Virus record (IMG/VR): IMGVR_UViG_3300046048_000257
Coordinates: 1-64,000 of that record
Reading direction: 5' to 3' (one strand)
DNA length: 64,000 nucleotides
Source of the DNA: a virus
Positions 1 to 64,000 of this stretch are shown in pieces. Every line of letters starts with the position of its first letter. The stretch's first letter is position 1. Under the pieces are notes generated by a model that made no database searches, had not been told where the DNA came from, and saw only the letters and a list, made by a program, of their open reading frames with translations. The translations under genes and the position numbers were made by a program.

Positions 1-1
1 T

Positions 2-142
2 TTACAGGCCGTGGGCCGGGGTATGCGGACCGCTGAGGGTAAGGAGTGGGTGGAAATAGTGGATTTTTTGGACCCATATAAATATCTGGCCCGCCACTGC
101 GTGGGCCGGTTAAATATGTATAAGGAGCGTGGATGGTTGTAA
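2..142 (+). CDS. SF2 helicase, C-terminal fragment
   Basis: Only the last 46 codons are in the window; the gene starts upstream. The fragment opens with QAVGRGMR, which matches helicase motif VI (QxxGRxxR, the arginine-finger motif) of superfamily 2 helicases, and is followed by an acidic/aromatic tail containing VDFLDPYKYLARH. SF2 enzymes of this type (UvsW-like or DEAD-like) unwind branched DNA or load replication complexes. Its place directly ahead of primase, replicative helicase and polymerase genes fits a role in phage replication or recombination. The stop overlaps the start of the next small gene. Exact subfamily cannot be told from the tail alone. Confidence 0.7.
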   Translation, partial: LQAVGRGMRTAEGKEWVEIVDFLDPYKYLARHCVGRLNMYKERGWL

Positions 143-255
143 TAGCGTGGATTTTTGTAAATGTGGCGTGGCTGATACCGGGCCCTCCACACAGGTGGGC
201 CCGGAGGCTTAAGGCAGAGCGGGCAGCTGCCAGAAAATATAAACTAAGGAGGTAG
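133..255 (+). CDS. small membrane protein, 40 aa
   Basis: An ATG overlaps the end of the helicase fragment and has AAGGAG 6-7 bases upstream. Residues 2-16 (VVIAWIFVNVAWLIP) are hydrophobic and could span a membrane; the remainder is strongly basic with many Arg and Lys. No family is recognised. The gene fills what would otherwise be a gap and keeps the overlapping-gene pattern of its neighbours, which is the main support for it being real. Confidence 0.45.
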   Translation: MVVIAWIFVNVAWLIPGPPHRWARRLKAERAAARKYKLRR

Positions 256-259
256 GGGT

Positions 260-925
260 ATGCCTATTAAAAAAGCATTTTACGTGGAGGACTATGATGA
301 GGTGCTGGCCAGTATGCCAGATAACTTTAAGCGGGCGGACTTTTTTAAAGGGGTGATGGCCACCATGCCTGCCAAGGGCCCGGAGGGTGAGGATACCACC
401 ACAGAGGATTTTAAAAAGCAGGTAAAGTGCTCTGTGGGTAACTGGCTGCACCGTAAAGCGCAGGCAGGTATGATTAAAAAAGCCAAGCGCACAGGGTGGC
501 AGGTGGTGTACGCAAAGCCCGGAGCCAAAAAGGAGCAGCCACAGGCTCCAAAAGAGCCCACCACAGCCCCTGAGGAGCCGCAGGATGGTTTAACACTGCT
601 GGATATAGGTAAAGGTATTGAGGCACTGATAAATCATATCAGAGGGCGCCGTGACTACTGGAAAAAGCTATATTATGACCAGCTGCGGACTTTTGAGGAC
701 CTAAGCCGGGATATGCGGGACCTTAAGACCGATAAGGAAAACCTTAACCGCAGACTGGATAAGCAAAATAATGAGATACTGCGGCTAACTAATGAGGCCC
801 GGCGCTCAGGCCAGAGCACGGTAAAGCTGAGTGAGGTGGCCCGCTTTAAAACTAAAAACGCAGGTGCTGGGAGGCGGGAGGTAAGTACGGAGGAGGTAAA
901 CCATGAGTGTGCGCCCAGTTTGTAA
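260..925 (+). CDS. hypothetical protein, possible DNA-binding domain plus coiled coil
   Basis: 221 residues, function unknown. The first 90 residues have a mixed helical/strand pattern ending in WLHRKAQAGMIKKAKRTGWQVVY, which resembles a winged-helix wing followed by a basic strand. A Pro/Glu-rich linker (about residues 93-110) leads to a long charged helical region (about 118-185) rich in Arg, Lys, Asp and Leu, likely a coiled coil. A strong ribosome site (AAGGAGG) precedes the ATG. Similar domain style is seen in the Lys/Ala-rich protein at 5252, suggesting two nucleic-acid-binding accessory proteins in the replication region. Confidence 0.75.
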   Translation: MPIKKAFYVEDYDEVLASMPDNFKRADFFKGVMATMPAKGPEGEDTTTEDFKKQVKCSVGNWLHRKAQAGMIKKAKRTGWQVVYAKPGAKKEQPQAPKEPTTAPEEPQDGLTLLDIGKGIEALINHIRGRRDYWKKLYYDQLRTFEDLSRDMRDLKTDKENLNRRLDKQNNEILRLTNEARRSGQSTVKLSEVARFKTKNAGAGRREVSTEEVNHECAPSL

Positions 926-946
926 GAACAGAGGAGGTAAGCGCAG

Positions 947-1189
947 ATGGCAGTGAGCCTGCTAATAATAAAACAGCCTAACGGTAAACTGGCGGTGTTT
1001 AATAAGATAGCCATGACCATAGACTTATGGGATGCCAGCCCACAGCTGGTGGTGGATTATTTGATGGAGCGGCAGGATGAACACCCCTCATTTAGCACGG
1101 CCATAGAGGGCATGCGGCATGCCCATGGCTGGGAGGCCGTGGGTAAAATATTGGATACCATGGAGCGGGAGCACCCCCCGGAGGCGTAA
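947..1189 (+). CDS. hypothetical protein, 80 aa
   Basis: A small acidic protein with no recognised motif. AGGAGG lies 8 bases before the ATG, and the stop shares bases with the primase start (TAATG), so the two are probably translationally coupled. Residues 25-75 look helical. The coupling to primase suggests an accessory replication role, but nothing in the sequence proves it. Confidence 0.7.
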   Translation: MAVSLLIIKQPNGKLAVFNKIAMTIDLWDASPQLVVDYLMERQDEHPSFSTAIEGMRHAHGWEAVGKILDTMEREHPPEA

Positions 1190-2100
1190 TGGGCTTTGAT
1201 GTAATTAAATATTTAGATGCCCGTGGGATAGCCCACAGCTCAGGCAAAAACGTAAGTGGCGGCTGGGTGGGCATACAGTGCGTATATCCGCTGTGTGATG
1301 ACCGCAGTAACCACTTAGGTATTAACCTCCAGAGCGGGCTGCACAGCTGCTGGAAGTGTGGCAATAAAGGAGGACCTGAGCACCTTGTGATGCTTATAGA
1401 CCGCTGTGATTATGGCCGGGCTGCTGATGTGGTGCGTAAATTTAGCAGCGGGCTGATAACTAACCGGGAGGAGCATGTGCGGCTGGGCTCATTTATGCTG
1501 CCAAAATTTTGCAGCTATGAGCCGCACGGTATCCATGCGGCGTATCTGGCCAGCCGTGGATATGACTGGCAGGAGCTGGTGGCCCAGTATGATATACGCT
1601 TTACAGGTCCGGTGGCTTACGTGGATACCAGCCGGGGTAAAATCCATTATCGGTGGCGTATTATTATACCCATATACGTGGATGGCGCCATGGTAAACTT
1701 TACCAGCCGTGATGTAACTGGCCGGAGTGATGCCCGGTATAAAACCGCCCCGGATGATATAGCCATGATGCCCGGAGGCACTGTGGTTTATAATCTGGAT
1801 AACGCAGGTGACCGCATAGCGCTGATGGAGGGCCCTTTTGATGTATGGCGTATAGGGCCGGGGGCCGTGGGTATGCTGGGCACCGTGTTTACTGAGGAGC
1901 AGCTGGAGCTGATAGCCGCAAAACAGCCCAGCCGCCTGTATGTAGTTTATGACCATGGCGCTGCTGAGATAGCGGAGGAGCTGGGTACCCGTATGGCCAA
2001 GCTGGTGCCCCGTGTGGATTACCTGTGGCTGGATGAGGGTGACCCGGATACTCTGCCCCTCATGGATATAAAGCGTTTACAGCACATGCTGGCCGTTTAA
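1189..2100 (+). CDS. DnaG-like primase, zinc finger and Toprim
   Basis: Synthesises RNA primers for lagging-strand replication. A CHC2-like zinc-binding module is formed by C31, C36, possibly H42, C54 and C57 in the first 60 residues. A Toprim domain follows at about residues 200-280, with the catalytic Glu in LMEGPFDVW (E214) and an acidic stretch in YVVYDHGAAE. At 303 residues it is short for DnaG and lacks an obvious helicase-interaction domain, as in many phage primases. It is co-oriented with the helicase and polymerase genes. The second Toprim motif is degenerate (D-H instead of D-x-D), so activity is likely but not assured. Confidence 0.85.
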   Translation: MGFDVIKYLDARGIAHSSGKNVSGGWVGIQCVYPLCDDRSNHLGINLQSGLHSCWKCGNKGGPEHLVMLIDRCDYGRAADVVRKFSSGLITNREEHVRLGSFMLPKFCSYEPHGIHAAYLASRGYDWQELVAQYDIRFTGPVAYVDTSRGKIHYRWRIIIPIYVDGAMVNFTSRDVTGRSDARYKTAPDDIAMMPGGTVVYNLDNAGDRIALMEGPFDVWRIGPGAVGMLGTVFTEEQLELIAAKQPSRLYVVYDHGAAEIAEELGTRMAKLVPRVDYLWLDEGDPDTLPLMDIKRLQHMLAV

Positions 2101-2140
2101 AAATTAACTTTACTTATATACATTAACCTGATAAAAAGAT

Positions 2141-2289
2141 GGTTTACGGGATGATTAAGGCGGTGGTTACACAAAGCCCTTATTTTTAGTGCTGGCAGGT
2201 TTCACTGCCTACATACCCCGTAAACCGTGCGGTGGCACCTGCCACTGCATAGAGCTACCTGCCAGCACTAAAGGTAAGGGTTTTTTATT
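2141..2289 (+). ncRNA. structured intergenic RNA with two crossing helices and a T-tract
   Basis: Between primase and the initiator gene. A perfect 16-bp inverted repeat (2185-2200 with 2257-2272) is extended by a 6-bp outer stem (2177-2182 with 2275-2280) and followed by TTTTTT at 2281-2286, as in an intrinsic terminator. A second perfect 10-bp pairing, 2141-2150 with 2217-2226, has its 3' arm inside the loop of the first, so the two helices cross: either a pseudoknot or mutually exclusive folds. A small hairpin GTGGCA/TGCCAC sits at 2232-2245. It could be an attenuator, a regulatory RNA or part of a replication origin. Confidence 0.6.
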
Positions 2290-2342
2290 GCCTAAAAACC
2301 TACCATTTAACCTTTTAACCTTACAAAATTTAGGAGGCCTCC

Positions 2343-3608
2343 ATGACAGATACACCAGAGCGGCAGTATTTTGTAGCAGCTGGCCGTGGTACGCATGTGG
2401 CAATAGATACCACGGCCTTAACTGATAAGCGGCTTAGCTGGAAAGCCAAGGCCCTGCATTATTATATACGCACGCAGCTGGAGGCGCTTAGTAACCAGCA
2501 GGAGCTGATAGCCGCTGGCCCGGATGGCCGTGACTCTGTGGGCTCCGGCATACGTGAATTAATACAGCATAAGTACCTTTTTGCTAAGCAGCAGCGTGAT
2601 GAAAATGGCCAGTTTATCTGTATGCTGTATGTATCATTTCCAGAGCCTGTGCACATATCCGATGAGCAAGTGAGCACACTACTGAGCACAGGCAGTGTGC
2701 ACATGAGCCCACAAAATGCGCCCATGGGCACACCGTTTACGGAAAACCCGGACACGGTGCAGACTGGGCAGGATGATATATATTATTTAACTTCGTTAAA
2801 TAAACATATTAGTAATAAATCACTACGTGATTTATCACATAATATGGAGGGCGCCACAGCGCCCTCCAGCATTTTAGAAAATAAACCCACGGATAAAATC
2901 GTAAAGGAAATTTTAGCCCTGTGGAATAGCCAGCCTGCATTACCCACCCATAAATTTAATCCAAAGTACAAAAAATACCGCCTGTGCCTTGCAGCGGTAA
3001 GGCAGGCTCTACGTGAAAATACCCCGGCTGTGATTAAGGAGGCCATACAGGCCTATAACAATTTGATAGAAAATGGGCACACAGTGATAGGCACAAAAAG
3101 CCCGCACCGGGTAGGGCTGGATGAATTTTTTAAGTTTAGCTCATATACACAGAGCGTGGTGGATGGCTTTAGGCCGCCCATGGCCATGTGTGGGCTCACT
3201 GGATGGTTTGATGAGTGCAGTAAGGGCGCTGATTATTTATACAAAAAATATGCCCGTGTGCGTAAAACAAAAAATACGGATGTGGCCCGGATACTGGAGG
3301 CCGGGCTGGAAAGCGCCAGCAGCTGGCGGCCAAGGGGTAACCCACAGGATGCTACGGCTTTTAATCTGGCTGCTGATATGGTGGTAAATTACTATAATGA
3401 GCACAGGCACAGCATGCCTTTTAGTTACATGGCCGGTGACTTAGCCCGTGATTTAATCAACATGGTGGGTGAATATAATAAGCCCCACCCCGGTACTTTA
3501 TCTAACGCACGTACATGGGAGGCTTTTGAGCGCTATCTGGATGAAACTGGAGTAATAAGACAAAGTACCGGAGGTGATCGTGGCTTTACAGCAACAGCGG
3601 GTGTATAG
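2343..3608 (+). CDS. replication initiator / helicase loader-like protein
   Basis: 421 residues. The N-terminal segment with LSWKAKALHYYI and, further on, GSGIRELIQHKYL is the pattern of the winged-helix domain found in phage replisome organiser (DnaD-like/O-like) proteins. The middle (about residues 180-265) with LWNSQP, many basic residues and a DEFFKF motif also recurs in phage replication proteins. Such proteins bind the origin and help load the replicative helicase, which is encoded next and overlaps the 3' end by about 29 bases. AGGAGG precedes the ATG. The assignment is by pattern and position; no catalytic motif is expected. Confidence 0.7.
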   Translation: MTDTPERQYFVAAGRGTHVAIDTTALTDKRLSWKAKALHYYIRTQLEALSNQQELIAAGPDGRDSVGSGIRELIQHKYLFAKQQRDENGQFICMLYVSFPEPVHISDEQVSTLLSTGSVHMSPQNAPMGTPFTENPDTVQTGQDDIYYLTSLNKHISNKSLRDLSHNMEGATAPSSILENKPTDKIVKEILALWNSQPALPTHKFNPKYKKYRLCLAAVRQALRENTPAVIKEAIQAYNNLIENGHTVIGTKSPHRVGLDEFFKFSSYTQSVVDGFRPPMAMCGLTGWFDECSKGADYLYKKYARVRKTKNTDVARILEAGLESASSWRPRGNPQDATAFNLAADMVVNYYNEHRHSMPFSYMAGDLARDLINMVGEYNKPHPGTLSNARTWEAFERYLDETGVIRQSTGGDRGFTATAGV

Positions 3609-5160
3609 AACCGCAGAGGATGACATACTGGCGGCTATGATAACCTCCACAGCTTTTATGGACCGGGCTGTGGGATGGTATAAGCCTGAGTATTTTAGTG
3701 ACTATGCGCAGCTGATAGCTGGCTGGGTGGTGGAGTTTTACCAGCAGTACAGGCAGGCGCCCGGTGAAACTATCCACCATATTTACACTATCCAAAAAGA
3801 AAACATACCCCCCGCCATGGCCTCTAATGTGGCCACTTATCTGGCTAACCTAAATGGATACCCTCATAATTTTAATCTGGAGTACCTGCTGGATAATACC
3901 CGTGAATTTTTTAAGCGGCGCAGTTATGAGTATTTGTTTAACCAAGGCCGTGAGCTTGTGAAAGCCGGGCGTTTAGATGAGGCCATACAGCTGCATGAGG
4001 ATTTTAGGGCTGTGGCACGGGCTACCTCTAAATGGGAAAATCCTTTTGATACAGAGGTGATAAATGCCCATTTTAGGGAGGATAACAGTGAGTATCAGGT
4101 GCTAAAATTCAGGGATGCGCTGGGTGAGCTGGTGGGCCCACTGGAGCGTAACTGGCTGGTGGCTTTCATGGGACCCATGAAACGGGGTAAAAGTTTTTGG
4201 TGTGAGGAGTCTATTTTTGCCGGGCTGGCGCAACAGAAACGGGTGGCGTACATAAATCTGGAAATGCCGGACCGGGCTATTAGGCGGCGGGAGTATAAGC
4301 GCATGACCGCATTACCAGACCTGCCCGCAGTGTATTATATGCCTAAGTTTGATTGTATCCTTAACCAGTATGGTGGGTGCACTATGGTGGAGCGCACTGG
4401 TGGCGGGGTGCTTATACATGGTAATGAGGCGCCTAATTATATGCCCGGCCACCCGTGGAAAGTGTGCACATTTTGCCGGGATAACCGGCTGTATATTAAA
4501 AAAACGTATGGGCATAATAAGTATGAGCCCGCTGTGTGGTACAGTTATACTAATAAGCTGGCTATTACTGCGGATGCTGTGCTTAAGGAGGCAGCTAACG
4601 CTAAAATGCTTTTGAGTGATAACCTCCGGCAGATAACATACCCGGCGTATAGCGCCACACTGGATGATGTGCGCCGGGACTTAGATAATCTGATATATGC
4701 GCAAAAGTTTTACCCGGATATAGTGGTGCTGGACTATGCTGATATTTTGGGCTCAGAGGGCTCATACACGCAGGAGCGCCATAGGCTGGATAACATATGG
4801 AAACGACTAAAGCAGGCAGCTGGTGAAATGAGCGCTTTATGGATTACGGCCACACAGACTAACCGCAAAGGTATGGAGCGTAAGGATATTAAGGAAATAG
4901 ATACCGCTGAGGATATACGCAAAATGGCGCACGTGGATGCCATGTATGGGCTCAATTTAGCGGAGCATGAGCGGGGTAAGCATGTTACCCGTATAAGCCA
5001 GCTGGCCAACAGGCATAAGGAGGCAGAGGCTAAACAGGTGGTGGTACTCCACCAGCTCCAGCTGGGGCTGCCTTATCTGGATAGTGCATGGCGCCCTATA
5101 CCTAAGACAAAGGATGAGCAAAACGGCCAGCCTGAGGTACCACCACTGAGCCCAAAATAA
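3580..5160 (+). CDS. DnaB-like replicative helicase with zinc-binding insertion
   Basis: Unwinds DNA at the fork as a hexameric SF4 ATPase. Walker A is GPMKRGKS at about residues 198-205, Walker B is DIVVLDYADIL, and ATQTNRKG is the conserved motif after it. An N-terminal helical domain (about 1-100) resembles DnaB-N. Between Walker A and Walker B lies an insertion with four cysteines at about residues 258, 267, 296 and 299 (the last pair is CTFC), likely a zinc finger; this is not typical of DnaB. GTG at 3580 is chosen because GGAGG at 3570-3574 is spaced correctly for it; the GTG at 3574 would overlap that site. The C-terminal ISQLANRHKEA matches the arginine-rich end of SF4 helicases. Confidence 0.85.
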   Translation: MALQQQRVYRTAEDDILAAMITSTAFMDRAVGWYKPEYFSDYAQLIAGWVVEFYQQYRQAPGETIHHIYTIQKENIPPAMASNVATYLANLNGYPHNFNLEYLLDNTREFFKRRSYEYLFNQGRELVKAGRLDEAIQLHEDFRAVARATSKWENPFDTEVINAHFREDNSEYQVLKFRDALGELVGPLERNWLVAFMGPMKRGKSFWCEESIFAGLAQQKRVAYINLEMPDRAIRRREYKRMTALPDLPAVYYMPKFDCILNQYGGCTMVERTGGGVLIHGNEAPNYMPGHPWKVCTFCRDNRLYIKKTYGHNKYEPAVWYSYTNKLAITADAVLKEAANAKMLLSDNLRQITYPAYSATLDDVRRDLDNLIYAQKFYPDIVVLDYADILGSEGSYTQERHRLDNIWKRLKQAAGEMSALWITATQTNRKGMERKDIKEIDTAEDIRKMAHVDAMYGLNLAEHERGKHVTRISQLANRHKEAEAKQVVVLHQLQLGLPYLDSAWRPIPKTKDEQNGQPEVPPLSPK

Positions 5161-5199
5161 AAATAGTTTCATAAACCTTTTAGGACCTGTGCTATAATG
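5161..5199 (+). promoter_or_regulatory. extended -10 promoter, copy 1
   Basis: A 39-base segment repeated with one mismatch at 9482-9520. It ends in TG-C-TATAAT, an extended -10 element at about 5190-5198, with no good -35 hexamer. It precedes the Lys/Ala-rich gene at 5252. Two near-identical copies in front of two gene groups argue for a phage promoter class. Confidence 0.7.
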
Positions 5200-5251
5200 T
5201 GCCCATAGGCTATAATTTAATTTTATTAACCCAAAGTAAGGAGGTATTAAA

Positions 5252-6076
5252 ATGGCTTATATTGATATGGAGCTGGTAAAAGGCCCGGAGCTGCGCAGTA
5301 TCATAGAGGCTTTTAATGGCAGCGGGCTTTTAGCTGAGCCCATAGACCTGAAAAAAGGCAGACGCATTAACAATTTAGCAGAGGATTTTGTTAATAGTAT
5401 TGAGTCTGTTAATGGCATGGGTAGGCTGGATGAGGTGCCTGAGGCTGTGTTTAATTATTACGTGGCCATAGTTAAGGAGGGTGACCCCCCGGATAAGGCC
5501 GCAAAAAAGCAGGCGGCGGAGGATGCCAAGGCGGCCAAGGCAGTCAAAAAAATGGAGGAGGCCAAAGCCAAGGCGGAGGCTGCTGCTGAGGATGAAATAG
5601 CACTGGAGGCCGCTAAGGAGGCGGCAGAGGCAGATGCTAAGGCAGCAGCGGAGGCAGAGGAGGCGGCCAAAGCTAAGGCAGCCAGTAAAGCGGAGGCCAA
5701 AGCCAAGGCGGAGGCTGTTAAGAAAAAGCAGGATGAAATACGCCAAAAAGCCGCAGCCGCAGCTGATAAAAAAACACCGGCCAAAAAGGACCCGGCTAAA
5801 AAAGCCGCAGCTAAAAAACCCCCGGCTAAGCCCAAAAAACCCACACTGGTTAAGGCTGCTGTTTTTGGTAAAGTGCTGCTGGGTAAAAAGGCCAAAAAAT
5901 GGGATATTGTGGAGCTGGTGCAGGCCACAGCTGAAAAGACTAAAAGCCCTTATGTGGATACCCGGCGCAAGTGTAACACGTACATAGCCTTACTGCGGAC
6001 CATGGGCGTGTTAGAGGATGCAGGTGACAAGCTGGTGCTTTCCGAATGGTACCGCAAGGCACTGGCGGATAAATAG
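5252..6076 (+). CDS. Lys/Ala-rich protein, histone H1-like middle
   Basis: 274 residues in three parts. Residues 1-75 are an ordinary globular-looking segment. Residues about 78-200 are a low-complexity run of Ala, Lys and Glu with AKA, KKP and PAKK repeats, resembling bacterial histone H1-like tails and probably binding nucleic acid or forming a long helix. Residues about 205-274 (VELVQATAEKTKSPY to the end) look like a small winged-helix domain. It has its own promoter (5161-5199) and a strong AAGGAGG site, and is followed by a hairpin terminator, so it may be a separate, highly expressed unit. Function is not established; a DNA-compacting or scaffold-like role is inference. Confidence 0.75.
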   Translation: MAYIDMELVKGPELRSIIEAFNGSGLLAEPIDLKKGRRINNLAEDFVNSIESVNGMGRLDEVPEAVFNYYVAIVKEGDPPDKAAKKQAAEDAKAAKAVKKMEEAKAKAEAAAEDEIALEAAKEAAEADAKAAAEAEEAAKAKAASKAEAKAKAEAVKKKQDEIRQKAAAAADKKTPAKKDPAKKAAAKKPPAKPKKPTLVKAAVFGKVLLGKKAKKWDIVELVQATAEKTKSPYVDTRRKCNTYIALLRTMGVLEDAGDKLVLSEWYRKALADK

Positions 6077-6080
6077 CGAT

Positions 6081-6116
6081 ATAGGGCCTCTGGTTAAGCC
6101 AGAGGCCCTATATTGT
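6081..6116 (+). terminator. stem-loop, probable terminator
   Basis: ATAGGGCCTCTGG pairs perfectly with CCAGAGGCCCTAT around a 5-base loop (6081-6111). The run of T after it is broken (ATTGTT), so termination may be partial. It follows the Lys/Ala-rich gene. Confidence 0.7.
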
Positions 6117-6128
6117 TAAGGAGGCGTG

Positions 6129-6389
6129 ATGTATATAAACCAGATAGAGCACAAAGGTAAGGAGCCCAGTGTGGTGGCTGCTCAGATGATAGGCTGGATG
6201 TATGAAAGCCACTGCTGGTTTGAGGAGGCCGGTAAGGCTAATAGAGTGTGTGTATGGTGTGGTGCGGAAAGTGCGGAGGATATGAAAATAGTGGGGCTGC
6301 CTGAGCCTATACTGTGCCTGCGTAACCCGCTGGTGACTGGTGCGGATTTAAAGGAGGCGCTGATAGCACTGGGGGTAAAAAGTGAGTGA
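6129..6389 (+). CDS. hypothetical CxxC protein, 86 aa
   Basis: Small protein with CVWCGAES in the middle, a possible half zinc site. The ATG at 6129 fits the AAGGAGG at 6118-6124; a GTG one codon earlier would be too close. The 3' end overlaps the polymerase gene start by 8 bases. No family recognised; coupling to the polymerase suggests an accessory replication protein. Confidence 0.65.
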   Translation: MYINQIEHKGKEPSVVAAQMIGWMYESHCWFEEAGKANRVCVWCGAESAEDMKIVGLPEPILCLRNPLVTGADLKEALIALGVKSE

Positions 6390-9078
6390 TGTAACGCTGT
6401 ACTATGGTGATAGCTTTAAGGGTAGTAACTGCCAAAAGTGCGGACTGGATGCTGAGTGTGTAACACCCCGGATGGCAGCTGGAGGCCAAGGCCTCCGGGG
6501 CTGGCTGGGCATAGGTGAGGGCCCCGGTGAAAATGAGGACTTGCAAGGCATACAGTTTGTGGGTGAGGCTGGCCAGCTGTTAATACAGCAGCTGGCACCT
6601 CATGGGATAGAGCTGCACCGGGATTTTAAGTTGATAAATGCGGTAAATTGCAGACCGCCAAAAAACCGCACACCCACGGCTGGTGAGATAGCTGCGTGCA
6701 GAGGCCGTGTTTTTGATGTGATAGATGAAATGCAGCCCAGCCACATATGGCTCATGGGTGACTCTGCTATAAAATGCTTTTATGGCGGGCGCTTTAGTGA
6801 AACTGGGATAGGCCGATGGCGGGGCCTGCATATACCGGACCGGCTAACCGGGGCGTGGGTGCACCCCATGTACCACCCCAGCTTTGCACTGCGCTCAGGT
6901 AAGGACCAGAATAAACTGAGCGTATATGAGCGGGACCTGCGGGAGGCTGTGGGCTGGCTGGGCATGGACCGGCCACAGTTTGTGGACCCGGAGCAGTATG
7001 TGCACAGGCTTAAGGATTACGGCGCCATTAAAAAGTTTTTAGAGGAGCTGCTGGCAGCTGCACAGACTGGGCCCATATCCATAGCCATAGACTGGGAAAC
7101 CACACACATAAAACCGTGGTATCCGGGCTTTCAGCGTATATGGAGCGCTGCGATATGTACGGGCCCGGAGTATGCTGCGGCTTTTCCGGTATCCTATCCG
7201 GGGGCTCTAAGTGAGGAGCAGGAGGCGCATGTAAAGGACCTGCTGCGGGCCATACTGGTGCACCCTAATATTTATAAATCAGCGCATAACCTCCAATTTG
7301 AGCACATATGGGCACAGGCTATACTGGGCGTGACCGTTAAAAACTGGGCGTGGTGCACTATGAATGGGGCCCACGTACTGGATGTGCGTAAGTATTACTG
7401 CGGCCTTAAGTTTCAGGCGTACATACACTGGGGGCTGGAGGGCTATGAGGATGAGGCTAAAAAATATATAAAAGCTGGAGCCAGTGAAATTAACCGGCTG
7501 GGTGAAATGCCACTGGACCACCTGCTGTTATATAATGGGCTGGATGCCCTGCTGTGCCAGTGGCTGTATAGCCTCCAATATCACAAAATGCAGGAGGCGC
7601 CTGAGTTGTATAACGGTTATACGTTTTTCCATGATGGCTTACAGGCGCTGGCTGAGGCCACTATACATGGGATACCCATGGATGAGCTGTATTACGCTGA
7701 GCAGCGCTGGACCTTAACGGAGCGCATGGATAAGCTGATGGCCGTACTTACCAGTGGTGAGATAGCTGAGGCATATAAGAAAAAAACCGGGGAGGAGCTG
7801 GCCATAGTAAATAAGGATTTTAGCGCCAAAGCCCTCCGGGTGGTGCTATTCGATATATTGAAACTGCCTAAAAATAAAACCACGGCCACTGGACTGGACT
7901 CTGTGGATAAGGAGGTACTGGCCAAGGCTGGTGATAATGGGTGGGTGGGCTCACTGCTGGAATGGCGCAAGCTGCATAAAATAGTTAACACGTATATAGC
8001 CCAGTTTGAGCGTGAAATACATGAGGGCTGGATGCACCCGTGGTATCCACTGCATACCACCCGGAGCACCCGTGGCTCCAGCATGAGCCCTAACTTTCAA
8101 AATATCCCAAAGCGTGAAAAGGAGGCAAAAAAGGTAACCCGGCAGGGTGTGGTGGCAGAGCCCGGATACCGCCTGTGTGCGGTGGATTATGGCAGCCAAG
8201 AGGTAAGGACCGCTGCAATACTGAGCGGTGACCGTGCGCTTATGGAATACTGCCACCAGCCAGATAGCGATATGCACGCAGATGTGGCACACCGTATCTG
8301 GCGCATAGACCCGGACTGGATAAGCAGCATGCTGCGCTTTCATAGTAAGGGTGGTTTTGTTTTTTCGCAGTTTTATGGCAGCTATTATGTGAGCTGTGGT
8401 ATAGACCTGTGGGAAAAGTGCATAATTGAGCCACTGGTGCTGGATACTTATAAAGGGCAGAAACTGGACCCGCAGTATCATGTGCTGCTTAAGGACCATT
8501 TAGTGGGCACAGGCATTATTACTAATGATGAGCACAAAAAGACTAAGCTAAAAATCCGGGGTAAGCTGGAAACGGTGAGCCAGCAGCTGGCGGATTTTGT
8601 GGTGCATGTAAAAACGGTGGAGCAGTGGTTTTGGCATAAGTTTGCAGGCCTGCGTGAGTGGCAGGAGCGCATGACATATGAATATCAGCGGACTGGGTAT
8701 GTGAGCATGCCTTTTGGTTTCAGGCGTGGCGGGCTATTGAATAATAATAAAATTTATAACACGGCCATACAGGGTACCGCTTTCCACTTTTTGCTGTGGA
8801 GTTATATACAGCTTACTCACATAAGCCGGGCCCAGTGGCGCAGCAGACTAATGGGCCAGATACATGATGAAATGATGTACCATATGGCTGAGGGTGAGGA
8901 GCAGATAGTGCTGGATACCACGGTGGATGTAATGGAGCGCCAGATACGTGAGCGCTTTGACTGGATAACGGTACCGCTGGTAGCGGAGCCTGAATGGAGC
9001 CCGGTGGGAGGTAACTGGACTCAGATGCAGGATGTGGTAAAGGGACCGGATGGCTGGGGGCTTAAGGAGGCAGCGTGA
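6382..9078 (+). CDS. uracil-DNA glycosylase / DNA polymerase A fusion
   Basis: 898 residues with three enzymatic parts. Residues 1-190 are a family 4/5-type uracil-DNA glycosylase: C17, C20, C90 and C106 match the four Fe-S cysteines, GIGEGPGENED matches the GEAPG active-site loop, and HPSFALR matches the C-terminal histidine motif. Residues about 230-400 form a 3'-5' exonuclease (AIDWETT, HNLQFEH, YNGLD). Residues about 520-880 are polymerase A: motif A VDYGSQEVR, motif B RFHSKGGFVFSQFYG, motif C QIHDEMM. The polymerase copies the phage genome; the glycosylase would remove uracil during synthesis. GTG is the only start in frame after the upstream gene. All catalytic acids look intact. Confidence 0.92.
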   Translation: MSDVTLYYGDSFKGSNCQKCGLDAECVTPRMAAGGQGLRGWLGIGEGPGENEDLQGIQFVGEAGQLLIQQLAPHGIELHRDFKLINAVNCRPPKNRTPTAGEIAACRGRVFDVIDEMQPSHIWLMGDSAIKCFYGGRFSETGIGRWRGLHIPDRLTGAWVHPMYHPSFALRSGKDQNKLSVYERDLREAVGWLGMDRPQFVDPEQYVHRLKDYGAIKKFLEELLAAAQTGPISIAIDWETTHIKPWYPGFQRIWSAAICTGPEYAAAFPVSYPGALSEEQEAHVKDLLRAILVHPNIYKSAHNLQFEHIWAQAILGVTVKNWAWCTMNGAHVLDVRKYYCGLKFQAYIHWGLEGYEDEAKKYIKAGASEINRLGEMPLDHLLLYNGLDALLCQWLYSLQYHKMQEAPELYNGYTFFHDGLQALAEATIHGIPMDELYYAEQRWTLTERMDKLMAVLTSGEIAEAYKKKTGEELAIVNKDFSAKALRVVLFDILKLPKNKTTATGLDSVDKEVLAKAGDNGWVGSLLEWRKLHKIVNTYIAQFEREIHEGWMHPWYPLHTTRSTRGSSMSPNFQNIPKREKEAKKVTRQGVVAEPGYRLCAVDYGSQEVRTAAILSGDRALMEYCHQPDSDMHADVAHRIWRIDPDWISSMLRFHSKGGFVFSQFYGSYYVSCGIDLWEKCIIEPLVLDTYKGQKLDPQYHVLLKDHLVGTGIITNDEHKKTKLKIRGKLETVSQQLADFVVHVKTVEQWFWHKFAGLREWQERMTYEYQRTGYVSMPFGFRRGGLLNNNKIYNTAIQGTAFHFLLWSYIQLTHISRAQWRSRLMGQIHDEMMYHMAEGEEQIVLDTTVDVMERQIRERFDWITVPLVAEPEWSPVGGNWTQMQDVVKGPDGWGLKEAA

Positions 9079-9308
9079 GTTTATATTTAGTGATGGCATT
9101 AAAAAAGGAGCATGAGGCTATACTGGTGGGGCCCTTAGGCAGTATAACTGTGCCTGTGCAGATAAACTGGGCAGATGGCATGGTGGGCGCTCTGCCTGTA
9201 TTCGATAATGAAAAAGCAGCTGTGGCCTATGCAGGTGGTAAGTATGCAGTGATGCAGATGGCAGAGGTGGGCACAGATATTGAGGAGGATACAGATGGAG
9301 CTGAGTGA
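9075..9308 (+). CDS. hypothetical protein, 77 aa
   Basis: Starts with GTG overlapping the polymerase stop (GTGA), five bases after AAGGAGG. The chain looks like a small beta-rich domain (ILVGPLGSITVPVQINW) with an acidic tail. No family recognised. Confidence 0.65.
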   Translation: MSLYLVMALKKEHEAILVGPLGSITVPVQINWADGMVGALPVFDNEKAAVAYAGGKYAVMQMAEVGTDIEEDTDGAE

Positions 9309-9483
9309 GCACCCTGAGGTAGCTTATAGAGGGCAGGATGCGCAAGCTGTGCGTGTGCGGGTGTGTTTTAGAGGTAAGGTGGACCATGGCTGGTACTGTG
9401 TAAACCTGCGGATACCTAAAGATAAGCTGCTGGAGCTACATGGCAGCCGTACTGCGCTGGATGAGCCTGAGCTGGAGGCTTAA
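9295..9483 (+). CDS. hypothetical protein, 62 aa
   Basis: The ATG at 9295 is preceded by GAGGAGG with 6-base spacing and overlaps the previous gene by 14 bases. The protein is beta-rich (VRVRVCFRGKVDHGWYCVNL). No family recognised. An in-frame TTG at 9280 lies upstream of the ribosome site and is rejected. Confidence 0.65.
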   Translation: MELSEHPEVAYRGQDAQAVRVRVCFRGKVDHGWYCVNLRIPKDKLLELHGSRTALDEPELEA

Positions 9484-9520
9484 ATAGTTTCATAAACCTT
9501 TTAGGACCTGTGGTATAATG
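9482..9520 (+). promoter_or_regulatory. extended -10 promoter, copy 2
   Basis: Matches 38 of 39 bases of the element at 5161-5199, including TG-G-TATAAT at its 3' end. It begins one base after the start of the stop codon of the gene at 9295 and drives the small gene at 9526 and the genes through SSB and beyond. The ATG at 9526 follows the -10 by only 7 bases, so transcripts for that gene would be leaderless or it is read from upstream. Confidence 0.7.
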
Positions 9521-9525
9521 CGGGC

Positions 9526-9660
9526 ATGATAATTTTTGAGGCAAAAAAAGGGCACTGGGGTGAGCATGGCTGGGTAAGGATAAAGTGGCACCAGTGGCTC
9601 ACTTTGTGGCTTAACAATTATGTAACCCGGATAAGGAGGATAAAACGTGTATCAAGATAG
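9526..9660 (+). CDS. hypothetical basic protein, 44 aa
   Basis: Rich in Trp, His and Arg (HWGEHGWVRIKWHQWLTLW). It has no ribosome site and its ATG lies 6 bases after a -10 box, so if expressed from that promoter it would need leaderless translation. The reading frame overlaps the next gene by 14 bases. Supported mainly by composition and by the lack of other coding potential here. Confidence 0.35.
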   Translation: MIIFEAKKGHWGEHGWVRIKWHQWLTLWLNNYVTRIRRIKRVSR

Positions 9661-9958
9661 GCGCCGGAGGCTGATGCCTCCAGACTTTTTTGTGGATGAG
9701 CAGCTGGCGCAGTGGCGCTGGGATAGCCATTTATTTGCCGGTGGGCATAAGGATATAGATAAATGGTTTGATGAGCCCTTACACTGTATATGGTGTGGCT
9801 GGCGCCCGCCCTCTGAAATGCCACTGGACCATGCGCACCTGTGCCCGGAAAATCCGGTAATAAAATCCCATGTGCGGGTTATAGGTGATAAACTGGCCAA
9901 GGGTTTAAGTAGCATGATGGCCGATATAAAAGGAGGTGATAGTAATGGCAGAGGATAG
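9647..9958 (+). CDS. hypothetical zinc-finger-like protein, 103 aa
   Basis: GTG start 8 bases after AAGGAGG. Contains CIWCGWRPPSEMPLDHAHLC, a C-x2-C...H-x2-C arrangement likely to bind zinc. Basic at both ends. It sits in the recombination gene group ahead of the UvsY-like and SSB genes. Function unknown. Confidence 0.7.
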   Translation: MYQDRRRRLMPPDFFVDEQLAQWRWDSHLFAGGHKDIDKWFDEPLHCIWCGWRPPSEMPLDHAHLCPENPVIKSHVRVIGDKLAKGLSSMMADIKGGDSNGRG

Positions 9959-10463
9959 GGCTACCCGATATTACCCGGATGATTTACAGGTAGATAAATT
10001 TAATCTGGCAGAGGAGTGGGAGCGGATGCCTACCCTGTTTATGTACTGGGCTGAGGAGGCTGTATATTCGCAGACTGTGCGGGACCGCATAGCTGAGCAG
10101 TTGAAACTGATGGCCGCCCAGCTGGATAGTGATATACGGATAAACTGGGAGGCGTATGGCTTTCAAAAAGCGCCCACGGAGTCTGCTATAAAGGCGGCCA
10201 TAGAACAGCAGGAAACGTATAAGGCCAAAAAGAAGGAGCTGGCTAATGCCTCAGAGCATGCTAAAATTATGGAGGCTGCCCGCAGCGGTATGGAGCATAA
10301 GCGGCGGGCACTTAATGGGCTCACTGAGTTACAGATAGCTGGGTTTTACGGTGCTAACACAGCGCCTCCAAAGCATGCAGTGGATGCAGCTAAGAAAAAG
10401 CAGGCCGCTCTGGCTGATGAGCTGGAGGGCAAAGATATAAAACCACGTAAACTAAAAACTTAA
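9945..10463 (+). CDS. UvsY-like recombination mediator candidate
   Basis: 172 residues, almost entirely helical. The opening YYPDDLQVDKFNLAEEWERM and the following long amphipathic helices (QLKLMAAQLDSDIRINWEAYGF) match a conserved phage protein usually encoded next to the ssDNA-binding protein and RecA/UvsX and compared with T4 UvsY, which loads UvsX on SSB-coated DNA. Here the SSB gene is next and UvsX two genes on. ATG 9945 follows AGGAGG by 8 bases. The functional label rests on position and helical pattern, not on a catalytic motif. Confidence 0.6.
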   Translation: MAEDRATRYYPDDLQVDKFNLAEEWERMPTLFMYWAEEAVYSQTVRDRIAEQLKLMAAQLDSDIRINWEAYGFQKAPTESAIKAAIEQQETYKAKKKELANASEHAKIMEAARSGMEHKRRALNGLTELQIAGFYGANTAPPKHAVDAAKKKQAALADELEGKDIKPRKLKT

Positions 10464-10473
10464 GGAGGATGTT

Positions 10474-11829
10474 ATGCAGCAGCCAGTTAATCCGTATGAT
10501 AGCGCTTTTCAGGAGCGCATGGCAGTAAGTAAGGAGCTGGGTGAGGGCGGAGGCTTAGGATTTTTTAAGGGTAACCTCCAAGGTATTAACTTTTGGAAAT
10601 GCGGGGAGGCGGACCATGATATTGATATTATACCGTATCTGGCCGGACCCTGTGACCCCTACCGTGAGGAGGGTAAGATAACCTATGTGCTGGAGCTATT
10701 TGAGCACCGGGATGTGGGTGGTATTGAGGGCCAGAGTTTTATCTGCATGGAAAAAACGTACATGCGCCGGGGCGCTTTGCCTGATGGCAGGCCGTTTAAG
10801 GGCAGCTGCCCCATATGCCTGCACCGGCAGCAGCTGATACAGGAGGGCGCAGATGAGGACCTGATAAAGGCACTGCGCACCAGCCGGTACCCCCGCAGCA
10901 TTTATAACGTGGTGGTGTATGACTCCGAAACGGAGCAAAACAAAGGTGTGCAGGTATGGCACACCAGCCACTATCTCATGGAGCAGTATCTGCTTAAATT
11001 ATCGGAAAGCAGCAGGCGTGAAATTGAGGGCGGGCTGCCTCCACGTAAGAATTTTATAGACCCCACAGCCGGGTACAGTGTTAAGTTTACCCGCAGCGGC
11101 CAAGGTGTTAATACCCGTTATTATGGGCACACTTTGGTACCCCGCACTTATCAGATAACACAGGCCACGCTGGACCAAGCGCACGTTTTAGATACGCTGA
11201 TACACCTGCCCAGTTTTGAGGAGGTATATACCGCATACTGGGGCCAAGCCCCGCAGGATACCCGTGCAGGTGGCGGCCAGCCCGTGGGCACCCCCATAGC
11301 CCGTGGTACCACACCTCCAGCCACGGGCACTGTGAGCCCACAAAGCAGAGGGGTGCCCACCACCCCGGTGCAGGGGCCCTCAGGGACCCCTGCACCCACG
11401 GTGGGTGGCCGGGCTGCTGTGGTAAATAGGCCGCCAGTTAGGCAGCCGGTAAATATGCCTGCCACTGGAGGCGGGGGTATAGACCCGACCACAGGGCAGG
11501 CATATATGTGCCCCGGTGGTGGCCAGTTTGGAGTAAATACCATGGAGCTGCAACACTGTGAGCAGTGCCACATATTCCAGCCGTGTGTGGATGAAAATGA
11601 GTGGCTGCTGGCTGAGCAAGGTGGGCCCGGAGTGGTGCCACCCAGTCCTGCCTATACACAGCCCTCTGTAAATCCGCCGCCTCCGCCTCCGGGCACAGGT
11701 GGCGGGCCGCCCTCTACCATACCCACTGCTGGTGGTATTAGACGTACACCTGTGGGCACAGGGCGTGGTGAGCCTATGGGTACAGGTGGCACCCCGCCTA
11801 CCCCCGGAGGGCGCCAGATTATAACTTAG
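10474..11829 (+). CDS. gp32-like single-stranded DNA-binding protein
   Basis: 451 residues. Residues 1-260 resemble T4 gp32-type SSBs of phages: an N-terminal basic segment, an OB-like core with IDIIPYLAG and YVLELFEHRDVGG, and a zinc site around CPICLHRQ. Residues about 265-340 are a Pro/Gly/Thr-rich linker. A second cysteine cluster follows (YMCPGGGQF...CEQCHIFQPC), then a flexible Pro/Gly tail, the place where gp32-type proteins contact partners, although here it is not acidic. It protects ssDNA and cooperates with UvsX and the UvsY-like protein encoded beside it. Strong AAGGAGG site upstream. Confidence 0.75.
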   Translation: MQQPVNPYDSAFQERMAVSKELGEGGGLGFFKGNLQGINFWKCGEADHDIDIIPYLAGPCDPYREEGKITYVLELFEHRDVGGIEGQSFICMEKTYMRRGALPDGRPFKGSCPICLHRQQLIQEGADEDLIKALRTSRYPRSIYNVVVYDSETEQNKGVQVWHTSHYLMEQYLLKLSESSRREIEGGLPPRKNFIDPTAGYSVKFTRSGQGVNTRYYGHTLVPRTYQITQATLDQAHVLDTLIHLPSFEEVYTAYWGQAPQDTRAGGGQPVGTPIARGTTPPATGTVSPQSRGVPTTPVQGPSGTPAPTVGGRAAVVNRPPVRQPVNMPATGGGGIDPTTGQAYMCPGGGQFGVNTMELQHCEQCHIFQPCVDENEWLLAEQGGPGVVPPSPAYTQPSVNPPPPPPGTGGGPPSTIPTAGGIRRTPVGTGRGEPMGTGGTPPTPGGRQIIT

Positions 11830-11855
11830 CCTGCTGCTATGCCGGGCAGTAGGCG

Positions 11856-11976
11856 GGCGGGCCGTGGGGTACCTCCTTTTACCTCATAGGGCCCGCCTTT
11901 TAAGCGGGGGCGTGTAACACGGCCAGAGGCCCCACCTCTGGAGGCCAGTGGAAGTCTGGCACCCCGCTCCACTTAA
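11856..11976 (+). terminator. GC-rich hairpins after SSB gene
   Basis: GGCGGGCC (11856-11863) pairs with GGCCCGCC (11890-11897) and is followed by TTTT, a likely terminator. A second hairpin, CCAGAGG-CCCCA-CCTCTGG, is at 11923-11941, and AGTGGA/TCCACT arms lie just downstream. The set forms a structured leader for the YkgJ-like gene. Confidence 0.5.
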
Positions 11977-11989
11977 AAAGGATAACCAC

Positions 11990-12364
11990 ATGGATAAAAA
12001 TAGCATAATCTGTGTAAAGTGTAATGAGTGCTGTAAGTGGATGACCTTTACGCTAAGGCCTGAAACTAAAAGGCTTATGGATAAGTACACTGAGTTTTAT
12101 AAAGCCCGCAGCTGTAAAGTAAAGCAGGCTGTGGGTGGCGCCGATGGTAACCCAGCTTATGTGCTCACTGTGATGGTGCCTTATATGTGTGGGCATTTAA
12201 ACTTAGTAACGGGTATGTGTGATGTTTACGATAGGCGCCCACAGTTATGCCGGGAGTATGATGGCCGCTGGGACCCGGATATGCAGGATATATGCCAGCT
12301 GCCTGTGGAGCCTAACGGAGGCCCTGTGGTGGAGCTAACGGAGGATACAGATGACAAAGCGTAA
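11990..12364 (+). CDS. YkgJ-like Fe/Zn-chelating cysteine protein
   Basis: 124 residues. CVKCNECCKW near the start and CDVYDRRPQLCREYD near the end match the CxxCxxCC...C-x-Y-x2-RP-x2-C-x2-Y signature of the YkgJ family, annotated as zinc/iron-chelating. Its biochemical role is not settled; an iron-sulfur or metal-dependent activity is likely. ATG 11990 follows AAAAAGGA; an upstream in-frame ATG at 11948 lies within the hairpin leader. The 3' end overlaps the UvsX gene by 14 bases, so it is coupled to recombination genes. Confidence 0.75.
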   Translation: MDKNSIICVKCNECCKWMTFTLRPETKRLMDKYTEFYKARSCKVKQAVGGADGNPAYVLTVMVPYMCGHLNLVTGMCDVYDRRPQLCREYDGRWDPDMQDICQLPVEPNGGPVVELTEDTDDKA

Positions 12365-13487
12365 GCTGGTGGATGATAAGGGCCCAGTAATAGGTGGCCG
12401 CAGAGCAGATGACCCGGCGCCTGAGCCTGCCCCAGTGCAGGATAGGCCCACCATGATGGCAGCAGATGTGGAGGCCGCTATAAACAGCTCTGTGTGCAGA
12501 GCGGATACCATAAATGAGGGTGATTTTAAACGTGGTGTGCTTAGCACTGGCAGCACGTTGCTTGACTGTGCCATTTCAAGTGAGCGCATATACGGCGGAG
12601 GGGTGCCCGCAGGCGTAATACTGGAAATATATGGGCCCAGTAGCAGCGGGAAAACCGCTATACTGGCGGAGCTGGCTGCCAGTGCTAAGTTTAAGGGCGG
12701 AGGTGCCCGCTTTGATGACCCGGAGGGTAGGCTGGATACTAAGTATGCTGAGCAGTGTGGGCTCATTTTAGGTAAAAATGAGTATGGGCGCCCGGATACT
12801 GTGGAGGACCTTTTTGAGGGGCTGGAAAAATGGGCCCCAAAAGGCAAAAAGGGTGCGCTGCATGTAAGCTGTGAGGATAGCATAGCGGCTTTTAGCACAC
12901 GGGCGGAAATGGCGGACCCTAACATGGAGTATGCTGCGGCTAAGCGGGCACAGAAATACCACCAAGGCTTTAGGACCTTAGGGCGCCGGATAGCTCAGGA
13001 GGGGTGGATAATTGCATGCAGTAACCATGAGCTGCAAAATTTTGAAACTGGGGCTAAAACCACACCGGGTGGTAATGCGTTAAAATACTGGGCCAGTATT
13101 AGGCTGCGGATAGCCAAGGCTTTCAGGCAGGGTGATATTGAGCGCTCATGGAAAATAAGCAGTGCCACTGTTAAGCGTGTTATAGGTATCCGCTCTGATG
13201 TGAAAGTGGTTAAAAACAGCTGTGGGCAGCCATTTAGGGAGGCCCCGGTGTTTATCATTTTTGGTAAAGGCGTGGATGATGTGCGGGGTAACTTGTGGTG
13301 GCTTAAAACTACACTGGGCACAGAAAAATATGACTGTATGGATAAGGAGTACAGTGATATTTATGCAGCCATTAAGTATGTGGAGGATAATGGCTTAGAG
13401 GCTCCGCTGCGTGATAAAGTGATAAAACTGTGGAATACCATAGACCTGCACTTTACAGATGACCGTAAACCTAAAGTGAGGTTTTGA
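12351..13487 (+). CDS. UvsX/RecA-family recombinase
   Basis: Forms filaments on ssDNA and promotes strand exchange, driving recombination-dependent replication. Walker A is GPSSSGKT at about residues 94-101. The stretch TPGGNALKYWASIRLRI corresponds to the end of DNA-binding loop L2 and following strand in RecA (TPGGxALKFYASxRLxI). 378 residues is near the usual length. The first 45 residues are a Pro/Asp-rich extension. Neighbours encode SSB and UvsY-like proteins. No truncated motif was noticed. Confidence 0.88.
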   Translation: MTKRKLVDDKGPVIGGRRADDPAPEPAPVQDRPTMMAADVEAAINSSVCRADTINEGDFKRGVLSTGSTLLDCAISSERIYGGGVPAGVILEIYGPSSSGKTAILAELAASAKFKGGGARFDDPEGRLDTKYAEQCGLILGKNEYGRPDTVEDLFEGLEKWAPKGKKGALHVSCEDSIAAFSTRAEMADPNMEYAAAKRAQKYHQGFRTLGRRIAQEGWIIACSNHELQNFETGAKTTPGGNALKYWASIRLRIAKAFRQGDIERSWKISSATVKRVIGIRSDVKVVKNSCGQPFREAPVFIIFGKGVDDVRGNLWWLKTTLGTEKYDCMDKEYSDIYAAIKYVEDNGLEAPLRDKVIKLWNTIDLHFTDDRKPKVRF

Positions 13488-13488
13488 A

Positions 13489-13743
13489 ATGAGCAGAGAT
13501 ATTTTAGCTTTGTGTTTTGATGAGCTAACGGAGGCCCATGAGGCATTAGATGCTTATATGGTAAAGGTGGTATGCCCTAAATGTTATAGGGTATTACGGA
13601 TACACCCACCTATGCAGCAAAAAACAATAGAGGCACAGTGCCCTGTGTGTGAGTGTACTTTTTATATGGGTGCCATGTATGTGGCTAATCTGTGCCCACA
13701 CGAATTATGGGCGGCCATAGATAGGGCCCGGCAGGCTGTGTGA
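13489..13743 (+). CDS. zinc-ribbon protein, 84 aa
   Basis: Contains CPKC and CPVC pairs about 25 residues apart, flanked by beta-strand-like sequence: a classic zinc ribbon. Starts one base after the recombinase stop. Likely a small nucleic-acid or protein-binding accessory factor; no family recognised. Confidence 0.7.
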   Translation: MSRDILALCFDELTEAHEALDAYMVKVVCPKCYRVLRIHPPMQQKTIEAQCPVCECTFYMGAMYVANLCPHELWAAIDRARQAV

Positions 13744-13749
13744 GGGTAC

Positions 13750-13980
13750 ATGAGTATATGGAAACCATATTTTAATAAGTTACAAGGTGACCAGTGCGCC
13801 TGTGGGCGGCTTAAGGCACGCAAAATGAGCTTTTGCCGGGACTGTTACCATATGCTGCCTGCTGGTGCCCAGCGTGCGCTGTACCGCAGAATAGGTGAGG
13901 GTTATGAGGAGGCCTATGACCATGCGGTGGAAATATTAACCATAAGGGAGCGCATAAAAAAGGAGGTGCCTGATGATTAA
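13750..13980 (+). CDS. zinc-binding hypothetical protein, 76 aa
   Basis: CACGRLKARKMSFCRDC gives a C-x-C...C-x2-C cluster near the N-terminus, followed by a helical half. GAGGGT lies upstream. Unknown function; the second small Cys-rich protein in a row after UvsX. Confidence 0.7.
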   Translation: MSIWKPYFNKLQGDQCACGRLKARKMSFCRDCYHMLPAGAQRALYRRIGEGYEEAYDHAVEILTIRERIKKEVPDD

Positions 13981-14113
13981 CTTTAATATACTGGTGCTGG
14001 GTATAAGTGCGGTGGTTTTAATAATTTTGTGGGCCGGTAACAGGACTGTAACTAATAGGCGTAAGCGGGCGCTTAAGCGCAGGCTGGAGGAGGTACTTAA
14101 TGGAAACAGATAA
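13973..14113 (+). CDS. small membrane protein, 46 aa
   Basis: ATG follows AGGAGG with 6-base spacing and overlaps the previous gene by 8 bases. Residues 2-22 (INFNILVLGISAVVLIILWA) form one transmembrane helix, followed by a highly basic cytoplasmic tail. It ends overlapping the next ORF. Function unknown. Confidence 0.6.
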   Translation: MINFNILVLGISAVVLIILWAGNRTVTNRRKRALKRRLEEVLNGNR

Positions 14114-14363
14114 GCCCATGGGCCCCACGGATGCCATAGATTATGAGCCACAGAGGCCAGCTGATGCTGTGGGAGCTGCCCGTGCTAAGTTTGCAGAGGA
14201 ACTGGAAAAGGCCGCTAATGAGCTATACAAAAAAACCGGCTTTGTGGTTACTGCCTGCACCCTCCAGTATCATGTGCAGCGGAAAATAGGTAACGTGGGT
14301 GTGGCTAACGTGAGAGTGCATGCGCTGGATGTGGAGGTACTTATGCCGGAGGATGTGCTATGA
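14100..14363 (+). CDS. hypothetical protein, 87 aa
   Basis: Helical first half and a beta-rich second half (VRVHALDVEVLMPEDVL). GGAGGAGG lies 6 bases upstream. Stop and next start share ATGA with the exonuclease gene. No family recognised. Confidence 0.65.
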   Translation: METDKPMGPTDAIDYEPQRPADAVGAARAKFAEELEKAANELYKKTGFVVTACTLQYHVQRKIGNVGVANVRVHALDVEVLMPEDVL

Positions 14364-15268
14364 GGGTGCTTATAGTGGATGCTATGAATATAGGGCATAT
14401 CATGTTCCACTCTATGGGTGAGCTGGACTTTCACGGGAGGTACACGGGTGTGATTTTTGGTTTTTTAGCAAAGGTACTCCAGCTGGCGGAGCGCTTTAAT
14501 ACTAAGCATTTTGTTTTTGCATGGGATAGCCAGCAAAGCCTCCGGCGCCATGTATATGAGGCCTATAAGGACCGGGAGCGGGGCACTAAAGTAGTTAGGG
14601 GCACAGGTGAGGTAATAGATTACCAAGCCCTCCATGACCAGATGCAGGAGCTGTATAACCCGGTGCTGGGCAGACTGGGCTTTGTAAACGTGATACGCTG
14701 GACCGGGCTGGAGGCAGATGATGTAATAGGCGCCGTGGTTAAATATGGGCAGGTCCACCCTGCATACAGTAATGGTGATAATATTGAGTGGGTGATAGTG
14801 AGCACAGACCGTGACCTGTACCAGCTGCTGGGCTCTGCTGTGCGGATGTATAACGTGAGTAAAAAGGAGGAGTACACGGAGCGCCATTTTAAGGATGAGT
14901 ACGGAATAGAGCCCAGCCAGTGGGTGGAGGCCAAGGCCATGGGTGGGTGTTATACTGATAATATAGCAGGTATCAGCGGCATAGCGGACCCGGCCAAAAG
15001 CACAAAAAGCCGGGCCCTTAAAATATTGAGGGGTGAGCTAAAGGATGGCTATTATGTGGAGCAGGTAAACAGCCAGCTGGGCCAGTTTGTGATTAATCGT
15101 AACCGCCTGCTGGTGCAGCTGCCTTTTATGCCTAAAATGCCGGTGGTACTGCCTGATATGTTTAACCGGGCTGCCTTTTTGGAGCTATTTGACCAGCTGG
15201 GCTTTACCTCATTTTTAAAGCCTGAGCGGTGGAAAAAATGGGAGGATTATTTTGAGCTGGCTAAGTGA
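14360..15268 (+). CDS. 5'-3' exonuclease (FEN/PolA N-terminal type)
   Basis: 302 residues. The metal-binding acids of flap nucleases are visible: LIVDAMN at the start, AWDSQQSLRR, LEADDVIG, VSTDRDLYQLL and CYTDNIAGISGI, the last being the helix-hairpin-helix approach. Such enzymes remove RNA primers and 5' flaps, supplying the activity absent from the phage polymerase, which has only a 3'-5' exonuclease. The gene overlaps both neighbours. Confidence 0.88.
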   Translation: MRVLIVDAMNIGHIMFHSMGELDFHGRYTGVIFGFLAKVLQLAERFNTKHFVFAWDSQQSLRRHVYEAYKDRERGTKVVRGTGEVIDYQALHDQMQELYNPVLGRLGFVNVIRWTGLEADDVIGAVVKYGQVHPAYSNGDNIEWVIVSTDRDLYQLLGSAVRMYNVSKKEEYTERHFKDEYGIEPSQWVEAKAMGGCYTDNIAGISGIADPAKSTKSRALKILRGELKDGYYVEQVNSQLGQFVINRNRLLVQLPFMPKMPVVLPDMFNRAAFLELFDQLGFTSFLKPERWKKWEDYFELAK

Positions 15269-15569
15269 AAAAGCAAAAAGTGTACTGGGCTTTATGGGCT
15301 TTAGTAGGGAGCTGCCTTTAATGGAGCCCAGCATGATAAGCGGAGTGCATGTGGATATAGAGCTGGATATTACCTGTAACAGCATGAGCCTCACTGAGGC
15401 GCTGCTTACAGTGGCTGAGCTAAAAAGCCACATAGATGCACTGCCCGGTGTTAAAAGTGCGCATATACGGCCTCTGGTGGAGTTAAATGGGCTATTATGG
15501 GAGGGCAGTGAGCCCGTAACCAGAGGGGTGCTGTTTAAATTACAGGAGGATGCAGATGGCAAAAGGTGA
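15252..15569 (+). CDS. hypothetical protein, 105 aa
   Basis: TTG at 15252 lies 6 bases after GGGAGG and inside the exonuclease gene end. The chain begins with an amphipathic helix (WLSEKAKSVLGFMGF) followed by a beta-rich domain. Unknown function. The rare TTG start is inferred from the ribosome site; the next ATG would remove the first 14 residues. Confidence 0.6.
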   Translation: MSWLSEKAKSVLGFMGFSRELPLMEPSMISGVHVDIELDITCNSMSLTEALLTVAELKSHIDALPGVKSAHIRPLVELNGLLWEGSEPVTRGVLFKLQEDADGKR

Positions 15570-16200
15570 CCAGTGGGAACGGGACTTAAGTAAGTGGATG
15601 AGTCTGTGGTGGACTGAGGGGCACCGTGATGATGTTATATGGCGGGTGCGGGCCTCCGGCAGCCGGGCCACCTCCAGAGCCAAAAAAGGTAAGGCCACGG
15701 CTGGTGGTGCTGGTGACCTGAAAGCTGAGGATATTATAGCCCAGCCACTTTTTGATTACTGGCTGGCAGAGGCTAAGCGTGGGTATGATGTTAAAAAGGG
15801 TAAAAAAACCCGTAATAATGAAAGCATAAACGTGCTGTACTGGCTGGATAAGCCGCATGGCACTAAACACCCCCGGCTGTATCAGTGGTGGCTGGAGGCG
15901 GATGCCAAAAGGAAACAGCAGGGCCGCTTTGAGGCAGTAATAATATTTAGGCGGACCGGTAAGCGTGCTGTAATAATGATGAGGGCGCAGGCTTTTGGTG
16001 ACCTGCACCACTGGTGTGGTAATTATGAGGGCATTACCATAGATATTAGATATGGAAACACGTGGGAGCAGGGGGCTTTTACTTTGTTAGATTTAGAGGA
16101 CTTTTTTGCATGGTGCAGCCCGGAGTCTATAAAGCAGGCTCTGGCTGAGCGCCAGCAGGGGGTGGTAAATGTACGGCCAAAGCGGGTGCTCATAATGTAA
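15556..16200 (+). CDS. PD-(D/E)XK nuclease, Holliday-junction-resolvase-like
   Basis: 214 residues. GDQWERDLSKWM (Glu), the basic ASGSRATSRAKKGK, GAGDLKAEDI (Asp) and LAEAKRGYD (E-x-K) appear in the order expected for PD-(D/E)XK enzymes such as archaeal-type Hjc resolvases. It probably cleaves branched DNA left by recombination-dependent replication before packaging. ATG 15556 fits AGGAGG at 15544; ATG 15550 would be too close. The C-terminal half (WCGNYEGITIDIRYG...) is not recognised. Confidence 0.65.
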   Translation: MAKGDQWERDLSKWMSLWWTEGHRDDVIWRVRASGSRATSRAKKGKATAGGAGDLKAEDIIAQPLFDYWLAEAKRGYDVKKGKKTRNNESINVLYWLDKPHGTKHPRLYQWWLEADAKRKQQGRFEAVIIFRRTGKRAVIMMRAQAFGDLHHWCGNYEGITIDIRYGNTWEQGAFTLLDLEDFFAWCSPESIKQALAERQQGVVNVRPKRVLIM

Positions 16201-16212
16201 AGGAGGTAAATT

Positions 16213-16695
16213 ATGGGGTGGATACTGATAGTGGCTGCGGCATTTTTTGCAGGCACTTTAGTGGGCTCAATTACTATGAGCCTTATGTGGCATAGTAAAT
16301 ATGAGCGTGAGCTGGGTGGCCATATAATGAGCCTACTGGACTGGGTGGAGCGGATGTATAACCGTGGCAGATTACTGGAGGCGATAGCTGAAACCAGAGC
16401 TTACTGGGACTTAAAAACACAGGAGGGTAACATGGCACGTATTGAAGTATTAGAAAATAAACGGGCGCCGCAGAGCATATGCCCGCACTGTAAAGGGCTG
16501 CTGTATCTGGACCTGAGCTTATTTGAAAATGATGTGAGCAAGATAGTGGAAAGCAAGTGCCCTAAATGCGGCGGTACAATATTCACAGCTTTGCTGATAT
16601 TAACCCACCCACAGATACATGGGCTGGCCCGGACCATAGCCAGTATAGTGGAGCAGATAGATGAGGGTAAGCGCCACCTGCTGGGAGGTAACTGA
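16213..16695 (+). CDS. membrane-anchored zinc-ribbon protein
   Basis: 160 residues. Residues 2-27 are one transmembrane helix (ILIVAAAFFAGTLVGSITM), followed by a helical linker and a zinc ribbon formed by CPHC and CPKC. An AGGAGG with a well-spaced in-frame ATG occurs inside the gene at 16432, so a shorter soluble form (87 residues, the ribbon only) may also be made. Function unknown; it lies between nuclease and SbcC genes. Confidence 0.7.
   Translation: MGWILIVAAAFFAGTLVGSITMSLMWHSKYERELGGHIMSLLDWVERMYNRGRLLEAIAETRAYWDLKTQEGNMARIEVLENKRAPQSICPHCKGLLYLDLSLFENDVSKIVESKCPKCGGTIFTALLILTHPQIHGLARTIASIVEQIDEGKRHLLGGN
16432..16695 (+). CDS. possible internal-start product, soluble zinc ribbon
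   Basis: In frame with the longer gene. AGGAGGG at 16421-16427 stands 4-5 bases before this ATG, as good as the sites of ordinary genes here. The product (87 residues) would contain both cysteine pairs without the membrane helix. Whether it is translated separately cannot be told from sequence. Confidence 0.4.
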   Translation: MARIEVLENKRAPQSICPHCKGLLYLDLSLFENDVSKIVESKCPKCGGTIFTALLILTHPQIHGLARTIASIVEQIDEGKRHLLGGN

Positions 16696-16970
16696 TGGAT
16701 ATATGGGGTAACATTTACATAGGTAAGCGCTGGGTGGAGGATGATGGTACACCGGGCTGCGAGATACAAAACAGTAAGGAGTGGCATGTAAAAACCTCCA
16801 CTAAAATAAAAGTGGAGCCCACCCCGGAGTTTAGGCTGCAATTTATGCAGCTGGGCACAGAGTGCGCCAAAATAATAGCCATGCAGCTGGAGCAGATGCG
16901 TGATGAGCTGCTGTATTTAGCTGAGTACGGTATAAAGGAGGCCGGTACTGATGAAACGAAAAAAGGCTAA
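16695..16970 (+). CDS. hypothetical protein, 91 aa
   Basis: Start overlaps the previous stop (TGATG) after GGGAGG. Beta-rich N-terminus and a helical acidic C-terminus. No family recognised. Confidence 0.65.
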   Translation: MDIWGNIYIGKRWVEDDGTPGCEIQNSKEWHVKTSTKIKVEPTPEFRLQFMQLGTECAKIIAMQLEQMRDELLYLAEYGIKEAGTDETKKG

Positions 16971-17259
16971 GACTTTCAGGCTGGATATGGATAAGCCTGC
17001 CACTGGCGCCGGGCCGGAATATGGGGCCCAGCCGGATAAAAAGGTGGTAAAAATCAGGCCGTTTAAGGCTAAAAACGATATAAACCGGTACCCGGTGCGC
17101 AAGGGCCAAGGCGTGACCATTAACGGGTGGCAGTTTGAAGTAAAAACCATACAGCCTAATGGGATGCTGTACCTTAGGCCCATAGGGTTTATTATTGAGG
17201 ACCTAACACGGGGCCCAGTGGCGGCAGCCCTTAAGCCGGAGGCACAGGCTGATGATTAA
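16951..17259 (+). CDS. hypothetical basic protein, 102 aa
   Basis: Overlaps its neighbours at both ends. A basic start (KRKKAKTFRLD) precedes a beta-rich domain (GWQFEVKTIQPNGMLYLRPIGF). Coupled directly to the SbcC N-half gene by an 8-base overlap. Unknown function. Confidence 0.65.
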   Translation: MKRKKAKTFRLDMDKPATGAGPEYGAQPDKKVVKIRPFKAKNDINRYPVRKGQGVTINGWQFEVKTIQPNGMLYLRPIGFIIEDLTRGPVAAALKPEAQADD

Positions 17260-18223
17260 TAAAATAATGATAAAAAATTTTAGGAGCCATGAGCACACGG
17301 TAATAGAGCTGCATGAGCATGTTAACGTGATAGTGGGTAAGGGCCAAGCTGGTAAAAGCAATATAAAGCGGGCTGTGGAGTGGGTAAGCACTAACCGCCC
17401 GCTGGGCGCCGCTTTTATAAGCTGGTGGGCTAACGGTGAGCCCTGTGCTGTGCAGATAGGTCTAACTAACCCGGATGGCGCTTACACGGTGACCATGACC
17501 AAAACAGGTGAGGGCTCAGCTGAGTATAAGGTGGATGGACCCGGATGGCGTGAGCCTCAGGTGTTTAGCTCAGTGGGCACAAAGGTGCCTGATTTAGTGC
17601 GCCGGATACTTAATATGGATACAGTAAACATGCAGGACCAGCTGGACCAGCCATATCTGGTGGTGGGCAGCAAGGGTGATATAAGCCGGGCTGTTAACCG
17701 GGTAATAGAGGCTGAGGTGGCTGATAAGTGGCTTATGGAGTTAAATAGCCGGGATACACGTAACCGGCAGACCATTAAAGCGCTGGAGGCTGTAATAGAC
17801 CAGCAGCAGACTAATGCCAATTTACTGGCCCCTGTGCTCACAGCGGAGGAGTTTATAGTGCAGGCAGAGCTGGCGGATACCCGGTTGACTGTGGCATATA
17901 ACCGGGCTCAGGGTATAGAGCAGCTGCTGGATAGCTTAAAACAGGCTGAGGCCGTGGTGACTGGTTTAGCTAATGTGGTAGGGCCTCTGGAGCAGATGGT
18001 AAACATGGCAGAGGCGGTACAGGCTGAGATAGGCGCAGCCGTGGCCCAGTTAGTGGCCATAGATGGCTGGTGGCGCTCTGAGCAGGCTGTAAATGAGCTG
18101 GCTGGCCAGTACCAGAGGGTGGTGGCAGAATACGTGCAATTATTGGAGCAGCTGGGCCAGTGCCCCACATGCCTGAGCCCGGTGGATGAGCAGATGATAG
18201 CACAGCTTAAGGAGGAGCTATGA
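17252..18223 (+). CDS. SbcC/Rad50-like ATPase, N-terminal half
   Basis: 323 residues containing the front half of a Rad50-type ATPase. IKNFRSHEHTVIEL is the usual opening, Walker A is GKGQAGKS at residues 29-36, and a coiled coil runs from about residue 150 to 300. The zinc-hook motif CPTC (C303, C306) lies only 17 residues before the stop. Walker B and the signature motif are absent; they are found in a separate gene at 21040-21702. Together with the Mre11-like nuclease at 18537 these would form a DNA-end-processing complex, equivalent to T4 gp46/gp47. The coil is very short compared with SbcC. Confidence 0.85.
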   Translation: MINKIMIKNFRSHEHTVIELHEHVNVIVGKGQAGKSNIKRAVEWVSTNRPLGAAFISWWANGEPCAVQIGLTNPDGAYTVTMTKTGEGSAEYKVDGPGWREPQVFSSVGTKVPDLVRRILNMDTVNMQDQLDQPYLVVGSKGDISRAVNRVIEAEVADKWLMELNSRDTRNRQTIKALEAVIDQQQTNANLLAPVLTAEEFIVQAELADTRLTVAYNRAQGIEQLLDSLKQAEAVVTGLANVVGPLEQMVNMAEAVQAEIGAAVAQLVAIDGWWRSEQAVNELAGQYQRVVAEYVQLLEQLGQCPTCLSPVDEQMIAQLKEEL

Positions 18224-18432
18224 GCGTGAGGTGTAAAAAAATAATTAGATGCCTAAATATGGATTTAGATTTAGTTTTACTGGGCATGTGCGCCATGAGC
18301 GTACTTTTGTGGGTACTGCTGGCGGGCTGCGCCACTAAGGTGGGCTGGGGTGAGGGTGATACCATGCTGCGCCAGTATCCTGTGCCCATAGAGTTTTACA
18401 TAGCGGAGGGCGCTACTAATAACACGCAGTGA
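18220..18432 (+). CDS. small lipoprotein
   Basis: 70 residues. A basic start, a hydrophobic segment (VLLGMCAMSVLLWVLLAGC) and a lipobox LLAGC-A mark a lipoprotein anchored in a membrane after cleavage before Cys. The mature part is short and neutral. It starts with ATG overlapping the SbcC N-half stop. An outer-membrane spanin subunit (Rz1-like) is one possibility; its place inside the SbcCD cluster is odd for that. Confidence 0.6.
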   Translation: MSVRCKKIIRCLNMDLDLVLLGMCAMSVLLWVLLAGCATKVGWGEGDTMLRQYPVPIEFYIAEGATNNTQ

Positions 18433-18536
18433 GTGTATATTTATGTAACCGCTTCCGTGCCGAAGCATATAAGCCCTGAGGGTGAGGTAAATTTACCGGG
18501 TGCCCAGCCGGGGATAATAACAAAGTGAGGCGCTGA

Positions 18537-19490
18537 ATGGCTATACAGATATATAGTGAGTCTGGAGTAAAGCCAGAAAAAATAATTTTTGTAAGTGATA
18601 TGCACATAAGCAGTGAGCAGCCAATAGGCCGCATAGATGATGCTCCGGCCACGTGCGTAAAAAAGTTTAAATGGATTTTGAGGGCTGCCATACAGCATAA
18701 TGCGGTAATAGTGCAGGCCGGTGACTTGTTTAATAGCTCACGGGACTGGGAGGCACTTAACGCTATAACCATGGCACTGCGGGAGCATGCAGTGCCATTT
18801 TTTTGTGTGTACGGCCAGCATGATATGTATATGCGCAGCAAAAAGGCCCGGCCATACACGTGCATGGGCCAGCTGGCCGCAGCCGGGCTGGTGAATATAC
18901 TGGGCTCAGTACCATTATTACTGGAGGGCTGGGCTATATATGGCGCCAGTTACGGTGATGCTGTGCCCACACCTGCTCCGGGTGATTACCGTAATATACT
19001 GGTGCGGCATGCCCCTGTGCACACTCAGGCACTTTTTGATGGCCATGAGTATATAGATGCAGTGGGCACATTAAAACGGCTAAAGGATTACACCATAATC
19101 CACTGTGGTGATATACACCGCAGCTTTCATATCACAGAGGGGGCACGTGCGATATTTAACACGGGCCCTTTTTTTAGGCGGGATGCCACGGAGTATAATT
19201 TTAAGGTGCATGTGCCCAGTTTTGTGGTGCTGGATATTGCAGGTGATAATAATGGGCAGCTGCACTGGTATGAGGCCCCATGTGAGCCCGCAGATAAGGT
19301 GCTGAGCCGTGAGCACATAGATGAGGTACAGGCCCGCAAAATATTGAGTGAGTTTATTGAGGCTATACACGTGCACGGTCCGCTGGTTAACGTGAGTATA
19401 GTGGACCGGGTAAAAAAGGCGCTGGAAAGCCCGGAGGTGCCCGCCAAGGTAAAGGCACTCATGGAGGAGGTTATGGGGCATGTGGGCTAA
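18537..19490 (+). CDS. SbcD/Mre11-like nuclease
   Basis: 317-residue calcineurin-like phosphoesterase. Metal ligands are seen at SDMH (D21, H23), AGDLF (D63), YGQHD (H95; Gln replaces the common Asn), RHAPVH and HCGDIH. Mre11/SbcD (T4 gp47) trims DNA ends together with Rad50/SbcC. The two halves of the partner ATPase lie on either side of this gene. The roughly 100 bases upstream contain only very short ORFs. The C-terminal 90 residues are helical, as expected for the Rad50-binding part. Confidence 0.88.
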   Translation: MAIQIYSESGVKPEKIIFVSDMHISSEQPIGRIDDAPATCVKKFKWILRAAIQHNAVIVQAGDLFNSSRDWEALNAITMALREHAVPFFCVYGQHDMYMRSKKARPYTCMGQLAAAGLVNILGSVPLLLEGWAIYGASYGDAVPTPAPGDYRNILVRHAPVHTQALFDGHEYIDAVGTLKRLKDYTIIHCGDIHRSFHITEGARAIFNTGPFFRRDATEYNFKVHVPSFVVLDIAGDNNGQLHWYEAPCEPADKVLSREHIDEVQARKILSEFIEAIHVHGPLVNVSIVDRVKKALESPEVPAKVKALMEEVMGHVG

Positions 19491-19869
19491 TGTGCTAACA
19501 AAGGAGTGGGACCCGGATTTTATAGGATACCTGCTGGAATGGCTGGGCTATGATGGTGTGGCGTTTTTTCAGATGTGTATGGATGCTTATAATACTGTGA
19601 GTCCAATATGGCAGGAGGGTAAGCCGGATAAGCCTTATACCATGCGGGCTCCACACCCTGTGCATTTTAGGGAGGGCGTACAGGTGCGTAATGCCATGCG
19701 CCGTATTCACAAAAAAATGGGGCTGGGCGTGTATGGTGGGCGCCACTTCTATGATGATAACTGGCAGAGTGCGGTACAGGCCGCCTTAAAAATGTGTGAG
19801 GAGGGTTACACTGATGAGCACAGAGCAGTTACAGCAGGTAAAGCAGAGGCTGGACCAGCTGAGGACTAA
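19480..19869 (+). CDS. hypothetical protein, 129 aa
   Basis: Overlaps the SbcD gene by 11 bases. Trp/Tyr-rich helical protein with no motif recognised. The C-terminus overlaps the next coiled-coil gene. Confidence 0.65.
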   Translation: MWANVLTKEWDPDFIGYLLEWLGYDGVAFFQMCMDAYNTVSPIWQEGKPDKPYTMRAPHPVHFREGVQVRNAMRRIHKKMGLGVYGGRHFYDDNWQSAVQAALKMCEEGYTDEHRAVTAGKAEAGPAED

Positions 19870-20173
19870 CCTGAGTGCGGCCATGATGCGCCGGGATGAG
19901 GTGGTGGCTGCGCTCCAGAAAAATTACGGTTTTAACACGGCTAAGGATGCAGAGGTGGAGCAGAAAAAATTACGGGATGAAACTATACCGACCATGGAAA
20001 AAAAGCGGGATGGTTTCATAGCCAAGGCACAGGAGGTGATTAATGGGCTCAATACGCAAGCTGTACCCGGAGGAAATAGCAGAGCGGCAGAACAGACTGG
20101 ACTTAGTGGAGGAGCCGACCCCGGAGGATTACCGCAAGGCCGCACCGTGGTGGGGCGCAAGCGGCGTATTTGA
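19814..20173 (+). CDS. coiled-coil protein between SbcD and SbcC C-half
   Basis: 119 residues; the first 75 are a clear coiled coil (QQVKQRLDQLRTNLSAAM; AKDAEVEQKKLRDETIPTME). Short coiled-coil proteins like this often sit beside phage SbcC genes, and it might supply part of the missing Rad50 coil. The last 40 residues are Gly/Pro/Arg-rich and overlap the next gene by 131 bases in another frame. ATG 19814 follows GAGGAGG with 8-base spacing. Confidence 0.65.
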   Translation: MSTEQLQQVKQRLDQLRTNLSAAMMRRDEVVAALQKNYGFNTAKDAEVEQKKLRDETIPTMEKKRDGFIAKAQEVINGLNTQAVPGGNSRAAEQTGLSGGADPGGLPQGRTVVGRKRRI

Positions 20174-20291
20174 GGGGTATAAAAAGCATTTTTTTGATAC
20201 CCGGCGTGAGGCCTTTTTATCCGGGCTGGGTATAGGTGCGTTGCTGGGCTCTGCACTGATAATGGTAATAATGCTATGGATGAGCGCATGA
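20043..20291 (+). CDS. C-tail-anchored membrane protein, 82 aa
   Basis: Strong AGGAGG 6 bases before the ATG. Residues 58-81 (FLSGLGIGALLGSALIMVIM) are a transmembrane helix at the C-terminus; the N-terminal part is charged. The 5' half is encoded within the 3' end of the coiled-coil gene. Unknown function. Confidence 0.65.
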   Translation: MGSIRKLYPEEIAERQNRLDLVEEPTPEDYRKAAPWWGASGVFEGYKKHFFDTRREAFLSGLGIGALLGSALIMVIMLWMSA

Positions 20292-20689
20292 AATTTTACC
20301 GCTATGAGGATGTGCAGTACACGGATGGCCCCCGTATCCATGAGCTGGTGCTGTATCTGGTGCGGGAAACGCCCTGCGGATACTGGATAAGTCCACGGCG
20401 CCATTATAATGAGGCCGATGAGGATAAGTGGTTTTTTTATTATGGTGACCGTAAACGCTGGGTGAGTAAAACCACCCGTAAGCGGTATGCGTATCCTACC
20501 AAGGCAGAGGCTATGGCTAATTTTAAGGCCCGTAAGCGGCGCCAGATAGATATACTGGAGTACCGCCTTAACCGGGCTAAAAAAGCCCTCCAGAGCGTTT
20601 GTGAGGGCCCTGAGGAGCTAAAACAGATGGCACTATGGCTGGAGGGCACAAAGCAGACCCTGCCACTGGGGCTGAGCATGGAGTGGTGA
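20276..20689 (+). CDS. hypothetical protein, 137 aa
   Basis: N-terminal half is aromatic and beta-rich (YLVRETPCGYWISPRRHY; KWFFYYGDRKRWVSK), C-terminal half helical. It resembles small phage proteins that reformat a stretch of Trp/Tyr but no function is known. ATG 20288, which overlaps the preceding TGA, is an equally likely start. Confidence 0.65.
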   Translation: MDERMKFYRYEDVQYTDGPRIHELVLYLVRETPCGYWISPRRHYNEADEDKWFFYYGDRKRWVSKTTRKRYAYPTKAEAMANFKARKRRQIDILEYRLNRAKKALQSVCEGPEELKQMALWLEGTKQTLPLGLSMEW

Positions 20690-20690
20690 T

Positions 20691-21074
20691 ATGATAGTGC
20701 TTACGCAGCTGGATAGGGACTTTTTAGAGTTTCATCACAATAACCCCAAAATATTTAAGCTGTATTTACAGTTTGCACGTAAGGCCATAGCCCGTGGGCA
20801 CACCCGGTACAGCGTGTGGGGGCTCATGCAGATTATTAGGTGGCATGTGGATATAGTAACTGAGGATATAACAGGCTATAAGCTGCGTAATGATTATGCA
20901 GCTCTGTATGCCCGGCTGATAGTGCTAAAACACCCTTATGAGTTTAAGGACTTTTTTAAGTTTAAGGCTATGAAAAACTCCAATTTAGGGCCGTACTGGG
21001 AGCAGCTGATAAAGGCTAAATACAGGAGGAGGGCGGAAAATGAGCGAACTGGCGCAAGTAAGGCAGCAGTATAA
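20691..21074 (+). CDS. conserved-type phage protein of unknown function, 127 aa
   Basis: Helical protein with FHHNNPKIFKLYLQFARKA, IIRWHVDIVT and DYAALYARL, a pattern I recognise from many phage replication clusters, where it has no assigned role. It directly precedes and overlaps the SbcC C-half gene. Confidence 0.7.
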   Translation: MIVLTQLDRDFLEFHHNNPKIFKLYLQFARKAIARGHTRYSVWGLMQIIRWHVDIVTEDITGYKLRNDYAALYARLIVLKHPYEFKDFFKFKAMKNSNLGPYWEQLIKAKYRRRAENERTGASKAAV

Positions 21075-21702
21075 TAAGCTGGCAGCTGATTACCGGGCAG
21101 CAGCGGCTGTGCTGGAAAACAGTAAAGCGCAGCTGGAGGAGGCTAAGGATGTGGGCACAGCCCTGAGTGCTACTGCCCTGCTGCTTAAAAAAATAATCCG
21201 TGAGGTGCAGGGTGAGTTTAAGGGTGAGGTGGATAAGGTGGTGACCATGGCCGTGCGCACCTTATTTGATGAAAATTATAAGTTTGATCTTGAAATAAAA
21301 ACCGGAGGCCAAGGCCTCCAGTGCAGGCCGGTGATATGGGAGCATATAGAGGGGCAGTGGCGTGAGTTTAGCCCTAAGGATGATATGGGTGGCTCAATAC
21401 TGGACCCCATAGCTCTGGCGCTGCGGACCGTATTACAGCAGTATGACCCTGAGCCCACACGGGCCTCCATGTGGTTAGATGAGCCCATGAAAAACGTGGG
21501 TAAGGGTGAGCTGCTGTTGCGGGCGGGCCAGCTCATTACGGAGGTGAGCCATGGCCTAAATATTCAGATGATAATAATAACCCATGAGCCGGAACTGGCT
21601 GAGATTGCAGACCGGGCATGGCGTGTGGTGCGACAAAAAACGGGGCGGAGCGCAGCCACTGTAATTAAAGGAGGTGCCCAAAAACGTAAAATAATACAGT
21701 GA
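21040..21702 (+). CDS. SbcC/Rad50-like ATPase, C-terminal half
   Basis: 220 residues with the rear half of a Rad50-type ATPase: a short coiled coil (residues 1-75), the ABC signature in DDMGGSILDPIALALR, Walker B SMWLDEPMKNVG and the H-loop IIITHEPELAE. It has no Walker A, which is in the gene at 17252. Assembly of the two halves, clamped by coiled coils, is needed for ATP binding. About 2.8 kb and seven genes separate the halves. The start overlaps the previous gene; GGAGGAGGG precedes it. Confidence 0.85.
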   Translation: MSELAQVRQQYNKLAADYRAAAAVLENSKAQLEEAKDVGTALSATALLLKKIIREVQGEFKGEVDKVVTMAVRTLFDENYKFDLEIKTGGQGLQCRPVIWEHIEGQWREFSPKDDMGGSILDPIALALRTVLQQYDPEPTRASMWLDEPMKNVGKGELLLRAGQLITEVSHGLNIQMIIITHEPELAEIADRAWRVVRQKTGRSAATVIKGGAQKRKIIQ

Positions 21703-21710
21703 GGTGCGCC

Positions 21711-22061
21711 GTGGGCAGATACCGGGATGATTTAAGTGAGCGGCAGATACGCTTTGACCTGCTAAATGGCATGACCATGCGGCAGGCTGCTGCAAAATAC
21801 GGATGCAGTTATAGTCTGATTAAAAAAATTAAGGATGATAGGCGCAATATAAGCACAAAGCAGGAGCAGGTACCGCCTGAGCAGCTGTGTGAGTGTTGCA
21901 GGATACGGCCTAAGGCAGAGGGCCTGCGTTTTTTATGTTACGTGTGTTTTAAGGGTGTGGATGAGGATGGCATGCCTGTGGATAATGATGATGGCACTGA
22001 GCATGTTAACCACCACCCGCTGCCTGAGTGCAGCTGGGATGATGTATTTTATGGCAGGTAG
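21711..22061 (+). CDS. HTH protein with cysteine cluster
   Basis: 116 residues. LNGMTMRQAAAKYGCSYSLI followed by KKIKDD is a helix-turn-helix of the resolvase/homeodomain-like kind. CECCRIRP and LCYVCF downstream may bind zinc. GTG 21711 follows GAGGTG at proper spacing; GTG 21699 would overlap the SbcC stop but has no ribosome site. Probably a transcription regulator at the end of the early region. Confidence 0.65.
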   Translation: MGRYRDDLSERQIRFDLLNGMTMRQAAAKYGCSYSLIKKIKDDRRNISTKQEQVPPEQLCECCRIRPKAEGLRFLCYVCFKGVDEDGMPVDNDDGTEHVNHHPLPECSWDDVFYGR

Positions 22062-22108
22062 TGATTTTATCGGAGGCAACCAAAAGGAGGGGGTAAGGAT
22101 TATGGAGC

Positions 22109-22303
22109 GTGAGCTGGCCGGATATAAACGCTATGCTGCAAAAGGCCCGCAAGATACTAAAGGACCACCCTGATGCCATGGTACTTATGGATATTAGGGT
22201 GTATGATGCAGTGGGCCCACAGCCTGAGCACTGGGATATGGTGGCAGATGAGGAGCATGGTGATAGCCGCCTGCGCATAGGTATTACTAATAGAAACCCC
22301 TAA
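22109..22303 (+). CDS. small protein, paralogue of the gene at 61431
   Basis: 64 residues. A short helix (INAMLQKARKILKD) is followed by AMVLMDIRVYDAVGP and a basic RLRIG strand. The gene at 61431 has the same order (AILIDVRVFDHSAP... RLKIG), so both are real members of one family. GTG start, with GGAG just upstream. Function unknown. Confidence 0.6.
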   Translation: MSWPDINAMLQKARKILKDHPDAMVLMDIRVYDAVGPQPEHWDMVADEEHGDSRLRIGITNRNP

Positions 22304-22318
22304 CTTAAGGAGGTAAAA

Positions 22319-22699
22319 ATGGCAGAGGATGAAAAAGTGACCGTAACTAAGGATGATGTGGCCACGATAGATGCCAGCAAGCTGGCCAGCAGTGGCAGTG
22401 CGCCAGATGAGGCGGAGGGTGCTGAGCCTTACCTGCCCACGGACCATAAGTATGAGCTGGCGGACCTAAAAGGACTGGCCACCAGCAGACCTGCGCTGGT
22501 AAAGATAGGCACTAAGGAGCCCATAGAGGACTGGCTGATATTTAGGGCGCAGGATAAGGCCGTGGTGCCCATGTTGCGGCAGTATTTTAAGATATGCAGC
22601 AAGCTGGGCAGCCCTCCAGAGCATTTAGAGGGTATAAAGATGCTGATTAACCGTGTTATAGCATATCAGGAGCACAAAGGCAGCAAGGTACCGGATTAA
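22319..22699 (+). CDS. hypothetical acidic protein, 126 aa
   Basis: AAGGAGG precedes the ATG. About 40 residues of acidic, disordered-looking sequence lead to a helical domain (KICSKLGSPPEHLEGIKMLI). No family recognised. It is followed by a small coiled-coil gene and the region's terminator. Confidence 0.7.
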   Translation: MAEDEKVTVTKDDVATIDASKLASSGSAPDEAEGAEPYLPTDHKYELADLKGLATSRPALVKIGTKEPIEDWLIFRAQDKAVVPMLRQYFKICSKLGSPPEHLEGIKMLINRVIAYQEHKGSKVPD

Positions 22700-22710
22700 A
22701 GGAGGCAGTT

Positions 22711-22908
22711 ATGTGCGTGCAGGACCAGATAGAAATACTGGCCTCTGAAATTAATAAACTGAGCAAGCGCCTGCATACTGTGGAGGCTGTACTGGTGAAA
22801 TGGCTGGAGCGGGAGCTGTTTAGTGATGAGATAGATGACCACACCAGCGTATGGGGTGGCGCCGGACCGGATTGCATAACCGTGCGGCGGGAGGCCGCTT
22901 ATTTGTAA
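22711..22908 (+). CDS. small coiled-coil protein, 65 aa
   Basis: AAAGGAGG before the ATG. Residues 5-40 form a heptad-like helix (IEILASEINKLSKRLHTVEA). Last gene of the early region. Unknown function. Confidence 0.6.
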   Translation: MCVQDQIEILASEINKLSKRLHTVEAVLVKWLERELFSDEIDDHTSVWGGAGPDCITVRREAAYL

Positions 22909-22910
22909 AG

Positions 22911-22961
22911 CACATACCACAGTGCAGCGCCGTGACCAGCAGGGTACACGGCGGGTATGTG
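22911..22961 (+). other. bulged stem-loop upstream of terminator
   Basis: CACATACC (22911-22918) pairs with GGTATGTG (22954-22961), and CGCCGTG (22928-22934) pairs with CACGGCG (22947-22953). The two helices stack with a 9-base bulge on one side, giving a 15-bp hairpin directly before the terminator. Could be a transcript-end stabiliser or a small RNA. Confidence 0.55.
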
Positions 22962-22967
22962 TGTACT

Positions 22968-23004
22968 GGGCTCAGTGGTGGATGGCCACTGAGCCCTTTT
23001 TTTA
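22968..23004 (+). terminator. strong rho-independent terminator
   Basis: GGGCTCAGTGG pairs perfectly with CCACTGAGCCC over a 7-base loop and is followed by TTTTTTT. It separates the replication region from the packaging/virion region. Confidence 0.92.
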
Positions 23005-23033
23005 TTGATTTACACAGCTTGTGGCTGTAACAT
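23005..23033 (+). promoter_or_regulatory. candidate promoter for the packaging region
   Basis: TTGATT, 17 bases, TAACAT, directly after the terminator and 36 bases before the next ATG. The spacer contains ACAGC-TTGTG-GCTGT, a 5-bp inverted repeat that could be an operator. Confidence 0.5.
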
Positions 23034-23068
23034 GATAGGACCACAATATATAGCTAAGGAGGTGGGGT

Positions 23069-23494
23069 ATGCCGGATTTAATAAAAAAGCTGAGTAATTT
23101 ACCTAATTTAATGTATGCAATAGTAGGCGCCGTGATTGTGCTGGGCTCAATAGCAGGAGGCGCCTTTTTTATGGAGGACCGGTACGCTAATGCTGAGCAG
23201 ACGGTAAAAAGCATGATTATGTTACAGCAGAGCGTGGAAAAGACTAACGTAAAAATAGATATGCACGCTATGCAGCAAAGGATAGATGCCCTCCAGCAGC
23301 AGATATGGAAAATGGAGGACCGGTATAACACCACAGACCCCATGGCCATGCCCACAGATGACCGGGCCCGGTATAGAGCGCTGCAAAAGGCAAAAGCAGA
23401 TGTGGAGTACCAGCTGCGTACAGCAGAGGCGAATTTAGCGCCCTCAGCGCCCTCAGCGCCCAGTACGCCACGGACAATAGATGGAGGAAACTGA
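23069..23494 (+). CDS. membrane-anchored coiled-coil protein, Rz/holin-like candidate
   Basis: 141 residues. One N-terminal transmembrane helix (residues 14-34, YAIVGAVIVLGSIAGGAFF), then a periplasm-type coiled coil (about 42-120) and a Ser/Ala/Pro tail. This topology is that of i-spanins (Rz-like) that act in host lysis, but no specific family was recognised. First gene after the early terminator. Confidence 0.6.
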   Translation: MPDLIKKLSNLPNLMYAIVGAVIVLGSIAGGAFFMEDRYANAEQTVKSMIMLQQSVEKTNVKIDMHAMQQRIDALQQQIWKMEDRYNTTDPMAMPTDDRARYRALQKAKADVEYQLRTAEANLAPSAPSAPSTPRTIDGGN

Positions 23495-23802
23495 TGAGGC
23501 TGTTAGTGGATATGCCAGATGGCCTGATAAACCATGAGGGGCCCTGCGTGCCTGTGGATGAGTTAAGGAGGGCACTGTGCAGCTATGTAGCCAAAAGCGG
23601 TAACGTGGTGGTGCTTATCAGGGACCCCGGTGAGCGCCGCTGTGGTAGGGAGCGCCGCCAGTTTAGCTACACAGCGCACCTGCCTGAGCGGCGTAATGGT
23701 GATGATAGGAGGGGCGCCACCATACGTGAAAATGGAGGCGGGAACCCGCAGCGCTGCCCCCAGCCGGAGGAGGGGGGTACTTATGAGGATGCCAGCCCAT
23801 GA
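23494..23802 (+). CDS. hypothetical Arg-rich protein, 102 aa
   Basis: Two RR-rich segments (GERRCGRERRQF and LPERRNGDDRRG) flank a short linker. Such RRxxxxRR pairs occur in some bacterial signalling and PilZ-associated proteins, but no domain is certain. ATG overlaps the preceding TGA. The 3' end overlaps the small terminase gene. Confidence 0.6.
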   Translation: MRLLVDMPDGLINHEGPCVPVDELRRALCSYVAKSGNVVVLIRDPGERRCGRERRQFSYTAHLPERRNGDDRRGATIRENGGGNPQRCPQPEEGGTYEDASP

Positions 23803-24518
23803 CAAAGCAAAAGCAAAAACGCCAGCTGGTGGGCCCACTAACCCACCCACCTGCCCAAAAGTATAACCCTAAAAAGCCATGCGGGGCCCGTACACGGTCC
23901 GGTGAGCCCTGCACCCGCCCTGCCCTACCGGGTAAAAACCGCTGTAAATTACATGGAGGCATGAGTACAGGAGCGCCGGGTAATGAAAATGGAAAAATAG
24001 GCCGCCTGTACGGTGTGGGCTTTACTCCAGCTGAGGAGGTATTTTTAATAGAGGCTGATAAGTATAAGGGCACACTGGAGGGTGAGCTGGAGGTGCTGCG
24101 GGTGGCCCTGTACCGGGCACAGATATGCCAAAAAATATGGCTGGAGCATAAGGGCATACTGGCCAAAATGGATGATGCTGCCCCTATGGAGGATTACATG
24201 AGGCAGCACGGCCTGTGGGATGATATTGTGCTGCACACTGAAACTGGTGAGGCATGGAGTAAGGAGCATGATATGCCCATAGATATTAACAAAAAGCGTG
24301 TGGAGCGCAGGCAGCGGGATTACTCAAAGGAAATAAAAGAGATAACTGAGAAAATACGCAGGCTGGAGGAAACACAGCAGAAACTGATACAGGAGCGGCA
24401 GGACCCGGATAAAGTTAGCAAAATAGCAGAGGACTTACAGGTATTTTATGCTAATGCGGCGCAGCTGATGCCGGGGGGTACTATGGATGAGGAGGCACCA
24501 GATGAGCTGGATGAGTGA
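23799..24518 (+). CDS. small terminase subunit-like protein (HGG motif)
   Basis: 239 residues. CGARTRSGEPCTRPALPG followed by NRCKLHGGMSTG is the cysteine/HGG module seen in phage proteins next to terminase genes, including small terminase subunits. The rest is helical with a long charged coil (about 155-200). It would recognise phage DNA for packaging. TerL is five genes downstream. The HGG module also occurs in proteins of unknown role, so the label is moderate. Confidence 0.65.
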   Translation: MTKQKQKRQLVGPLTHPPAQKYNPKKPCGARTRSGEPCTRPALPGKNRCKLHGGMSTGAPGNENGKIGRLYGVGFTPAEEVFLIEADKYKGTLEGELEVLRVALYRAQICQKIWLEHKGILAKMDDAAPMEDYMRQHGLWDDIVLHTETGEAWSKEHDMPIDINKKRVERRQRDYSKEIKEITEKIRRLEETQQKLIQERQDPDKVSKIAEDLQVFYANAAQLMPGGTMDEEAPDELDE

Positions 24519-24690
24519 CTTAATAAATGAGCTGATAATGGCCAGCCTGTGGTATTACGGGATAGCTCTGGTGGCTGTATGTGCTATGGCCTATGGGCTC
24601 ACTGTTATATACCATAAAATTATAGATAAATTCACACAGGAGGGTGATGATGGCACACGGGCAAAAAACCAGATGGCTAAAAGGCATTAG
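24502..24690 (+). CDS. small membrane protein, holin candidate
   Basis: 62 residues with one transmembrane helix (WYYGIALVAVCAMAYGLTVI) and a charged C-terminus. ATG 24502 lies 6 bases after AGGAGG; it overlaps the preceding gene. Size and topology fit a holin, yet no family motif is seen. Confidence 0.5.
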   Translation: MSWMSDLINELIMASLWYYGIALVAVCAMAYGLTVIYHKIIDKFTQEGDDGTRAKNQMAKRH

Positions 24691-25222
24691 GCCGGGCTGG
24701 CGGACCGCATGGCAGGTGGTAGTGGACCCCGGTGACCCGCAAAATACAGGGGAGCGGCTGGCAGAGCGGTACACATGGCAGGAGGGTAAATATGAGCTAT
24801 TTGCTAAGGAGGTGGCCGGAGTAGGTGCCTGCGTTATTACCTTTGACTTTAAAGGGGTACCTAAGCATGCTGGAGGCGGAGGCCATGACCTGCATGTGAG
24901 CTGCTATGGCTATTACAGTGGTAACCATGCTGCGCCTCAGGCCCCTAAGTTTCAGATTTATGATTATGTGGGCACAGACTGGGAGGATATTACGGGTATG
25001 GTATTCCAGACCGGCCAAAGCGGCTATGAGCGGCTGGAGGGCCGGGTGCCTTATGATGCAAAATACTGGGGCACAGGTAATAATGTGCGGATACGGATAC
25101 TGCACCCGGTGATAGGGGGTAACCCGCTGCATGAGTTTCACATTAACCATGTAGGACTGGGCACATATGGTACCACCAGCACCACCTCCACCACGACCAG
25201 CACTACGACCACTGCACCTTAA
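24650..25222 (+). CDS. virion-type protein with Thr/Ser tail
   Basis: 190 residues. A beta-rich body (about 15-170) with CVITFDFKGVPK and HEFHINHVGLG resembles a carbohydrate-binding jelly-roll, and it ends in a Thr/Ser tract like those of the tail proteins. That shared tail suggests it is on the particle. AGGAGGG precedes three consecutive possible starts; 24650 has the best spacing. Located before the terminase, away from the other structural genes. Confidence 0.6.
   Translation: MAHGQKTRWLKGIRPGWRTAWQVVVDPGDPQNTGERLAERYTWQEGKYELFAKEVAGVGACVITFDFKGVPKHAGGGGHDLHVSCYGYYSGNHAAPQAPKFQIYDYVGTDWEDITGMVFQTGQSGYERLEGRVPYDAKYWGTGNNVRIRILHPVIGGNPLHEFHINHVGLGTYGTTSTTSTTTSTTTTAP
25172..25213 (+). repeat. 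Thr/Ser codon tract
   Basis: Fourteen Thr or Ser codons, mostly ACC with ACG, AGC and TCC, at the C-terminus of the gene at 24650. Confidence 0.9.
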
Positions 25223-25233
25223 GGAGGCCACTA

Positions 25234-25497
25234 ATGCCGGATGCCAAGGGCACCCCACGTGAGGTGCAGAGCCATAACCGTAAAGTGCGCTATCAGGCCC
25301 GTAAGGAGGTAGAGGATATGCTTACCAAAAAGTATGGAGGTGGTAAGGCAGCCCGTGAGCGGGCCCGCCAGTTTATGGAGGGTAAGCATGTGCATAAAAC
25401 AGATAGCGGGCGCCTTATACTTACCAGCCCTGAGGAGCATGGCAAAAAACATGGCCGTGGTAACCGGGGTAAACCAAAGGCGTACAGGAGGACTTAA
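25234..25497 (+). CDS. hypothetical basic protein, 87 aa
   Basis: Very Lys/Arg/Gly-rich, especially at the C-terminus (HGKKHGRGNRGKPKAYRR), suggesting DNA or RNA binding. AAGGAGG upstream; TAATG overlap with the next gene. No family recognised. Confidence 0.65.
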   Translation: MPDAKGTPREVQSHNRKVRYQARKEVEDMLTKKYGGGKAARERARQFMEGKHVHKTDSGRLILTSPEEHGKKHGRGNRGKPKAYRRT

Positions 25498-25694
25498 TGC
25501 CTAAGTTTTGCACGGAGTATTATGTGGGCCCCATGTTATACGGTGATTATGTGGAGGCGCCGGACTGGGATGCTGCACAGGCCATATGTGATGAGCGCCG
25601 GGCTCACTGTAAGGAGCGTGTGGTGGGTAAGCTGGTGGGCGCCATAGAGGTGGATGATATAACTATGATACAGCTGGGGGCTATTTTAAACTGA
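25497..25694 (+). CDS. hypothetical protein, 65 aa
   Basis: Small domain with GDYVEAPDWDAAQAICDER, a pattern like phage/bacterial proteins that place a helix after an exposed strand. AGGAGG upstream; TGATG overlap with terL. Function unknown. Confidence 0.6.
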   Translation: MPKFCTEYYVGPMLYGDYVEAPDWDAAQAICDERRAHCKERVVGKLVGAIEVDDITMIQLGAILN

Positions 25695-27124
25695 TGCCTG
25701 TACTTAAGCCATACAGCCTGCCTCCAGCAGGCACATTAACCCGCAGATGGCACCCTATGTTTGACCACCCGGAGCAGATACGACTGGTACGCAGCCGGGC
25801 CCGCTTTAACGTGGTGCCTGCTGGGCGCCGCAGTGGCAAAACGGAAATAATTGGAAAGCGTAAGCTGGTGCTCAAAGCCCTTAATGCACACAGAGCGGAC
25901 CTGCCCCAGTTTCATATCCCATACCCGGACCCCCGGCTATTTGTGGCTGCCCCTACCCGTGACCAAGTAAAACGCATATACTGGAACGATTTAAAGCTAT
26001 TGATACCACCCCGGTTTATTGTGGGCAGGCCTAATGAAAGCCAGCTGATGATACAGCTGATTAACGGAGCTGAAATATGGTGTTTAGGGATGGATAAGCC
26101 GGAGCGTGCTGAGGGTGTGGCGTGGGATTACGGTGTGCTGGATGAGTATGGCAACATGAAAAAGGAAACGTGGCCAGAGCACATACGGGCTGCGCTCAGC
26201 GATAGGCGGGGCTCATGTGATTTTATAGGGGTGCCTGAGGGCCGTAACCACTATTATGACTTGTATAAGGATGCACAGGCCAGAGCTGTGTGGGCCCGTA
26301 AAAAGGGCACGCAGACCACATGGGATACTTTTCACTGGATAAGCGCAGATATTCTGGACCCGGAGGAAATAGAGGAGGCAAAGCGTGATTTAGATGAGCT
26401 GACTTACCAGCAGGAGTATGAGGCCAGCTTTATCAATTTTACCGGGCGGGCGTACTGGGCATTTATGGAGCAGTGGCACTGTGCCCCGTTGCAATATAAT
26501 CCAAAGGGTGATTTAGCCTTTTGTTTTGACTTTAACGTGGACCCCGGTGTGGCTGTGGTGGTGCAGGAGCAGCTACTGCCACAGCGTTTACGTGGAGCGG
26601 ACCAGCTGGAGGTAGGTGATGGTATTATAGGTGAGGTATTTATACCACGGGCGAGTAACACCGTAAGGGTGTGCGATAAACTGATACAGGACTGGGGTGA
26701 GCACAGGGGGCGTATTATTTTATACGGTGATTTTACTGGGGGCGCCAGAGGCTCTGCTGCTGTGCTGGGCAGTGACTGGCAGCTGGTAAAGCAGAAAATG
26801 TGGGCCCATTTTAATAAGTCTGGTGAGGACCGGGTGGCCACACGGGTAAAGCCTAATCCACGGGAACGTGACCGGATAAACAGTGTTAACAGCAGGCTGC
26901 TCAGTATTGATAAGCATATACGCTGTATGGTGGACCCCTCCAGAGCCCCTAAAACGGTGCGTGATTTTGAGGGGGTGGCCTTAGTGGAGGGGGGCAGTGG
27001 TGAAATTGATAAAACCACCAGCCCGGAGCTAACCCATTTAACTGATGCCTATGGATATAGAACATGGGTGGAGTATCCGGTAAAAAAGGAGTATGGGCCC
27101 AGCAGGCAGACTCACTGGAAATGA
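25694..27124 (+). CDS. terminase large subunit
   Basis: 476 residues; packages DNA into the prohead. The ATPase has Walker A PAGRRSGKTE at about residues 42-51 and Walker B WDYGVLDEYG at about 147. The RNase H-like nuclease begins near AFCFDFNVDPG (about residue 275), with later acids in YGDFTGG and the C-terminal LTDAYGY. Length is typical. Neighbours are the small terminase and, 3 kb on, the portal. Confidence 0.92.
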   Translation: MPVLKPYSLPPAGTLTRRWHPMFDHPEQIRLVRSRARFNVVPAGRRSGKTEIIGKRKLVLKALNAHRADLPQFHIPYPDPRLFVAAPTRDQVKRIYWNDLKLLIPPRFIVGRPNESQLMIQLINGAEIWCLGMDKPERAEGVAWDYGVLDEYGNMKKETWPEHIRAALSDRRGSCDFIGVPEGRNHYYDLYKDAQARAVWARKKGTQTTWDTFHWISADILDPEEIEEAKRDLDELTYQQEYEASFINFTGRAYWAFMEQWHCAPLQYNPKGDLAFCFDFNVDPGVAVVVQEQLLPQRLRGADQLEVGDGIIGEVFIPRASNTVRVCDKLIQDWGEHRGRIILYGDFTGGARGSAAVLGSDWQLVKQKMWAHFNKSGEDRVATRVKPNPRERDRINSVNSRLLSIDKHIRCMVDPSRAPKTVRDFEGVALVEGGSGEIDKTTSPELTHLTDAYGYRTWVEYPVKKEYGPSRQTHWK

Positions 27125-27579
27125 TAAAGGGGGGTGCGGTGGAGTGTAACACGGGGCATGTGCTCATTACAGCAGAGCGCAGGCCTCCGGGGGTAAAGCC
27201 AAAATGTGGGGTGTGTAGGGATTATATAGCTGCGGATACCCCATGTATCAAGATACGGGCACAGTACACGGAGGCCAGTACATTTTATTTACACGTACAG
27301 TGCGCTGGAGGGGTGCTGTTTAACCTTATGCGGGCCTATAACTATTCACACAATGGGCTCAGCAAGGGTAAAGGCGGCGCAGGGCGTACTTTTGGAGCGC
27401 TGCTGGACACGGCGCCTCCGGCCATAGAGGGTTTTGCGGTGTGTAAGCGGGCAGATGGCCTCCATGTGGAGCTGAAAAAGCGCCGGGGCAGGCCTCCGGG
27501 CGCAAAAAACCGATTTAAAAAGCCCAAAAAGCGGGGGCCGGGCAGGCCTAAGGGCAGTAAGAATAAACCAAAGCGGTAA
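27121..27579 (+). CDS. AT-hook protein with zinc-binding motif
   Basis: 152 residues. CGVCRDYIA and a later H-x2-C form a probable zinc site. The last 35 residues carry two AT-hook cores, GRPPG and GRPKG, each in a basic context, which bind the minor groove of AT-rich DNA. ATG 27121 overlaps the terL stop (ATGA); GTG 27139 after AAGGGGGG is an alternative start with a better ribosome site. A role in genome ends or packaging is suggested by position only. Confidence 0.7.
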   Translation: MIKGGAVECNTGHVLITAERRPPGVKPKCGVCRDYIAADTPCIKIRAQYTEASTFYLHVQCAGGVLFNLMRAYNYSHNGLSKGKGGAGRTFGALLDTAPPAIEGFAVCKRADGLHVELKKRRGRPPGAKNRFKKPKKRGPGRPKGSKNKPKR

Positions 27580-27589
27580 AGGAGGGCGT

Positions 27590-28231
27590 ATGGGTAAACT
27601 TAATGTGGGTGAGTGGAATAAAACCACACCCATAAGCGGCTATGTGATAGAAAACCACCGGGATGTGTGGGAGTCTAATGACCGGATAGACCGGCCTAAA
27701 TGCACACTTTTTGGCAGACCCGCCCAGCAGGCCTTTACGGCCTTTTTTGTGTGGGAGAAACTGCTGGGCCCACTGGAGTTTAAGCGTTTTGTGGAAGTGG
27801 GCACAGGCTTTGGTAACACCAGCGTGTTTTTTATGCTCCACTGTATCCAAAAAGGCGCCATGTTTGTTACCCATGAGCGGATGGCTAACCGCAGCACTAA
27901 CAGCAGCCCACTTAAGGAGCTGCTGGACCTAAAAAGCTGCTGTGTGGTGGGTGATGTGTATGGGCCCACTATCTCACAGGGTATCATGGAGCTGGTGGGC
28001 AGGCCGGGGCGCACCGTTATGTTTTTAGATGGCGGTGATAAGCCCCATGAGTTTAGCCTTTTTGTGCCTGCCCTAAAGGCCGGTGACATAGTGGCGGTCC
28101 ATGACTGGGGCCGGGCCATAAAGCGCCCATGGGTGGAGCATATCATAGAACTTAAGGGCCTCCAGCCGGTACTGGAGGAGGATAACATAAAACTTGAAAC
28201 CCTAACCCGGATGTGGGAGGTGACAAAATGA
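27590..28231 (+). CDS. class I SAM-dependent methyltransferase-like protein
   Basis: 213 residues. FVEVGTGFGNTSVFF is a motif I (AdoMet-binding loop), VMFLDGGDKPHEFS matches the D-G motif of Methyltransf_24/CmcI-like enzymes, and PALKAGDIVAVHDWG matches their post-motif. These enzymes typically methylate sugars or small molecules rather than DNA. It stands next to a peptidase and near a sulfotransferase, so sugar modification is plausible. Substrate unknown. Confidence 0.7.
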   Translation: MGKLNVGEWNKTTPISGYVIENHRDVWESNDRIDRPKCTLFGRPAQQAFTAFFVWEKLLGPLEFKRFVEVGTGFGNTSVFFMLHCIQKGAMFVTHERMANRSTNSSPLKELLDLKSCCVVGDVYGPTISQGIMELVGRPGRTVMFLDGGDKPHEFSLFVPALKAGDIVAVHDWGRAIKRPWVEHIIELKGLQPVLEEDNIKLETLTRMWEVTK

Positions 28232-28713
28232 TGGCAGAGGATGCACGCAGGAAAGTGGCCACCCAGCTGGCCATGACCTTTTTGGGCCTGCCCTACCTGT
28301 GGGGCGGTGATGACCCTGTGGCAGGCTTTGACTGTTCTGGCATGTGTATTGAGATTTTAAAGGCAGTGGACCTGCTGCCCCGTAATGGTGACTGGACCGC
28401 AGCTGGCCTGTGGCACCACTTTGCCAATAACCACGGCTGTGCGGTGCTGCGTACACAGGTAAGGGAGGGCTGTTTAGTATTCTGGCATAGCCCCAGTGAT
28501 GCTAAGCGCATAATCCATGTGGAGTATGCGATAAATGAGGAGCTGTGCATAGGCGCCTCCGGGGGCGGGAGCGCCACCACGGACCGGGCACAGGCCATTA
28601 AGCAAAACGCATACATTAAGATACGGCCTTTTAACAGCCGTGCGGGTATTTACGGAGTGGTGGACCCGTTTAAGTTGAAATACGGAGGCGGCTATACCAG
28701 TGAGCCAGTGTGA
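28228..28713 (+). CDS. NlpC/P60 cysteine peptidase, endolysin candidate
   Basis: 161 residues. GFDCSGMC holds the catalytic Cys36 and RIIHVEYAI the His97, in the order and spacing of NlpC/P60 domains, which cleave peptide cross-bridges in peptidoglycan. LPYLWGGDDP is the usual lead-in. No signal peptide or binding domain is seen. It may be the endolysin or a tail/head-associated wall hydrolase. ATG 28228 overlaps the preceding TGA after GGGAGG. Confidence 0.8.
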   Translation: MMAEDARRKVATQLAMTFLGLPYLWGGDDPVAGFDCSGMCIEILKAVDLLPRNGDWTAAGLWHHFANNHGCAVLRTQVREGCLVFWHSPSDAKRIIHVEYAINEELCIGASGGGSATTDRAQAIKQNAYIKIRPFNSRAGIYGVVDPFKLKYGGGYTSEPV

Positions 28714-28843
28714 GCACAGGGGGCGCTGCCCTATGTGCGGTAAACTGAAACCCTACACAGAGCTGTGCACATGCTGGGAGTTTAAGGATGATAAGATAAT
28801 CCGTAAGGAGGGTGATGATGCCCACAAAAAGCTGGAAAACTAA
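28700..28843 (+). CDS. small zinc-finger-like protein, 47 aa
   Basis: GTG start overlapping the peptidase end. CEHRGRCPMCG followed by LCTCWEF places six cysteines in the first half, likely a zinc site. Basic helical C-terminus. GGAGG lies 11 bases upstream, slightly long. Unknown function. Confidence 0.5.
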   Translation: MSQCEHRGRCPMCGKLKPYTELCTCWEFKDDKIIRKEGDDAHKKLEN

Positions 28844-28970
28844 AGGTAAGTGGTGAGCCCGCTGGGGTAAAAGCGGTAAGGTGTACTGCTCTAAAAATAA
28901 AAACAGTGCTGTGGCCAGAGCTAATAAGCAGGCCAGAGCGGCATACAGCTCAGGGTATAAAGGCAAATAA
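28818..28970 (+). pseudogene. small basic phage protein interrupted by in-frame TGA
   Basis: From ATG 28818 (good AAGGAGGG upstream) the frame reads 12 codons, meets TGA at 28854-28856, then continues 37 codons to TAA at 28968. The part after the TGA, with RWGKSGKVYCSKNKNSAVAR and a SGYKGK end, resembles a common short basic phage protein, so the TGA interrupts a once whole gene. A TGG-to-TGA change would explain it. Read-through or a sequence error are alternatives; other genes use TGA as a normal stop. Confidence 0.55.
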
Positions 28971-28971
28971 C

Positions 28972-29679
28972 GTGGCTTTGAGTTTCGGGGCCCCGGATGG
29001 CCGGGGCGCACATGACTGGTTTTTTCATATACCCCGCACAGGGGGTAATTACACGATATACACCATTACCAAGTGCACTGAGCAGGAGGGCAGGCTGGTG
29101 TATGCCCAGCATAAAGGGCATATGCACTGCGGTCCGCTTAAGGTGCCTCCAGATATTATACGCAGGTGCTTTACCATAGTGCGCCCGCCGCTGGACTGGT
29201 ACCGCAGCTTTTACCGGTTTAGGATTACAAAGCACTATGTGGGCCGGAATATGGAGCCCGGCCACCCGCTGGATAAACACATATGGACCGGCCAGCACCA
29301 GAATGGTGGGCACATTTACCCGTTTAATGAGTTTGTGGGCTCAGTTTTGGCTGAGCACCCCCACGGGTATCTTACCAAGCTGTATGGTAAATTTATGCCT
29401 TATGTGGATGAAATACTGAGCACAGATGAGCTAACTAAGGAGCTGCCCGCTATGCTGGAGCGCTGGGGCTATGCGGTGCCACAGGTCCGCAAAAAGCCCC
29501 GCAATATTACTAAGGACCGTGATGGTAACTGGCAGCCTCCGGCCATATTCTATGAGCGGGTGAAACGGGGCCACCCTGTGGATGAGCTGCCCGTGGATAT
29601 TGCACCTGATATACTGGCAGCCATGGAGGCTGCTGAGCATAAAATCATTAGGGACTTACGTGATAGGAGGATACTATGA
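28972..29679 (+). CDS. sulfotransferase family protein 1
   Basis: 235 residues. FFHIPRTGGNYT is the 5'-phosphosulfate-binding loop of PAPS-dependent sulfotransferases (PKTGGTS-type P-loop), and IVRPPLDWYRSFY matches the 3'-phosphate-binding segment R-x-P-x-D-x(n)-S. These enzymes move sulfate from PAPS to sugars or other acceptors. GTG 28972 is the first start after the preceding stop, with AAAGG upstream. Acceptor unknown. It is one of two such genes here; the other is at 59574. Confidence 0.7.
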   Translation: MALSFGAPDGRGAHDWFFHIPRTGGNYTIYTITKCTEQEGRLVYAQHKGHMHCGPLKVPPDIIRRCFTIVRPPLDWYRSFYRFRITKHYVGRNMEPGHPLDKHIWTGQHQNGGHIYPFNEFVGSVLAEHPHGYLTKLYGKFMPYVDEILSTDELTKELPAMLERWGYAVPQVRKKPRNITKDRDGNWQPPAIFYERVKRGHPVDELPVDIAPDILAAMEAAEHKIIRDLRDRRIL

Positions 29680-30221
29680 GCAAAATGGACCTGTATAAGC
29701 AGCATGCCCCGCAGATACAGAGCGGCGACCTGATAGAATGGCGCAGCGCCAGCCCGCTGGGGGCGGCCATACGGTTGTTTACCCGTAAGGAGGTTAACCA
29801 CTCCAGCATAGCCATACGGCCTAAGGAGTATGCAGCGCTCAGTGACCGGCGTTTTTTAATAGAGGCCTTAAGTGGAGGGCTGGTACCCCGGCTGCTGAGC
29901 ACACGGCTGGAGGAGTTTAAAGGTGAGGTGTACTGGTGCGCCCTTAAGCCCTCTGTGGTAAGTGAGGCGCAGCGGGAGGCCATGGCCTGCTGGGCTATAT
30001 TGGAAACGGTAAAAGGCACCCGGTACGATTATGGCAGCCTTTTTGGCAACATGGTAAGCCGGGTAAATGTGGATGCCAGCCGCTGGTTTTGCAGTGAGGC
30101 GTACACAGCTATGCTCCAGCATGTGCAGCTGGTAGGCAGAAACGTAAAAGCACGGAGGCCGGGTGAGTTTGGCCCGCTGGGGCTGCATATACCGCCTGTG
30201 CTCATTTATAAAAACACATAA
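29676..30221 (+). CDS. permuted NlpC/P60-like (YiiX-type) cysteine peptidase
   Basis: 181 residues. GDLIEWRS, VNHSSIAI (His42) and RWFCSEAYT (Cys139) appear in the His-before-Cys order of circularly permuted papain-fold proteins such as YiiX/LRAT-like enzymes, which act as amidases or acyltransferases. ATGA overlap with the sulfotransferase gene. May help genome entry or wall hydrolysis, or modify lipids. Confidence 0.7.
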   Translation: MSKMDLYKQHAPQIQSGDLIEWRSASPLGAAIRLFTRKEVNHSSIAIRPKEYAALSDRRFLIEALSGGLVPRLLSTRLEEFKGEVYWCALKPSVVSEAQREAMACWAILETVKGTRYDYGSLFGNMVSRVNVDASRWFCSEAYTAMLQHVQLVGRNVKARRPGEFGPLGLHIPPVLIYKNT

Positions 30222-30232
30222 GGAGGTATATT

Positions 30233-31900
30233 ATGGCTAAAACTATGACCATGACTGAGTTAAGGGCCACTCATGTGTACTATGATGCTTATAAGTTGTT
30301 TTGGGATTTTATGCTGGCCAGCTATGAGGGTATCCGGGCGCTGGTGGCCGGTAACCACGTGCTGTTTAAGCATGAGCGTGAAACGCAGGCTAATTATGAC
30401 CGCAGGGTGAGTGAGGCGTATGGCTTTGGGTACAGCCAGAGCATAGTGGATATATTTAATTTTTATCTATTTAAAAAGCCGCCTAAGCGGGATATGGGCC
30501 CACTGGCTAAGGATAAGCAGTGGCTCATGTTTAATGATGACTGTGACCTGTACGGAGCGGACTTTGACCAGTGGATGCTGGAAAGCCAGCGCTATGCGGC
30601 CATACTGGGCCATGTGGGCCTGCTGGTGGATAAGGGCAGCACGGAGTATAAAACCAAAAAGCAGGAGCTGGATAATAAAGTGTATCCATATGTGGCCCGG
30701 TACTTTCCACAGGCCATACTGGACTGGACCTATGACCGGGATGACAATAACCGCCCGTATCTGAGTATGATAAAATTACTGGATGATGATGGCCGGTACC
30801 GGATATGGACCACAGAGGAGTGGGCAGTGTATGCGCCTACTGATGAGCAGGTGAAAAGTGCCCCGCAGGTGCGGGATGCACAGACCGGCCAAGTGCGTGG
30901 TGGTGGAGGCACCACGGGTGAGGAGCCGGAGGTGGAGCCGGAGGATTTTGGCCCTAATCCATTTATGAAAAATGGAGGGCGGGGTGAAATACCTTTTGTG
31001 TGGATGTATAACCTAAAAAGCAAGCTGCGTAATATCGGCGTGAGTGACATAAAGGATGTGGCGTACATAGATGGCTCCATAATCCGTAACCTCAGTGAGG
31101 GTGAGGAGGTGATAACTTATGGGGCATTTCCTATGCTGCGCACCCCTATGCGTGAAAAAGGGCTGGCGCCCTCCGATAAATCAGATGTTAAGGATGTAGG
31201 CATAACCGCCCTGATGGAGTTTGACCCGGAGCACCCGGAAAGTAAGCCGGACTGGATGGAGGCGGCGGTAAGTGAGCCCATAGATGCCATACTGGCGTGG
31301 ATGCTGCGCAAGGTGGAGGAAATATACCGCAGCTCTAATGCAGGGGGCATGGCGGGCACAGAAATACAGAGCCAAGCTAAAAGCGGTACCGCCCTTAAGG
31401 CTGAGTTTCAGCTGCTTAACTCAAAGCTGGTAAGCAAAGGGGCTAACACGGAGCAGAGTGAGAAAAGCATAGTGCGGTACTGGGGCATGTGGCAAAAAAT
31501 GGATGAGGCACAGATGGAAAAAGTGGTAATTGAGTACAGCCGCACCTATGATATAGAAAATCTAACGCAGGACCTTGAAAACGCACTAACGGCCAAAACA
31601 TTAGTGATGAGTAAGACTTTCAGGGCCCAGCTCCAGAAAAACGTGGCCCGCCAGATGCTGCCCGCAGCTGAGCCCCGCCTGCTGGATGATATAGATAAGG
31701 AAATAGATGAGGCTGTGGAGGAGCAGGAGGGCGCACCGGATACCTCCGGCGCCGGTAATATAGATGAGTTTGGAAGTAAGCCGGGTGAGGGTGCCACTGC
31801 TGCGGATGCTGTGGCCAGACCCGGCCAATTAGTACCAATACCCGGAGGTAAAAGCGTTGTACCGCCTGTGGCCTCCGGTACGGGAGGAGGTGAGCGGTAA
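30233..31900 (+). CDS. portal protein
   Basis: 555 residues; forms the ring through which DNA enters and leaves the head. Sequence features match siphovirus portals of the DUF4055/SPP1-gp6-like kind: a tyrosine-rich N-terminus (YDRRVSEAYGFGYSQSIVDI), a central wing with IPFVWMYNLK, a stem helix with QSQAKSGTALKAEFQLLNSK and a Gly/Pro-rich C-terminus. It lies between terminase and MuF head protein, the usual place. A disordered loop with GGGGTTGEEPEVEPED is at about residues 223-242. Confidence 0.8.
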   Translation: MAKTMTMTELRATHVYYDAYKLFWDFMLASYEGIRALVAGNHVLFKHERETQANYDRRVSEAYGFGYSQSIVDIFNFYLFKKPPKRDMGPLAKDKQWLMFNDDCDLYGADFDQWMLESQRYAAILGHVGLLVDKGSTEYKTKKQELDNKVYPYVARYFPQAILDWTYDRDDNNRPYLSMIKLLDDDGRYRIWTTEEWAVYAPTDEQVKSAPQVRDAQTGQVRGGGGTTGEEPEVEPEDFGPNPFMKNGGRGEIPFVWMYNLKSKLRNIGVSDIKDVAYIDGSIIRNLSEGEEVITYGAFPMLRTPMREKGLAPSDKSDVKDVGITALMEFDPEHPESKPDWMEAAVSEPIDAILAWMLRKVEEIYRSSNAGGMAGTEIQSQAKSGTALKAEFQLLNSKLVSKGANTEQSEKSIVRYWGMWQKMDEAQMEKVVIEYSRTYDIENLTQDLENALTAKTLVMSKTFRAQLQKNVARQMLPAAEPRLLDDIDKEIDEAVEEQEGAPDTSGAGNIDEFGSKPGEGATAADAVARPGQLVPIPGGKSVVPPVASGTGGGER

Positions 31901-32130
31901 TGGTGGATAACGGTACAGATACCAAAGGTGCTAATGAACCTTACGCCCGGCAGGGCGGCACTAACCCGGCTAATGAAATACCTAAGAAAATGCGCCGGGA
32001 TGATAAGGCTTACATAGACAGTAAGCTGGGCATGTTTAAAAAGGACCATGCCATGAGTGTGCACCAGCGCCATATGGACTTAGTGCGTAAAAATGCGCTG
32101 GATAACAGTGTAAAACGTAAACTGCCATAG
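31900..32130 (+). CDS. hypothetical protein, 76 aa
   Basis: TAATG overlap with the portal gene. Basic, helical second half (HQRHMDLVRKNALDNSVKRK). No family recognised; likely head-associated by position. Confidence 0.6.
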   Translation: MVDNGTDTKGANEPYARQGGTNPANEIPKKMRRDDKAYIDSKLGMFKKDHAMSVHQRHMDLVRKNALDNSVKRKLP

Positions 32131-32210
32131 GATGGCAGCCGGTAACCCTAAGCGCCCCGTGTAGGGCCTCTGAGTGAGCCTGAGGGGTATTTTTGAACAG
32201 GAGCAGAACT

Positions 32211-33197
32211 ATGAAAAAGCTACTTATTACCGGTGGCTGCGGTTTTGTAGGGCACCACGTAATAGAGCACTTTTTGAAAGCTACCAAGTGGCAAATTATT
32301 ACTTTTGATAAACTAACTTATGCCGCCAGTGGACTGGACCGGGTGCGGGATATTCAGGCCTATGATAGCAAGCGGGTGGCGTTTTATTCACTGGACTTTA
32401 GTGTGCCCATATCCCATGGGGTACTGCGGGAGTGTAGGGATGTGGATTATATACTGCACTTAGGGGCTGAAACCCATGTGGATAATTCCATAGTGGACTG
32501 TATGCCTTTTGTTTACAGTAACGTACTGGGCACGGCTAATATGCTGGAGTTTGCAAGGCTCTGCCAGCGCCTCCGGGCTTTTATATATTTCAGCACTGAT
32601 GAGGTGTATGGCCCGGCGCCTCCGGGGGTGGCGTATAAGGAGTGGGACCGGTATAACTGCACTAATCCGTATGCAGCTACCAAGGCCGCTGGTGAGGAGC
32701 TGGTGCTGGCGTTTATGAATACCTACGGTGTGCCCGGTTTCATAACTCATACCATGAATATCATAGGTGAGCGCCAGCACCCGGAAAAATACCTGCCTAA
32801 GTGTATCCGGGCCGTGCAGCAGGGCACTAAGTTAACCATACATGGCAGCCCGGAGGGTAAACCGGGCTCACGCTTTTATATCCATGCCCGTAATGTGGCC
32901 CACGCCCTGCACTGGCTGCTGGATAAGTTTGAGCAGCGAGAAAAATATAACATAGTGGGTGAGCGGGAGGTGGATAATTTAGAGCTGGCTAAGCTGGTGG
33001 CCTCCGTTATGGAGCAGCCGCTGGACTATGAGCTGGTGGACTTTCACAGTAGCAGACCGGGCCATGACCTGCGCTATGCGCTGGATGGTACCCGGATGGC
33101 GGATATGGGCTGGAGTGTGCCCATGGCTTTTGAGGATACTGTGGCCAGTACGGTGCGCTGGACTTTAGATAACCCGGAGTGGTTAGATACCAAGTGA
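32211..33197 (+). CDS. RmlB-like NDP-sugar 4,6-dehydratase
   Basis: 328-residue extended short-chain dehydrogenase. TGGCGFVG near residue 8 binds NAD, FSTDEVYGP supplies the Thr-Asp-Glu of sugar 4,6-dehydratases, and NPYAATKAAG supplies Tyr154 and Lys158 (YxxxK). These enzymes turn dTDP- or UDP-glucose-type sugars into 4-keto-6-deoxy intermediates. ATG 32211 follows AGGAG; an upstream in-frame TTG is rejected. Its place among head genes is unusual; it probably works with the glycan cluster at 55.6-60.8 kb. Confidence 0.85.
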   Translation: MKKLLITGGCGFVGHHVIEHFLKATKWQIITFDKLTYAASGLDRVRDIQAYDSKRVAFYSLDFSVPISHGVLRECRDVDYILHLGAETHVDNSIVDCMPFVYSNVLGTANMLEFARLCQRLRAFIYFSTDEVYGPAPPGVAYKEWDRYNCTNPYAATKAAGEELVLAFMNTYGVPGFITHTMNIIGERQHPEKYLPKCIRAVQQGTKLTIHGSPEGKPGSRFYIHARNVAHALHWLLDKFEQREKYNIVGEREVDNLELAKLVASVMEQPLDYELVDFHSSRPGHDLRYALDGTRMADMGWSVPMAFEDTVASTVRWTLDNPEWLDTK

Positions 33198-33207
33198 GGA
33201 GGTAATT

Positions 33208-33477
33208 ATGTTAAGTGAGCCTAAAACGGATAGGGAGTGGCAGGCCCGTATGGATGCTGAAACACTGGCGCAGGCTGAAAAAATAAAGGCGGATAAAGCC
33301 CGGCTGGAGGCTGCGCAGAAACAGGCTAAACTGATGGCGAATGATAAGCGTGAGGAGGCCACGGCCATGAGCAAGATAGCCGGGCAGGCCTCTGGTACCG
33401 ATGATGCAAAAAAACCCGATAAAGAGCCGCTCAGGGGCTCTGGTAACCCTTTTAACATAGGGGTGAGGATAAAGTAA
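33208..33477 (+). CDS. hypothetical helical protein, 89 aa
   Basis: Ala/Lys/Glu-rich single long helix (LAQAEKIKADKARLEAAQKQ) with a Gly/Pro-rich end. GAGGAGG upstream. Could be a head-assembly accessory; no family recognised. Confidence 0.6.
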   Translation: MLSEPKTDREWQARMDAETLAQAEKIKADKARLEAAQKQAKLMANDKREEATAMSKIAGQASGTDDAKKPDKEPLRGSGNPFNIGVRIK

Positions 33478-33478
33478 C

Positions 33479-36400
33479 ATGCCCAGCACTGATGATGTTA
33501 TGCAGGCGGCCAATAAAATGGGCCAGACTCTGGCGCAGGAAACTGATAAGCACCTTATCAGGATGCGCCAGAGTATTAAGCGCCTCCAGCAGCGTATAAC
33601 TAACCAGCTAAAGGACTTGACCACTGGTAAGGATGGTAAACTTATGGGCCCACGGGTAAACCTTAAGCAGGCCCAAAAAGTACACCAGCAGCTCATTAAC
33701 GCTTTTGATGAGGAGTATGGTGAGGTACTGCGCAAGGGGCTGGATAAATCATTTAAGGCCATAGCGGACCAGATACAGAATACGTTTAGGGATTTAGATA
33801 TAGCCATGGAGTTTACCGGTGTGGACCGGGATATGATAGCTGCCCTTAAAACGCAGGCGCTTAAGGAGTTTGAGGCCTATGGCCAGCAGGCCATGGACCA
33901 GATGGCCACGGCTATGTATGATACCGTGGTGGCCCGTGGTACTTTTGCGGAGCTGGTGGCCACACTGGATGGCATACTGATAGGTGGCGTGGATGCCAGA
34001 GGCCAGAGCATGGCCCAGTACAGCGCTCTGTGGGCTAATGATGCCCTTATGAATTTTCAGCAGCGCATACACCTGAAAAAAGGCCGGGATGCCGGGCTGG
34101 ACCATTACCTGTATTTTGGTAACGTAATAGAGCGCTCACGGCCTTTTTGCATAGACCGGGCGGGTAAGATATTCAGTGAGGAGCAGATTAAAAGCTGGGA
34201 TGCTATGAGCTGGCAGGGTAAAAGTGGGCCCGCCCTTACTAACCGGGGTGGGTGGAATTGCAGGCACCACTGGCAGCCTGTGGACCCCAGCTGGCTGCCT
34301 GAGGAGGGGCTGGATATAGGTGACTATTTTGATGAAACGGGCACACAGCCCGGAGTGGCCCGTGGCTCCACCATGCCCGTGTGGCCGGGACCGGGGGCCA
34401 AGGGTGCTAAGCCGCTGCCACCTAAGCCGCCCCCACGTAAGCCCATAGTTTTTGGTGACCCGGCTACCCGCTGGGTGCCTCCAGATGGCTTTCACAGTGA
34501 TGCTAACGCATGGAGTGAGGCCATGTATAAGGCCGGGCAGGATTACCATAAGTGGAGTGGGCTTAATCCCAGTGGGCCCATAGCGGATAACATAGTGGAG
34601 GCACTGGAGGCGCAGGGCCGTAATGGCCGGGTGATGCAGACCACGTTTAGAAACGTATTAGGCGGCGCAAAGGGTGAGCAGGATAAATTGTTTACCCATT
34701 TTGTGGCCGTGGAGCTGGATGATACTGGCAGGGTGATACGGGTATTTGATGTGGGTAATGAGTATCTGGTGAGGGCGGAGCTGCGGACCATAACGGACCT
34801 AATGCCGGGCGGGCAGCTGCCTGAATACTGGCCCACGCTGGCTGATGATATAGACCTTAAGCGGATGAGCCCCACTATATTCAAAAAAGGCCAGTGGGCC
34901 CGTGATACCAGCAGCCTGTACTCCATGGATGACCATATGTTTTTCTATGACAAAATGATGGACCCAGCTGTGCTCAGGGAGGCTGAGCGGATGGCCCGGA
35001 TAGCCGCAGCGGAGGCCGCTAAACAGGCGGCGGAGGAGGCTGCTAAAAAAGCGGCTAAGGAGGTAGTGGAGGCACCGGGCACAAAAACGCCACAGGTGGG
35101 CATGCAACCGTGGAAAGCCGCTAAAACAAAAGCAGAGGCGCAGAGGCAGCTGATGGATATTATTGAGGAGTGTAAGCGGCGTGATACTTATGTAACGGTG
35201 AGGTGGGGTAATGACATAGGGGCACATTACGTGCGCTTTAGGCATGACCCTACCCACTGGAGCTGGAAGGATAGATATAAACCCCATAGATGGAAAGCGG
35301 CGAAACTACACGCAGAAATTAAGGTATCAAGTAAAACCACGCTGGAGCAGCTTAACGCCATTAACCGTAAGCTGCATGAGTTTCAGGCCCGGCTGAGCCT
35401 CTATGAGCTGCCTCCGCTGCGGGGGGCTTTTACGTGGGCTGGTAAAGCGGACTGGGCTGCTAATATGGGTGATGGTGTTATGGGCCTGCACCATGATGCT
35501 TTTAGCAGCTGGTTTGATGATTTAGTTTTTGACCGGGTAAAATATGCTAACAATTTAAACAGAGCTGTGGAGCAGCAGCGGGCGCTGCTTAAAACGATAG
35601 CGGATTTAGAGGGCACAAAGTCCACAGCCTATAAAGCCATTAAGGAGCAGATGGACCTCCGGCTGGCAGAGCTAAAAAAGCTGGATGAGGATATATGGGA
35701 GGGCCCGCTGTATGGTAACCATAAGGGTACGGCTACCAAGTGGCGCCCCGGTGATGATACAGTGGACCGCCCGGAAAATGTGCGGGACTATTTCAATAAC
35801 TATGCGGATAGGGGCTATAAAACCATGGAGCATGAGCTGGGCCACCATATCCATCAGCAGATGTTTGTGGATGGCGCCACAGACTTGTATGATGATCCGC
35901 CTTTTGAAAAGTGGCTGGATTATGTTTTTAATGGGCCCCAGCGCCAGAATATAACCCGGATGGCCCCCAGCCGGTACGCACTTAAAAACAGCCATGAGTG
36001 GTTTGCGGAAAATTACTGCTCATGGCAGATGGGTATGAAACACTTAGTAAATGAGGAGCTGGTGGGCGTGCTGGAGGGGCTGGATGATTTAGCAGCTGGC
36101 CGTATTTCATACCGGGACTTTAAGTATATGATGTTTGATGGCGGTGACTTTGCACGGCCTCTGCTGGTAAAGGCCCGGCGTGTGTATAAGGAGGCCGCAG
36201 AGATGGCAGATAAAGTGGATGAGCTGTATTACCAAGTGCTAAACGCTTTGAAAAAGCAGGAGGGCCGTGTAAGCGCTTTTGACTTGCATGATGTTTTATC
36301 TAAAGAGTGGGATACCATAGTGTGGACCTCCGATGTAGAAAAAGCGCTGGAAAAAGCCCTTAAAGCGGAGCTGGTGAGTAAAACACCTCAGGGCTGGATG

Positions 36401-36724
36401 TGGGGCACTAAGAAACTGGGCACGCTGCCAAGTAAGTATATGCTGCCTCCTAATTTATCAGTGCCTCCGGCGCCTAATTTCCAAAAGGCCGTACTGGAAA
36501 TGTGGGATACTATGGTGCACCGTTCACTGATGGCCGAAACTACCACCATGCAGCAGCTTATGGATACGCTGGGCGTGGATGCTCATGTGGCCAAAATATT
36601 CATAAATGATATTAAAAAGCAGGGGCTGGCCACGCAGATAGGCGCTTTTGTGGAGGGCCATGAGGCGGCTATAACTAACACCACAGAGTTTTTTATTAAG
36701 GACCCTAACCAGTTTGTGCGCTAA
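33479..36724 (+). CDS. MuF-type head protein fused to HEXXH metallopeptidase domain
   Basis: 1081 residues. Residues about 1-290 match phage head morphogenesis (SPP1 gp7/Mu F) proteins: a long helical region, then GNVIERSRPFCIDRAG and GGWNCRHHWQPV. A Pro-rich linker (about 300-330) follows. The middle (about 340-490) is a separate domain, then an Ala/Lys coil. EHELGHHIH gives HEXXH at H785-E786-H789, with a likely third ligand E844 in HEWFAENY. The end (about 915-1010) looks like a winged helix. MuF proteins enter the head and may be injected; fused toxins or enzymes are known in this family. The peptidase could act in maturation or in the host. Confidence 0.8.
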   Translation: MPSTDDVMQAANKMGQTLAQETDKHLIRMRQSIKRLQQRITNQLKDLTTGKDGKLMGPRVNLKQAQKVHQQLINAFDEEYGEVLRKGLDKSFKAIADQIQNTFRDLDIAMEFTGVDRDMIAALKTQALKEFEAYGQQAMDQMATAMYDTVVARGTFAELVATLDGILIGGVDARGQSMAQYSALWANDALMNFQQRIHLKKGRDAGLDHYLYFGNVIERSRPFCIDRAGKIFSEEQIKSWDAMSWQGKSGPALTNRGGWNCRHHWQPVDPSWLPEEGLDIGDYFDETGTQPGVARGSTMPVWPGPGAKGAKPLPPKPPPRKPIVFGDPATRWVPPDGFHSDANAWSEAMYKAGQDYHKWSGLNPSGPIADNIVEALEAQGRNGRVMQTTFRNVLGGAKGEQDKLFTHFVAVELDDTGRVIRVFDVGNEYLVRAELRTITDLMPGGQLPEYWPTLADDIDLKRMSPTIFKKGQWARDTSSLYSMDDHMFFYDKMMDPAVLREAERMARIAAAEAAKQAAEEAAKKAAKEVVEAPGTKTPQVGMQPWKAAKTKAEAQRQLMDIIEECKRRDTYVTVRWGNDIGAHYVRFRHDPTHWSWKDRYKPHRWKAAKLHAEIKVSSKTTLEQLNAINRKLHEFQARLSLYELPPLRGAFTWAGKADWAANMGDGVMGLHHDAFSSWFDDLVFDRVKYANNLNRAVEQQRALLKTIADLEGTKSTAYKAIKEQMDLRLAELKKLDEDIWEGPLYGNHKGTATKWRPGDDTVDRPENVRDYFNNYADRGYKTMEHELGHHIHQQMFVDGATDLYDDPPFEKWLDYVFNGPQRQNITRMAPSRYALKNSHEWFAENYCSWQMGMKHLVNEELVGVLEGLDDLAAGRISYRDFKYMMFDGGDFARPLLVKARRVYKEAAEMADKVDELYYQVLNALKKQEGRVSAFDLHDVLSKEWDTIVWTSDVEKALEKALKAELVSKTPQGWMWGTKKLGTLPSKYMLPPNLSVPPAPNFQKAVLEMWDTMVHRSLMAETTTMQQLMDTLGVDAHVAKIFINDIKKQGLATQIGAFVEGHEAAITNTTEFFIKDPNQFVR

Positions 36725-36734
36725 GGAGTAACTT

Positions 36735-36950
36735 ATGGAGCCCATATGTCATAACTGTGCTCATTTTTTTGTGCTTACGGGTAGCGGGCTGCTGGACCCG
36801 GCTGTGGAAACGTGCACAGCCTTTTACCCGGCGCCTATACCGCAGGATATTATGCTGGGTGAGGTGGGGCACAGTGAGCCACACCCTAACCAGCATAACC
36901 GTGAAATATTATTTTTATCTATGAGCCCACTTAAAAAACCACGCTCATAA
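36735..36950 (+). CDS. small Cys-containing phage protein, 71 aa
   Basis: CHNCAHFF at the start and a TCTAFYPAPIPQDIMLGEVG core followed by H-x-E-P-H-P match a short protein family often encoded near phage head genes, with no known function. AAGGAG upstream. The end of the gene includes a weak terminator hairpin. Confidence 0.7.
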   Translation: MEPICHNCAHFFVLTGSGLLDPAVETCTAFYPAPIPQDIMLGEVGHSEPHPNQHNREILFLSMSPLKKPRS

Positions 36951-36958
36951 TTTTTTTT
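36921..36958 (+). terminator. weak intrinsic terminator before capsid operon
   Basis: ATGAGC (36921-36926) pairs with GCTCAT (36943-36948), followed by AA and eight T. The stem is short and the loop long, so efficiency is uncertain. Confidence 0.4.
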
Positions 36959-36960
36959 GC

Positions 36961-36989
36961 TTGTGTGCACATAATTGTGGATGTATAAT
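36961..36989 (+). promoter_or_regulatory. sigma70-like promoter of the capsid module
   Basis: TTGTGT, 17 bases, TATAAT. Just downstream, ACATAC (36995-37000) and GTATGT (37009-37014) can pair around AATATATA, placing a hairpin or operator at the transcription start. The region 36951-37104 has no gene. Confidence 0.65.
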
Positions 36990-37104
36990 ATGCAACATAC
37001 AATATATAGTATGTGCCCATGTGGGCCCAATTTATTAACCATGCAGGAGGGTAACCTACCTGCGGCACCCTGTGGGTGACCACAAAAAAAGGGAGGCGTG
37101 AGCC

Positions 37105-38025
37105 ATGGAATTGACTTTAAAACTTGACCCCGAAACTCAGCAGGCAGTAATACAGGATGGTAAGCCGGTCTATATCCTTACTGATGGTGACAAAAGTGAG
37201 GACTTTGTGGCCGATGTGCCCAGCATGTACCTTAACACCTTAAAACTTAAGGGTGAAAGTAAGCAGCACCGTGACAAGCTAAAAAGTGCCACGGATGAGT
37301 TAACCACCTTTAAGACTATTTTTGATGGTGTGGAGGATGTGGCTGAGTACAGGAGCGCAGCGGATAAAGCGCTGGAAGTGGTTAAAAATCTGGATGACAA
37401 AAAGCTGATAGATGCAGGTAAAGTGGATGAGGTTAAAGCGGAGCTGAAAGCAGCCCATGATAAAAACTTAGCTGCGGCGCAAAAAAAGTTTGAAAAGCAG
37501 CTGGAGGATATGACTGGGCAGCTGGGCAGTAAGGATAATCTCATACGCAAGTTGACTATCGGCCAGCGCTTTGCAACAGACCAGCACTTTAGTGGAACAG
37601 AACCCAAAACTAATGTGCAGCCTGCCATGGCTGAGGCGTACTGGGGCCACCTATTTACCGTGGATGAGAAAAAAACCACTGCTGATGGTAAGCCTTTAGT
37701 GATAGGGCACCACCCGGTAACCGGTGATGAGATTTTGAGCACACGCCCGGATACCGTGGGTGAAATAGCGGACTTTGGTGAGGCCATAAGTGTAGTAATT
37801 GAGCACAGCCCGCTTAGGGATGCTATTTTAAACAGCGGACCTCCGGGCTCAGGAGCCGGAGGCGGAGGAGGTGGAGGCGGCGGGGGCTCAGATGAGCTAA
37901 GCAAGTTAAAAGCTAAGTATGATGCGGCGGTAAAATCCGGTGATGGCCGGACCGCTGTGGCTCTAAAAAACAGGATTTTTGCTATGCAGCAAGGCACAGC
38001 AGGCCGTACTGCACAGCGCAGATAA
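37105..38025 (+). CDS. capsid scaffold-like protein
   Basis: 306 residues directly before the major capsid gene, the usual place of scaffolds. The N-terminal 65 residues are beta-rich, then a long coiled coil (about 75-150), a middle segment, a run of about ten Gly at residues 254-263, and a basic C-terminal helix (LKAKYDAAVKSGDGRTAVAL) suited to contact the capsid protein. No protease motif is present. GGGAGG precedes the ATG. Confidence 0.75.
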   Translation: MELTLKLDPETQQAVIQDGKPVYILTDGDKSEDFVADVPSMYLNTLKLKGESKQHRDKLKSATDELTTFKTIFDGVEDVAEYRSAADKALEVVKNLDDKKLIDAGKVDEVKAELKAAHDKNLAAAQKKFEKQLEDMTGQLGSKDNLIRKLTIGQRFATDQHFSGTEPKTNVQPAMAEAYWGHLFTVDEKKTTADGKPLVIGHHPVTGDEILSTRPDTVGEIADFGEAISVVIEHSPLRDAILNSGPPGSGAGGGGGGGGGGSDELSKLKAKYDAAVKSGDGRTAVALKNRIFAMQQGTAGRTAQRR

Positions 38026-38028
38026 CCA

Positions 38029-38054
38029 CGCAGGCCGGGTAAGGTGGGCCTGCG
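38029..38054 (+). other. stem-loop between scaffold and capsid genes
   Basis: CGCAGGCC (38029-38036) pairs perfectly with GGCCTGCG (38047-38054) over a 10-base loop. No T-run follows at once, so it may stabilise or process the capsid mRNA rather than end it. Confidence 0.6.
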
Positions 38055-38088
38055 CTAAAAACTTTATTCGATTAAGGAGGATTTAGCT

Positions 38089-39048
38089 ATGGCTAATACC
38101 AATGCAGCGGCAACCGTATGGAACTGCCCTAACTACACCGGGGAGCTGTACCTTATCGGTGCCAATCAGACCCCGTTTTTAAACATGATAGGCGGGCTGC
38201 AAGGTGGCAATATCCGCACCGTGAGTGACTTTCAGTATCCACTGGCACAACCGTGGGCGCTGGAGGCCGCCAGCCAGCCAGCCATTACGGAAACCGCCTC
38301 ACTAACGGCACCTAACCCGTGGACCTATGTGAGGAGCCAAGATGTTAACACCTGCCAGATATGGCAGCGGCAGGTATCCGTGAGCTATGCCAAGCAAAGT
38401 GTTACCGGCCAAGTAACCGCCGATGGCACCACCGGGCTGGTAATGCTGGACCAGCAGCCCGTGCAAAATGAGCTTGACTTTCAGATTACCGCCCATATGC
38501 GCCAGATAGCTCTGGATGTGGATTACACCTTTTTGAATGGCGCATATCAGCAGGCCACCAGTGCTGCTGTGGCGGCTAAAACCCGTGGTATCATTACCGG
38601 AGCCACGACCAATACCGTGGCCGCAGGCACAGCGGCGCTGGATAAGGCTTTGATAGACCAGCTGCTGCGCACCATGGCGGCTAACGGTGCAGAGTTTATT
38701 AACCCCGTTATTTTTGTTAACGCTTTCCAAAAACAGCAAATATCCAATATCTACGGTTATGCCCCTGAGGACCGTAACGTGGGTGGGTATAACATTAAGC
38801 AGATAGAAACGGATTTTGCGGTACTGGGTATTGTATGGGCGCCTAACGTGCCTGCGGCTACTTTACTGGTGGCTGACCTTGCATTTTGTGCCCCGGTTTT
38901 TCTGCCCGTGCCCAATAAGGGCGTGCTGTTTTATGAGGAGCTGAGCAAGACCGGCGCCAGCGAAAAAGGCCAGATTTATGGCCAGTTAGGGCTGGACTAT
39001 GGACCTGAGGAGTACCACGGGACCATTACCGGGCTGGCCACTTCTTAA
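38089..39048 (+). CDS. major capsid protein
   Basis: 319 residues. The sequence from about residue 60 (TASLTAPNPWTYVRSQDVNT) and SYAKQSVTG resembles the SU10/DUF5309 group of HK97-fold capsid proteins, and FLNGAYQQATSAAVAAKTRG matches the spine helix and following loop. Strong AAGGAGG upstream, its own hairpin-bounded mRNA segment, and position after the scaffold support the call. It uses somewhat more C-ending codons than neighbours, as high-expression genes do. A processed N-terminus cannot be predicted. Confidence 0.88.
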   Translation: MANTNAAATVWNCPNYTGELYLIGANQTPFLNMIGGLQGGNIRTVSDFQYPLAQPWALEAASQPAITETASLTAPNPWTYVRSQDVNTCQIWQRQVSVSYAKQSVTGQVTADGTTGLVMLDQQPVQNELDFQITAHMRQIALDVDYTFLNGAYQQATSAAVAAKTRGIITGATTNTVAAGTAALDKALIDQLLRTMAANGAEFINPVIFVNAFQKQQISNIYGYAPEDRNVGGYNIKQIETDFAVLGIVWAPNVPAATLLVADLAFCAPVFLPVPNKGVLFYEELSKTGASEKGQIYGQLGLDYGPEEYHGTITGLATS

Positions 39049-39062
39049 TCCGGGTGGGCGTT

Positions 39063-39079
39063 TTAAGGCTTAGCCTTAA
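39063..39079 (+). other. inverted repeat after capsid gene
   Basis: TTAAGGCT-T-AGCCTTAA, a perfect 8-bp palindrome with one central base in the 110-base gap between the capsid gene and the next. May be a hairpin or protein-binding site. Confidence 0.4.
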
Positions 39080-39158
39080 TGGACACGCATAACGGGTGTT
39101 TTGGGCCCAGTGCTCAATAGACACACCCCCATAATTTAACTAAGGAGGATTAAGGACC

Positions 39159-39341
39159 ATGACACAGCAAATTAAAAAGGATGCCATACGGCGCCGGAGG
39201 CTGATTAATAACCCAGCCATAAACCCGGAGCTGCGCTGGTATCTAAAACAGCTTAACAGTAAGCTGGGGCAGGATACGTTTGGCACCACCACTACCACTA
39301 CCAGCACTACCAGCACCACGACCAGTACCACCACCAGTTAA
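39159..39341 (+). CDS. short protein with Thr/Ser tail, 60 aa
   Basis: The first 40 residues are basic and helical (DAIRRRRLINNPAINPELRW); the last 18 are only Thr and Ser. AAGGAGG precedes the ATG at longer than usual spacing. It may be a capsid-decorating or connector peptide, as the same tail marks other virion proteins. No family recognised. Confidence 0.6.
   Translation: MTQQIKKDAIRRRRLINNPAINPELRWYLKQLNSKLGQDTFGTTTTTTSTTSTTTSTTTS
39285..39338 (+). repeat. Thr/Ser codon tract
   Basis: Eighteen consecutive Thr/Ser codons ending the gene at 39159. Confidence 0.9.
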
Positions 39342-39385
39342 TGGCGGTATGGTGGGTGGATGCTGTATGTTAGGAGGTATCCAAA

Positions 39386-39790
39386 ATGAGTGAGGTAACA
39401 TATTTTACACGGTTAAGGGGGCTGGCCACAGTAGTGTGGGACCCTGAAAAAAAACGCATGCTGGCTCATTTCAATAAGCAGGGCCTGCTGGCCACAGAGG
39501 ATAAAAGGGTGATAGAAACCCTTATGGCCATGGGGTACCGGCAGGTAACTGTGGATGAGCTGGCCAGAGCAGGGCTACCTGTGCCCTCTGTTAGTGATGT
39601 GCCAGACGCCATGCCCGCAGGAGTGCCCGGCAGGGGTTACACCCAGCCGGGTGAAAGCGGTGTGATGGATGGCGCAGCCATGAGGGATGGAGGTGGGCCC
39701 CGTTTAGGCGGTGATGCTAACCAGCTATTTGAGCCAGACCCCTCAGCGCCACCTCCGGGTGATGCTGGGCGCCGTAAGTTGATTAAGTAA
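39386..39790 (+). CDS. hypothetical virion protein, 134 aa
   Basis: N-terminal 65 residues are a compact domain (WDPEKKRMLAHF; ETLMAMGYRQVT) like small head-tail region proteins of other siphophages; the rest is Pro/Gly-rich and disordered. AGGAGG upstream. Unknown function. Confidence 0.65.
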   Translation: MSEVTYFTRLRGLATVVWDPEKKRMLAHFNKQGLLATEDKRVIETLMAMGYRQVTVDELARAGLPVPSVSDVPDAMPAGVPGRGYTQPGESGVMDGAAMRDGGGPRLGGDANQLFEPDPSAPPPGDAGRRKLIK

Positions 39791-39802
39791 GGAGGCCCCC
39801 TG

Positions 39803-40252
39803 ATGCCATACTGCACTGAGGATGACTTAGAGCAAGTGCGCCCTAATATCATGCAGCTGGGCGTGGATGGCTGGGATGACCAGCTGGCAGAGGCTGATGA
39901 CATTATTAACAGAGTGCTGGAGTCACGGTGGTACCGCACAGCTTGTAAGGAGTACGGGATAGACTACCGGGAAACACCTTTTGACCCCACGCTTATGCTT
40001 AACTCTGCCACGCAGTTAGCCCGGCTGGCCACTTACAAAACACTGGAGCTGGCCTATATGTATCTGCAAAAAGACAAAGCGGGCCCGGATGGTGACCCGT
40101 TTGAGAAACAGGCCGCTAATTTCCGTAAACTATACACCACGGAGCTGAGTGAGGTGCTGGCCTACGGTATAGACTATGACTGGGATGCCAGCGGTGATTT
40201 AGATTTTACGGAGCAAAAGATGCCTGTAACACGCAGGCTGGCCCGGTGTTAG
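39803..40252 (+). CDS. head-tail adaptor (DUF1320/gp6-like)
   Basis: 149 residues, helical. The opening YCTEDDLEQVRPNIMQLG and the ADDIINRVLESRW segment match phage head-tail connector adaptors, which bind under the portal. Followed by tail completion and terminator genes in the standard order. Confidence 0.75.
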   Translation: MPYCTEDDLEQVRPNIMQLGVDGWDDQLAEADDIINRVLESRWYRTACKEYGIDYRETPFDPTLMLNSATQLARLATYKTLELAYMYLQKDKAGPDGDPFEKQAANFRKLYTTELSEVLAYGIDYDWDASGDLDFTEQKMPVTRRLARC

Positions 40253-40255
40253 CTC

Positions 40256-40744
40256 ATGGCTGATAAGATAGTTGAAATAAAAGGGGCCATGGAGCTGGAG
40301 CTTAAGCTGGATGATGTGGCCATGGCCATAGTGCGTAACAGCGCACTTATGGGCAGGCTGGGTAACTTTATCAATACCAGCGTAAAAGCCCGGACCTCAG
40401 AGGGCATAAGTGCGGAGGGTACACCTTTTCAGCCGTACAGCCCACGGTACGCAGTATGGCGTAAAGAAGTTTTCGGGGCGCCTGTATCGCATGTGGACCT
40501 TACACTTACCGGGGGCATGTTTATAGCCCTAACATACACGGCGCAAAATGACCGTGTTACCTCCTTTTTTATGGATGTGCCTGATAAACGTAACCCAAAA
40601 GTGAGGGCACCAGCTAAGGCTTTTTATAACCAGCAGCTGCGTAATTTTTTTAGTATCAGCGCAGATGAGGTTAAAAAAGTAGAGAAAATGATTACCGATT
40701 ATGTTAACCAGCACCTAAGGAGTGACAAGCGTGGCACACAATAG
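40256..40744 (+). CDS. tail completion / virion morphogenesis protein
   Basis: 162 residues. EGTPFQPYSPRYAVWR and the later LTLTGGMF are the pattern of phage virion morphogenesis (gpG-like) proteins: a loop with E-G-x-P-F followed by LTxTGxL. Such proteins join head and tail. Weak ribosome site; the stop of the previous gene is 3 bases upstream. Confidence 0.7.
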   Translation: MADKIVEIKGAMELELKLDDVAMAIVRNSALMGRLGNFINTSVKARTSEGISAEGTPFQPYSPRYAVWRKEVFGAPVSHVDLTLTGGMFIALTYTAQNDRVTSFFMDVPDKRNPKVRAPAKAFYNQQLRNFFSISADEVKKVEKMITDYVNQHLRSDKRGTQ

Positions 40745-41189
40745 CAGGCGGGAGCAGCTGCTTACCAAAATAGTGCGTGAGCTGGAGGAGCTGAACAGCA
40801 TTAAAACTGTGGACCGGGTGATGCCCGGTGGGCTCAGTGATTTAGAGCAGTATGCAGCCACTCAGCTACCACTGGCAGCCGTGGTGGGTAAGCTACCAGA
40901 CCCCACTTATAAGATGAGCGCCCGAAACGTGCACACCATAGATATGGTGACCAGTGTACTGGGTGTTAATCTATTTGTGTATGCTGAGGATAACGTGACC
41001 CCGGATACAACCGTGAGCACACTGGCTGATGATATATGGGCCAAGCTGCTGGCGGATGAAACCCATGGCTTTAAATGGGTACTGAGCACACTAATCCACC
41101 CGGATGTTAACGTGGCTGTGTGGGCTCCGTATTGCGCTTTTAACATGCTGGTAAACGTAACATACCTACATGATAAAGGAGGTATTTAA
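40731..41189 (+). CDS. tail terminator-like protein
   Basis: 152 residues, beta/alpha mixture with a helical start and IWAKLLADETHGFK near the C-terminus, as in tail terminator (gpU-like) proteins that cap the tail tube. Position between gpG-like and tail tube genes supports this. GTG 40731 follows AAGGAG at 8 bases; GTG 40722 would overlap that site. Confidence 0.65.
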   Translation: MAHNSRREQLLTKIVRELEELNSIKTVDRVMPGGLSDLEQYAATQLPLAAVVGKLPDPTYKMSARNVHTIDMVTSVLGVNLFVYAEDNVTPDTTVSTLADDIWAKLLADETHGFKWVLSTLIHPDVNVAVWAPYCAFNMLVNVTYLHDKGGI

Positions 41190-41191
41190 AC

Positions 41192-41770
41192 ATGCCACAG
41201 CCGCATAGCACTCAAAATTATACGATACTTAAGGGCATATTTTATATAGCAGAGCACGATGCTGAGGGTGTGCCCGGTGCGTATTCTGATATGGGTAATG
41301 TGGTAACCGCTGAAATTGAGCCTCAGGTGGAGCGGCTGCCTCATTATTCTAACCGCAGTGGGTACCGGGTAAAGGATGCTAACCCGATTATATCCACTGA
41401 GTACATGCTGCGCATGACTTTGGATGAGCATGCAGCAGTTAACCTTAACCGCTATCTTATGGGCAGCCTTACGGGCGGCGGTGATACTATTAATGCTTTG
41501 ATGAGCATGGATAAAGAGTATGCCATACGCTTTGTGGAGGATAACCCCCGTGGGCCCAATAAGATATGGGACTTGTGGAAACTAACCCTCAGCCCTGCGG
41601 GACCGCTCCAGCTGGTAGGTGATGGCACAGAGTGGGCCGTTATGGAAATGCAAGGGGAGGGTTTAGCTGATACAAAAAACCACCCCACCAGTCCGTACAT
41701 TACCGTGGACTATAAGGGTGGTGAAACCACTACCACTACCAGTACCACCAGCACCACCACCAGCACCTAA
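41192..41770 (+). CDS. major tail tube protein with Thr/Ser tail
   Basis: 192 residues. A beta-rich body with YNRSGYRV-like and LRMTLDEH elements and ITVDYKGG at the end fits siphovirus tail tube proteins, and the gene order (terminator, tube, chaperone, tape measure) is decisive. The C-terminus is a 14-residue Thr/Ser tract that would project from every tube subunit. AAAGGAGG upstream. Confidence 0.8.
   Translation: MPQPHSTQNYTILKGIFYIAEHDAEGVPGAYSDMGNVVTAEIEPQVERLPHYSNRSGYRVKDANPIISTEYMLRMTLDEHAAVNLNRYLMGSLTGGGDTINALMSMDKEYAIRFVEDNPRGPNKIWDLWKLTLSPAGPLQLVGDGTEWAVMEMQGEGLADTKNHPTSPYITVDYKGGETTTTTSTTSTTTST
41726..41767 (+). repeat. Thr/Ser codon tract
   Basis: Fourteen Thr/Ser codons closing the tail tube gene. 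Confidence 0.9.
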
Positions 41771-41853
41771 TGGGCACAGTAGTGCTTATGCGGTAGGTGG
41801 CGGTATGATGTTTGGCGGTATGGCAGGTGGCGTATGAGCGGAGGTACACAGCT

Positions 41854-42288
41854 ATGGCCAAGTCAAAAAGGCAGCTGGTGAGTGATGCGCCTAAAGAGGA
41901 GCAGCAAGCGCCAGCGCCTGCTATCCACAACACAGATACCGTGGAGATAGGCCCTAAAACCATTACGGTAAAGGAGCTATCTGTACGTGATATTATTAAT
42001 CTGGTAAACGATAAAAACCTGCTGGGCAGTGCCAGCTCAAAAGATGGTTTTGAGCTGGATGCCCTGCGGGAGGAGGCGGAAAAGTACCTGCCTAAATTTA
42101 TCAGCGGTGCTAACATGGATGACCTGCTGGATATGAAACCCAGCGAGCTGCGCCGGATTTATGATAAATTTATGGAGATAAATAAAACTTTTTTCGCCGT
42201 GGCCCGCACAGTGGGGCTGGACCAGATAGTGGCACAGCTGAAACTGGCACTGCAAAGGGACTTTTTGAGGCTGCTTGCAGACTTATAG
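41854..42288 (+). CDS. tail assembly chaperone (short form, G-like)
   Basis: 144 residues. VEIGPKTITVKELSVRDI and a helical C-terminal half are typical of lambda-G-like chaperones that coat the tape measure protein before tube polymerisation. ATG 41854 follows GGAGG; an upstream in-frame ATG is rejected. The gene ends at TAG 42286-42288, but the -1 frame stays open far past it, see the long form. Confidence 0.75.
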   Translation: MAKSKRQLVSDAPKEEQQAPAPAIHNTDTVEIGPKTITVKELSVRDIINLVNDKNLLGSASSKDGFELDALREEAEKYLPKFISGANMDDLLDMKPSELRRIYDKFMEINKTFFAVARTVGLDQIVAQLKLALQRDFLRLLADL

Positions 42289-42455
42289 AGGCGGGCCATT
42301 TATACGTTTTAGACTATGGATATAGCTATTTTATCACTGCGCTTAACGTACACCTGAAAATCAGGCATGAGGCTCAGCGGGATAGGGCCGTGAGTTACAG
42401 AATGGCCCGGACCCTTAAAGGCCGTGACTGGCAGCGGTATTTACGTGGAGGGTGA
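41854..42455 (+). CDS. tail assembly chaperone fusion by -1 frameshift (G-T-like)
   Basis: A -1 shift near 42261-42267 would join the first 137 codons to 63 more, giving about 200 residues. The added part reads EAACRLIEAGHLYVLDYGYS, ITALNVHLKIRHEAQRDRAV and a basic end: a helical, YGYS-containing domain like the T part of G-T fusions. It has no start codon and ribosome site of its own, and it ends 3 bases before the tape measure gene. Fused chaperones made by frameshift are conserved in siphophages. Confidence 0.75.
42261..42267 (+). other. probable -1 frameshift slippery site
   Basis: CTTTTTG, read in frame as C-TTT-TTG, within the overlap of the 0 and -1 frames and 19 bases before the 0-frame stop. 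It is not a perfect X-XXY-YYZ heptamer because the first base is C. It is the only T-run in the window where the shift must happen. Confidence 0.55.
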
Positions 42456-42458
42456 TAA

Positions 42459-45044
42459 ATGGCTATAACCAGCGATACCTTACAAATTGTAATAAAGCTG
42501 CGGGACCAAGCCACTAAAGGCCTGCGGGGTATAGGCACCACGCTGGGTAAAATGCGCAACAGCGTGAGCGGCCTGATACCTAAGTTTTCAGGCTTACAGG
42601 TGGCCATAGCCGGTGCTTTTGGTGCAATCAGCGCCGGACTCATAGCCCGCAGTTTCATACAGGCCGCAGACGCAGCAGAGGGCTACCGTGTGCGGCTTTC
42701 CGTTTTACTGGGCTCACAGCGTGAGGCCAATATGCTGTTTAAGGATATGGCTGATTTTGCTGGAAACGTGAGCTTTCAGTATGAGGAAATTATGGGCGCC
42801 GCTACCTCACTGGCCGGTGTAATGGAGGGGGGCCGTGAGGAGGTAAGTAAGTGGATGCCCGTACTGGCCGACCTATCCGCCGCCTCCGGGCTTACCATGG
42901 AGGAGGCCACTTCTAATTTTATCCGCATGTATAGCTCAGGAGCAGCAGCTGCTGATGCCTTTAGGGATAAAGGCATACTGGCCATGCTGGGCTTTAAAGC
43001 TAAAACCCAATATACCGCAGAGGAAACACGTAAGATACTTATGGAGGCGTGGGAGGCGCCCACCAGCAAGTTTAGGGATGCTGCCCTTAAACTGGCTAAC
43101 ACGTGGGGCGGCCTTATGAGCATGATGGCTGATAGGTGGTTTCAGTTACGTGTGTATATCATGGAGGAGGGCGGTGTACTGGATTACATGAAAGCGGCGG
43201 CTAAAACGCTGCTGGAGTTTATTGCTAACCTGAAAAAGGAGGGCAGGCTGGATGAGTGGGCCGCACAGATGGCCCAGCGGATACTTACCGTTTTTGAAAA
43301 GGTGGCCATAGGCGTGGGCTGGCTGGTGGATAGTTTCAGAGGCTGGAAAATGATACTGGAGGGGCTGGCTATGACTTGGAACGCCATAGGCATAGCCGGG
43401 CACTGGGTTTTTGAGCAGTTTAGAAAATTCGGGATATGGCTGGATGAGCTGTTTATCAAAATGATGAATATACGGCTTACAATACTGAAATTTTTTAGCA
43501 AGCTGGAGGAGGGGGTAAAGGATGAGATAGCCGCCACTAAGAAACTGATAGCTGAGCGTGAAAAAATGGTGGAGCAGAACAGGATAGGGCTTACACAGGA
43601 GGAGGCCCTGCGTAAAATCCATGAGGCCAGACTGGAGCAGGCACTGGCCCGCCTCCAGATTATAGCCGCTGAGGTGCCTTATAATGAAAAAATAAAACAG
43701 CAGCTGGAGGAAATAAAGAAACTGGCAGAGGAGTACCGTAAGGAGCGTGAGGGTGCAGGTGATACAGGTGTGCCCCGGCCTAAGCCCACACCTGATGTGG
43801 ATACCAAGCTGATAGAGGCCCGGCTTAATGCGGAGGCCAAGATAGCCCTTGAAAAAAATAAAACCATGATGGCGGCTATTGAGGGGCAGTGGAGTGAGCA
43901 CACCATAGCCATGAAAAAGTATTTTGAGGAGCGCCTTACGTTAATTAATGAGGCTCACGCCATACAGATTAAATTACTGGAGGAGGAGGCTGCACTTGAA
44001 AAGGACCCGGCCAAAAAGGAGGCCCTGCGGGCACAAAAGGCTGCGCTGGAGGAGGAGTACATGCGCACCATTATACAGCTCCAGCTTGACCTAAATGCTG
44101 CCACACGTGAGGAGGTGGATGCCCGTAAGGATGCTGCGGATGTAATTAGTGAGATAGACCGCAGGCTGGCGCAGAGCCGTGCCAGTGGTGGCGGACTGGC
44201 TGAGCAGTTTAGGATGGAGCAGGAGCAGCTGAGGCAGCAGCAGGAGGCCGATATACAGCGGCTGCTGGATATGAAAGCCAAGGGCTATGATATGGAGGCT
44301 GAGCTGCAAGAGGCTAAAAATAAGCACCTGCTGGAGCAGGAGCAGCTGGCTATGAACCAGCGTAAGCAGCTGTGGCAGACCTATGTGGATAGCATACAGA
44401 CCACGCTGGGCTCTATGACCTCCATGTTTAATGACTGGTACCAAGCGGCGGGCTCAAAGCATAAGGAACTGTTTAACCTCTATAAGGCGGCCAGCATAGC
44501 GGAAACGATTATAGCCACATACAGCGCCGCACAAAAGGCCTATGATGCCATGGCTAAGGTGCCCTATGTGGGCCCGGCGCTGGCGGCCTCTGCTGCGGCC
44601 ATAGCCGTGGCAGCCGGTCTGGCCCGTGTGCAGTTAATCCGCCAGCAACAGATGGCCAGCGGTGGACTGGTAGGCGGAGTGAGCCCCACCCCCACAGCAG
44701 ATAACATACCCATAAAAGCCACAGCCGGTGAGTTTATGCACCCGGTGAGCACAGTAAAATATTACGGTGTAAGGGCCATGGAGGCCATACGCAAAAGACT
44801 GGTGCCCCGTGAGCTGCTTTTACAGTTTGCAGCCAAAATACCTAACATTAAAATGAGGACCCTGCACCAGTTTGCCACAGGCGGGGCCATAACTGGTGCG
44901 GCGGCAGCCTCTGGAGGTGATACTAACCTGAGCATGCCTGTGAGTATCCGGCTGCCTGAGCAGCTTAGTTTTATAGGCCGCAGGCTGGAGGCTGAAATAG
45001 AGCCTGTGATACTGCGGGTATTACGGGAGGAGCTGAGGTATTGA
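42459..45044 (+). CDS. tape measure protein
   Basis: 861 residues, mostly helical. The N-terminal part (ITSDTLQIVIKLRDQATKGL; hydrophobic QVAIAGAFGAISAGLIA) and the STYSAAQKAYDAMAKVPYVG-like segment before a Gly/Ala transmembrane stretch (about 705-730) are typical of tape measure proteins. A charged coiled coil fills about 360-690. Length sets tail length: with about 1.5 Angstrom per residue, near 130 nm. GGAGGG precedes the ATG. Confidence 0.88.
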   Translation: MAITSDTLQIVIKLRDQATKGLRGIGTTLGKMRNSVSGLIPKFSGLQVAIAGAFGAISAGLIARSFIQAADAAEGYRVRLSVLLGSQREANMLFKDMADFAGNVSFQYEEIMGAATSLAGVMEGGREEVSKWMPVLADLSAASGLTMEEATSNFIRMYSSGAAAADAFRDKGILAMLGFKAKTQYTAEETRKILMEAWEAPTSKFRDAALKLANTWGGLMSMMADRWFQLRVYIMEEGGVLDYMKAAAKTLLEFIANLKKEGRLDEWAAQMAQRILTVFEKVAIGVGWLVDSFRGWKMILEGLAMTWNAIGIAGHWVFEQFRKFGIWLDELFIKMMNIRLTILKFFSKLEEGVKDEIAATKKLIAEREKMVEQNRIGLTQEEALRKIHEARLEQALARLQIIAAEVPYNEKIKQQLEEIKKLAEEYRKEREGAGDTGVPRPKPTPDVDTKLIEARLNAEAKIALEKNKTMMAAIEGQWSEHTIAMKKYFEERLTLINEAHAIQIKLLEEEAALEKDPAKKEALRAQKAALEEEYMRTIIQLQLDLNAATREEVDARKDAADVISEIDRRLAQSRASGGGLAEQFRMEQEQLRQQQEADIQRLLDMKAKGYDMEAELQEAKNKHLLEQEQLAMNQRKQLWQTYVDSIQTTLGSMTSMFNDWYQAAGSKHKELFNLYKAASIAETIIATYSAAQKAYDAMAKVPYVGPALAASAAAIAVAAGLARVQLIRQQQMASGGLVGGVSPTPTADNIPIKATAGEFMHPVSTVKYYGVRAMEAIRKRLVPRELLLQFAAKIPNIKMRTLHQFATGGAITGAAAASGGDTNLSMPVSIRLPEQLSFIGRRLEAEIEPVILRVLREELRY

Positions 45045-45045
45045 T

Positions 45046-45462
45046 ATGATAGAAACCGGGCAGCAAAAGCTGGGTGGTTATACGTTTTACTGGGACCCGG
45101 ATAATATGACCATACCAGAAAAACAAAAGCAGGTAGCGGTGGCGGATACATATGGTGGCTCCGCCATTTTTGAATGGGCCGCCTTACTGGAGGGCACACA
45201 GGTGCAGCTGGAGTGGGATATGATGCCTAAGGGCATGTATAAGCAGCTGCGCACCATGTACCTCCAGACCGGGGTGACTTTTGTGTGGGACCCTAATACC
45301 GGGGGTAACACATACACGGTGGTGATAGAGAAACTGGAGGGCGCTTATATGGGTACTGTGCTGCATGAGGGGCAGTTTCGGCAAAATGTAAAGCTAACGC
45401 TTAATATCAGGAGTCTGGCTGCCATACTCCAGAGTACCACCAGCACCACCACTACTGAATAA
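45046..45462 (+). CDS. distal tail protein candidate with Thr/Ser tail
   Basis: 138 residues, beta-rich (GYTFYWDPDNM; TYTVVIEKLEGAYMG), resembling small baseplate proteins placed between tape measure and hub. Ends in a short Thr/Ser tract. Likely forms the ring at the tail tip. Confidence 0.65.
   Translation: MIETGQQKLGGYTFYWDPDNMTIPEKQKQVAVADTYGGSAIFEWAALLEGTQVQLEWDMMPKGMYKQLRTMYLQTGVTFVWDPNTGGNTYTVVIEKLEGAYMGTVLHEGQFRQNVKLTLNIRSLAAILQSTTSTTTTE
45433..45456 (+). repeat. Thr/Ser codon tract
   Basis: Eight Thr/Ser codons at the end of the gene at 45046. Confidence 0.85.
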
Positions 45463-45466
45463 AATA

Positions 45467-45510
45467 GGGCCTCAGGAGCCGCCAGAGGCTGTATATGAGG
45501 ACTTTAGGGT
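45467..45510 (+). other. intergenic element shared with 61365-61410
   Basis: An imperfect GCCTC/GAGGC hairpin followed by GTATATGAGGACTTTA, also found at about 61390-61405 after a perfect hairpin, and then a TAGGG ribosome-site region. Repeated mRNA leader or processing element. Confidence 0.4.
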
Positions 45511-45525
45511 AGGGGTAATACACTT

Positions 45526-48500
45526 ATGGCCTTAACACTGGATAGCGCTTTACAGAGCCGTTTAGATAGCATGCACCGGCAGCCTGCTATTGAGCTGCTT
45601 AGTAATGAGTTTTTAGCGAGTATCCCATTTCAGGGTAACAGCTTTGGGATAGCTCAGGGCGGTACTTTTAGGCCGCATTTAATACAGCACAGCAGCGGGC
45701 GGCTGGCTCAGGTGTACGTGGATGAGGATGGTGAGTTGCAGTGGATGTTTACGGATACCGCCCGTAACCAGTGGACCACGGTAAACCTATCCTCAATTAC
45801 CACAGGGGCCGTGGCTGCCTCCGCAGTGGAGCTGGCTAACGGTAACATAGGGCTGGTATATACCACCAGCTATTTGGGTAATGACAAGCTGATGCAGGCC
45901 ACTATCAGCGTGACCGGCGCCGTGGTGGCCAGCCAGAGCCAGATAGCGGACTTAACGGATGCTTACGCTTATAGCGCCCCATATGTTACCCGGCTGGGTA
46001 ATGGCACTTACTATCTGATATATGTGCAAAAGGATACCACCACGCCCTTATATACGATTTACGGGCAGACCTGCACCACATGGGGCTCATGGGGTGCAGC
46101 CTCCAATATAACCCCCTCAGGGCTCAATACAGCCGCTGAAATAGATAACCCCAGCCTATTTGAAACCACAGAGGGTGACCTTTTTCTGCTGGTGGACCAC
46201 GTGACCTCCACGCAGGATGATGTAACCATAAAAAATATATTTAGCTCCATAAGCACTAACAATGGCGCCAGCTTTGGGGCAGCCTCCGCCCGGACTAATT
46301 ACACAGCTTTTGGCAGCAACGGGCTGGACCCTATAATGATACAAAAGCAAAACGGGACCGTGTGGCTCATATTCTATGAGTCTATTAACGTGCTGCACAT
46401 GGATAGCTCCGCCACGGGCTTTTTACAGTGCAGGAGCTATGGCATGGGAGTTAAGGACCTGCACTGTGATTATGCTAACCGTAAAATACTGGTGGCCTAT
46501 GGTAACAGCCAAGGGGGTGTAAAGTATTTAACCGGTGTGGCCGTGGTGGATATGGCCACATGGAGTATTGATAAAATTTACTATAACAGCAGCACCCCGG
46601 CCATTAATCAAATATTTTGTGACCAGCACGTGTGGAATAATAGCCTTATACACGCTGATGGTAAGTACATGGCCATGGCCACGACTTATGGTACGGGCCA
46701 CATGGTGCTGTGTGTGATAGACCACACCACAGATAGCGTGACTCATTACGTGATAGATGATGTGGGGGTGGGTGGTATAAGTGATGGCGTACCGGCTTAC
46801 TATCTGGACCGTAATGTGGAGTATAACAGTAACCCTCCGTATGGCTTTTTAGGTATAGGGCCTGCCTGTATCAGAGTGGATGCCTCACGGGACCGGGTGT
46901 ATATTGGCTGGGATGGCGGCTATTACCGCCAGTATCACATTTTTAGCTACATAGACCTCACTGAGGCCCCGGATGGTGAGGGCATGTATAGTATAACGTG
47001 GGTAAATGGGCCCACCTCCGGCATAAGTGTGCCCGGACAAAATAGGGTATGGTATGAGTACGGCTGGCAGTTTGAGATAGATACGGAGCGCCAGTATCTG
47101 GTGGCCTACCACCCCGGAGGCGGCAGCGTGGGGGCTATTAACTGGAATGGGGGCTTATCAATACATGCCGAAAATGCCGGGGCTGCGATAGTTAAATATT
47201 ATACCCCGCAAAGTAATAACAGCATGTGCCTGTGGGGCCCCCGGCAGGCTGTTGTTTATAACGGGGCGGTGTATGGTGATTTTTATTACTCCGCTACTTT
47301 TCCGTACACAGACCAGCGTGGGCTCATTAAAATAGACTATTTGACTGATACAATAACCTATCACAGGCCCAGCTTTGTAACGGCTAACAGCCATACATTT
47401 TATGATTTTGCCATAGATGAGGAGGAGGAGTACCTATACATGGCGTGTGGGTGGGGTGTGGCTAAATTTAGTATGGCCAGTGGAGCATGGAGCATATTTA
47501 ATAGTGATACACTGCCCGGCTTTGTGCGCAGCGGTGAGGTGGATAGCATGGGCTTTGTGGCATGGGACCCCACAGACCGTAATGTGCTCATGGGTGCGTG
47601 GAATGATTACATAAGTAATTACCTCAGTGGTATAGGTATGTTTAGTGAAAATGGCGCTTATAATCAGCTCCAGTATATCACAGCTTATAAGGCTGCCAGC
47701 TGGGACTGGGATGCCCAGCAGGACCTGAGCTATTACACTAAGGAGGCAAAGCCCACAGCCGTGGTGGCTCTGGATGATGTGGCGTGGGTGGTGTGGAATC
47801 ACATAGACTGGGAGCAGGCGCAAAATGTGCTTTACTGGGATAATGATTTAGGTGAGATAGATATAACTGATGATATAACGGGCCCAGTTACTATTAAGTG
47901 GGAGCTTAAGCGTGAAAACAAGCTGGATTTTAAGCTGGCTAATGGATACCTGTATGACCCGCAGAACCTGCTGAGCACAAAAAACGTGGTGGGCCAAAAA
48001 GGCCGCAAGGTGGCGGTGCGTATAGGTGAGATTATAAGCGGGTATAACTACTGGGTAAACCAAGGCACATTTATAGTGGATACTGTGCAGCTGAGTTACA
48101 AACGGGGTGACCACCCTGTGCTCAGCCTGAGCTGTACGGGTAAAACTACTATATGGCGGTACCAGCAGGTAGCGGTGAGTGCACTTTACAGCGGGAGCAT
48201 GCCTGATGATGTTATTAGGGACCTGTTAGATGACCATACCACATGGCTAAATTCTGATTACAGCATACCGGTTTTTAGTGCTGAGCACAGCCTTTATTAC
48301 CAGTGGATAGATAAAACCCTGTGGGAAATAATTGAGGAAATATGTGACCACTTTTTTTATGCCATGTTTGAGGATGCAGATGGTGTATTTACATGCAGGC
48401 CCGTGAGCCTTACGCAGAGTGTGGACCATGAGTATGGTGATGATACCAAGCTGCAAAATTTTAGCCCGGATGATAATTATAGTGACTACACTAACCGGGT

Positions 48501-49302
48501 GCGGGTGATAGGTGAAAGTAATGACTATACAGAGGTACTGCATGATGAGGAAATGATAACCAGCCGCAGCGGTACTGTGGGCTGGTGGGTTAAAAAAACC
48601 ACTGAGGATATTTACTATGATGAGGATGGTGAGCGCCAGTGCAGAAACCCACGGCTGGAAGTGATACACAGCCCAAAGGAGTACGGGCTGCTGCTGGACC
48701 AGCTGGCCATGGGTGATGGCGGTGTAGAGATAACATATGTGGACCCGTATGAGAAGTATATAACGGTTACCATACGGGTAAAGGATTTAACCGCAGCGCT
48801 GGTGGGCGCCATTATAGCCATGGTGGTAAGTGCATGGGGTGCATGGGGCTGCGTGTACTGCGGGCCATGGATAGTGGCGCTGGCCATAGCCGCCAGCTTA
48901 GTGATGTATATACTGGCAGCCATGGCGCAGTATCAATATGAAGTGTGGGCCCGCCCGCTGGGCCGGGTGAAAAATACCATACAGTATGAGGCTAATGACT
49001 ATGAAATGCAGCAAAAGCTAAATGGTGAAATAATTACAGAGGAAATAACAGACCCCCTGTGTAACAGCGTAACAGAGTGCAGGCGTGTGGCTGAGGGTAA
49101 CCTTGCTATGGTTAAGGCACAGCGCAGCCGCATACGTTTTACAAAGCTGGCACATTTACAGGATGAGCTGCTGGATAAAATAAAAGTGTACCACCCATAT
49201 AGCGGTGAGGGCATGGAGCTGCTGATGGTGAGTCTGGAGCGCACGTACACAAAGGGGGAGGGTGTTTTTGATGAGATAGATGGCTGGAGGTATATACCCT
49301 AA
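45526..49302 (+). CDS. tail hub protein with beta-propeller-like N-terminus
   Basis: 1258 residues. Residues about 40-760 contain repeated beta strands with Asp-box-like and W-x-W segments, suggesting one or two propellers like sialidase or receptor-binding folds. From about 780 on, the sequence (ITGPVTIKWELKRENKLDFK; VNQGTFIVDTVQLSYKRG) matches the hub/Tal type of siphovirus baseplate proteins. A long hydrophobic segment (about 1088-1135, TAALVGAIIAMVVSAWGAWG and following) could insert in membranes. It recognises and probably pierces the host envelope. The weak ribosome site is AGGGGT. Confidence 0.7.
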   Translation: MALTLDSALQSRLDSMHRQPAIELLSNEFLASIPFQGNSFGIAQGGTFRPHLIQHSSGRLAQVYVDEDGELQWMFTDTARNQWTTVNLSSITTGAVAASAVELANGNIGLVYTTSYLGNDKLMQATISVTGAVVASQSQIADLTDAYAYSAPYVTRLGNGTYYLIYVQKDTTTPLYTIYGQTCTTWGSWGAASNITPSGLNTAAEIDNPSLFETTEGDLFLLVDHVTSTQDDVTIKNIFSSISTNNGASFGAASARTNYTAFGSNGLDPIMIQKQNGTVWLIFYESINVLHMDSSATGFLQCRSYGMGVKDLHCDYANRKILVAYGNSQGGVKYLTGVAVVDMATWSIDKIYYNSSTPAINQIFCDQHVWNNSLIHADGKYMAMATTYGTGHMVLCVIDHTTDSVTHYVIDDVGVGGISDGVPAYYLDRNVEYNSNPPYGFLGIGPACIRVDASRDRVYIGWDGGYYRQYHIFSYIDLTEAPDGEGMYSITWVNGPTSGISVPGQNRVWYEYGWQFEIDTERQYLVAYHPGGGSVGAINWNGGLSIHAENAGAAIVKYYTPQSNNSMCLWGPRQAVVYNGAVYGDFYYSATFPYTDQRGLIKIDYLTDTITYHRPSFVTANSHTFYDFAIDEEEEYLYMACGWGVAKFSMASGAWSIFNSDTLPGFVRSGEVDSMGFVAWDPTDRNVLMGAWNDYISNYLSGIGMFSENGAYNQLQYITAYKAASWDWDAQQDLSYYTKEAKPTAVVALDDVAWVVWNHIDWEQAQNVLYWDNDLGEIDITDDITGPVTIKWELKRENKLDFKLANGYLYDPQNLLSTKNVVGQKGRKVAVRIGEIISGYNYWVNQGTFIVDTVQLSYKRGDHPVLSLSCTGKTTIWRYQQVAVSALYSGSMPDDVIRDLLDDHTTWLNSDYSIPVFSAEHSLYYQWIDKTLWEIIEEICDHFFYAMFEDADGVFTCRPVSLTQSVDHEYGDDTKLQNFSPDDNYSDYTNRVRVIGESNDYTEVLHDEEMITSRSGTVGWWVKKTTEDIYYDEDGERQCRNPRLEVIHSPKEYGLLLDQLAMGDGGVEITYVDPYEKYITVTIRVKDLTAALVGAIIAMVVSAWGAWGCVYCGPWIVALAIAASLVMYILAAMAQYQYEVWARPLGRVKNTIQYEANDYEMQQKLNGEIITEEITDPLCNSVTECRRVAEGNLAMVKAQRSRIRFTKLAHLQDELLDKIKVYHPYSGEGMELLMVSLERTYTKGEGVFDEIDGWRYIP

Positions 49303-50438
49303 TGCGGCTGTATAATAAAAGCATAACACGCAAAAGGCTGGACCAGCTGAGGCGCTGGACCATTACAGACCGTGATGCCATAGTGTGGAGCGTGGATACC
49401 AATAACTTTTATGCGCTGGTTAAAATACAGGGCAGTAATAACACGATAAAGGTACACTATCCACGTAACTGGAAAGTGACCCCTACATGGCTTAAGCGGG
49501 GTAACGCTGTGCGCATAAGGCACCGGTCCGGGGCTCAGGGTTTCATAGAACTGGTGGGCCATGGCCGGGCCATACCCAGCCCTGTGGAGGGTGACCAGCT
49601 GCCCACGCCCACAGAGCTAACTGATGGTATAGTAACTGGTATGCAGATACTGGAGTACGGTGGCGGGGGTATGAATATTTACGTTAATGATGGCACTTAC
49701 CGCATAAATGGCACCACTTATGTTTATACCATAGATATAACCGGGTACATAGTAATGGATGACCCGGCGCCCATGACCATGGGAGTGGGCACACTTATGG
49801 GCTGGGGTGATGATGTAACCCCGGTGACCATAGAGGCGGCGCCCAGTGCAGGCTCTGGCCGGTATGATGCTTTAGTGATAGGGGCAGATGGCACAGTGGA
49901 TGTGGTTAAGGGCACAGCTGTTAGCCTGAGCACTGAGCCCACTAAGCCCGCAGTGCCCTCCGGGCATGTGCTTATAGGCTATCTGTTTATTTACGGAGGC
50001 ATGACCTCCATACCACAGAACTGGATAGGAGTGGAGTGGACCGCTCCATATCCTAATACAGTTACAATTTCAGCCGGGGCGCCGATTTATAAGGATGGCA
50101 CCTATGGCACCTTAACTATGACATGGAGCGCTGTGGATGATACACCTTATGGCTCCATAACTTTTTCGATAAAGGACCAGTATGGTGTTAGCCGCAGTAT
50201 AAGCCAGACCGCCACCCTAAGCCTGCTGGCGGGCACAGGCGGAGTGAGCGCCAGCACCTCAGGCTTTGGCAGCAGCGCCTCCAAAACATGCACCAGCTCA
50301 TGCACATTTTATTATGAGCGTAACCAGCTGGCTACGCCAGAGGTGAGCCCACTTTTGCGCATAGATTTTAATAATTACCCCAGCCTTACACAGGTGGTAC
50401 CTATAACTTTACTGGACTCTGGAGGTGACCCCGTATGA
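49302..50438 (+). CDS. baseplate/tail fibre-attachment protein
   Basis: 378 residues. N-terminal OB-like region (VKIQGSNNTIKVHYPRNWK), a central Gly-rich beta region (QILEYGGGGMNIYVNDGTY) like upper baseplate proteins, and a C-terminal beta domain. TAATG overlap with the hub gene. Probably links fibres to the tail tip. Confidence 0.6.
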   Translation: MRLYNKSITRKRLDQLRRWTITDRDAIVWSVDTNNFYALVKIQGSNNTIKVHYPRNWKVTPTWLKRGNAVRIRHRSGAQGFIELVGHGRAIPSPVEGDQLPTPTELTDGIVTGMQILEYGGGGMNIYVNDGTYRINGTTYVYTIDITGYIVMDDPAPMTMGVGTLMGWGDDVTPVTIEAAPSAGSGRYDALVIGADGTVDVVKGTAVSLSTEPTKPAVPSGHVLIGYLFIYGGMTSIPQNWIGVEWTAPYPNTVTISAGAPIYKDGTYGTLTMTWSAVDDTPYGSITFSIKDQYGVSRSISQTATLSLLAGTGGVSASTSGFGSSASKTCTSSCTFYYERNQLATPEVSPLLRIDFNNYPSLTQVVPITLLDSGGDPV

Positions 50439-50653
50439 GTGAGCTAACTGATAAACTGGATGAAATAATAAAAAACCAGCACACAATTATGAGTATGTTA
50501 AGTGACATACTGGAGGCCATGCCGGACCCCAGCCAGCGCCCGGATATAGCGGCAGCCTTTAAGCCGCTTATGGATAATCCTTTATTTAAGGATAATCCGG
50601 CTATGCAGAGCCTGCTGGGCTCATTTATAAAAAAGGGAGGTAATACCCCATGA
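50435..50653 (+). CDS. small helical protein, 72 aa
   Basis: Coiled-coil start (LTDKLDEIIKNQHTIMSMLS) then a Pro-rich region and a helical end. ATGA overlaps on both sides. Possibly a fibre chaperone or trimerisation peptide; no family recognised. Confidence 0.6.
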   Translation: MSELTDKLDEIIKNQHTIMSMLSDILEAMPDPSQRPDIAAAFKPLMDNPLFKDNPAMQSLLGSFIKKGGNTP

Positions 50654-51153
50654 GTGAATTTTACCATACACCGTATAGTGATGGTGTAACAGAATACAAA
50701 GCGGCGGATATGAACGCCCCTTTAGGTGAGCTGGACCAAGCGCTTAATGATATACGTGGGCCCCGGCGTTTTGATTTTATGGGGCAGTATTTAGGTGATG
50801 TGCTTAACAGCGGAGCGCTGCTTATGCAGGGTATCACTGGCAGGCAGATGAAACTTAAAGCCGGGGCGCCGGGCAGTAAGCTATATGTGGGCACAGGGCC
50901 TACTGCTCCACGGGTGTTTAGCATAAAGCGCAACGGTGTGCAGGTAGGCACGGCCACGGTAAACACCGGAGGCCACTGGGCCAGCTTTAGTGTGGCCGCA
51001 GATGTGCAGTTTTATAACGGTGACCTGCTGGAGTTAACCGGGCCTAACCCTGCGGATGGCAGTATGCAGGATGTGAGCTGGAATATTATTTTAGAGCGCC
51101 CGGATGTGGCGGACCGGACCACGACCACTACGACCACCACCACTACCGTTTAG
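50650..51153 (+). CDS. tail fibre component with Thr tail
   Basis: 167 residues. YSDGVTEYKAADMNAPLGEL is a typical fibre shaft/attachment start; the rest is a beta sandwich (TATVNTGGHWASFSVAADVQ). The C-terminus is a run of ten Thr followed by Val. Confidence 0.7.
   Translation: MSEFYHTPYSDGVTEYKAADMNAPLGELDQALNDIRGPRRFDFMGQYLGDVLNSGALLMQGITGRQMKLKAGAPGSKLYVGTGPTAPRVFSIKRNGVQVGTATVNTGGHWASFSVAADVQFYNGDLLELTGPNPADGSMQDVSWNIILERPDVADRTTTTTTTTTTV
51118..51147 (+). repeat. Thr codon tract
   Basis: Ten Thr codons (ACC, ACG, ACT) ending the gene at 50650. Confidence 0.9.
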
Positions 51154-51165
51154 GGAGGCAGAATA

Positions 51166-52254
51166 ATGACGCTCTTGATGTGTGAGGGTTTTGAAACTAT
51201 ACCAGCGAATAACCCCGGCTTAGTATTTACAGGATACGGAACGCCACCGACTGATATGACCCAATATACAGGGAGGTTTGGCCGTGGTAAGGCATGGGGT
51301 AGGCCGGGGAGTAATACCACTACTTCGTGGTGGTATTTAAACGGCACAGTGTGGGGCTATTCGGCGGATACAGTTGGTTATATTGTGGGATTTGCCGCTA
51401 AAAGAACTAATTGGAATAACTCTTTTTCCGTGCACTCATACATGACCTCCGGCTCATATACTGATGCGTTTCAAGTTAGATTTATTCAGGATTATATACG
51501 GGTTAAAATGTGGAATACGGACTATCCGGCATATGATGTTTATTTGCCAGAGGGTACATGGGCTTATGTGGAATGGTATTACAAGCGGCATAGCTCAACA
51601 GGCAGATACCATTTAAAAGTAAATGGAAATACCATTCGTGATTTTACCGGCGATACCCGATATTCAACCGGAGCAAGCCACGTGGGTGTTACATTTAGGG
51701 GCGATGCGTGGGCAGGGTTTCAATTTGATGATCTATATTTCCTTGCAGTGGATGGCTCAGGGTTAAATGATTTTCTTGGAAAATGCAGGGTTGACCCTGC
51801 CTTACCAAATGGTGCTGGTAATTATGGCCAATTTACTCCAAGTGCTGGGAGTAATTATGAGTGCGTGGATGATGACCCATACAGTGAAACTGATTATGTT
51901 GAGGCTGATACTGATGGTGACAGAGATTCATATACGATTGCAAGTGTGGATTCAGATATAGTGGATAGGCGAATAAAAGCCATTCAGCTTACGCCAGCCA
52001 TAGCACGAACGGAGGACCTTGCTAATTTAGATATGACGCCATTTTTAAGGAAAAGCTCAGTTGATTATGATGGGACTTTATGGAATGTACCTAATACTGC
52101 TTATAGAATACGGCGTGGCTTGTGGACCGCTGACCCCAGCGATAGTAACCCGTGGACAAAGGCCAAAATAAATGCGTGTGAAATAGGAGTTAAATTAAGT
52201 AAGGAAGTCACGACCTCCACAACCTCAACCTCTACAACCTCAACAGCAGCGTAA
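51166..52254 (+). CDS. lectin-like fibre protein, recently acquired
   Basis: 362 residues. A concanavalin/LamG-like domain (about 1-200) with GRFGRGKAWG, WAYVEWYYKRH and FDDLYFLAVD, then a second beta domain and a Thr/Ser tail. Codon use differs from neighbours: more TTC, GAA, TCA and AT-rich third positions, and one of the very few GATC sites lies here. It probably arrived by recombination and sets receptor or surface specificity. The tail is coded with ACA/TCA/TCT codons not used in the other tracts. Confidence 0.75.
   Translation: MTLLMCEGFETIPANNPGLVFTGYGTPPTDMTQYTGRFGRGKAWGRPGSNTTTSWWYLNGTVWGYSADTVGYIVGFAAKRTNWNNSFSVHSYMTSGSYTDAFQVRFIQDYIRVKMWNTDYPAYDVYLPEGTWAYVEWYYKRHSSTGRYHLKVNGNTIRDFTGDTRYSTGASHVGVTFRGDAWAGFQFDDLYFLAVDGSGLNDFLGKCRVDPALPNGAGNYGQFTPSAGSNYECVDDDPYSETDYVEADTDGDRDSYTIASVDSDIVDRRIKAIQLTPAIARTEDLANLDMTPFLRKSSVDYDGTLWNVPNTAYRIRRGLWTADPSDSNPWTKAKINACEIGVKLSKEVTTSTTSTSTTSTAA
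52210..52245 (+). repeat. Thr/Ser codon tract with different codons
   Basis: Twelve Thr/Ser codons (mainly ACC, ACA, TCA, TCC, TCT) at the end of the lectin gene. Confidence 0.85.
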
Positions 52255-52263
52255 GGTTTTGTG

Positions 52264-55200
52264 ATGAGCCAAGAAACAAATGACCTGCGAGTTTCACAGA
52301 TACGGCTGCAAGTGCTGTGGGCGTTTACTTCTACCACCACCACCACGACCAGCACCACCAGCCATTACTGGGAGGAGGATTTTGAGGGCATGGTGGAGGA
52401 TGACCCGCCTACGGGCTGGACTGAAACGTGGGATACAGCTAACGTGGATACCTCCGTAAAAGCAGCTAAGGGGGCGCTGAGTTTATTTTTAGATAAAACC
52501 AGTAATGCTAAGATAGCGGTAACCCGTAATATAGGCATAAAGGCACGGGGTGAGCTGCTGGGACTATTGCAGGCTAAGGATGCGTTTAGCACTTTTGCAG
52601 GAGGACTGGGGGCCCGGATAAGCGGGGCAGTGGGCACAGAAACCGGATACGTGGTATTTATGGACCCGGCTGATAATAAGCTGAAACTGCGCCGGTATAA
52701 TAATGGCACCAGCAGTGACCGGGCGGAGGCCAGTAAAACTATTAATGCAGATAGCTGGTACTGGATACGCATGAGGCTGGATGGCGCTGTGATTAAAGCC
52801 CGCCTGTGGGGTAGGATGGCCGCAGAGCCGGGCACATGGGATATAGACCATACAGATACCAGCCCGGTGACCGCAGCAGGTGAGTGGGGTGTATGCACAT
52901 TTAATGCGGATGTGTACTGTGAGCACATATTGTATGAGCATGATAGTAACTTATGGCCCATAGCACAGCCCAGCTATGATACCACCTCCACCAGCACCAC
53001 GACCACCACCACGACCACCACCAGCACCACGACCACAGGCACTACCACTACCAGTTTGCCAGTGCCTTTGACTATTGCGAACTGCATAGAGTGGCTGGAT
53101 GCCTCAGACCCGGCCACGCTTTATAAGGATACAGGTAAGGTTGAAAATGTTAGTTTAGATAGTGATGAGGTGGCTCTGTGGGCAGATAAATCTGGTGAGG
53201 GCGTGGATGTGCAGCAGAGTAACGCTGGTGAGAAACCACTTTATAAAACCGCTGTTTTAAATGGTCTATCGGTGGTGCAGTTTGATGGCAGTAATGACTG
53301 GCTCCAGTCCACCTCCCAGTTAGAGATTACCGATACACAGCATACGATTTTTGCAGTAATTAAAAAAACCAGCTCTGCTGCTACCTGGGGAGGTTTAGTG
53401 GATTTAGACCAAGCGGAGGGCACACGTATATTTAACCTCCGTGCCAGAAATGATGGTAATGTAGAGTATGGGCCAATTTCAGGCACCACTGGGTACATGG
53501 ATTATGAGCCGTACACAGTGGGTGCATGGATGCTGATAGTAGGTAAAAATACAGACTCAGTGGTGCAGACGCATGTAAACCTAAATTCGGATGGCGCTTC
53601 TGCTATAAGTGGCACCCCTAATACTGGTTTCCATGATGTACTTATAGGCGCACACCGTATAGGCACCTCATGGGAGTGGAATTTAGCGGGGCAAATAGCA
53701 GAGGTTATAATATATGACCGCAGACTGAGCCCCATACAGACTGAAAAAATAACACATTATCTAAATATCAAGTGGGGGCTGGGATTAAATTTTGCTACCA
53801 CGACCACCAGCACCTCCACCACTACACATACCACCACAACCGTTTATGAGGGTGAGCTGGTGCGAGTAAACGGTGAGTGGAGTGATATGCGTGTGAGTAA
53901 TTATACTAATTTTTCGGAGCACGCTGCTTTGTGTGATGGCAGCATAGCTTATGCAGGCTATATGGGATATGGTGGCCAGCCTTACTGGGTGACGCAGGAG
54001 CTGGTTAAAGCGTACACTGTGTATAAAATAAGATGGTACAGCACGGGCGCAGATGGCCGGGATATGAAAAGTTTTGACCTGCTGGCCAGTAATACCGGTG
54101 CTTTTGGGGGTGAGGAGGTAACCTTGCTGCAAGTCACTAACCAGACCGGATGGACTGGTGAGTGGCGTGAGTGGTATGTACCTAATGATACAGCCTATAA
54201 GTTTTACCGGGTAGCCAATATTTACGGCAATAATTCTTTTTATATCTATTATTATGAAATGGAGCTACTGGCACCTCCCAGTGAGGTGGAAAGTTTCGGA
54301 GCAGACCAGACCGGTAGCGCCAGCATGAGTGCAGGCTCAGGTACTCCAGCTAACTGCGTGGATGATAATTTAAGTACATACTGGTCCACTGGCAGCACCA
54401 CAGACTGGTTACAGGCTTACTGGCCAGATGGTAAAGTGATACGTAAGGTAACCATGCAGCCCAGCAGTGTTAACTCCAGCCGTGTGCCACATGAGTGGAC
54501 CCTTAAAGCCAGCATGACCGGTGCTTTTGGGGGTGAGGAGGTAACCCTGTTAGATGTAGCTGGTGGACTTTATGATAACGCAAACGAAAAACGAACGTGG
54601 ATTTTTGCTAATGCTGTGGCCTATAAATATTACCGCTTTGACCCTATACATACACTCGGTAGCTCATATATTTATCTGGCAGAGCTGGAAATGATGGAGG
54701 CGGGTGCAATTACCACCACCACGACCACCACGACCACCAGCGCCAGCACGACCAGCAGCGCCACCATAGAGGCGGGGGCTCAGTATTCCACTAACTGGAG
54801 CGGATACAGCCCGGATGTGGCGCCCAGTGACTGGACTGAGCGCTGGGAGGCGCCTGTGGCAGCCATTACGGTAAAGGATGATGGCGGCCAATATGGGGCC
54901 CAGTACCTGCTGATAGACCACAGCACTTTTGGCCATTACATGGCAGACTGGAATGATGTGGGCGTGGCTAAGGATGTGGATGTGCTGGCCAAAGTGCAGT
55001 TTAATGACCCCAGCCCACTGGCCGGGCAGAATTATTTTAGCGTGATATTGAGGCAGACCGGAGGCACCAGTAATAAAAACGGCTATACGCTGCGCCTATT
55101 TCCTAATGATGACCAGATTAAGGCATACAAGTGGGTAAATAATGTAGCCAGCCAGATAGGGCCCACCAAGGCCAAAACACTGAGCACATATTGGTATTGG

Positions 55201-55530
55201 GTACGCTTTCAGGTAATAGGTAATGCTGTAAAAGCCAAAGTGTGGACCGGGCAGCCCTCAGACCAGCCCGGCACATGGGATATTGAGGTAACCGATAGTG
55301 CCCACGCAGGTGTGTATGGTACAGTGGGGCTGGGCAGTTACAATGGTGATGCCACGTGGGTGGACTATTTTAGCGTGGGCACAGGTGGGCAGAGTGCGCC
55401 AGCCCTTGCGGATTATATAAGCACGACCACCAGCACCACGACCACCACCAGCACTACGACCACAGGCACCACAGAAACACCTATGGAGCCCGCCACGTAT
55501 ATATCAGTGGGCTCATTACAGGGCGCATAA
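52264..55530 (+). CDS. modular adhesive tail fibre: LamG and discoidin domains on Thr linkers
   Basis: 1088 residues made of five beta domains separated by Thr/Ser tracts. Domain 1 (about 34-238) is LamG-like; domain 2 (about 268-505) is a LamG/laminin-G3-like lectin with WLDASDPATLYKD and VVQFDGSNDWL; domains 3 and 4 (about 530-812) are F5/8-type discoidin repeats sharing TGAFGGEEVTLL; domain 5 (about 840-1045) is again LamG-like and related to domain 1 (PGTWDI). Tracts lie at about residues 22-33, 240-264, 512-526, 817-834 and 1053-1070. Probably binds glycans on the host. GTG 52261 is an alternative start. Confidence 0.75.
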   Translation: MSQETNDLRVSQIRLQVLWAFTSTTTTTTSTTSHYWEEDFEGMVEDDPPTGWTETWDTANVDTSVKAAKGALSLFLDKTSNAKIAVTRNIGIKARGELLGLLQAKDAFSTFAGGLGARISGAVGTETGYVVFMDPADNKLKLRRYNNGTSSDRAEASKTINADSWYWIRMRLDGAVIKARLWGRMAAEPGTWDIDHTDTSPVTAAGEWGVCTFNADVYCEHILYEHDSNLWPIAQPSYDTTSTSTTTTTTTTTSTTTTGTTTTSLPVPLTIANCIEWLDASDPATLYKDTGKVENVSLDSDEVALWADKSGEGVDVQQSNAGEKPLYKTAVLNGLSVVQFDGSNDWLQSTSQLEITDTQHTIFAVIKKTSSAATWGGLVDLDQAEGTRIFNLRARNDGNVEYGPISGTTGYMDYEPYTVGAWMLIVGKNTDSVVQTHVNLNSDGASAISGTPNTGFHDVLIGAHRIGTSWEWNLAGQIAEVIIYDRRLSPIQTEKITHYLNIKWGLGLNFATTTTSTSTTTHTTTTVYEGELVRVNGEWSDMRVSNYTNFSEHAALCDGSIAYAGYMGYGGQPYWVTQELVKAYTVYKIRWYSTGADGRDMKSFDLLASNTGAFGGEEVTLLQVTNQTGWTGEWREWYVPNDTAYKFYRVANIYGNNSFYIYYYEMELLAPPSEVESFGADQTGSASMSAGSGTPANCVDDNLSTYWSTGSTTDWLQAYWPDGKVIRKVTMQPSSVNSSRVPHEWTLKASMTGAFGGEEVTLLDVAGGLYDNANEKRTWIFANAVAYKYYRFDPIHTLGSSYIYLAELEMMEAGAITTTTTTTTTSASTTSSATIEAGAQYSTNWSGYSPDVAPSDWTERWEAPVAAITVKDDGGQYGAQYLLIDHSTFGHYMADWNDVGVAKDVDVLAKVQFNDPSPLAGQNYFSVILRQTGGTSNKNGYTLRLFPNDDQIKAYKWVNNVASQIGPTKAKTLSTYWYWVRFQVIGNAVKAKVWTGQPSDQPGTWDIEVTDSAHAGVYGTVGLGSYNGDATWVDYFSVGTGGQSAPALADYISTTTSTTTTTSTTTTGTTETPMEPATYISVGSLQGA
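52327..52362 (+). repeat. Thr/Ser codon tract
   Basis: Twelve Thr/Ser codons near the start of the modular fibre. Confidence 0.9.
52981..53055 (+). repeat. Thr/Ser codon tract, longest
   Basis: Twenty-five codons, all Thr or Ser except one Gly, between domains 1 and 2 of the modular fibre. Confidence 0.9.
53797..53841 (+). repeat. Thr/Ser codon tract
   Basis: Fifteen codons, Thr/Ser with one His, between domains 2 and 3. Confidence 0.9.
54094..54123 (+). repeat. 30-base direct repeat, copy 1
   Basis: Identical to 54517-54546; codes for TGAFGGEEVT in the first discoidin domain. Confidence 0.9.
54517..54546 (+). repeat. 30-base direct repeat, copy 2
   Basis: Identical to 54094-54123; same position in the second discoidin domain. 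Confidence 0.9.
54712..54765 (+). repeat. Thr/Ser codon tract
   Basis: Eighteen codons, Thr/Ser with two Ala, between discoidin domain 4 and domain 5. Confidence 0.9.
55420..55473 (+). repeat. Thr/Ser codon tract
   Basis: Eighteen codons, Thr/Ser with one Gly, near the end of the modular fibre. Confidence 0.9.
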
Positions 55531-55535
55531 ATTTA

Positions 55536-55563
55536 TTGATAATACAGGTAGGTACTGTATAAT
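55536..55563 (+). promoter_or_regulatory. sigma70-like promoter of the glycan operon
   Basis: TTGATA, 16 bases, TATAAT, just after the fibre gene and about 84 bases before the first glycosyltransferase ATG. CACA-TTA-TGTG follows the -10 and might be an operator. It lets the glycan genes be expressed apart from the virion genes. Confidence 0.75.
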
Positions 55564-55646
55564 AAAACACATTATGTGGCGTTTTTTAACGTGTACGGCC
55601 ACCAGATATGGGGTGGCGTAACTTTAAAAAAGTAAGGAGGATAATT

Positions 55647-57005
55647 ATGAGGGTAGCTATTTTGTCACACTTTCAGAGCTTTGCACCCAGCTATGCGCTG
55701 GCTGTGGGGTGGTATGAGCGGGCTAAGATGCTGGAATATTTTGGCGTGGACTTTACTTTTTTTACAGCCAAAAACTGCCCGCCGGGCTCATATCCTAACC
55801 AGCAGAGCGTACTTTACACCATACCGGGCTCCAGACCGTATAAGGAAAAAGTGGAGCGTTTTACGGAGCAGTACGTGAGTCTGCTGGCTGATTATGATGT
55901 GGTGCTAACCCCGGATATTATTTACCAGCGCAAGGGTAATTTTTTGGCATGGAATCAGGCCGCCCGTAACGCAGCCAGAGTGATACGGCCATGGTGGTGC
56001 CACTGGATACACAGCAGCTGGGTAACCCGCCCTAATAATCTAAACTTAAAGGACCCGGATAGCCTGCGCTTTCAGATGATGGACCGCAGCTTTTTAGTTT
56101 ATCTTAATGAGTCTGAAAGCCTCCAGCTGTGCCAGATGTATGATACAGAGCCTAAGTGGGTGCGCTTTGTGCATAACCCTAAGGACCCCCGTGTATTTTT
56201 TAACATGCACCCATTTAGCTGGAAAATCATTAAGCAGCTTAAGCTGTATGAAAAGGAGGCCGTGTGTGTGTTTCCACACTGCTCCACCCGGATGGATGCC
56301 AAGGGTATAGATGGCGTGATACGGGTAATGGCTGGGCTCAAAAGGGCCGGGCATAGTGTGGGGCTGGTATTTTGTAATGCTAACGCCCGTAAGGTGCAGC
56401 ATGAGATAGGCCAAAAGCGCCAGTATATTGCACAGCGGGGCCTGATAGAGGGTGAGGATTATATGTTTACCCATGAGCTGGATGATTACCGGCCTATGCC
56501 CCGCAAGGTGGTGCGGGACCTGATGCAAATATCTAACCTTTTTGTTTTTGCCAGCTGGCGTGAAACCACTGGAAACGCTTTTCAGGAGGCGCAGATAAGC
56601 GGTAACCTGCTGGTGCTTAATCAGCACCTGCCTTGCTTACAGGAGCTGGCCGATAAGGACCGGACCCTGTGGCTGGATACCTCATATAAAACACCGGGCC
56701 GCATGGATGGCCAGACCGGTGACCTCCAGCAGGTAAACTACATGCCCAGTGAGGAGCCGTATTTTGACCATTTAGCCAAGGTGCGCATTATACCTAACCT
56801 ATGGCCTAAAAAACATATGTGGGCTTTTAGTTTTGAGCGCATATGGCACACACAGTTTAAGCCTCTGCTGGATGAGGCCTGTAAGCTGGCTCACAGCATA
56901 GACCCCCCGGATATGCCTAAAACTGAAATACTGGAGGTGGATGCCCCTGAGCACACGGGTGAGGCTTGTGATATTAGTGAGGTGGAGGGAGGTGCGGCAT
57001 GTTAG
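55647..57005 (+). CDS. GT-B glycosyltransferase, family 4-like
   Basis: 452 residues. Begins MRVAILSHFQSFAPSYALAV, an N-terminal Rossmann strand. The C-terminal domain carries FPHCSTRMDAKGIDGVIRVM, LVFCNANARKVQHEIG and FVFASWRETTGNAFQEAQ, where the E-x7-E-like pattern of retaining GT4 enzymes (ETTGNAFQE) binds the sugar nucleotide. It moves a sugar onto an acceptor in the cytoplasm. ATG 55647 has AAGGAGG upstream. First gene of the operon; overlaps the next. Confidence 0.8.
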   Translation: MRVAILSHFQSFAPSYALAVGWYERAKMLEYFGVDFTFFTAKNCPPGSYPNQQSVLYTIPGSRPYKEKVERFTEQYVSLLADYDVVLTPDIIYQRKGNFLAWNQAARNAARVIRPWWCHWIHSSWVTRPNNLNLKDPDSLRFQMMDRSFLVYLNESESLQLCQMYDTEPKWVRFVHNPKDPRVFFNMHPFSWKIIKQLKLYEKEAVCVFPHCSTRMDAKGIDGVIRVMAGLKRAGHSVGLVFCNANARKVQHEIGQKRQYIAQRGLIEGEDYMFTHELDDYRPMPRKVVRDLMQISNLFVFASWRETTGNAFQEAQISGNLLVLNQHLPCLQELADKDRTLWLDTSYKTPGRMDGQTGDLQQVNYMPSEEPYFDHLAKVRIIPNLWPKKHMWAFSFERIWHTQFKPLLDEACKLAHSIDPPDMPKTEILEVDAPEHTGEACDISEVEGGAAC

Positions 57006-57847
57006 TGCACTCCTATCTGACTAATGGTTTTGTGCCCATGGCTGAGGTATTTTTATTGAGTCTGCATAAGGTTATGGGCACAGCGGCGCCTCTGGTGTGG
57101 CTGGATACCCGGAGCCTGAGCCCGGTGCAGATACAAAGCCTGCGGCTGTGTTACCCGGAGGAGCTGCTGCATATCGTAAACAGGTCTATACCTATGGAGG
57201 ACTGGGCTAAGCAGGCGGGAGTGGATGTACCCACCCTTAGGAAATATAAGCGGGAGTGTGAGGGCCGTTTTGTATCGAATAAAAACCGGGTATGGAAACT
57301 AATGACCGCTGGTGATGACCGGATAAAAGCGCTGTATGATTTAATATGGGGTGTGCCCACCCGGCCACGTAATGAGTTACCAGACTGGGAGGGCGTTATG
57401 CCCAATTTTGTAGCACATTTTGATATTGATACACTTTTTAGGCGCCCGCTGGAGGGCCTGCCTGCTATGATGGAGGAGGCTGATATATGGCTTAAACTGA
57501 GGCCGGGGCACCCCACGCTTAAGGCCCGGATAACCATAGACTGTATTTTTTTAAAAGGCAGTAATGGGGTACGGCATTTTTTTGACCGGTGGCGGTATCA
57601 CATAGACCGTGTGCCCCCTCCACAGCGCCCGGTAGGCTGGGGGCAGGCCAGCTGCTGGCACGGATTTACTGAGGTAATGCCGGACCTGAAATATAGCACC
57701 CTGCCTTTATCTTACGGCCTACCGGGCCGTAACCATCCTGATGATGTAATATGGACCGGTAATGTGCATAAGCTAACTAAGGATGATTGTGTAAAACTAT
57801 TCAAAAGGGAGCTAAAACATGGCCCGTATAATAGTGCTGGGCGGTGA
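56999..57847 (+). CDS. GT-A-like glycosyltransferase
   Basis: 282 residues. YLTNGFVPMAEVFLLSLHK is the usual N-terminal strand-helix of GT-A enzymes, and NFVAHFDIDTLFRRPLEG contains the D-x-D metal/nucleotide motif. LPDWEGVMPN precedes it. The exact family was not recognised. Overlaps both neighbours, so one operon. Donor and acceptor unknown. Confidence 0.7.
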   Translation: MLVHSYLTNGFVPMAEVFLLSLHKVMGTAAPLVWLDTRSLSPVQIQSLRLCYPEELLHIVNRSIPMEDWAKQAGVDVPTLRKYKRECEGRFVSNKNRVWKLMTAGDDRIKALYDLIWGVPTRPRNELPDWEGVMPNFVAHFDIDTLFRRPLEGLPAMMEEADIWLKLRPGHPTLKARITIDCIFLKGSNGVRHFFDRWRYHIDRVPPPQRPVGWGQASCWHGFTEVMPDLKYSTLPLSYGLPGRNHPDDVIWTGNVHKLTKDDCVKLFKRELKHGPYNSAGR

Positions 57848-59054
57848 TGGATTTTGTGGCTGGCCCACTGCGCTGCACCTGAGTGCAGCCGGATATGATG
57901 TAACTGTGGTGGATAACTTTAGCAGGCGCACCATAGATGTGGAGCTGGGCTGTGGGAGCTTAACCCCCATAACCACTATGGATAACCGGGTAAACCGGTG
58001 GCGTAAGCTAACTGGCAAAAAGCTATTTTTTAAGCGGGTGGATATAGCCCGTAATTATCATGGCCTGTATGATGTGTTAAAAAAGCTGGAGCCAGATGCA
58101 GTGGTACATTTTGCAGAGCAGCGGGCAGCTCCGTACTCCATGAAAAACGCAGCGCATAAACTTTACACGGTGCGTAATAATATCATGGCCACCCATAACC
58201 TGCTGTGCGCTCTGGTGGACCTCCGGCTGGATACGCACGTGGTGCATTTAGGCACCACAGGAGTGTATGGATACAGCGGTGACTCAGATTTTAAAATACC
58301 GGAGGGGTATATAGATGCTGAGCTGCGCAGCGGTGAGCACACTTTAGTTAAGCAGATAATGTACCCGCCAGACCCCGGCAGCGTTTATCACATGACCAAG
58401 GTAATGGATGGCATGCTGTTTTATTACTATAATAAAAATGACCGCATGCGAATAACAGACCTGCACCAAGGTGTGGTTTGGGGCACTGAAACAGAGGATA
58501 CAGCCCTGCACCCGGAGCTGGTTAACCGCTATGACTATGATGGTGATTATGGCACGGTGCTTAACCGCTTTATCATGCAGGGCGCCACAGGCCACCCGCT
58601 TACAGTGTACGGTACCGGTGAGCAGGTCCGGGCATTTATCCATATACAGAATACCGTGCAGTGTGTGCGGATGGCCATAGAGGCGCCGCCTGAGCGCTCA
58701 CGTGTGCATGTTTTTAATCAGACCACGGAGCAGCTTAGGCTTATGGACTTAGCGCAGCGTATAGCGCAAATAACAGGCGCTGAAATACGTTTTTATGCTA
58801 ACCCACGGGTGGAGGCGGTAAGTAATGCGCTGCGGCTGGATAATGCCCAGTTTTTGGATTTAGGGCTGGAGCCCATAACTTTGAGTGATGACCAGATACT
58901 TAAAGCGCTGGAGGTGGTGCACCGGCATAAGGACCGGGTTAACTTTAAGCACATTATATGCACCAGCACATGGCGCCATGATATTGAGGTGGACCATAAA
59001 GGAGTAGCCGGTGAGTTTCAACAGCAGGCAGCTGGTAAAGCTGCTAACGGATAG
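57819..59054 (+). CDS. UDP-sulfoquinovose synthase (SqdB/SQD1 family)
   Basis: 411 residues, close to plant and bacterial SQD1/SqdB. Makes UDP-sulfoquinovose from UDP-glucose and sulfite (or a sulfite donor) with bound NAD. GGDGFCGWPTALHLS at residues 8-22 binds NAD; RRTIDVELGCGSLTP, VVHFAEQRAAPYSMK, HLGTTGVYGY, SVYHMTK and RITDLHQGVVWGTETEDT are hallmark SQD1 segments. Catalytic Thr146 (or 147), Tyr190 and Lys194 are present. Known role elsewhere: sulfolipid (SQDG) head group and archaeal/bacterial glycan sugar. In a phage it most likely feeds the adjacent glycosyltransferases. Full length, no truncation. Confidence 0.92.
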   Translation: MARIIVLGGDGFCGWPTALHLSAAGYDVTVVDNFSRRTIDVELGCGSLTPITTMDNRVNRWRKLTGKKLFFKRVDIARNYHGLYDVLKKLEPDAVVHFAEQRAAPYSMKNAAHKLYTVRNNIMATHNLLCALVDLRLDTHVVHLGTTGVYGYSGDSDFKIPEGYIDAELRSGEHTLVKQIMYPPDPGSVYHMTKVMDGMLFYYYNKNDRMRITDLHQGVVWGTETEDTALHPELVNRYDYDGDYGTVLNRFIMQGATGHPLTVYGTGEQVRAFIHIQNTVQCVRMAIEAPPERSRVHVFNQTTEQLRLMDLAQRIAQITGAEIRFYANPRVEAVSNALRLDNAQFLDLGLEPITLSDDQILKALEVVHRHKDRVNFKHIICTSTWRHDIEVDHKGVAGEFQQQAAGKAANG

Positions 59055-59565
59055 ACCCCATGAGGTAGGAGCAGAGGTGGGTGTATTTAGAGGTGATACC
59101 TCTAAAGGCCTGCTGGAGGCTCTGCCCGGTTTGCGTAAATTGATATGTGTGGACCCGTGGACTGAGCTGGATGAGTTTAAGCGCCACTGCCCTAATAAAG
59201 CAGGGTATGTATATAATGCTAACTGGGCACACATACGGGACCGTTTTGTTAAGCATGTGATGGGGCCCTATGGTGAGCGGGTGCTGCCCCTCCAGATGCT
59301 AAGCACGCATGCAGCGGACCTGCTACCTAACAGTGGGCTGGACTTTGTTTTTATAGATGGTAACCATGGATACCCTTATGTACGTGAGGATATAATAGCG
59401 TGGTGGCCTAAAGTAAAGCCGGGTGGGCTCATAGCAGGTGATGACTATATTAATAAACCTACTTACGGAGTAATACAGGCGGTGCATGAGCTGTTTAATG
59501 GGGCGCATGGCAATAGGGGCCGCATATGGTTTGTGCGTAAGGATAACGTAACTTTAAACGTGTAA
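59011..59565 (+). CDS. class I SAM methyltransferase (Methyltransf_24-like)
   Basis: 184 residues. GAEVGVFRGDTSKGLL is AdoMet motif I, KLICVDPWTE is motif II, and FVFIDGNHGYPYVREDI with KPGGLIAGDDY completes the pattern of small sugar- or metabolite-methylating enzymes. GTG 59011 lies 6 bases after AAAGGAG and inside the sulfoquinovose synthase gene. Likely O-methylates a sugar in the same glycan. Related in fold to the enzyme at 27590. Confidence 0.8.
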   Translation: MSFNSRQLVKLLTDRPHEVGAEVGVFRGDTSKGLLEALPGLRKLICVDPWTELDEFKRHCPNKAGYVYNANWAHIRDRFVKHVMGPYGERVLPLQMLSTHAADLLPNSGLDFVFIDGNHGYPYVREDIIAWWPKVKPGGLIAGDDYINKPTYGVIQAVHELFNGAHGNRGRIWFVRKDNVTLNV

Positions 59566-59573
59566 AGGAGGCC

Positions 59574-60263
59574 ATGATGATAGTTTTAGTGGTAGGCATG
59601 CACAGGAGCGGTACCAGTGCGCTGGCTGGCATGCTACACAGTAATGGTATCATAATGGGCCGGGAGGGTAGCTGGTACCCGCCCCCTATGAAAGAAAACC
59701 CTAAGGGCTTTTATGAAAATAAGGAGTTTAGGGTGCTAAATGACCAGATACTGCGGGACCATGCGTATAGGGTGAAAAGTTTTGACCCGGTTGTGCCTAC
59801 TATAACGGTGGAGCGGGTAAGATATGAAACCCGGATGCAGATGCAGATACTGGTGGAGGAGTATGATAGAACGTATGCAGACTGGGGCTTTAAGGACCCC
59901 CGGACCTGCCTAACCCTGCCCATATGGCTGGGGGTGATAGGTGCGGCGGGTATTAACTCAGAGGATGTGCGGATACTATTAACGTGCAGGCCCACTGATG
60001 ATATAGTGGGCAGTATGCTGCGCCGTGGTAATAAGGAGCGGGAGGGTGGGCAGTTTAGGGATTTAGCCATAGCCTACCAAAAGGCGGCGCTGGAGGCCTG
60101 TAATGGCTGGGTAAAATACAAAACTGTGGATTATGCGGACCTGATGTATAGGACCAAGGCCACGGCGCTTATCATTAGTGAGTTTATAGGGCGCTCCATA
60201 GATGATACTGAGCACATAACCCCGGAGCTGGCCGATAGGGCCAAAAGGAGGAGCCATGGATAA
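59574..60263 (+). CDS. sulfotransferase family protein 2
   Basis: 229 residues. VVGMHRSGTSALAGML is the 5'-phosphosulfate loop of PAPS sulfotransferases (P-R-S-G-T-S type, with His for Pro), and CRPTDDIVGSMLRR matches the 3'-phosphate-binding region. GFYENKEF and WGFKDPRTCLTLP are further features shared with carbohydrate sulfotransferases. Located between sugar enzymes, so an O-sulfated sugar is the likely product. Kinases sharing the P-loop are a remote alternative. AAAGGAGG upstream. Confidence 0.75.
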   Translation: MMIVLVVGMHRSGTSALAGMLHSNGIIMGREGSWYPPPMKENPKGFYENKEFRVLNDQILRDHAYRVKSFDPVVPTITVERVRYETRMQMQILVEEYDRTYADWGFKDPRTCLTLPIWLGVIGAAGINSEDVRILLTCRPTDDIVGSMLRRGNKEREGGQFRDLAIAYQKAALEACNGWVKYKTVDYADLMYRTKATALIISEFIGRSIDDTEHITPELADRAKRRSHG

Positions 60264-60843
60264 AATAACCGTGGGCATACCTTATAAGCCGGGGCGCCAG
60301 CTGGCTGCTGCATATAATGAGTATATGCAGGCCGCTACCACAGAGTGGGTGCTTATGCTGGACCATGACCTGTTTAATTGTAACCCTCACTGGTATGATT
60401 GCTGTGTGAGCGCCATAGAGCAGGTGGGCGGGGATGCTGGCTGGATTACGTGCGTAACTAACCGCATAGGCAGCAACAGCCAAAAGGCCGCCCGGTTTAT
60501 GCCAGATGACCCTCCGCCACAGAGCCATGATGTTACTGAGCACATAGCGTATGCCCAAAAAATGCACCAGCAGTATAACGTGACCGATGGTAACGGCCTG
60601 CTGATTAAGACCACTGTAAAACGCATACCGGGGGCCCTGAGCGGGTTTTTTATTCTAACCAGTAAAACTGCATGGACCGCAGCCGGGGGCTTTGATGAAA
60701 ACCGTAAGCGCCTAATGGGTGTTGATAATGCGTACAGCCGTGATGTGAGTAAGGCCGGTTATAAACTTTACTGCATGCCGGGGCTTTACTTTTATCACAT
60801 TTACCGTGAAAAAAATCGTTTTTGGAAGGGCAGAGGCCATTAA
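60256..60843 (+). CDS. GT2-like glycosyltransferase
   Basis: 195 residues. TTEWVLMLDHDLF holds the D-x-D of GT-A family 2, and LSGFFILTSKTAWTAAGGFD with ENRKRLMGVDNAYSRDVSKA is the acceptor-side motif and E/D-D-base region. N-terminus VGIPYKPGRQLAAAYNEYM is a typical start. Last enzyme of the operon; GGAGG precedes the ATG and it overlaps the sulfotransferase gene by 8 bases. Confidence 0.82.
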   Translation: MDKITVGIPYKPGRQLAAAYNEYMQAATTEWVLMLDHDLFNCNPHWYDCCVSAIEQVGGDAGWITCVTNRIGSNSQKAARFMPDDPPPQSHDVTEHIAYAQKMHQQYNVTDGNGLLIKTTVKRIPGALSGFFILTSKTAWTAAGGFDENRKRLMGVDNAYSRDVSKAGYKLYCMPGLYFYHIYREKNRFWKGRGH

Positions 60844-60869
60844 TAACATAACTTAACGGAGGTAAAAAA

Positions 60870-61340
60870 ATGATGAGCAGATTTAAAAAACACTGGATTA
60901 TGGCAGCCTTTATGGCCGTATTATTAACGGCCACGGTTGCATGGGCGCTGGAATGGCATACGGCTAATCAGGCCACGGTGGCATGGGATGCAGTGACCAC
61001 GGATGTATCTGGTAACCCTGTACCGGCTGCTGGTGAGCGTGTAACGTATGTGGTGTATCTGGCTAATGCAGCAACAGACCCCAATAAAACTAACCCTGCT
61101 GAGGTGGGCAGTACGCAAAACACCACGCTTACTTTTACGCTGGGCGCTAAGGGCTCATACTTTGTGGGCTTAAAGTCCGTGCTGGAGGCAGATGATGGTG
61201 CAGGTAACTGGACCAAGGCCAGTGAAAGTGAGGTAGCATGGAGTGATGACCCTCAGTATGCGCAGGGTGGAGTAACTTTTGGTATAAGGTACTACCCTGC
61301 CCCCAGTGCGCCGGGTGGCCTAAGGCCCGGTACAGAGTGA
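60870..61340 (+). CDS. secreted FN3-like protein
   Basis: 156 residues. A Sec signal peptide (RFKKHWIMAAFMAVLLTATV followed by AWA-L) with cleavage near residue 27 precedes one beta sandwich with VTYVVYLANAATDP and WTKASESEVAWSDD, as in fibronectin type III domains. It would be exported to the periplasm or surface of the infected cell, unlike other phage proteins here. GGAGG upstream; own terminator-like hairpin downstream. Role unknown: adhesion, superinfection exclusion or host surface change are possible. Confidence 0.7.
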   Translation: MMSRFKKHWIMAAFMAVLLTATVAWALEWHTANQATVAWDAVTTDVSGNPVPAAGERVTYVVYLANAATDPNKTNPAEVGSTQNTTLTFTLGAKGSYFVGLKSVLEADDGAGNWTKASESEVAWSDDPQYAQGGVTFGIRYYPAPSAPGGLRPGTE

Positions 61341-61364
61341 TGTACTTCAAATATTAGTCAAAAT

Positions 61365-61389
61365 GGCCCCTCAGGCCGCCTGAGGGGCC
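61365..61389 (+). terminator. perfect hairpin after secreted protein gene
   Basis: GGCCCCTCAGG pairs with CCTGAGGGGCC over 3 bases. No T-run follows; the sequence GTATATGAGGACTTTA seen also at 45496 comes next. Confidence 0.6.
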
Positions 61390-61430
61390 GTATATGAGGA
61401 CTTTAACCCTTACCGGGTAGGGATGGTACC

Positions 61431-61658
61431 ATGCCAGAGGATAATGGGCTTAAAAACATGATAAAGGACTTGACCCGCACGCTGGCGCCCTATGATGAGC
61501 GCAGCGCCATACTCATAGATGTGCGGGTATTCGACCACAGCGCCCCACAGGAGGAGCTGGCGCAGGAGTGGGAGGTGCTGCATGACCAGCCATATGGGCG
61601 TAATGAGCGCCACAGGCTGAAAATAGGGCGGATGCCCAAAGGAGTGCCCCATGGCTAA
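61431..61658 (+). CDS. small protein, paralogue of the gene at 22109
   Basis: 75 residues. Helical start, then AILIDVRVFDHSAPQ and HRLKIGRM, colinear with the 22109 product. Unknown function. Overlaps the HTH gene by 8 bases. Confidence 0.65.
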   Translation: MPEDNGLKNMIKDLTRTLAPYDERSAILIDVRVFDHSAPQEELAQEWEVLHDQPYGRNERHRLKIGRMPKGVPHG

Positions 61659-61860
61659 GGTGGATGTAACACGGACTGTGATGCTTAAGGCCAAGGCGGA
61701 TAAAGTGCCTTTTTGGGAGCTGGCACAGGAGCTGGGTATGAGCAGTGTGCACCTGAGCCAGTGCCTGAGGGGTGAGCGGGAGCTGGCGCCAGAACGCATA
61801 AACAAGCTGGAAAAAAAGCTAAGTATTAAGCTGCCTGATAAAATGAAAATAAAAGGATAA
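61651..61860 (+). CDS. small Xre-type helix-turn-helix regulator
   Basis: 69 residues. VPFWELAQELGMSSVHLSQC and the following basic LRGERELAPERINKLEKKL form a Cro/CI-like HTH. It has no dimerisation domain beyond the last helix. Likely controls phage genes; its target is not seen. AGGAG-type site GGAG lies upstream in the paralogue gene. Confidence 0.7.
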   Translation: MAKVDVTRTVMLKAKADKVPFWELAQELGMSSVHLSQCLRGERELAPERINKLEKKLSIKLPDKMKIKG

Positions 61861-61864
61861 AAAG

Positions 61865-64000
61865 ATGGCCATAGCCACTCCATTAAATTGTACCACGTAT
61901 GCAAAAGACAGCACAGGTGAGGCGCTGCCCTCACAGGCTGCTGCTGCCAGTGATGAGATAATTTTTAGTAACCCTATGGGTACTAACAATAATGGCAACG
62001 TGGTGGGCCCACCTACTGATGGCACGGCCACTTATGTGGGCAGGCTGGTGCACTTAGATAAGGGCGGTGCTAAGGACCAAGTGCGGTATATAACAGCTCA
62101 AAGCGGGACTGGGCCTGTAACCTGCACAGTTAATGAGCCGTGGGATAGCCAGCCCGCCTCAGGTGATGCTTACGGTATTCCATATGTAACTACGGATATG
62201 GATAGCAAGGGCAACAGCTTTAAGGAACTGCTTAAGCGGGTAACTGACTGGGCCGCTGCTGCTGTAATTGAAGTAAGCAGCGGTGGAGGCTTTGCACTGC
62301 TGGATGGGCACAGTATTGAAACTGTGGATAATAGCAGTACCACTAATGCAGATATAGTGGTGTATAGCGGCGGCAGTTTATATGTGGGGTATTTATCAGG
62401 TGGTAAGCCCGTAAGTGGTGGGTATATTGTGCCCACACCGGCTGTGGATGGTGAGCTGGCTTTTGATATTAAAAGCGGCGGATATGGGTGGTTATATGAC
62501 TTTTTTATGAGTGCAGTTAAAAATAACCGCTCATATTTTGCGGGCACAGTTGTGATGCGCCGGGCCAAGCTATTTAAGTGCTCATATCAAATGAATTTAA
62601 CCGGCGCACTGGAAATTTACGATAGCATTATACAAGGGCTGGAGGGCGGCAGTGAGCAGGTAACTGTGGATGGCTCCACAGATATACAGTCACTGGTTTT
62701 AGTAGCCGTGAATGGCTTTGATACTGATAATGATAGCAGCCCGGATACCATTACGCTTAAAAATGTTAGCTTTGTTAACATGGCCAAGTTTATCACGGTC
62801 TATGATGAAAAATACTGGAAAATAGTAAACCCTGTGTGGACCATAGATGTGGATACGCAGGACCAGATAGACTTCGTGGTGAGTACACCTAATGGTGAGT
62901 ATGTGCAGGAGCTGTTTAGCTTTGATACCCTGATAACCACCCCAGCGGGCACGGCCATACAGACCGCCCGTGTGCTCATTTATGAGGGCCTGCTGGCTCA
63001 GGATGTGCCCCACTATGGCGCCACGGATAGCTTAGGTGAGTACAGTGTGGATATTTTAAAGCGGGAGTTTACTAACCCGGATGAGCAGACCACCACGACC
63101 ACTACCAGCGCAGGCGGGCCCGGTATTGTGCCCACAGTCCGGGGTGATTTTGCGCTGCATATTTATAAACATGGGTACACACCCTTTATCGGCGCCCTTG
63201 CAGTAAGTGAGGCCATAGACCAGCCCATAGGGCTCAGCGTGGATAATGCAGTGGCTGAAACTAACCAAGCCACGGCACTGGCTGCGGGCTCCGGCATTAC
63301 AATAGAAAAACATGGCACAGGTGAAACTGATACCCGCCCCATGAAAGTGCTTAACTATGATGGCGGTACGGGCTCTGTGCCCAGTGTAGGTGAAACGATT
63401 ACGCAGGCCACCTCCGGGGCCTCCGGTACCGTGGTGGAATATTTAGGGACCGCCACGGAGGGTACGCTTGTGCTGGATGGCTGGAACGGTACAGAGTTTG
63501 TAAATGACTTAGCCCTGAGCGGCGGAGTTTCCAGCTTTGCAGCATATGCGCACCTGAGTGGTACAGGCAGCTTTTATGATGAGTACACATGGGAAATTAA
63601 CTGCAACAGCCTGAGCCTCCAGACCGTTTATGATTATTTAGCAGCCTTTATGGCCAGCAGCCCGGCCACGTACAGCCAGATACTGGATATAGTGGCGTGG
63701 GGTGAGGATGAGCAGAGCCAGATGCTTTACAGCGGTACCTCTGGATATTATACAGCCCGTAATGTAAACCTCACAGAGGGTGTGTGGCTGCGTAACAGAG
63801 GCAGTGGGACTGTGGCATATTTTACAGCGGATGATGGCACCCAGTATTACCCGGCTGTGCAGTACACGCATAAGCTAACTGGCGTGAGGCCGGGCACAGA
63901 GGTGACTTACATGCAGGGCGCCTCTGAGGTATTCCATGTGGAAAACGTAACCGCCTCCGGTGAAACTAATTTTACTTATGTGTATGCGGGTGACATAACC
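61865..64000 (+). CDS. large fibre/virion protein, 5' part (runs off window)
   Basis: Open for 712 codons to the window end with no stop. The N-terminal 130 residues (NCTTYAKDSTGEALPSQAAA; TYVGRLVHLDKGGAKDQVRY) are beta-rich, the middle is a Ser/Gly-rich beta-solenoid-like stretch (VVYSGGSLYVGYLSGGKPVS), and a short Thr/Ser tract is at about residues 409-415. ATG 61865 has AAAGGA upstream. Probably a tail spike, long fibre or surface glycan-active protein; it follows the glycan cluster and regulator. No catalytic motif seen so far. Confidence 0.7.
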   Translation, partial: MAIATPLNCTTYAKDSTGEALPSQAAAASDEIIFSNPMGTNNNGNVVGPPTDGTATYVGRLVHLDKGGAKDQVRYITAQSGTGPVTCTVNEPWDSQPASGDAYGIPYVTTDMDSKGNSFKELLKRVTDWAAAAVIEVSSGGGFALLDGHSIETVDNSSTTNADIVVYSGGSLYVGYLSGGKPVSGGYIVPTPAVDGELAFDIKSGGYGWLYDFFMSAVKNNRSYFAGTVVMRRAKLFKCSYQMNLTGALEIYDSIIQGLEGGSEQVTVDGSTDIQSLVLVAVNGFDTDNDSSPDTITLKNVSFVNMAKFITVYDEKYWKIVNPVWTIDVDTQDQIDFVVSTPNGEYVQELFSFDTLITTPAGTAIQTARVLIYEGLLAQDVPHYGATDSLGEYSVDILKREFTNPDEQTTTTTTSAGGPGIVPTVRGDFALHIYKHGYTPFIGALAVSEAIDQPIGLSVDNAVAETNQATALAAGSGITIEKHGTGETDTRPMKVLNYDGGTGSVPSVGETITQATSGASGTVVEYLGTATEGTLVLDGWNGTEFVNDLALSGGVSSFAAYAHLSGTGSFYDEYTWEINCNSLSLQTVYDYLAAFMASSPATYSQILDIVAWGEDEQSQMLYSGTSGYYTARNVNLTEGVWLRNRGSGTVAYFTADDGTQYYPAVQYTHKLTGVRPGTEVTYMQGASEVFHVENVTASGETNFTYVYAGDIT
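63089..63109 (+). repeat. Thr/Ser codon tract
   Basis: Seven Thr/Ser codons inside the last gene, placed like an inter-domain linker. Confidence 0.8.

Follow-up and report, generated by a model that had tools for sequence, protein, structure and literature searches.

In the cellular Mre11-Rad50 (SbcCD) complexes, Rad50/SbcC is a single chain that folds into a hairpin with the zinc hook at its apex, and its signature motif is of the LSGGE type. Among phages, the closest counterpart is gp46/gp47 of T4, an Mre11-Rad50 pair with short arms that is encoded beside recombination and replication genes and in which gp46 is a single polypeptide. The Rad50 catalytic domain is present as separate N and C chains in PDB entries 1f2t and 1f2u, and in that structural work the two chains reportedly re-form the ATPase, which provides a precedent for a split Rad50. 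That split was engineered and includes neither hook nor arm, whereas the split described here occurs naturally, at the hook.

Signalling between the Rad50 head and hook is thought to run via the continuous antiparallel coil, and it is debated whether the ring opens at the hook or at the head (PMC6969161). Mre11-Rad50 fusions have been described as well: the passages of Yoshida et al. 2011 (PMC3175470) that deal with them include two proteins that are missing one SbcC P-loop segment. Mre11-N fusions also occur in the family analysed here; however, those passages report fused proteins and no separate C-half gene, which the split family has. The two segment-less fusions, from Bacillus phage 0305phi8-36 and Anaerostipes, may be earlier sightings of the split arrangement. 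Lamassu LmuB, an SMC-like protein accompanied by the effector LmuA, is one chain, in contrast to the split family, which shows only partial ATPase and coil matches to it and in which no effector was identified. The PHROGs collection holds an 'exonuclease' family matching the N-half (phrog_16465) and an 'ATPase' family matching the C-half (phrog_15167), catalogued apart and unlinked as halves of one protein. No description of a split Rad50/SbcC was found in the open-access literature; subscription papers and preprints were outside this scope, so the absence is not proof.

The present family shares with the cellular complexes Walker A, Q-loop, coil, CxxC, Walker B, H-loop and an Mre11 partner, and its joined head, as modelled, has a fold like that of the cellular Rad50/SbcCD heads. 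It differs in that Rad50 is apparently distributed over three genes, the hook is at the C-terminal tip of a chain, and the signature is of the GGG[VI] type. With T4 it has in common a phage Mre11-Rad50, short arms and recombination and replication neighbours.

The split locus in the window

The window is the stretch of 64,000 nucleotides analysed here, taken from a virus record of 86,878 bases (IMGVR_UViG_3300046048_000257). The initial annotation had recognized in it a Rad50/SbcC ATPase divided between two ORFs, and both are present, with correct coordinates and motif description; the Mre11/SbcD gene and the six other ORFs reported to lie between them were all located. The features of the locus are as follows.

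17252..18223, + strand: Rad50 N-half, 323 aa, lobe I, ascending coil and C-terminal zinc hook (Pfam, PHROG and family HMM matches)
17336..17359, + strand: Walker A GKGQAGKS, N-half residues 29-36, from the sequence
17639..17641, + strand: putative Q-loop Gln, residue 130, in NMQDQLDQPYL (Q in 114/116 N-halves)
18161..18172, + strand: predicted zinc-hook CPTC, residues 304-307, with the stop codon 16 residues further
18537..19490, + strand: predicted Mre11/SbcD-like nuclease, 317 aa (Pfam Metallophos, E 2e-9), with GQHD and GDIH variants
19814..20173, + strand: small coiled-coil protein, probable distal descending Rad50 arm (family coil HMM, E 5.6e-8)
21040..21702, + strand: Rad50 C-half, 220 aa, proximal descending coil and lobe II (phrog_15167, family HMM)
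21388..21426, + strand: degenerate ABC signature GGSILDPIALALR (family consensus GGG[VI]xD...ALR)
21475..21483, + strand: Walker B LDE with the presumed catalytic Glu (DE in 95/96 C-halves)
21583..21585, + strand: H-loop His, residue 182, in IIITHEPEL (H in 82/96 C-halves)

The N-half matches AAA_23 (E 1e-8) and AAA_15 (E 1e-10) in Pfam and phrog_16465 (E 2e-16) in PHROG, and the C-half matches phrog_15167 over its full length (E 1e-22). Shine-Dalgarno-like sites precede the ATG codons of the N-half (GGAGG), the coil gene (GGAGG) and the C-half (AGGAGG), so that all three look independently translated. The coil ORF has a second possible start, GTG at 19796; counted from the ATG at 19814, it comprises 119 codons and ends in a Gly/Pro-rich tail, compared with a typical coil-gene length of about 75-95 residues in the loci described below. 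Over ~130 bases, the end of the coil gene is also read in another frame, as part of an 82-codon ORF with a C-terminal hydrophobic stretch (20043-20291), and the Gly/Pro-rich tail coincides with this overlap.

The N-half indeed stops shortly after the hook, as originally described, although 16 residues were counted past CPTC rather than 17; the relatives are split at the hook alike. The coils, which had been called unusually short, are so only by the yardstick of cellular Rad50: the ascending arm in the window is ~137 residues, against a median of 179 among loci with the gene order N-Mre11-C.

Distribution of the split among viral loci, phages and plasmids

Searched with the N-half sequence alone, viral contigs gave no matches, but a profile search succeeded, and profile searches of IMG/VR with both halves returned 64 and 80 loci. 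Removal of identical entries left 125 loci, a few of which share one contig; under a stricter similarity filter, 95 N-halves and 75 C-halves remain, and two weak matches in genome contigs (L071 and L072) were left out of the counts. Among the ~125 loci, there is no ORF that holds both the N- and the C-half. The N-half, Mre11 and the C-half are found together, each within one locus, in 95 cases, in the order N-Mre11-C (68), N-C-Mre11 (23) or Mre11-N-C (2), or as an Mre11-N fusion with a separate C-half (2). Fusions of Mre11 with the N-half were seen in L025, in L143 and on plasmids of Geobacillus and Paenibacillus. In one 135-kb record (L164), the N-half alignment crosses one TGA and one TAG codon, which could reflect recoding or simply an alignment that continues beyond the stop.

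The position of the break is conserved together with the break itself. The CxxC motif, the predicted zinc hook, is present in 111 of the 113 N-halves with a complete 3' end, the exceptions being Microbacterium phage Magritte and L039, and in 109 of these 111 it lies no more than 22 residues from the C-terminus (median 10). Thus, the hook is not at the apex of a continuous antiparallel coil in this family; the chain ends a median of 10 residues past CxxC.

BLAST identified the split in cultured phages as well. In Bacillus phage vB_BboS-125, gp32 is the N-half, gp34 the coil protein and gp35 the C-half; its Mre11 is an open frame that is unannotated in the record (L004 9247-10227; NC_048735.1 22423-23403). 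The record of Magritte has one half at 0.3 kb and the other at 93.8 kb. The N-half of this phage (gp155; L003 6001-7053) is devoid of CxxC, the C-half is ~94 kb off, and there is no adjoining coil gene; Magritte is a derived or hookless member of the family. All four genes, every one annotated as hypothetical, stand in a row in Microcystis phage Mvi-JY20, and all four are also carried by the uncultured 485-kb phage LR745208. Beyond phages, the cassette is present on complete plasmids of Bacillus velezensis (p3), Geobacillus subterraneus, Paenibacillus polymyxa (SC2) and Alkaliphilus, under the names 'AAA family ATPase', 'metallophosphoesterase' and 'chromosome partitioning protein ParA' or as hypothetical proteins. 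The survey of phages proposed in the initial annotation has thus yielded some 125 distinct viral loci, deposited phages and Firmicutes plasmids that share the arrangement.

The small coil gene and the proposed complex

The locus had been interpreted as a natural two-polypeptide Rad50. The split is natural, but the count of two pieces very probably does not hold, the coil gene at 19814-20173 being a likely third piece that was overlooked. A small coil gene accompanies the C-half in 115 of the 123 loci that have one, mostly adjoining it; among 94 distinct loci, it overlaps the start of the C-half gene in 48 and lies within 30 bases of it in 19, and in the window the distance is 0.9 kb. No coil fused to a C-half ORF was found among the loci surveyed. 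The sole locus with an extended N-half is L143, where Mre11 and the N-half share a single 771-aa protein that runs on for 138 residues beyond CPLC, and where a separate coil gene was sought and none found. With no coil gene and an N-half that continues past the hook, this locus indicates that the coil piece is probably the descending strand. The post-hook tail of L143 scores 18.7 bits against the coil profile, compared with at most 7.9 bits for 498 shuffled sequences and at most 11.2 bits for N-half coils; given that C-half coils reach 17.1 bits on the same profile, the match is suggestive, short of conclusive.

The near-equal scores of the C-half coils, the generic coil character of the sequence and the 0.9-kb spacing in the window are all compatible with another possibility, namely, that only the two halves are pieces of Rad50 and that the coil protein acts separately, as a regulator or chaperone of the hook. 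We consider this conceivable but unlikely in view of the association of the coil gene with the C-half across the loci and of its absence from L143. Judging from sequence, the coil protein probably corresponds to the strand that follows the hook in ordinary Rad50, and the Rad50 of these phages and plasmids consists of at least two separate pieces, very probably three.

In the window, the lengths of the two strands agree, with ~137 residues up and ~140 down (~80 from the coil protein and ~60 from the C-half). In the N-C-Mre11 group they do not: the ascending strand has a median of 333 residues and the descending one ~137, which is incompatible with a simple two-stranded arm in that group; the long N-half coil there must fold back or bear an extra element.

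The locus most plausibly encodes, and we hold this with considerable confidence, an Mre11-Rad50 (SbcCD) complex with Rad50 made as three polypeptides, within a phage recombination module. The N-half would supply lobe I (Walker A and Q-loop), the ascending coil and, at its extreme C-terminus, the zinc hook; the small coil protein would probably supply the distal descending strand directly past the hook; and the C-half would supply the proximal descending coil and lobe II (signature, Walker B, D-loop and H-loop). The N- and C-halves would join as one composite ABC head, two such heads would sandwich ATP on an Mre11 dimer, and the hooks of two N-halves would be linked via zinc. By analogy with T4 gp46/47, the most likely role of the complex is to process and tether the ends of phage DNA in support of RecA-type recombination-dependent replication. 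Upstream of the cassette, the window encodes an 898-aa protein (6382-9078) that combines an N-terminal domain of the uracil-DNA-glycosylase superfamily (E 3e-19) with a family A DNA polymerase (PolA, E 3e-45), along with a gp32-like SSB, RecA, a 5'-3' exonuclease and a PDDEXK endonuclease.

We give roughly even weight to the further proposition that the Rad50 arm is discontinuous, with the hook at an unattached chain end and a separate, exchangeable protein as the descending strand, throughout a large class of phages and plasmids. If so, the apex or the arm could open or swap, or come under regulation by subunit exchange, and coupling between head and hook would need no continuous chain. A natural, widespread Rad50 that is broken at the hook makes head-hook signalling and ring opening directly testable, with pieces available for mixing, labelling or swapping, and challenges the usual picture of Rad50 as an obligately continuous chain. 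For the annotation of phages and plasmids, three protein families, two vaguely named and one nameless, become linked into one complex.

The Mre11-like ORF bears on the function of the complex. By Pfam, it is a calcineurin-like phosphoesterase, with Q and D at two metal-ligand motifs (GQHD for GNHD and GDIH for GHxH). This pair is common to 53 loci, and ~40 others have the canonical GNHD/GHxH. The two changes are coupled: GQHD in motif III accompanies GDxH in motif V, and GNHD accompanies GHxH. Together with a match of the Bacillus velezensis plasmid N-half to the Lamassu SMC-like subunit LmuB (E 3e-14), the variant motifs could point to a split Rad50-Mre11 that forms as proposed but serves in tethering, clamping, SMC-like DNA compaction or counter-defence, not in nucleolytic processing. 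We rate such a role as somewhat less probable still than an independent coil protein. Canonical motifs are retained in the ~40 other loci; in Mimivirus R555, which is an Mre11-Rad50 fusion, His206 is likewise replaced by D (H206D), according to the part of PMC3175470 that covers this protein, so such a change exists in the Mre11 of other viruses too; the cassette lies within a recombination and replication gene cluster, where no Lamassu effector was seen; and ATPase matches to many defence proteins are expected because the P-loop is shared.

Probable pairing of the two halves

The motifs of the two halves are strictly complementary. The GK of Walker A is invariant in 116 N-halves. In the C-half signature, GG is kept in 93 and 91 of 96 sequences and is followed by G and V/I where LSGGE has E. 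Walker A is absent from all 123 C-half ORFs, and among 144 N-half ORFs only that of Magritte shows even a loose Walker B-like string.

The halves also co-occur. In 20 records, the N-half has no complete C-half within reach, and in 9 of these a C-half match was detected elsewhere; the missing nearby C-half was found in all eight records of 108 kb or more. The remaining records with an N-half only are mostly short fragments, along with one 82.5-kb record without a C-half match. In G000, the sole AAA_23 match is the N-half. A further 26 records, some of them from cultured phages, were screened: 22 contain a single AAA_23 match above the curated cut-off and the other 4 weaker matches only, and the positions compared fall at the N-half. 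With at most one match over the cut-off per record, a second intact Rad50 was not seen in the 27 records checked. Correlations of gene distances were considered as pairing evidence and dropped: the value for N-C (0.85) is no higher than those for N-Mre11 (0.86) and C-Mre11 (0.89) and shows only co-inheritance.

For structure prediction, we used L070, in which the N- and C-halves are in one frame, 130 codons apart, and modelled the read-through with stops as glycine, from an alignment with 67 relatives. In this alignment (A4), the hook tails of most N-only rows extend beyond the query end, and the lobe columns are in register. AlphaFold2 predicted both lobes with pLDDT >90 and a disordered linker with pLDDT <40 (pTM 0.57); because the two lobes were modelled within one chain, joined by the read-through linker, their proximity is partly imposed. 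In Foldseek searches, the two modelled lobes jointly match solved Rad50 heads, namely, 3qku and 5dny (TMt 0.70) and E. coli SbcCD 7yzp (TMt 0.55). For the L143 N-half with its tail, the N chains of 1f2u (A and C) are top fold matches.

Each half alone matches general ABC/SMC profiles, albeit weakly, as might be expected if the halves came from different ATPases or if one of them were a decaying remnant. Either is very improbable and was rejected on the combined evidence of motif complementarity, the partner half in eight of eight large records, the lack of any other Rad50, Mre11-N fusions beside separate C-halves and the joint AlphaFold2 head match; as the initial annotation had supposed, these are very probably two halves of one Rad50. 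That the break arose in assembly or sequencing, or through an insertion into a single gene of the window phage, is ruled out for practical purposes, the same split being conserved in ~125 distinct loci from independent assemblies, in cultured phages and on complete plasmids.

Ser/Thr-rich tracts were observed in other ORFs of these records. In L006, a 1796-aa ORF on the minus strand (12819-18209) consists mostly of Ser/Thr repeats, and the window ORF at 24644-25222 ends in a shorter Thr/Ser tract.
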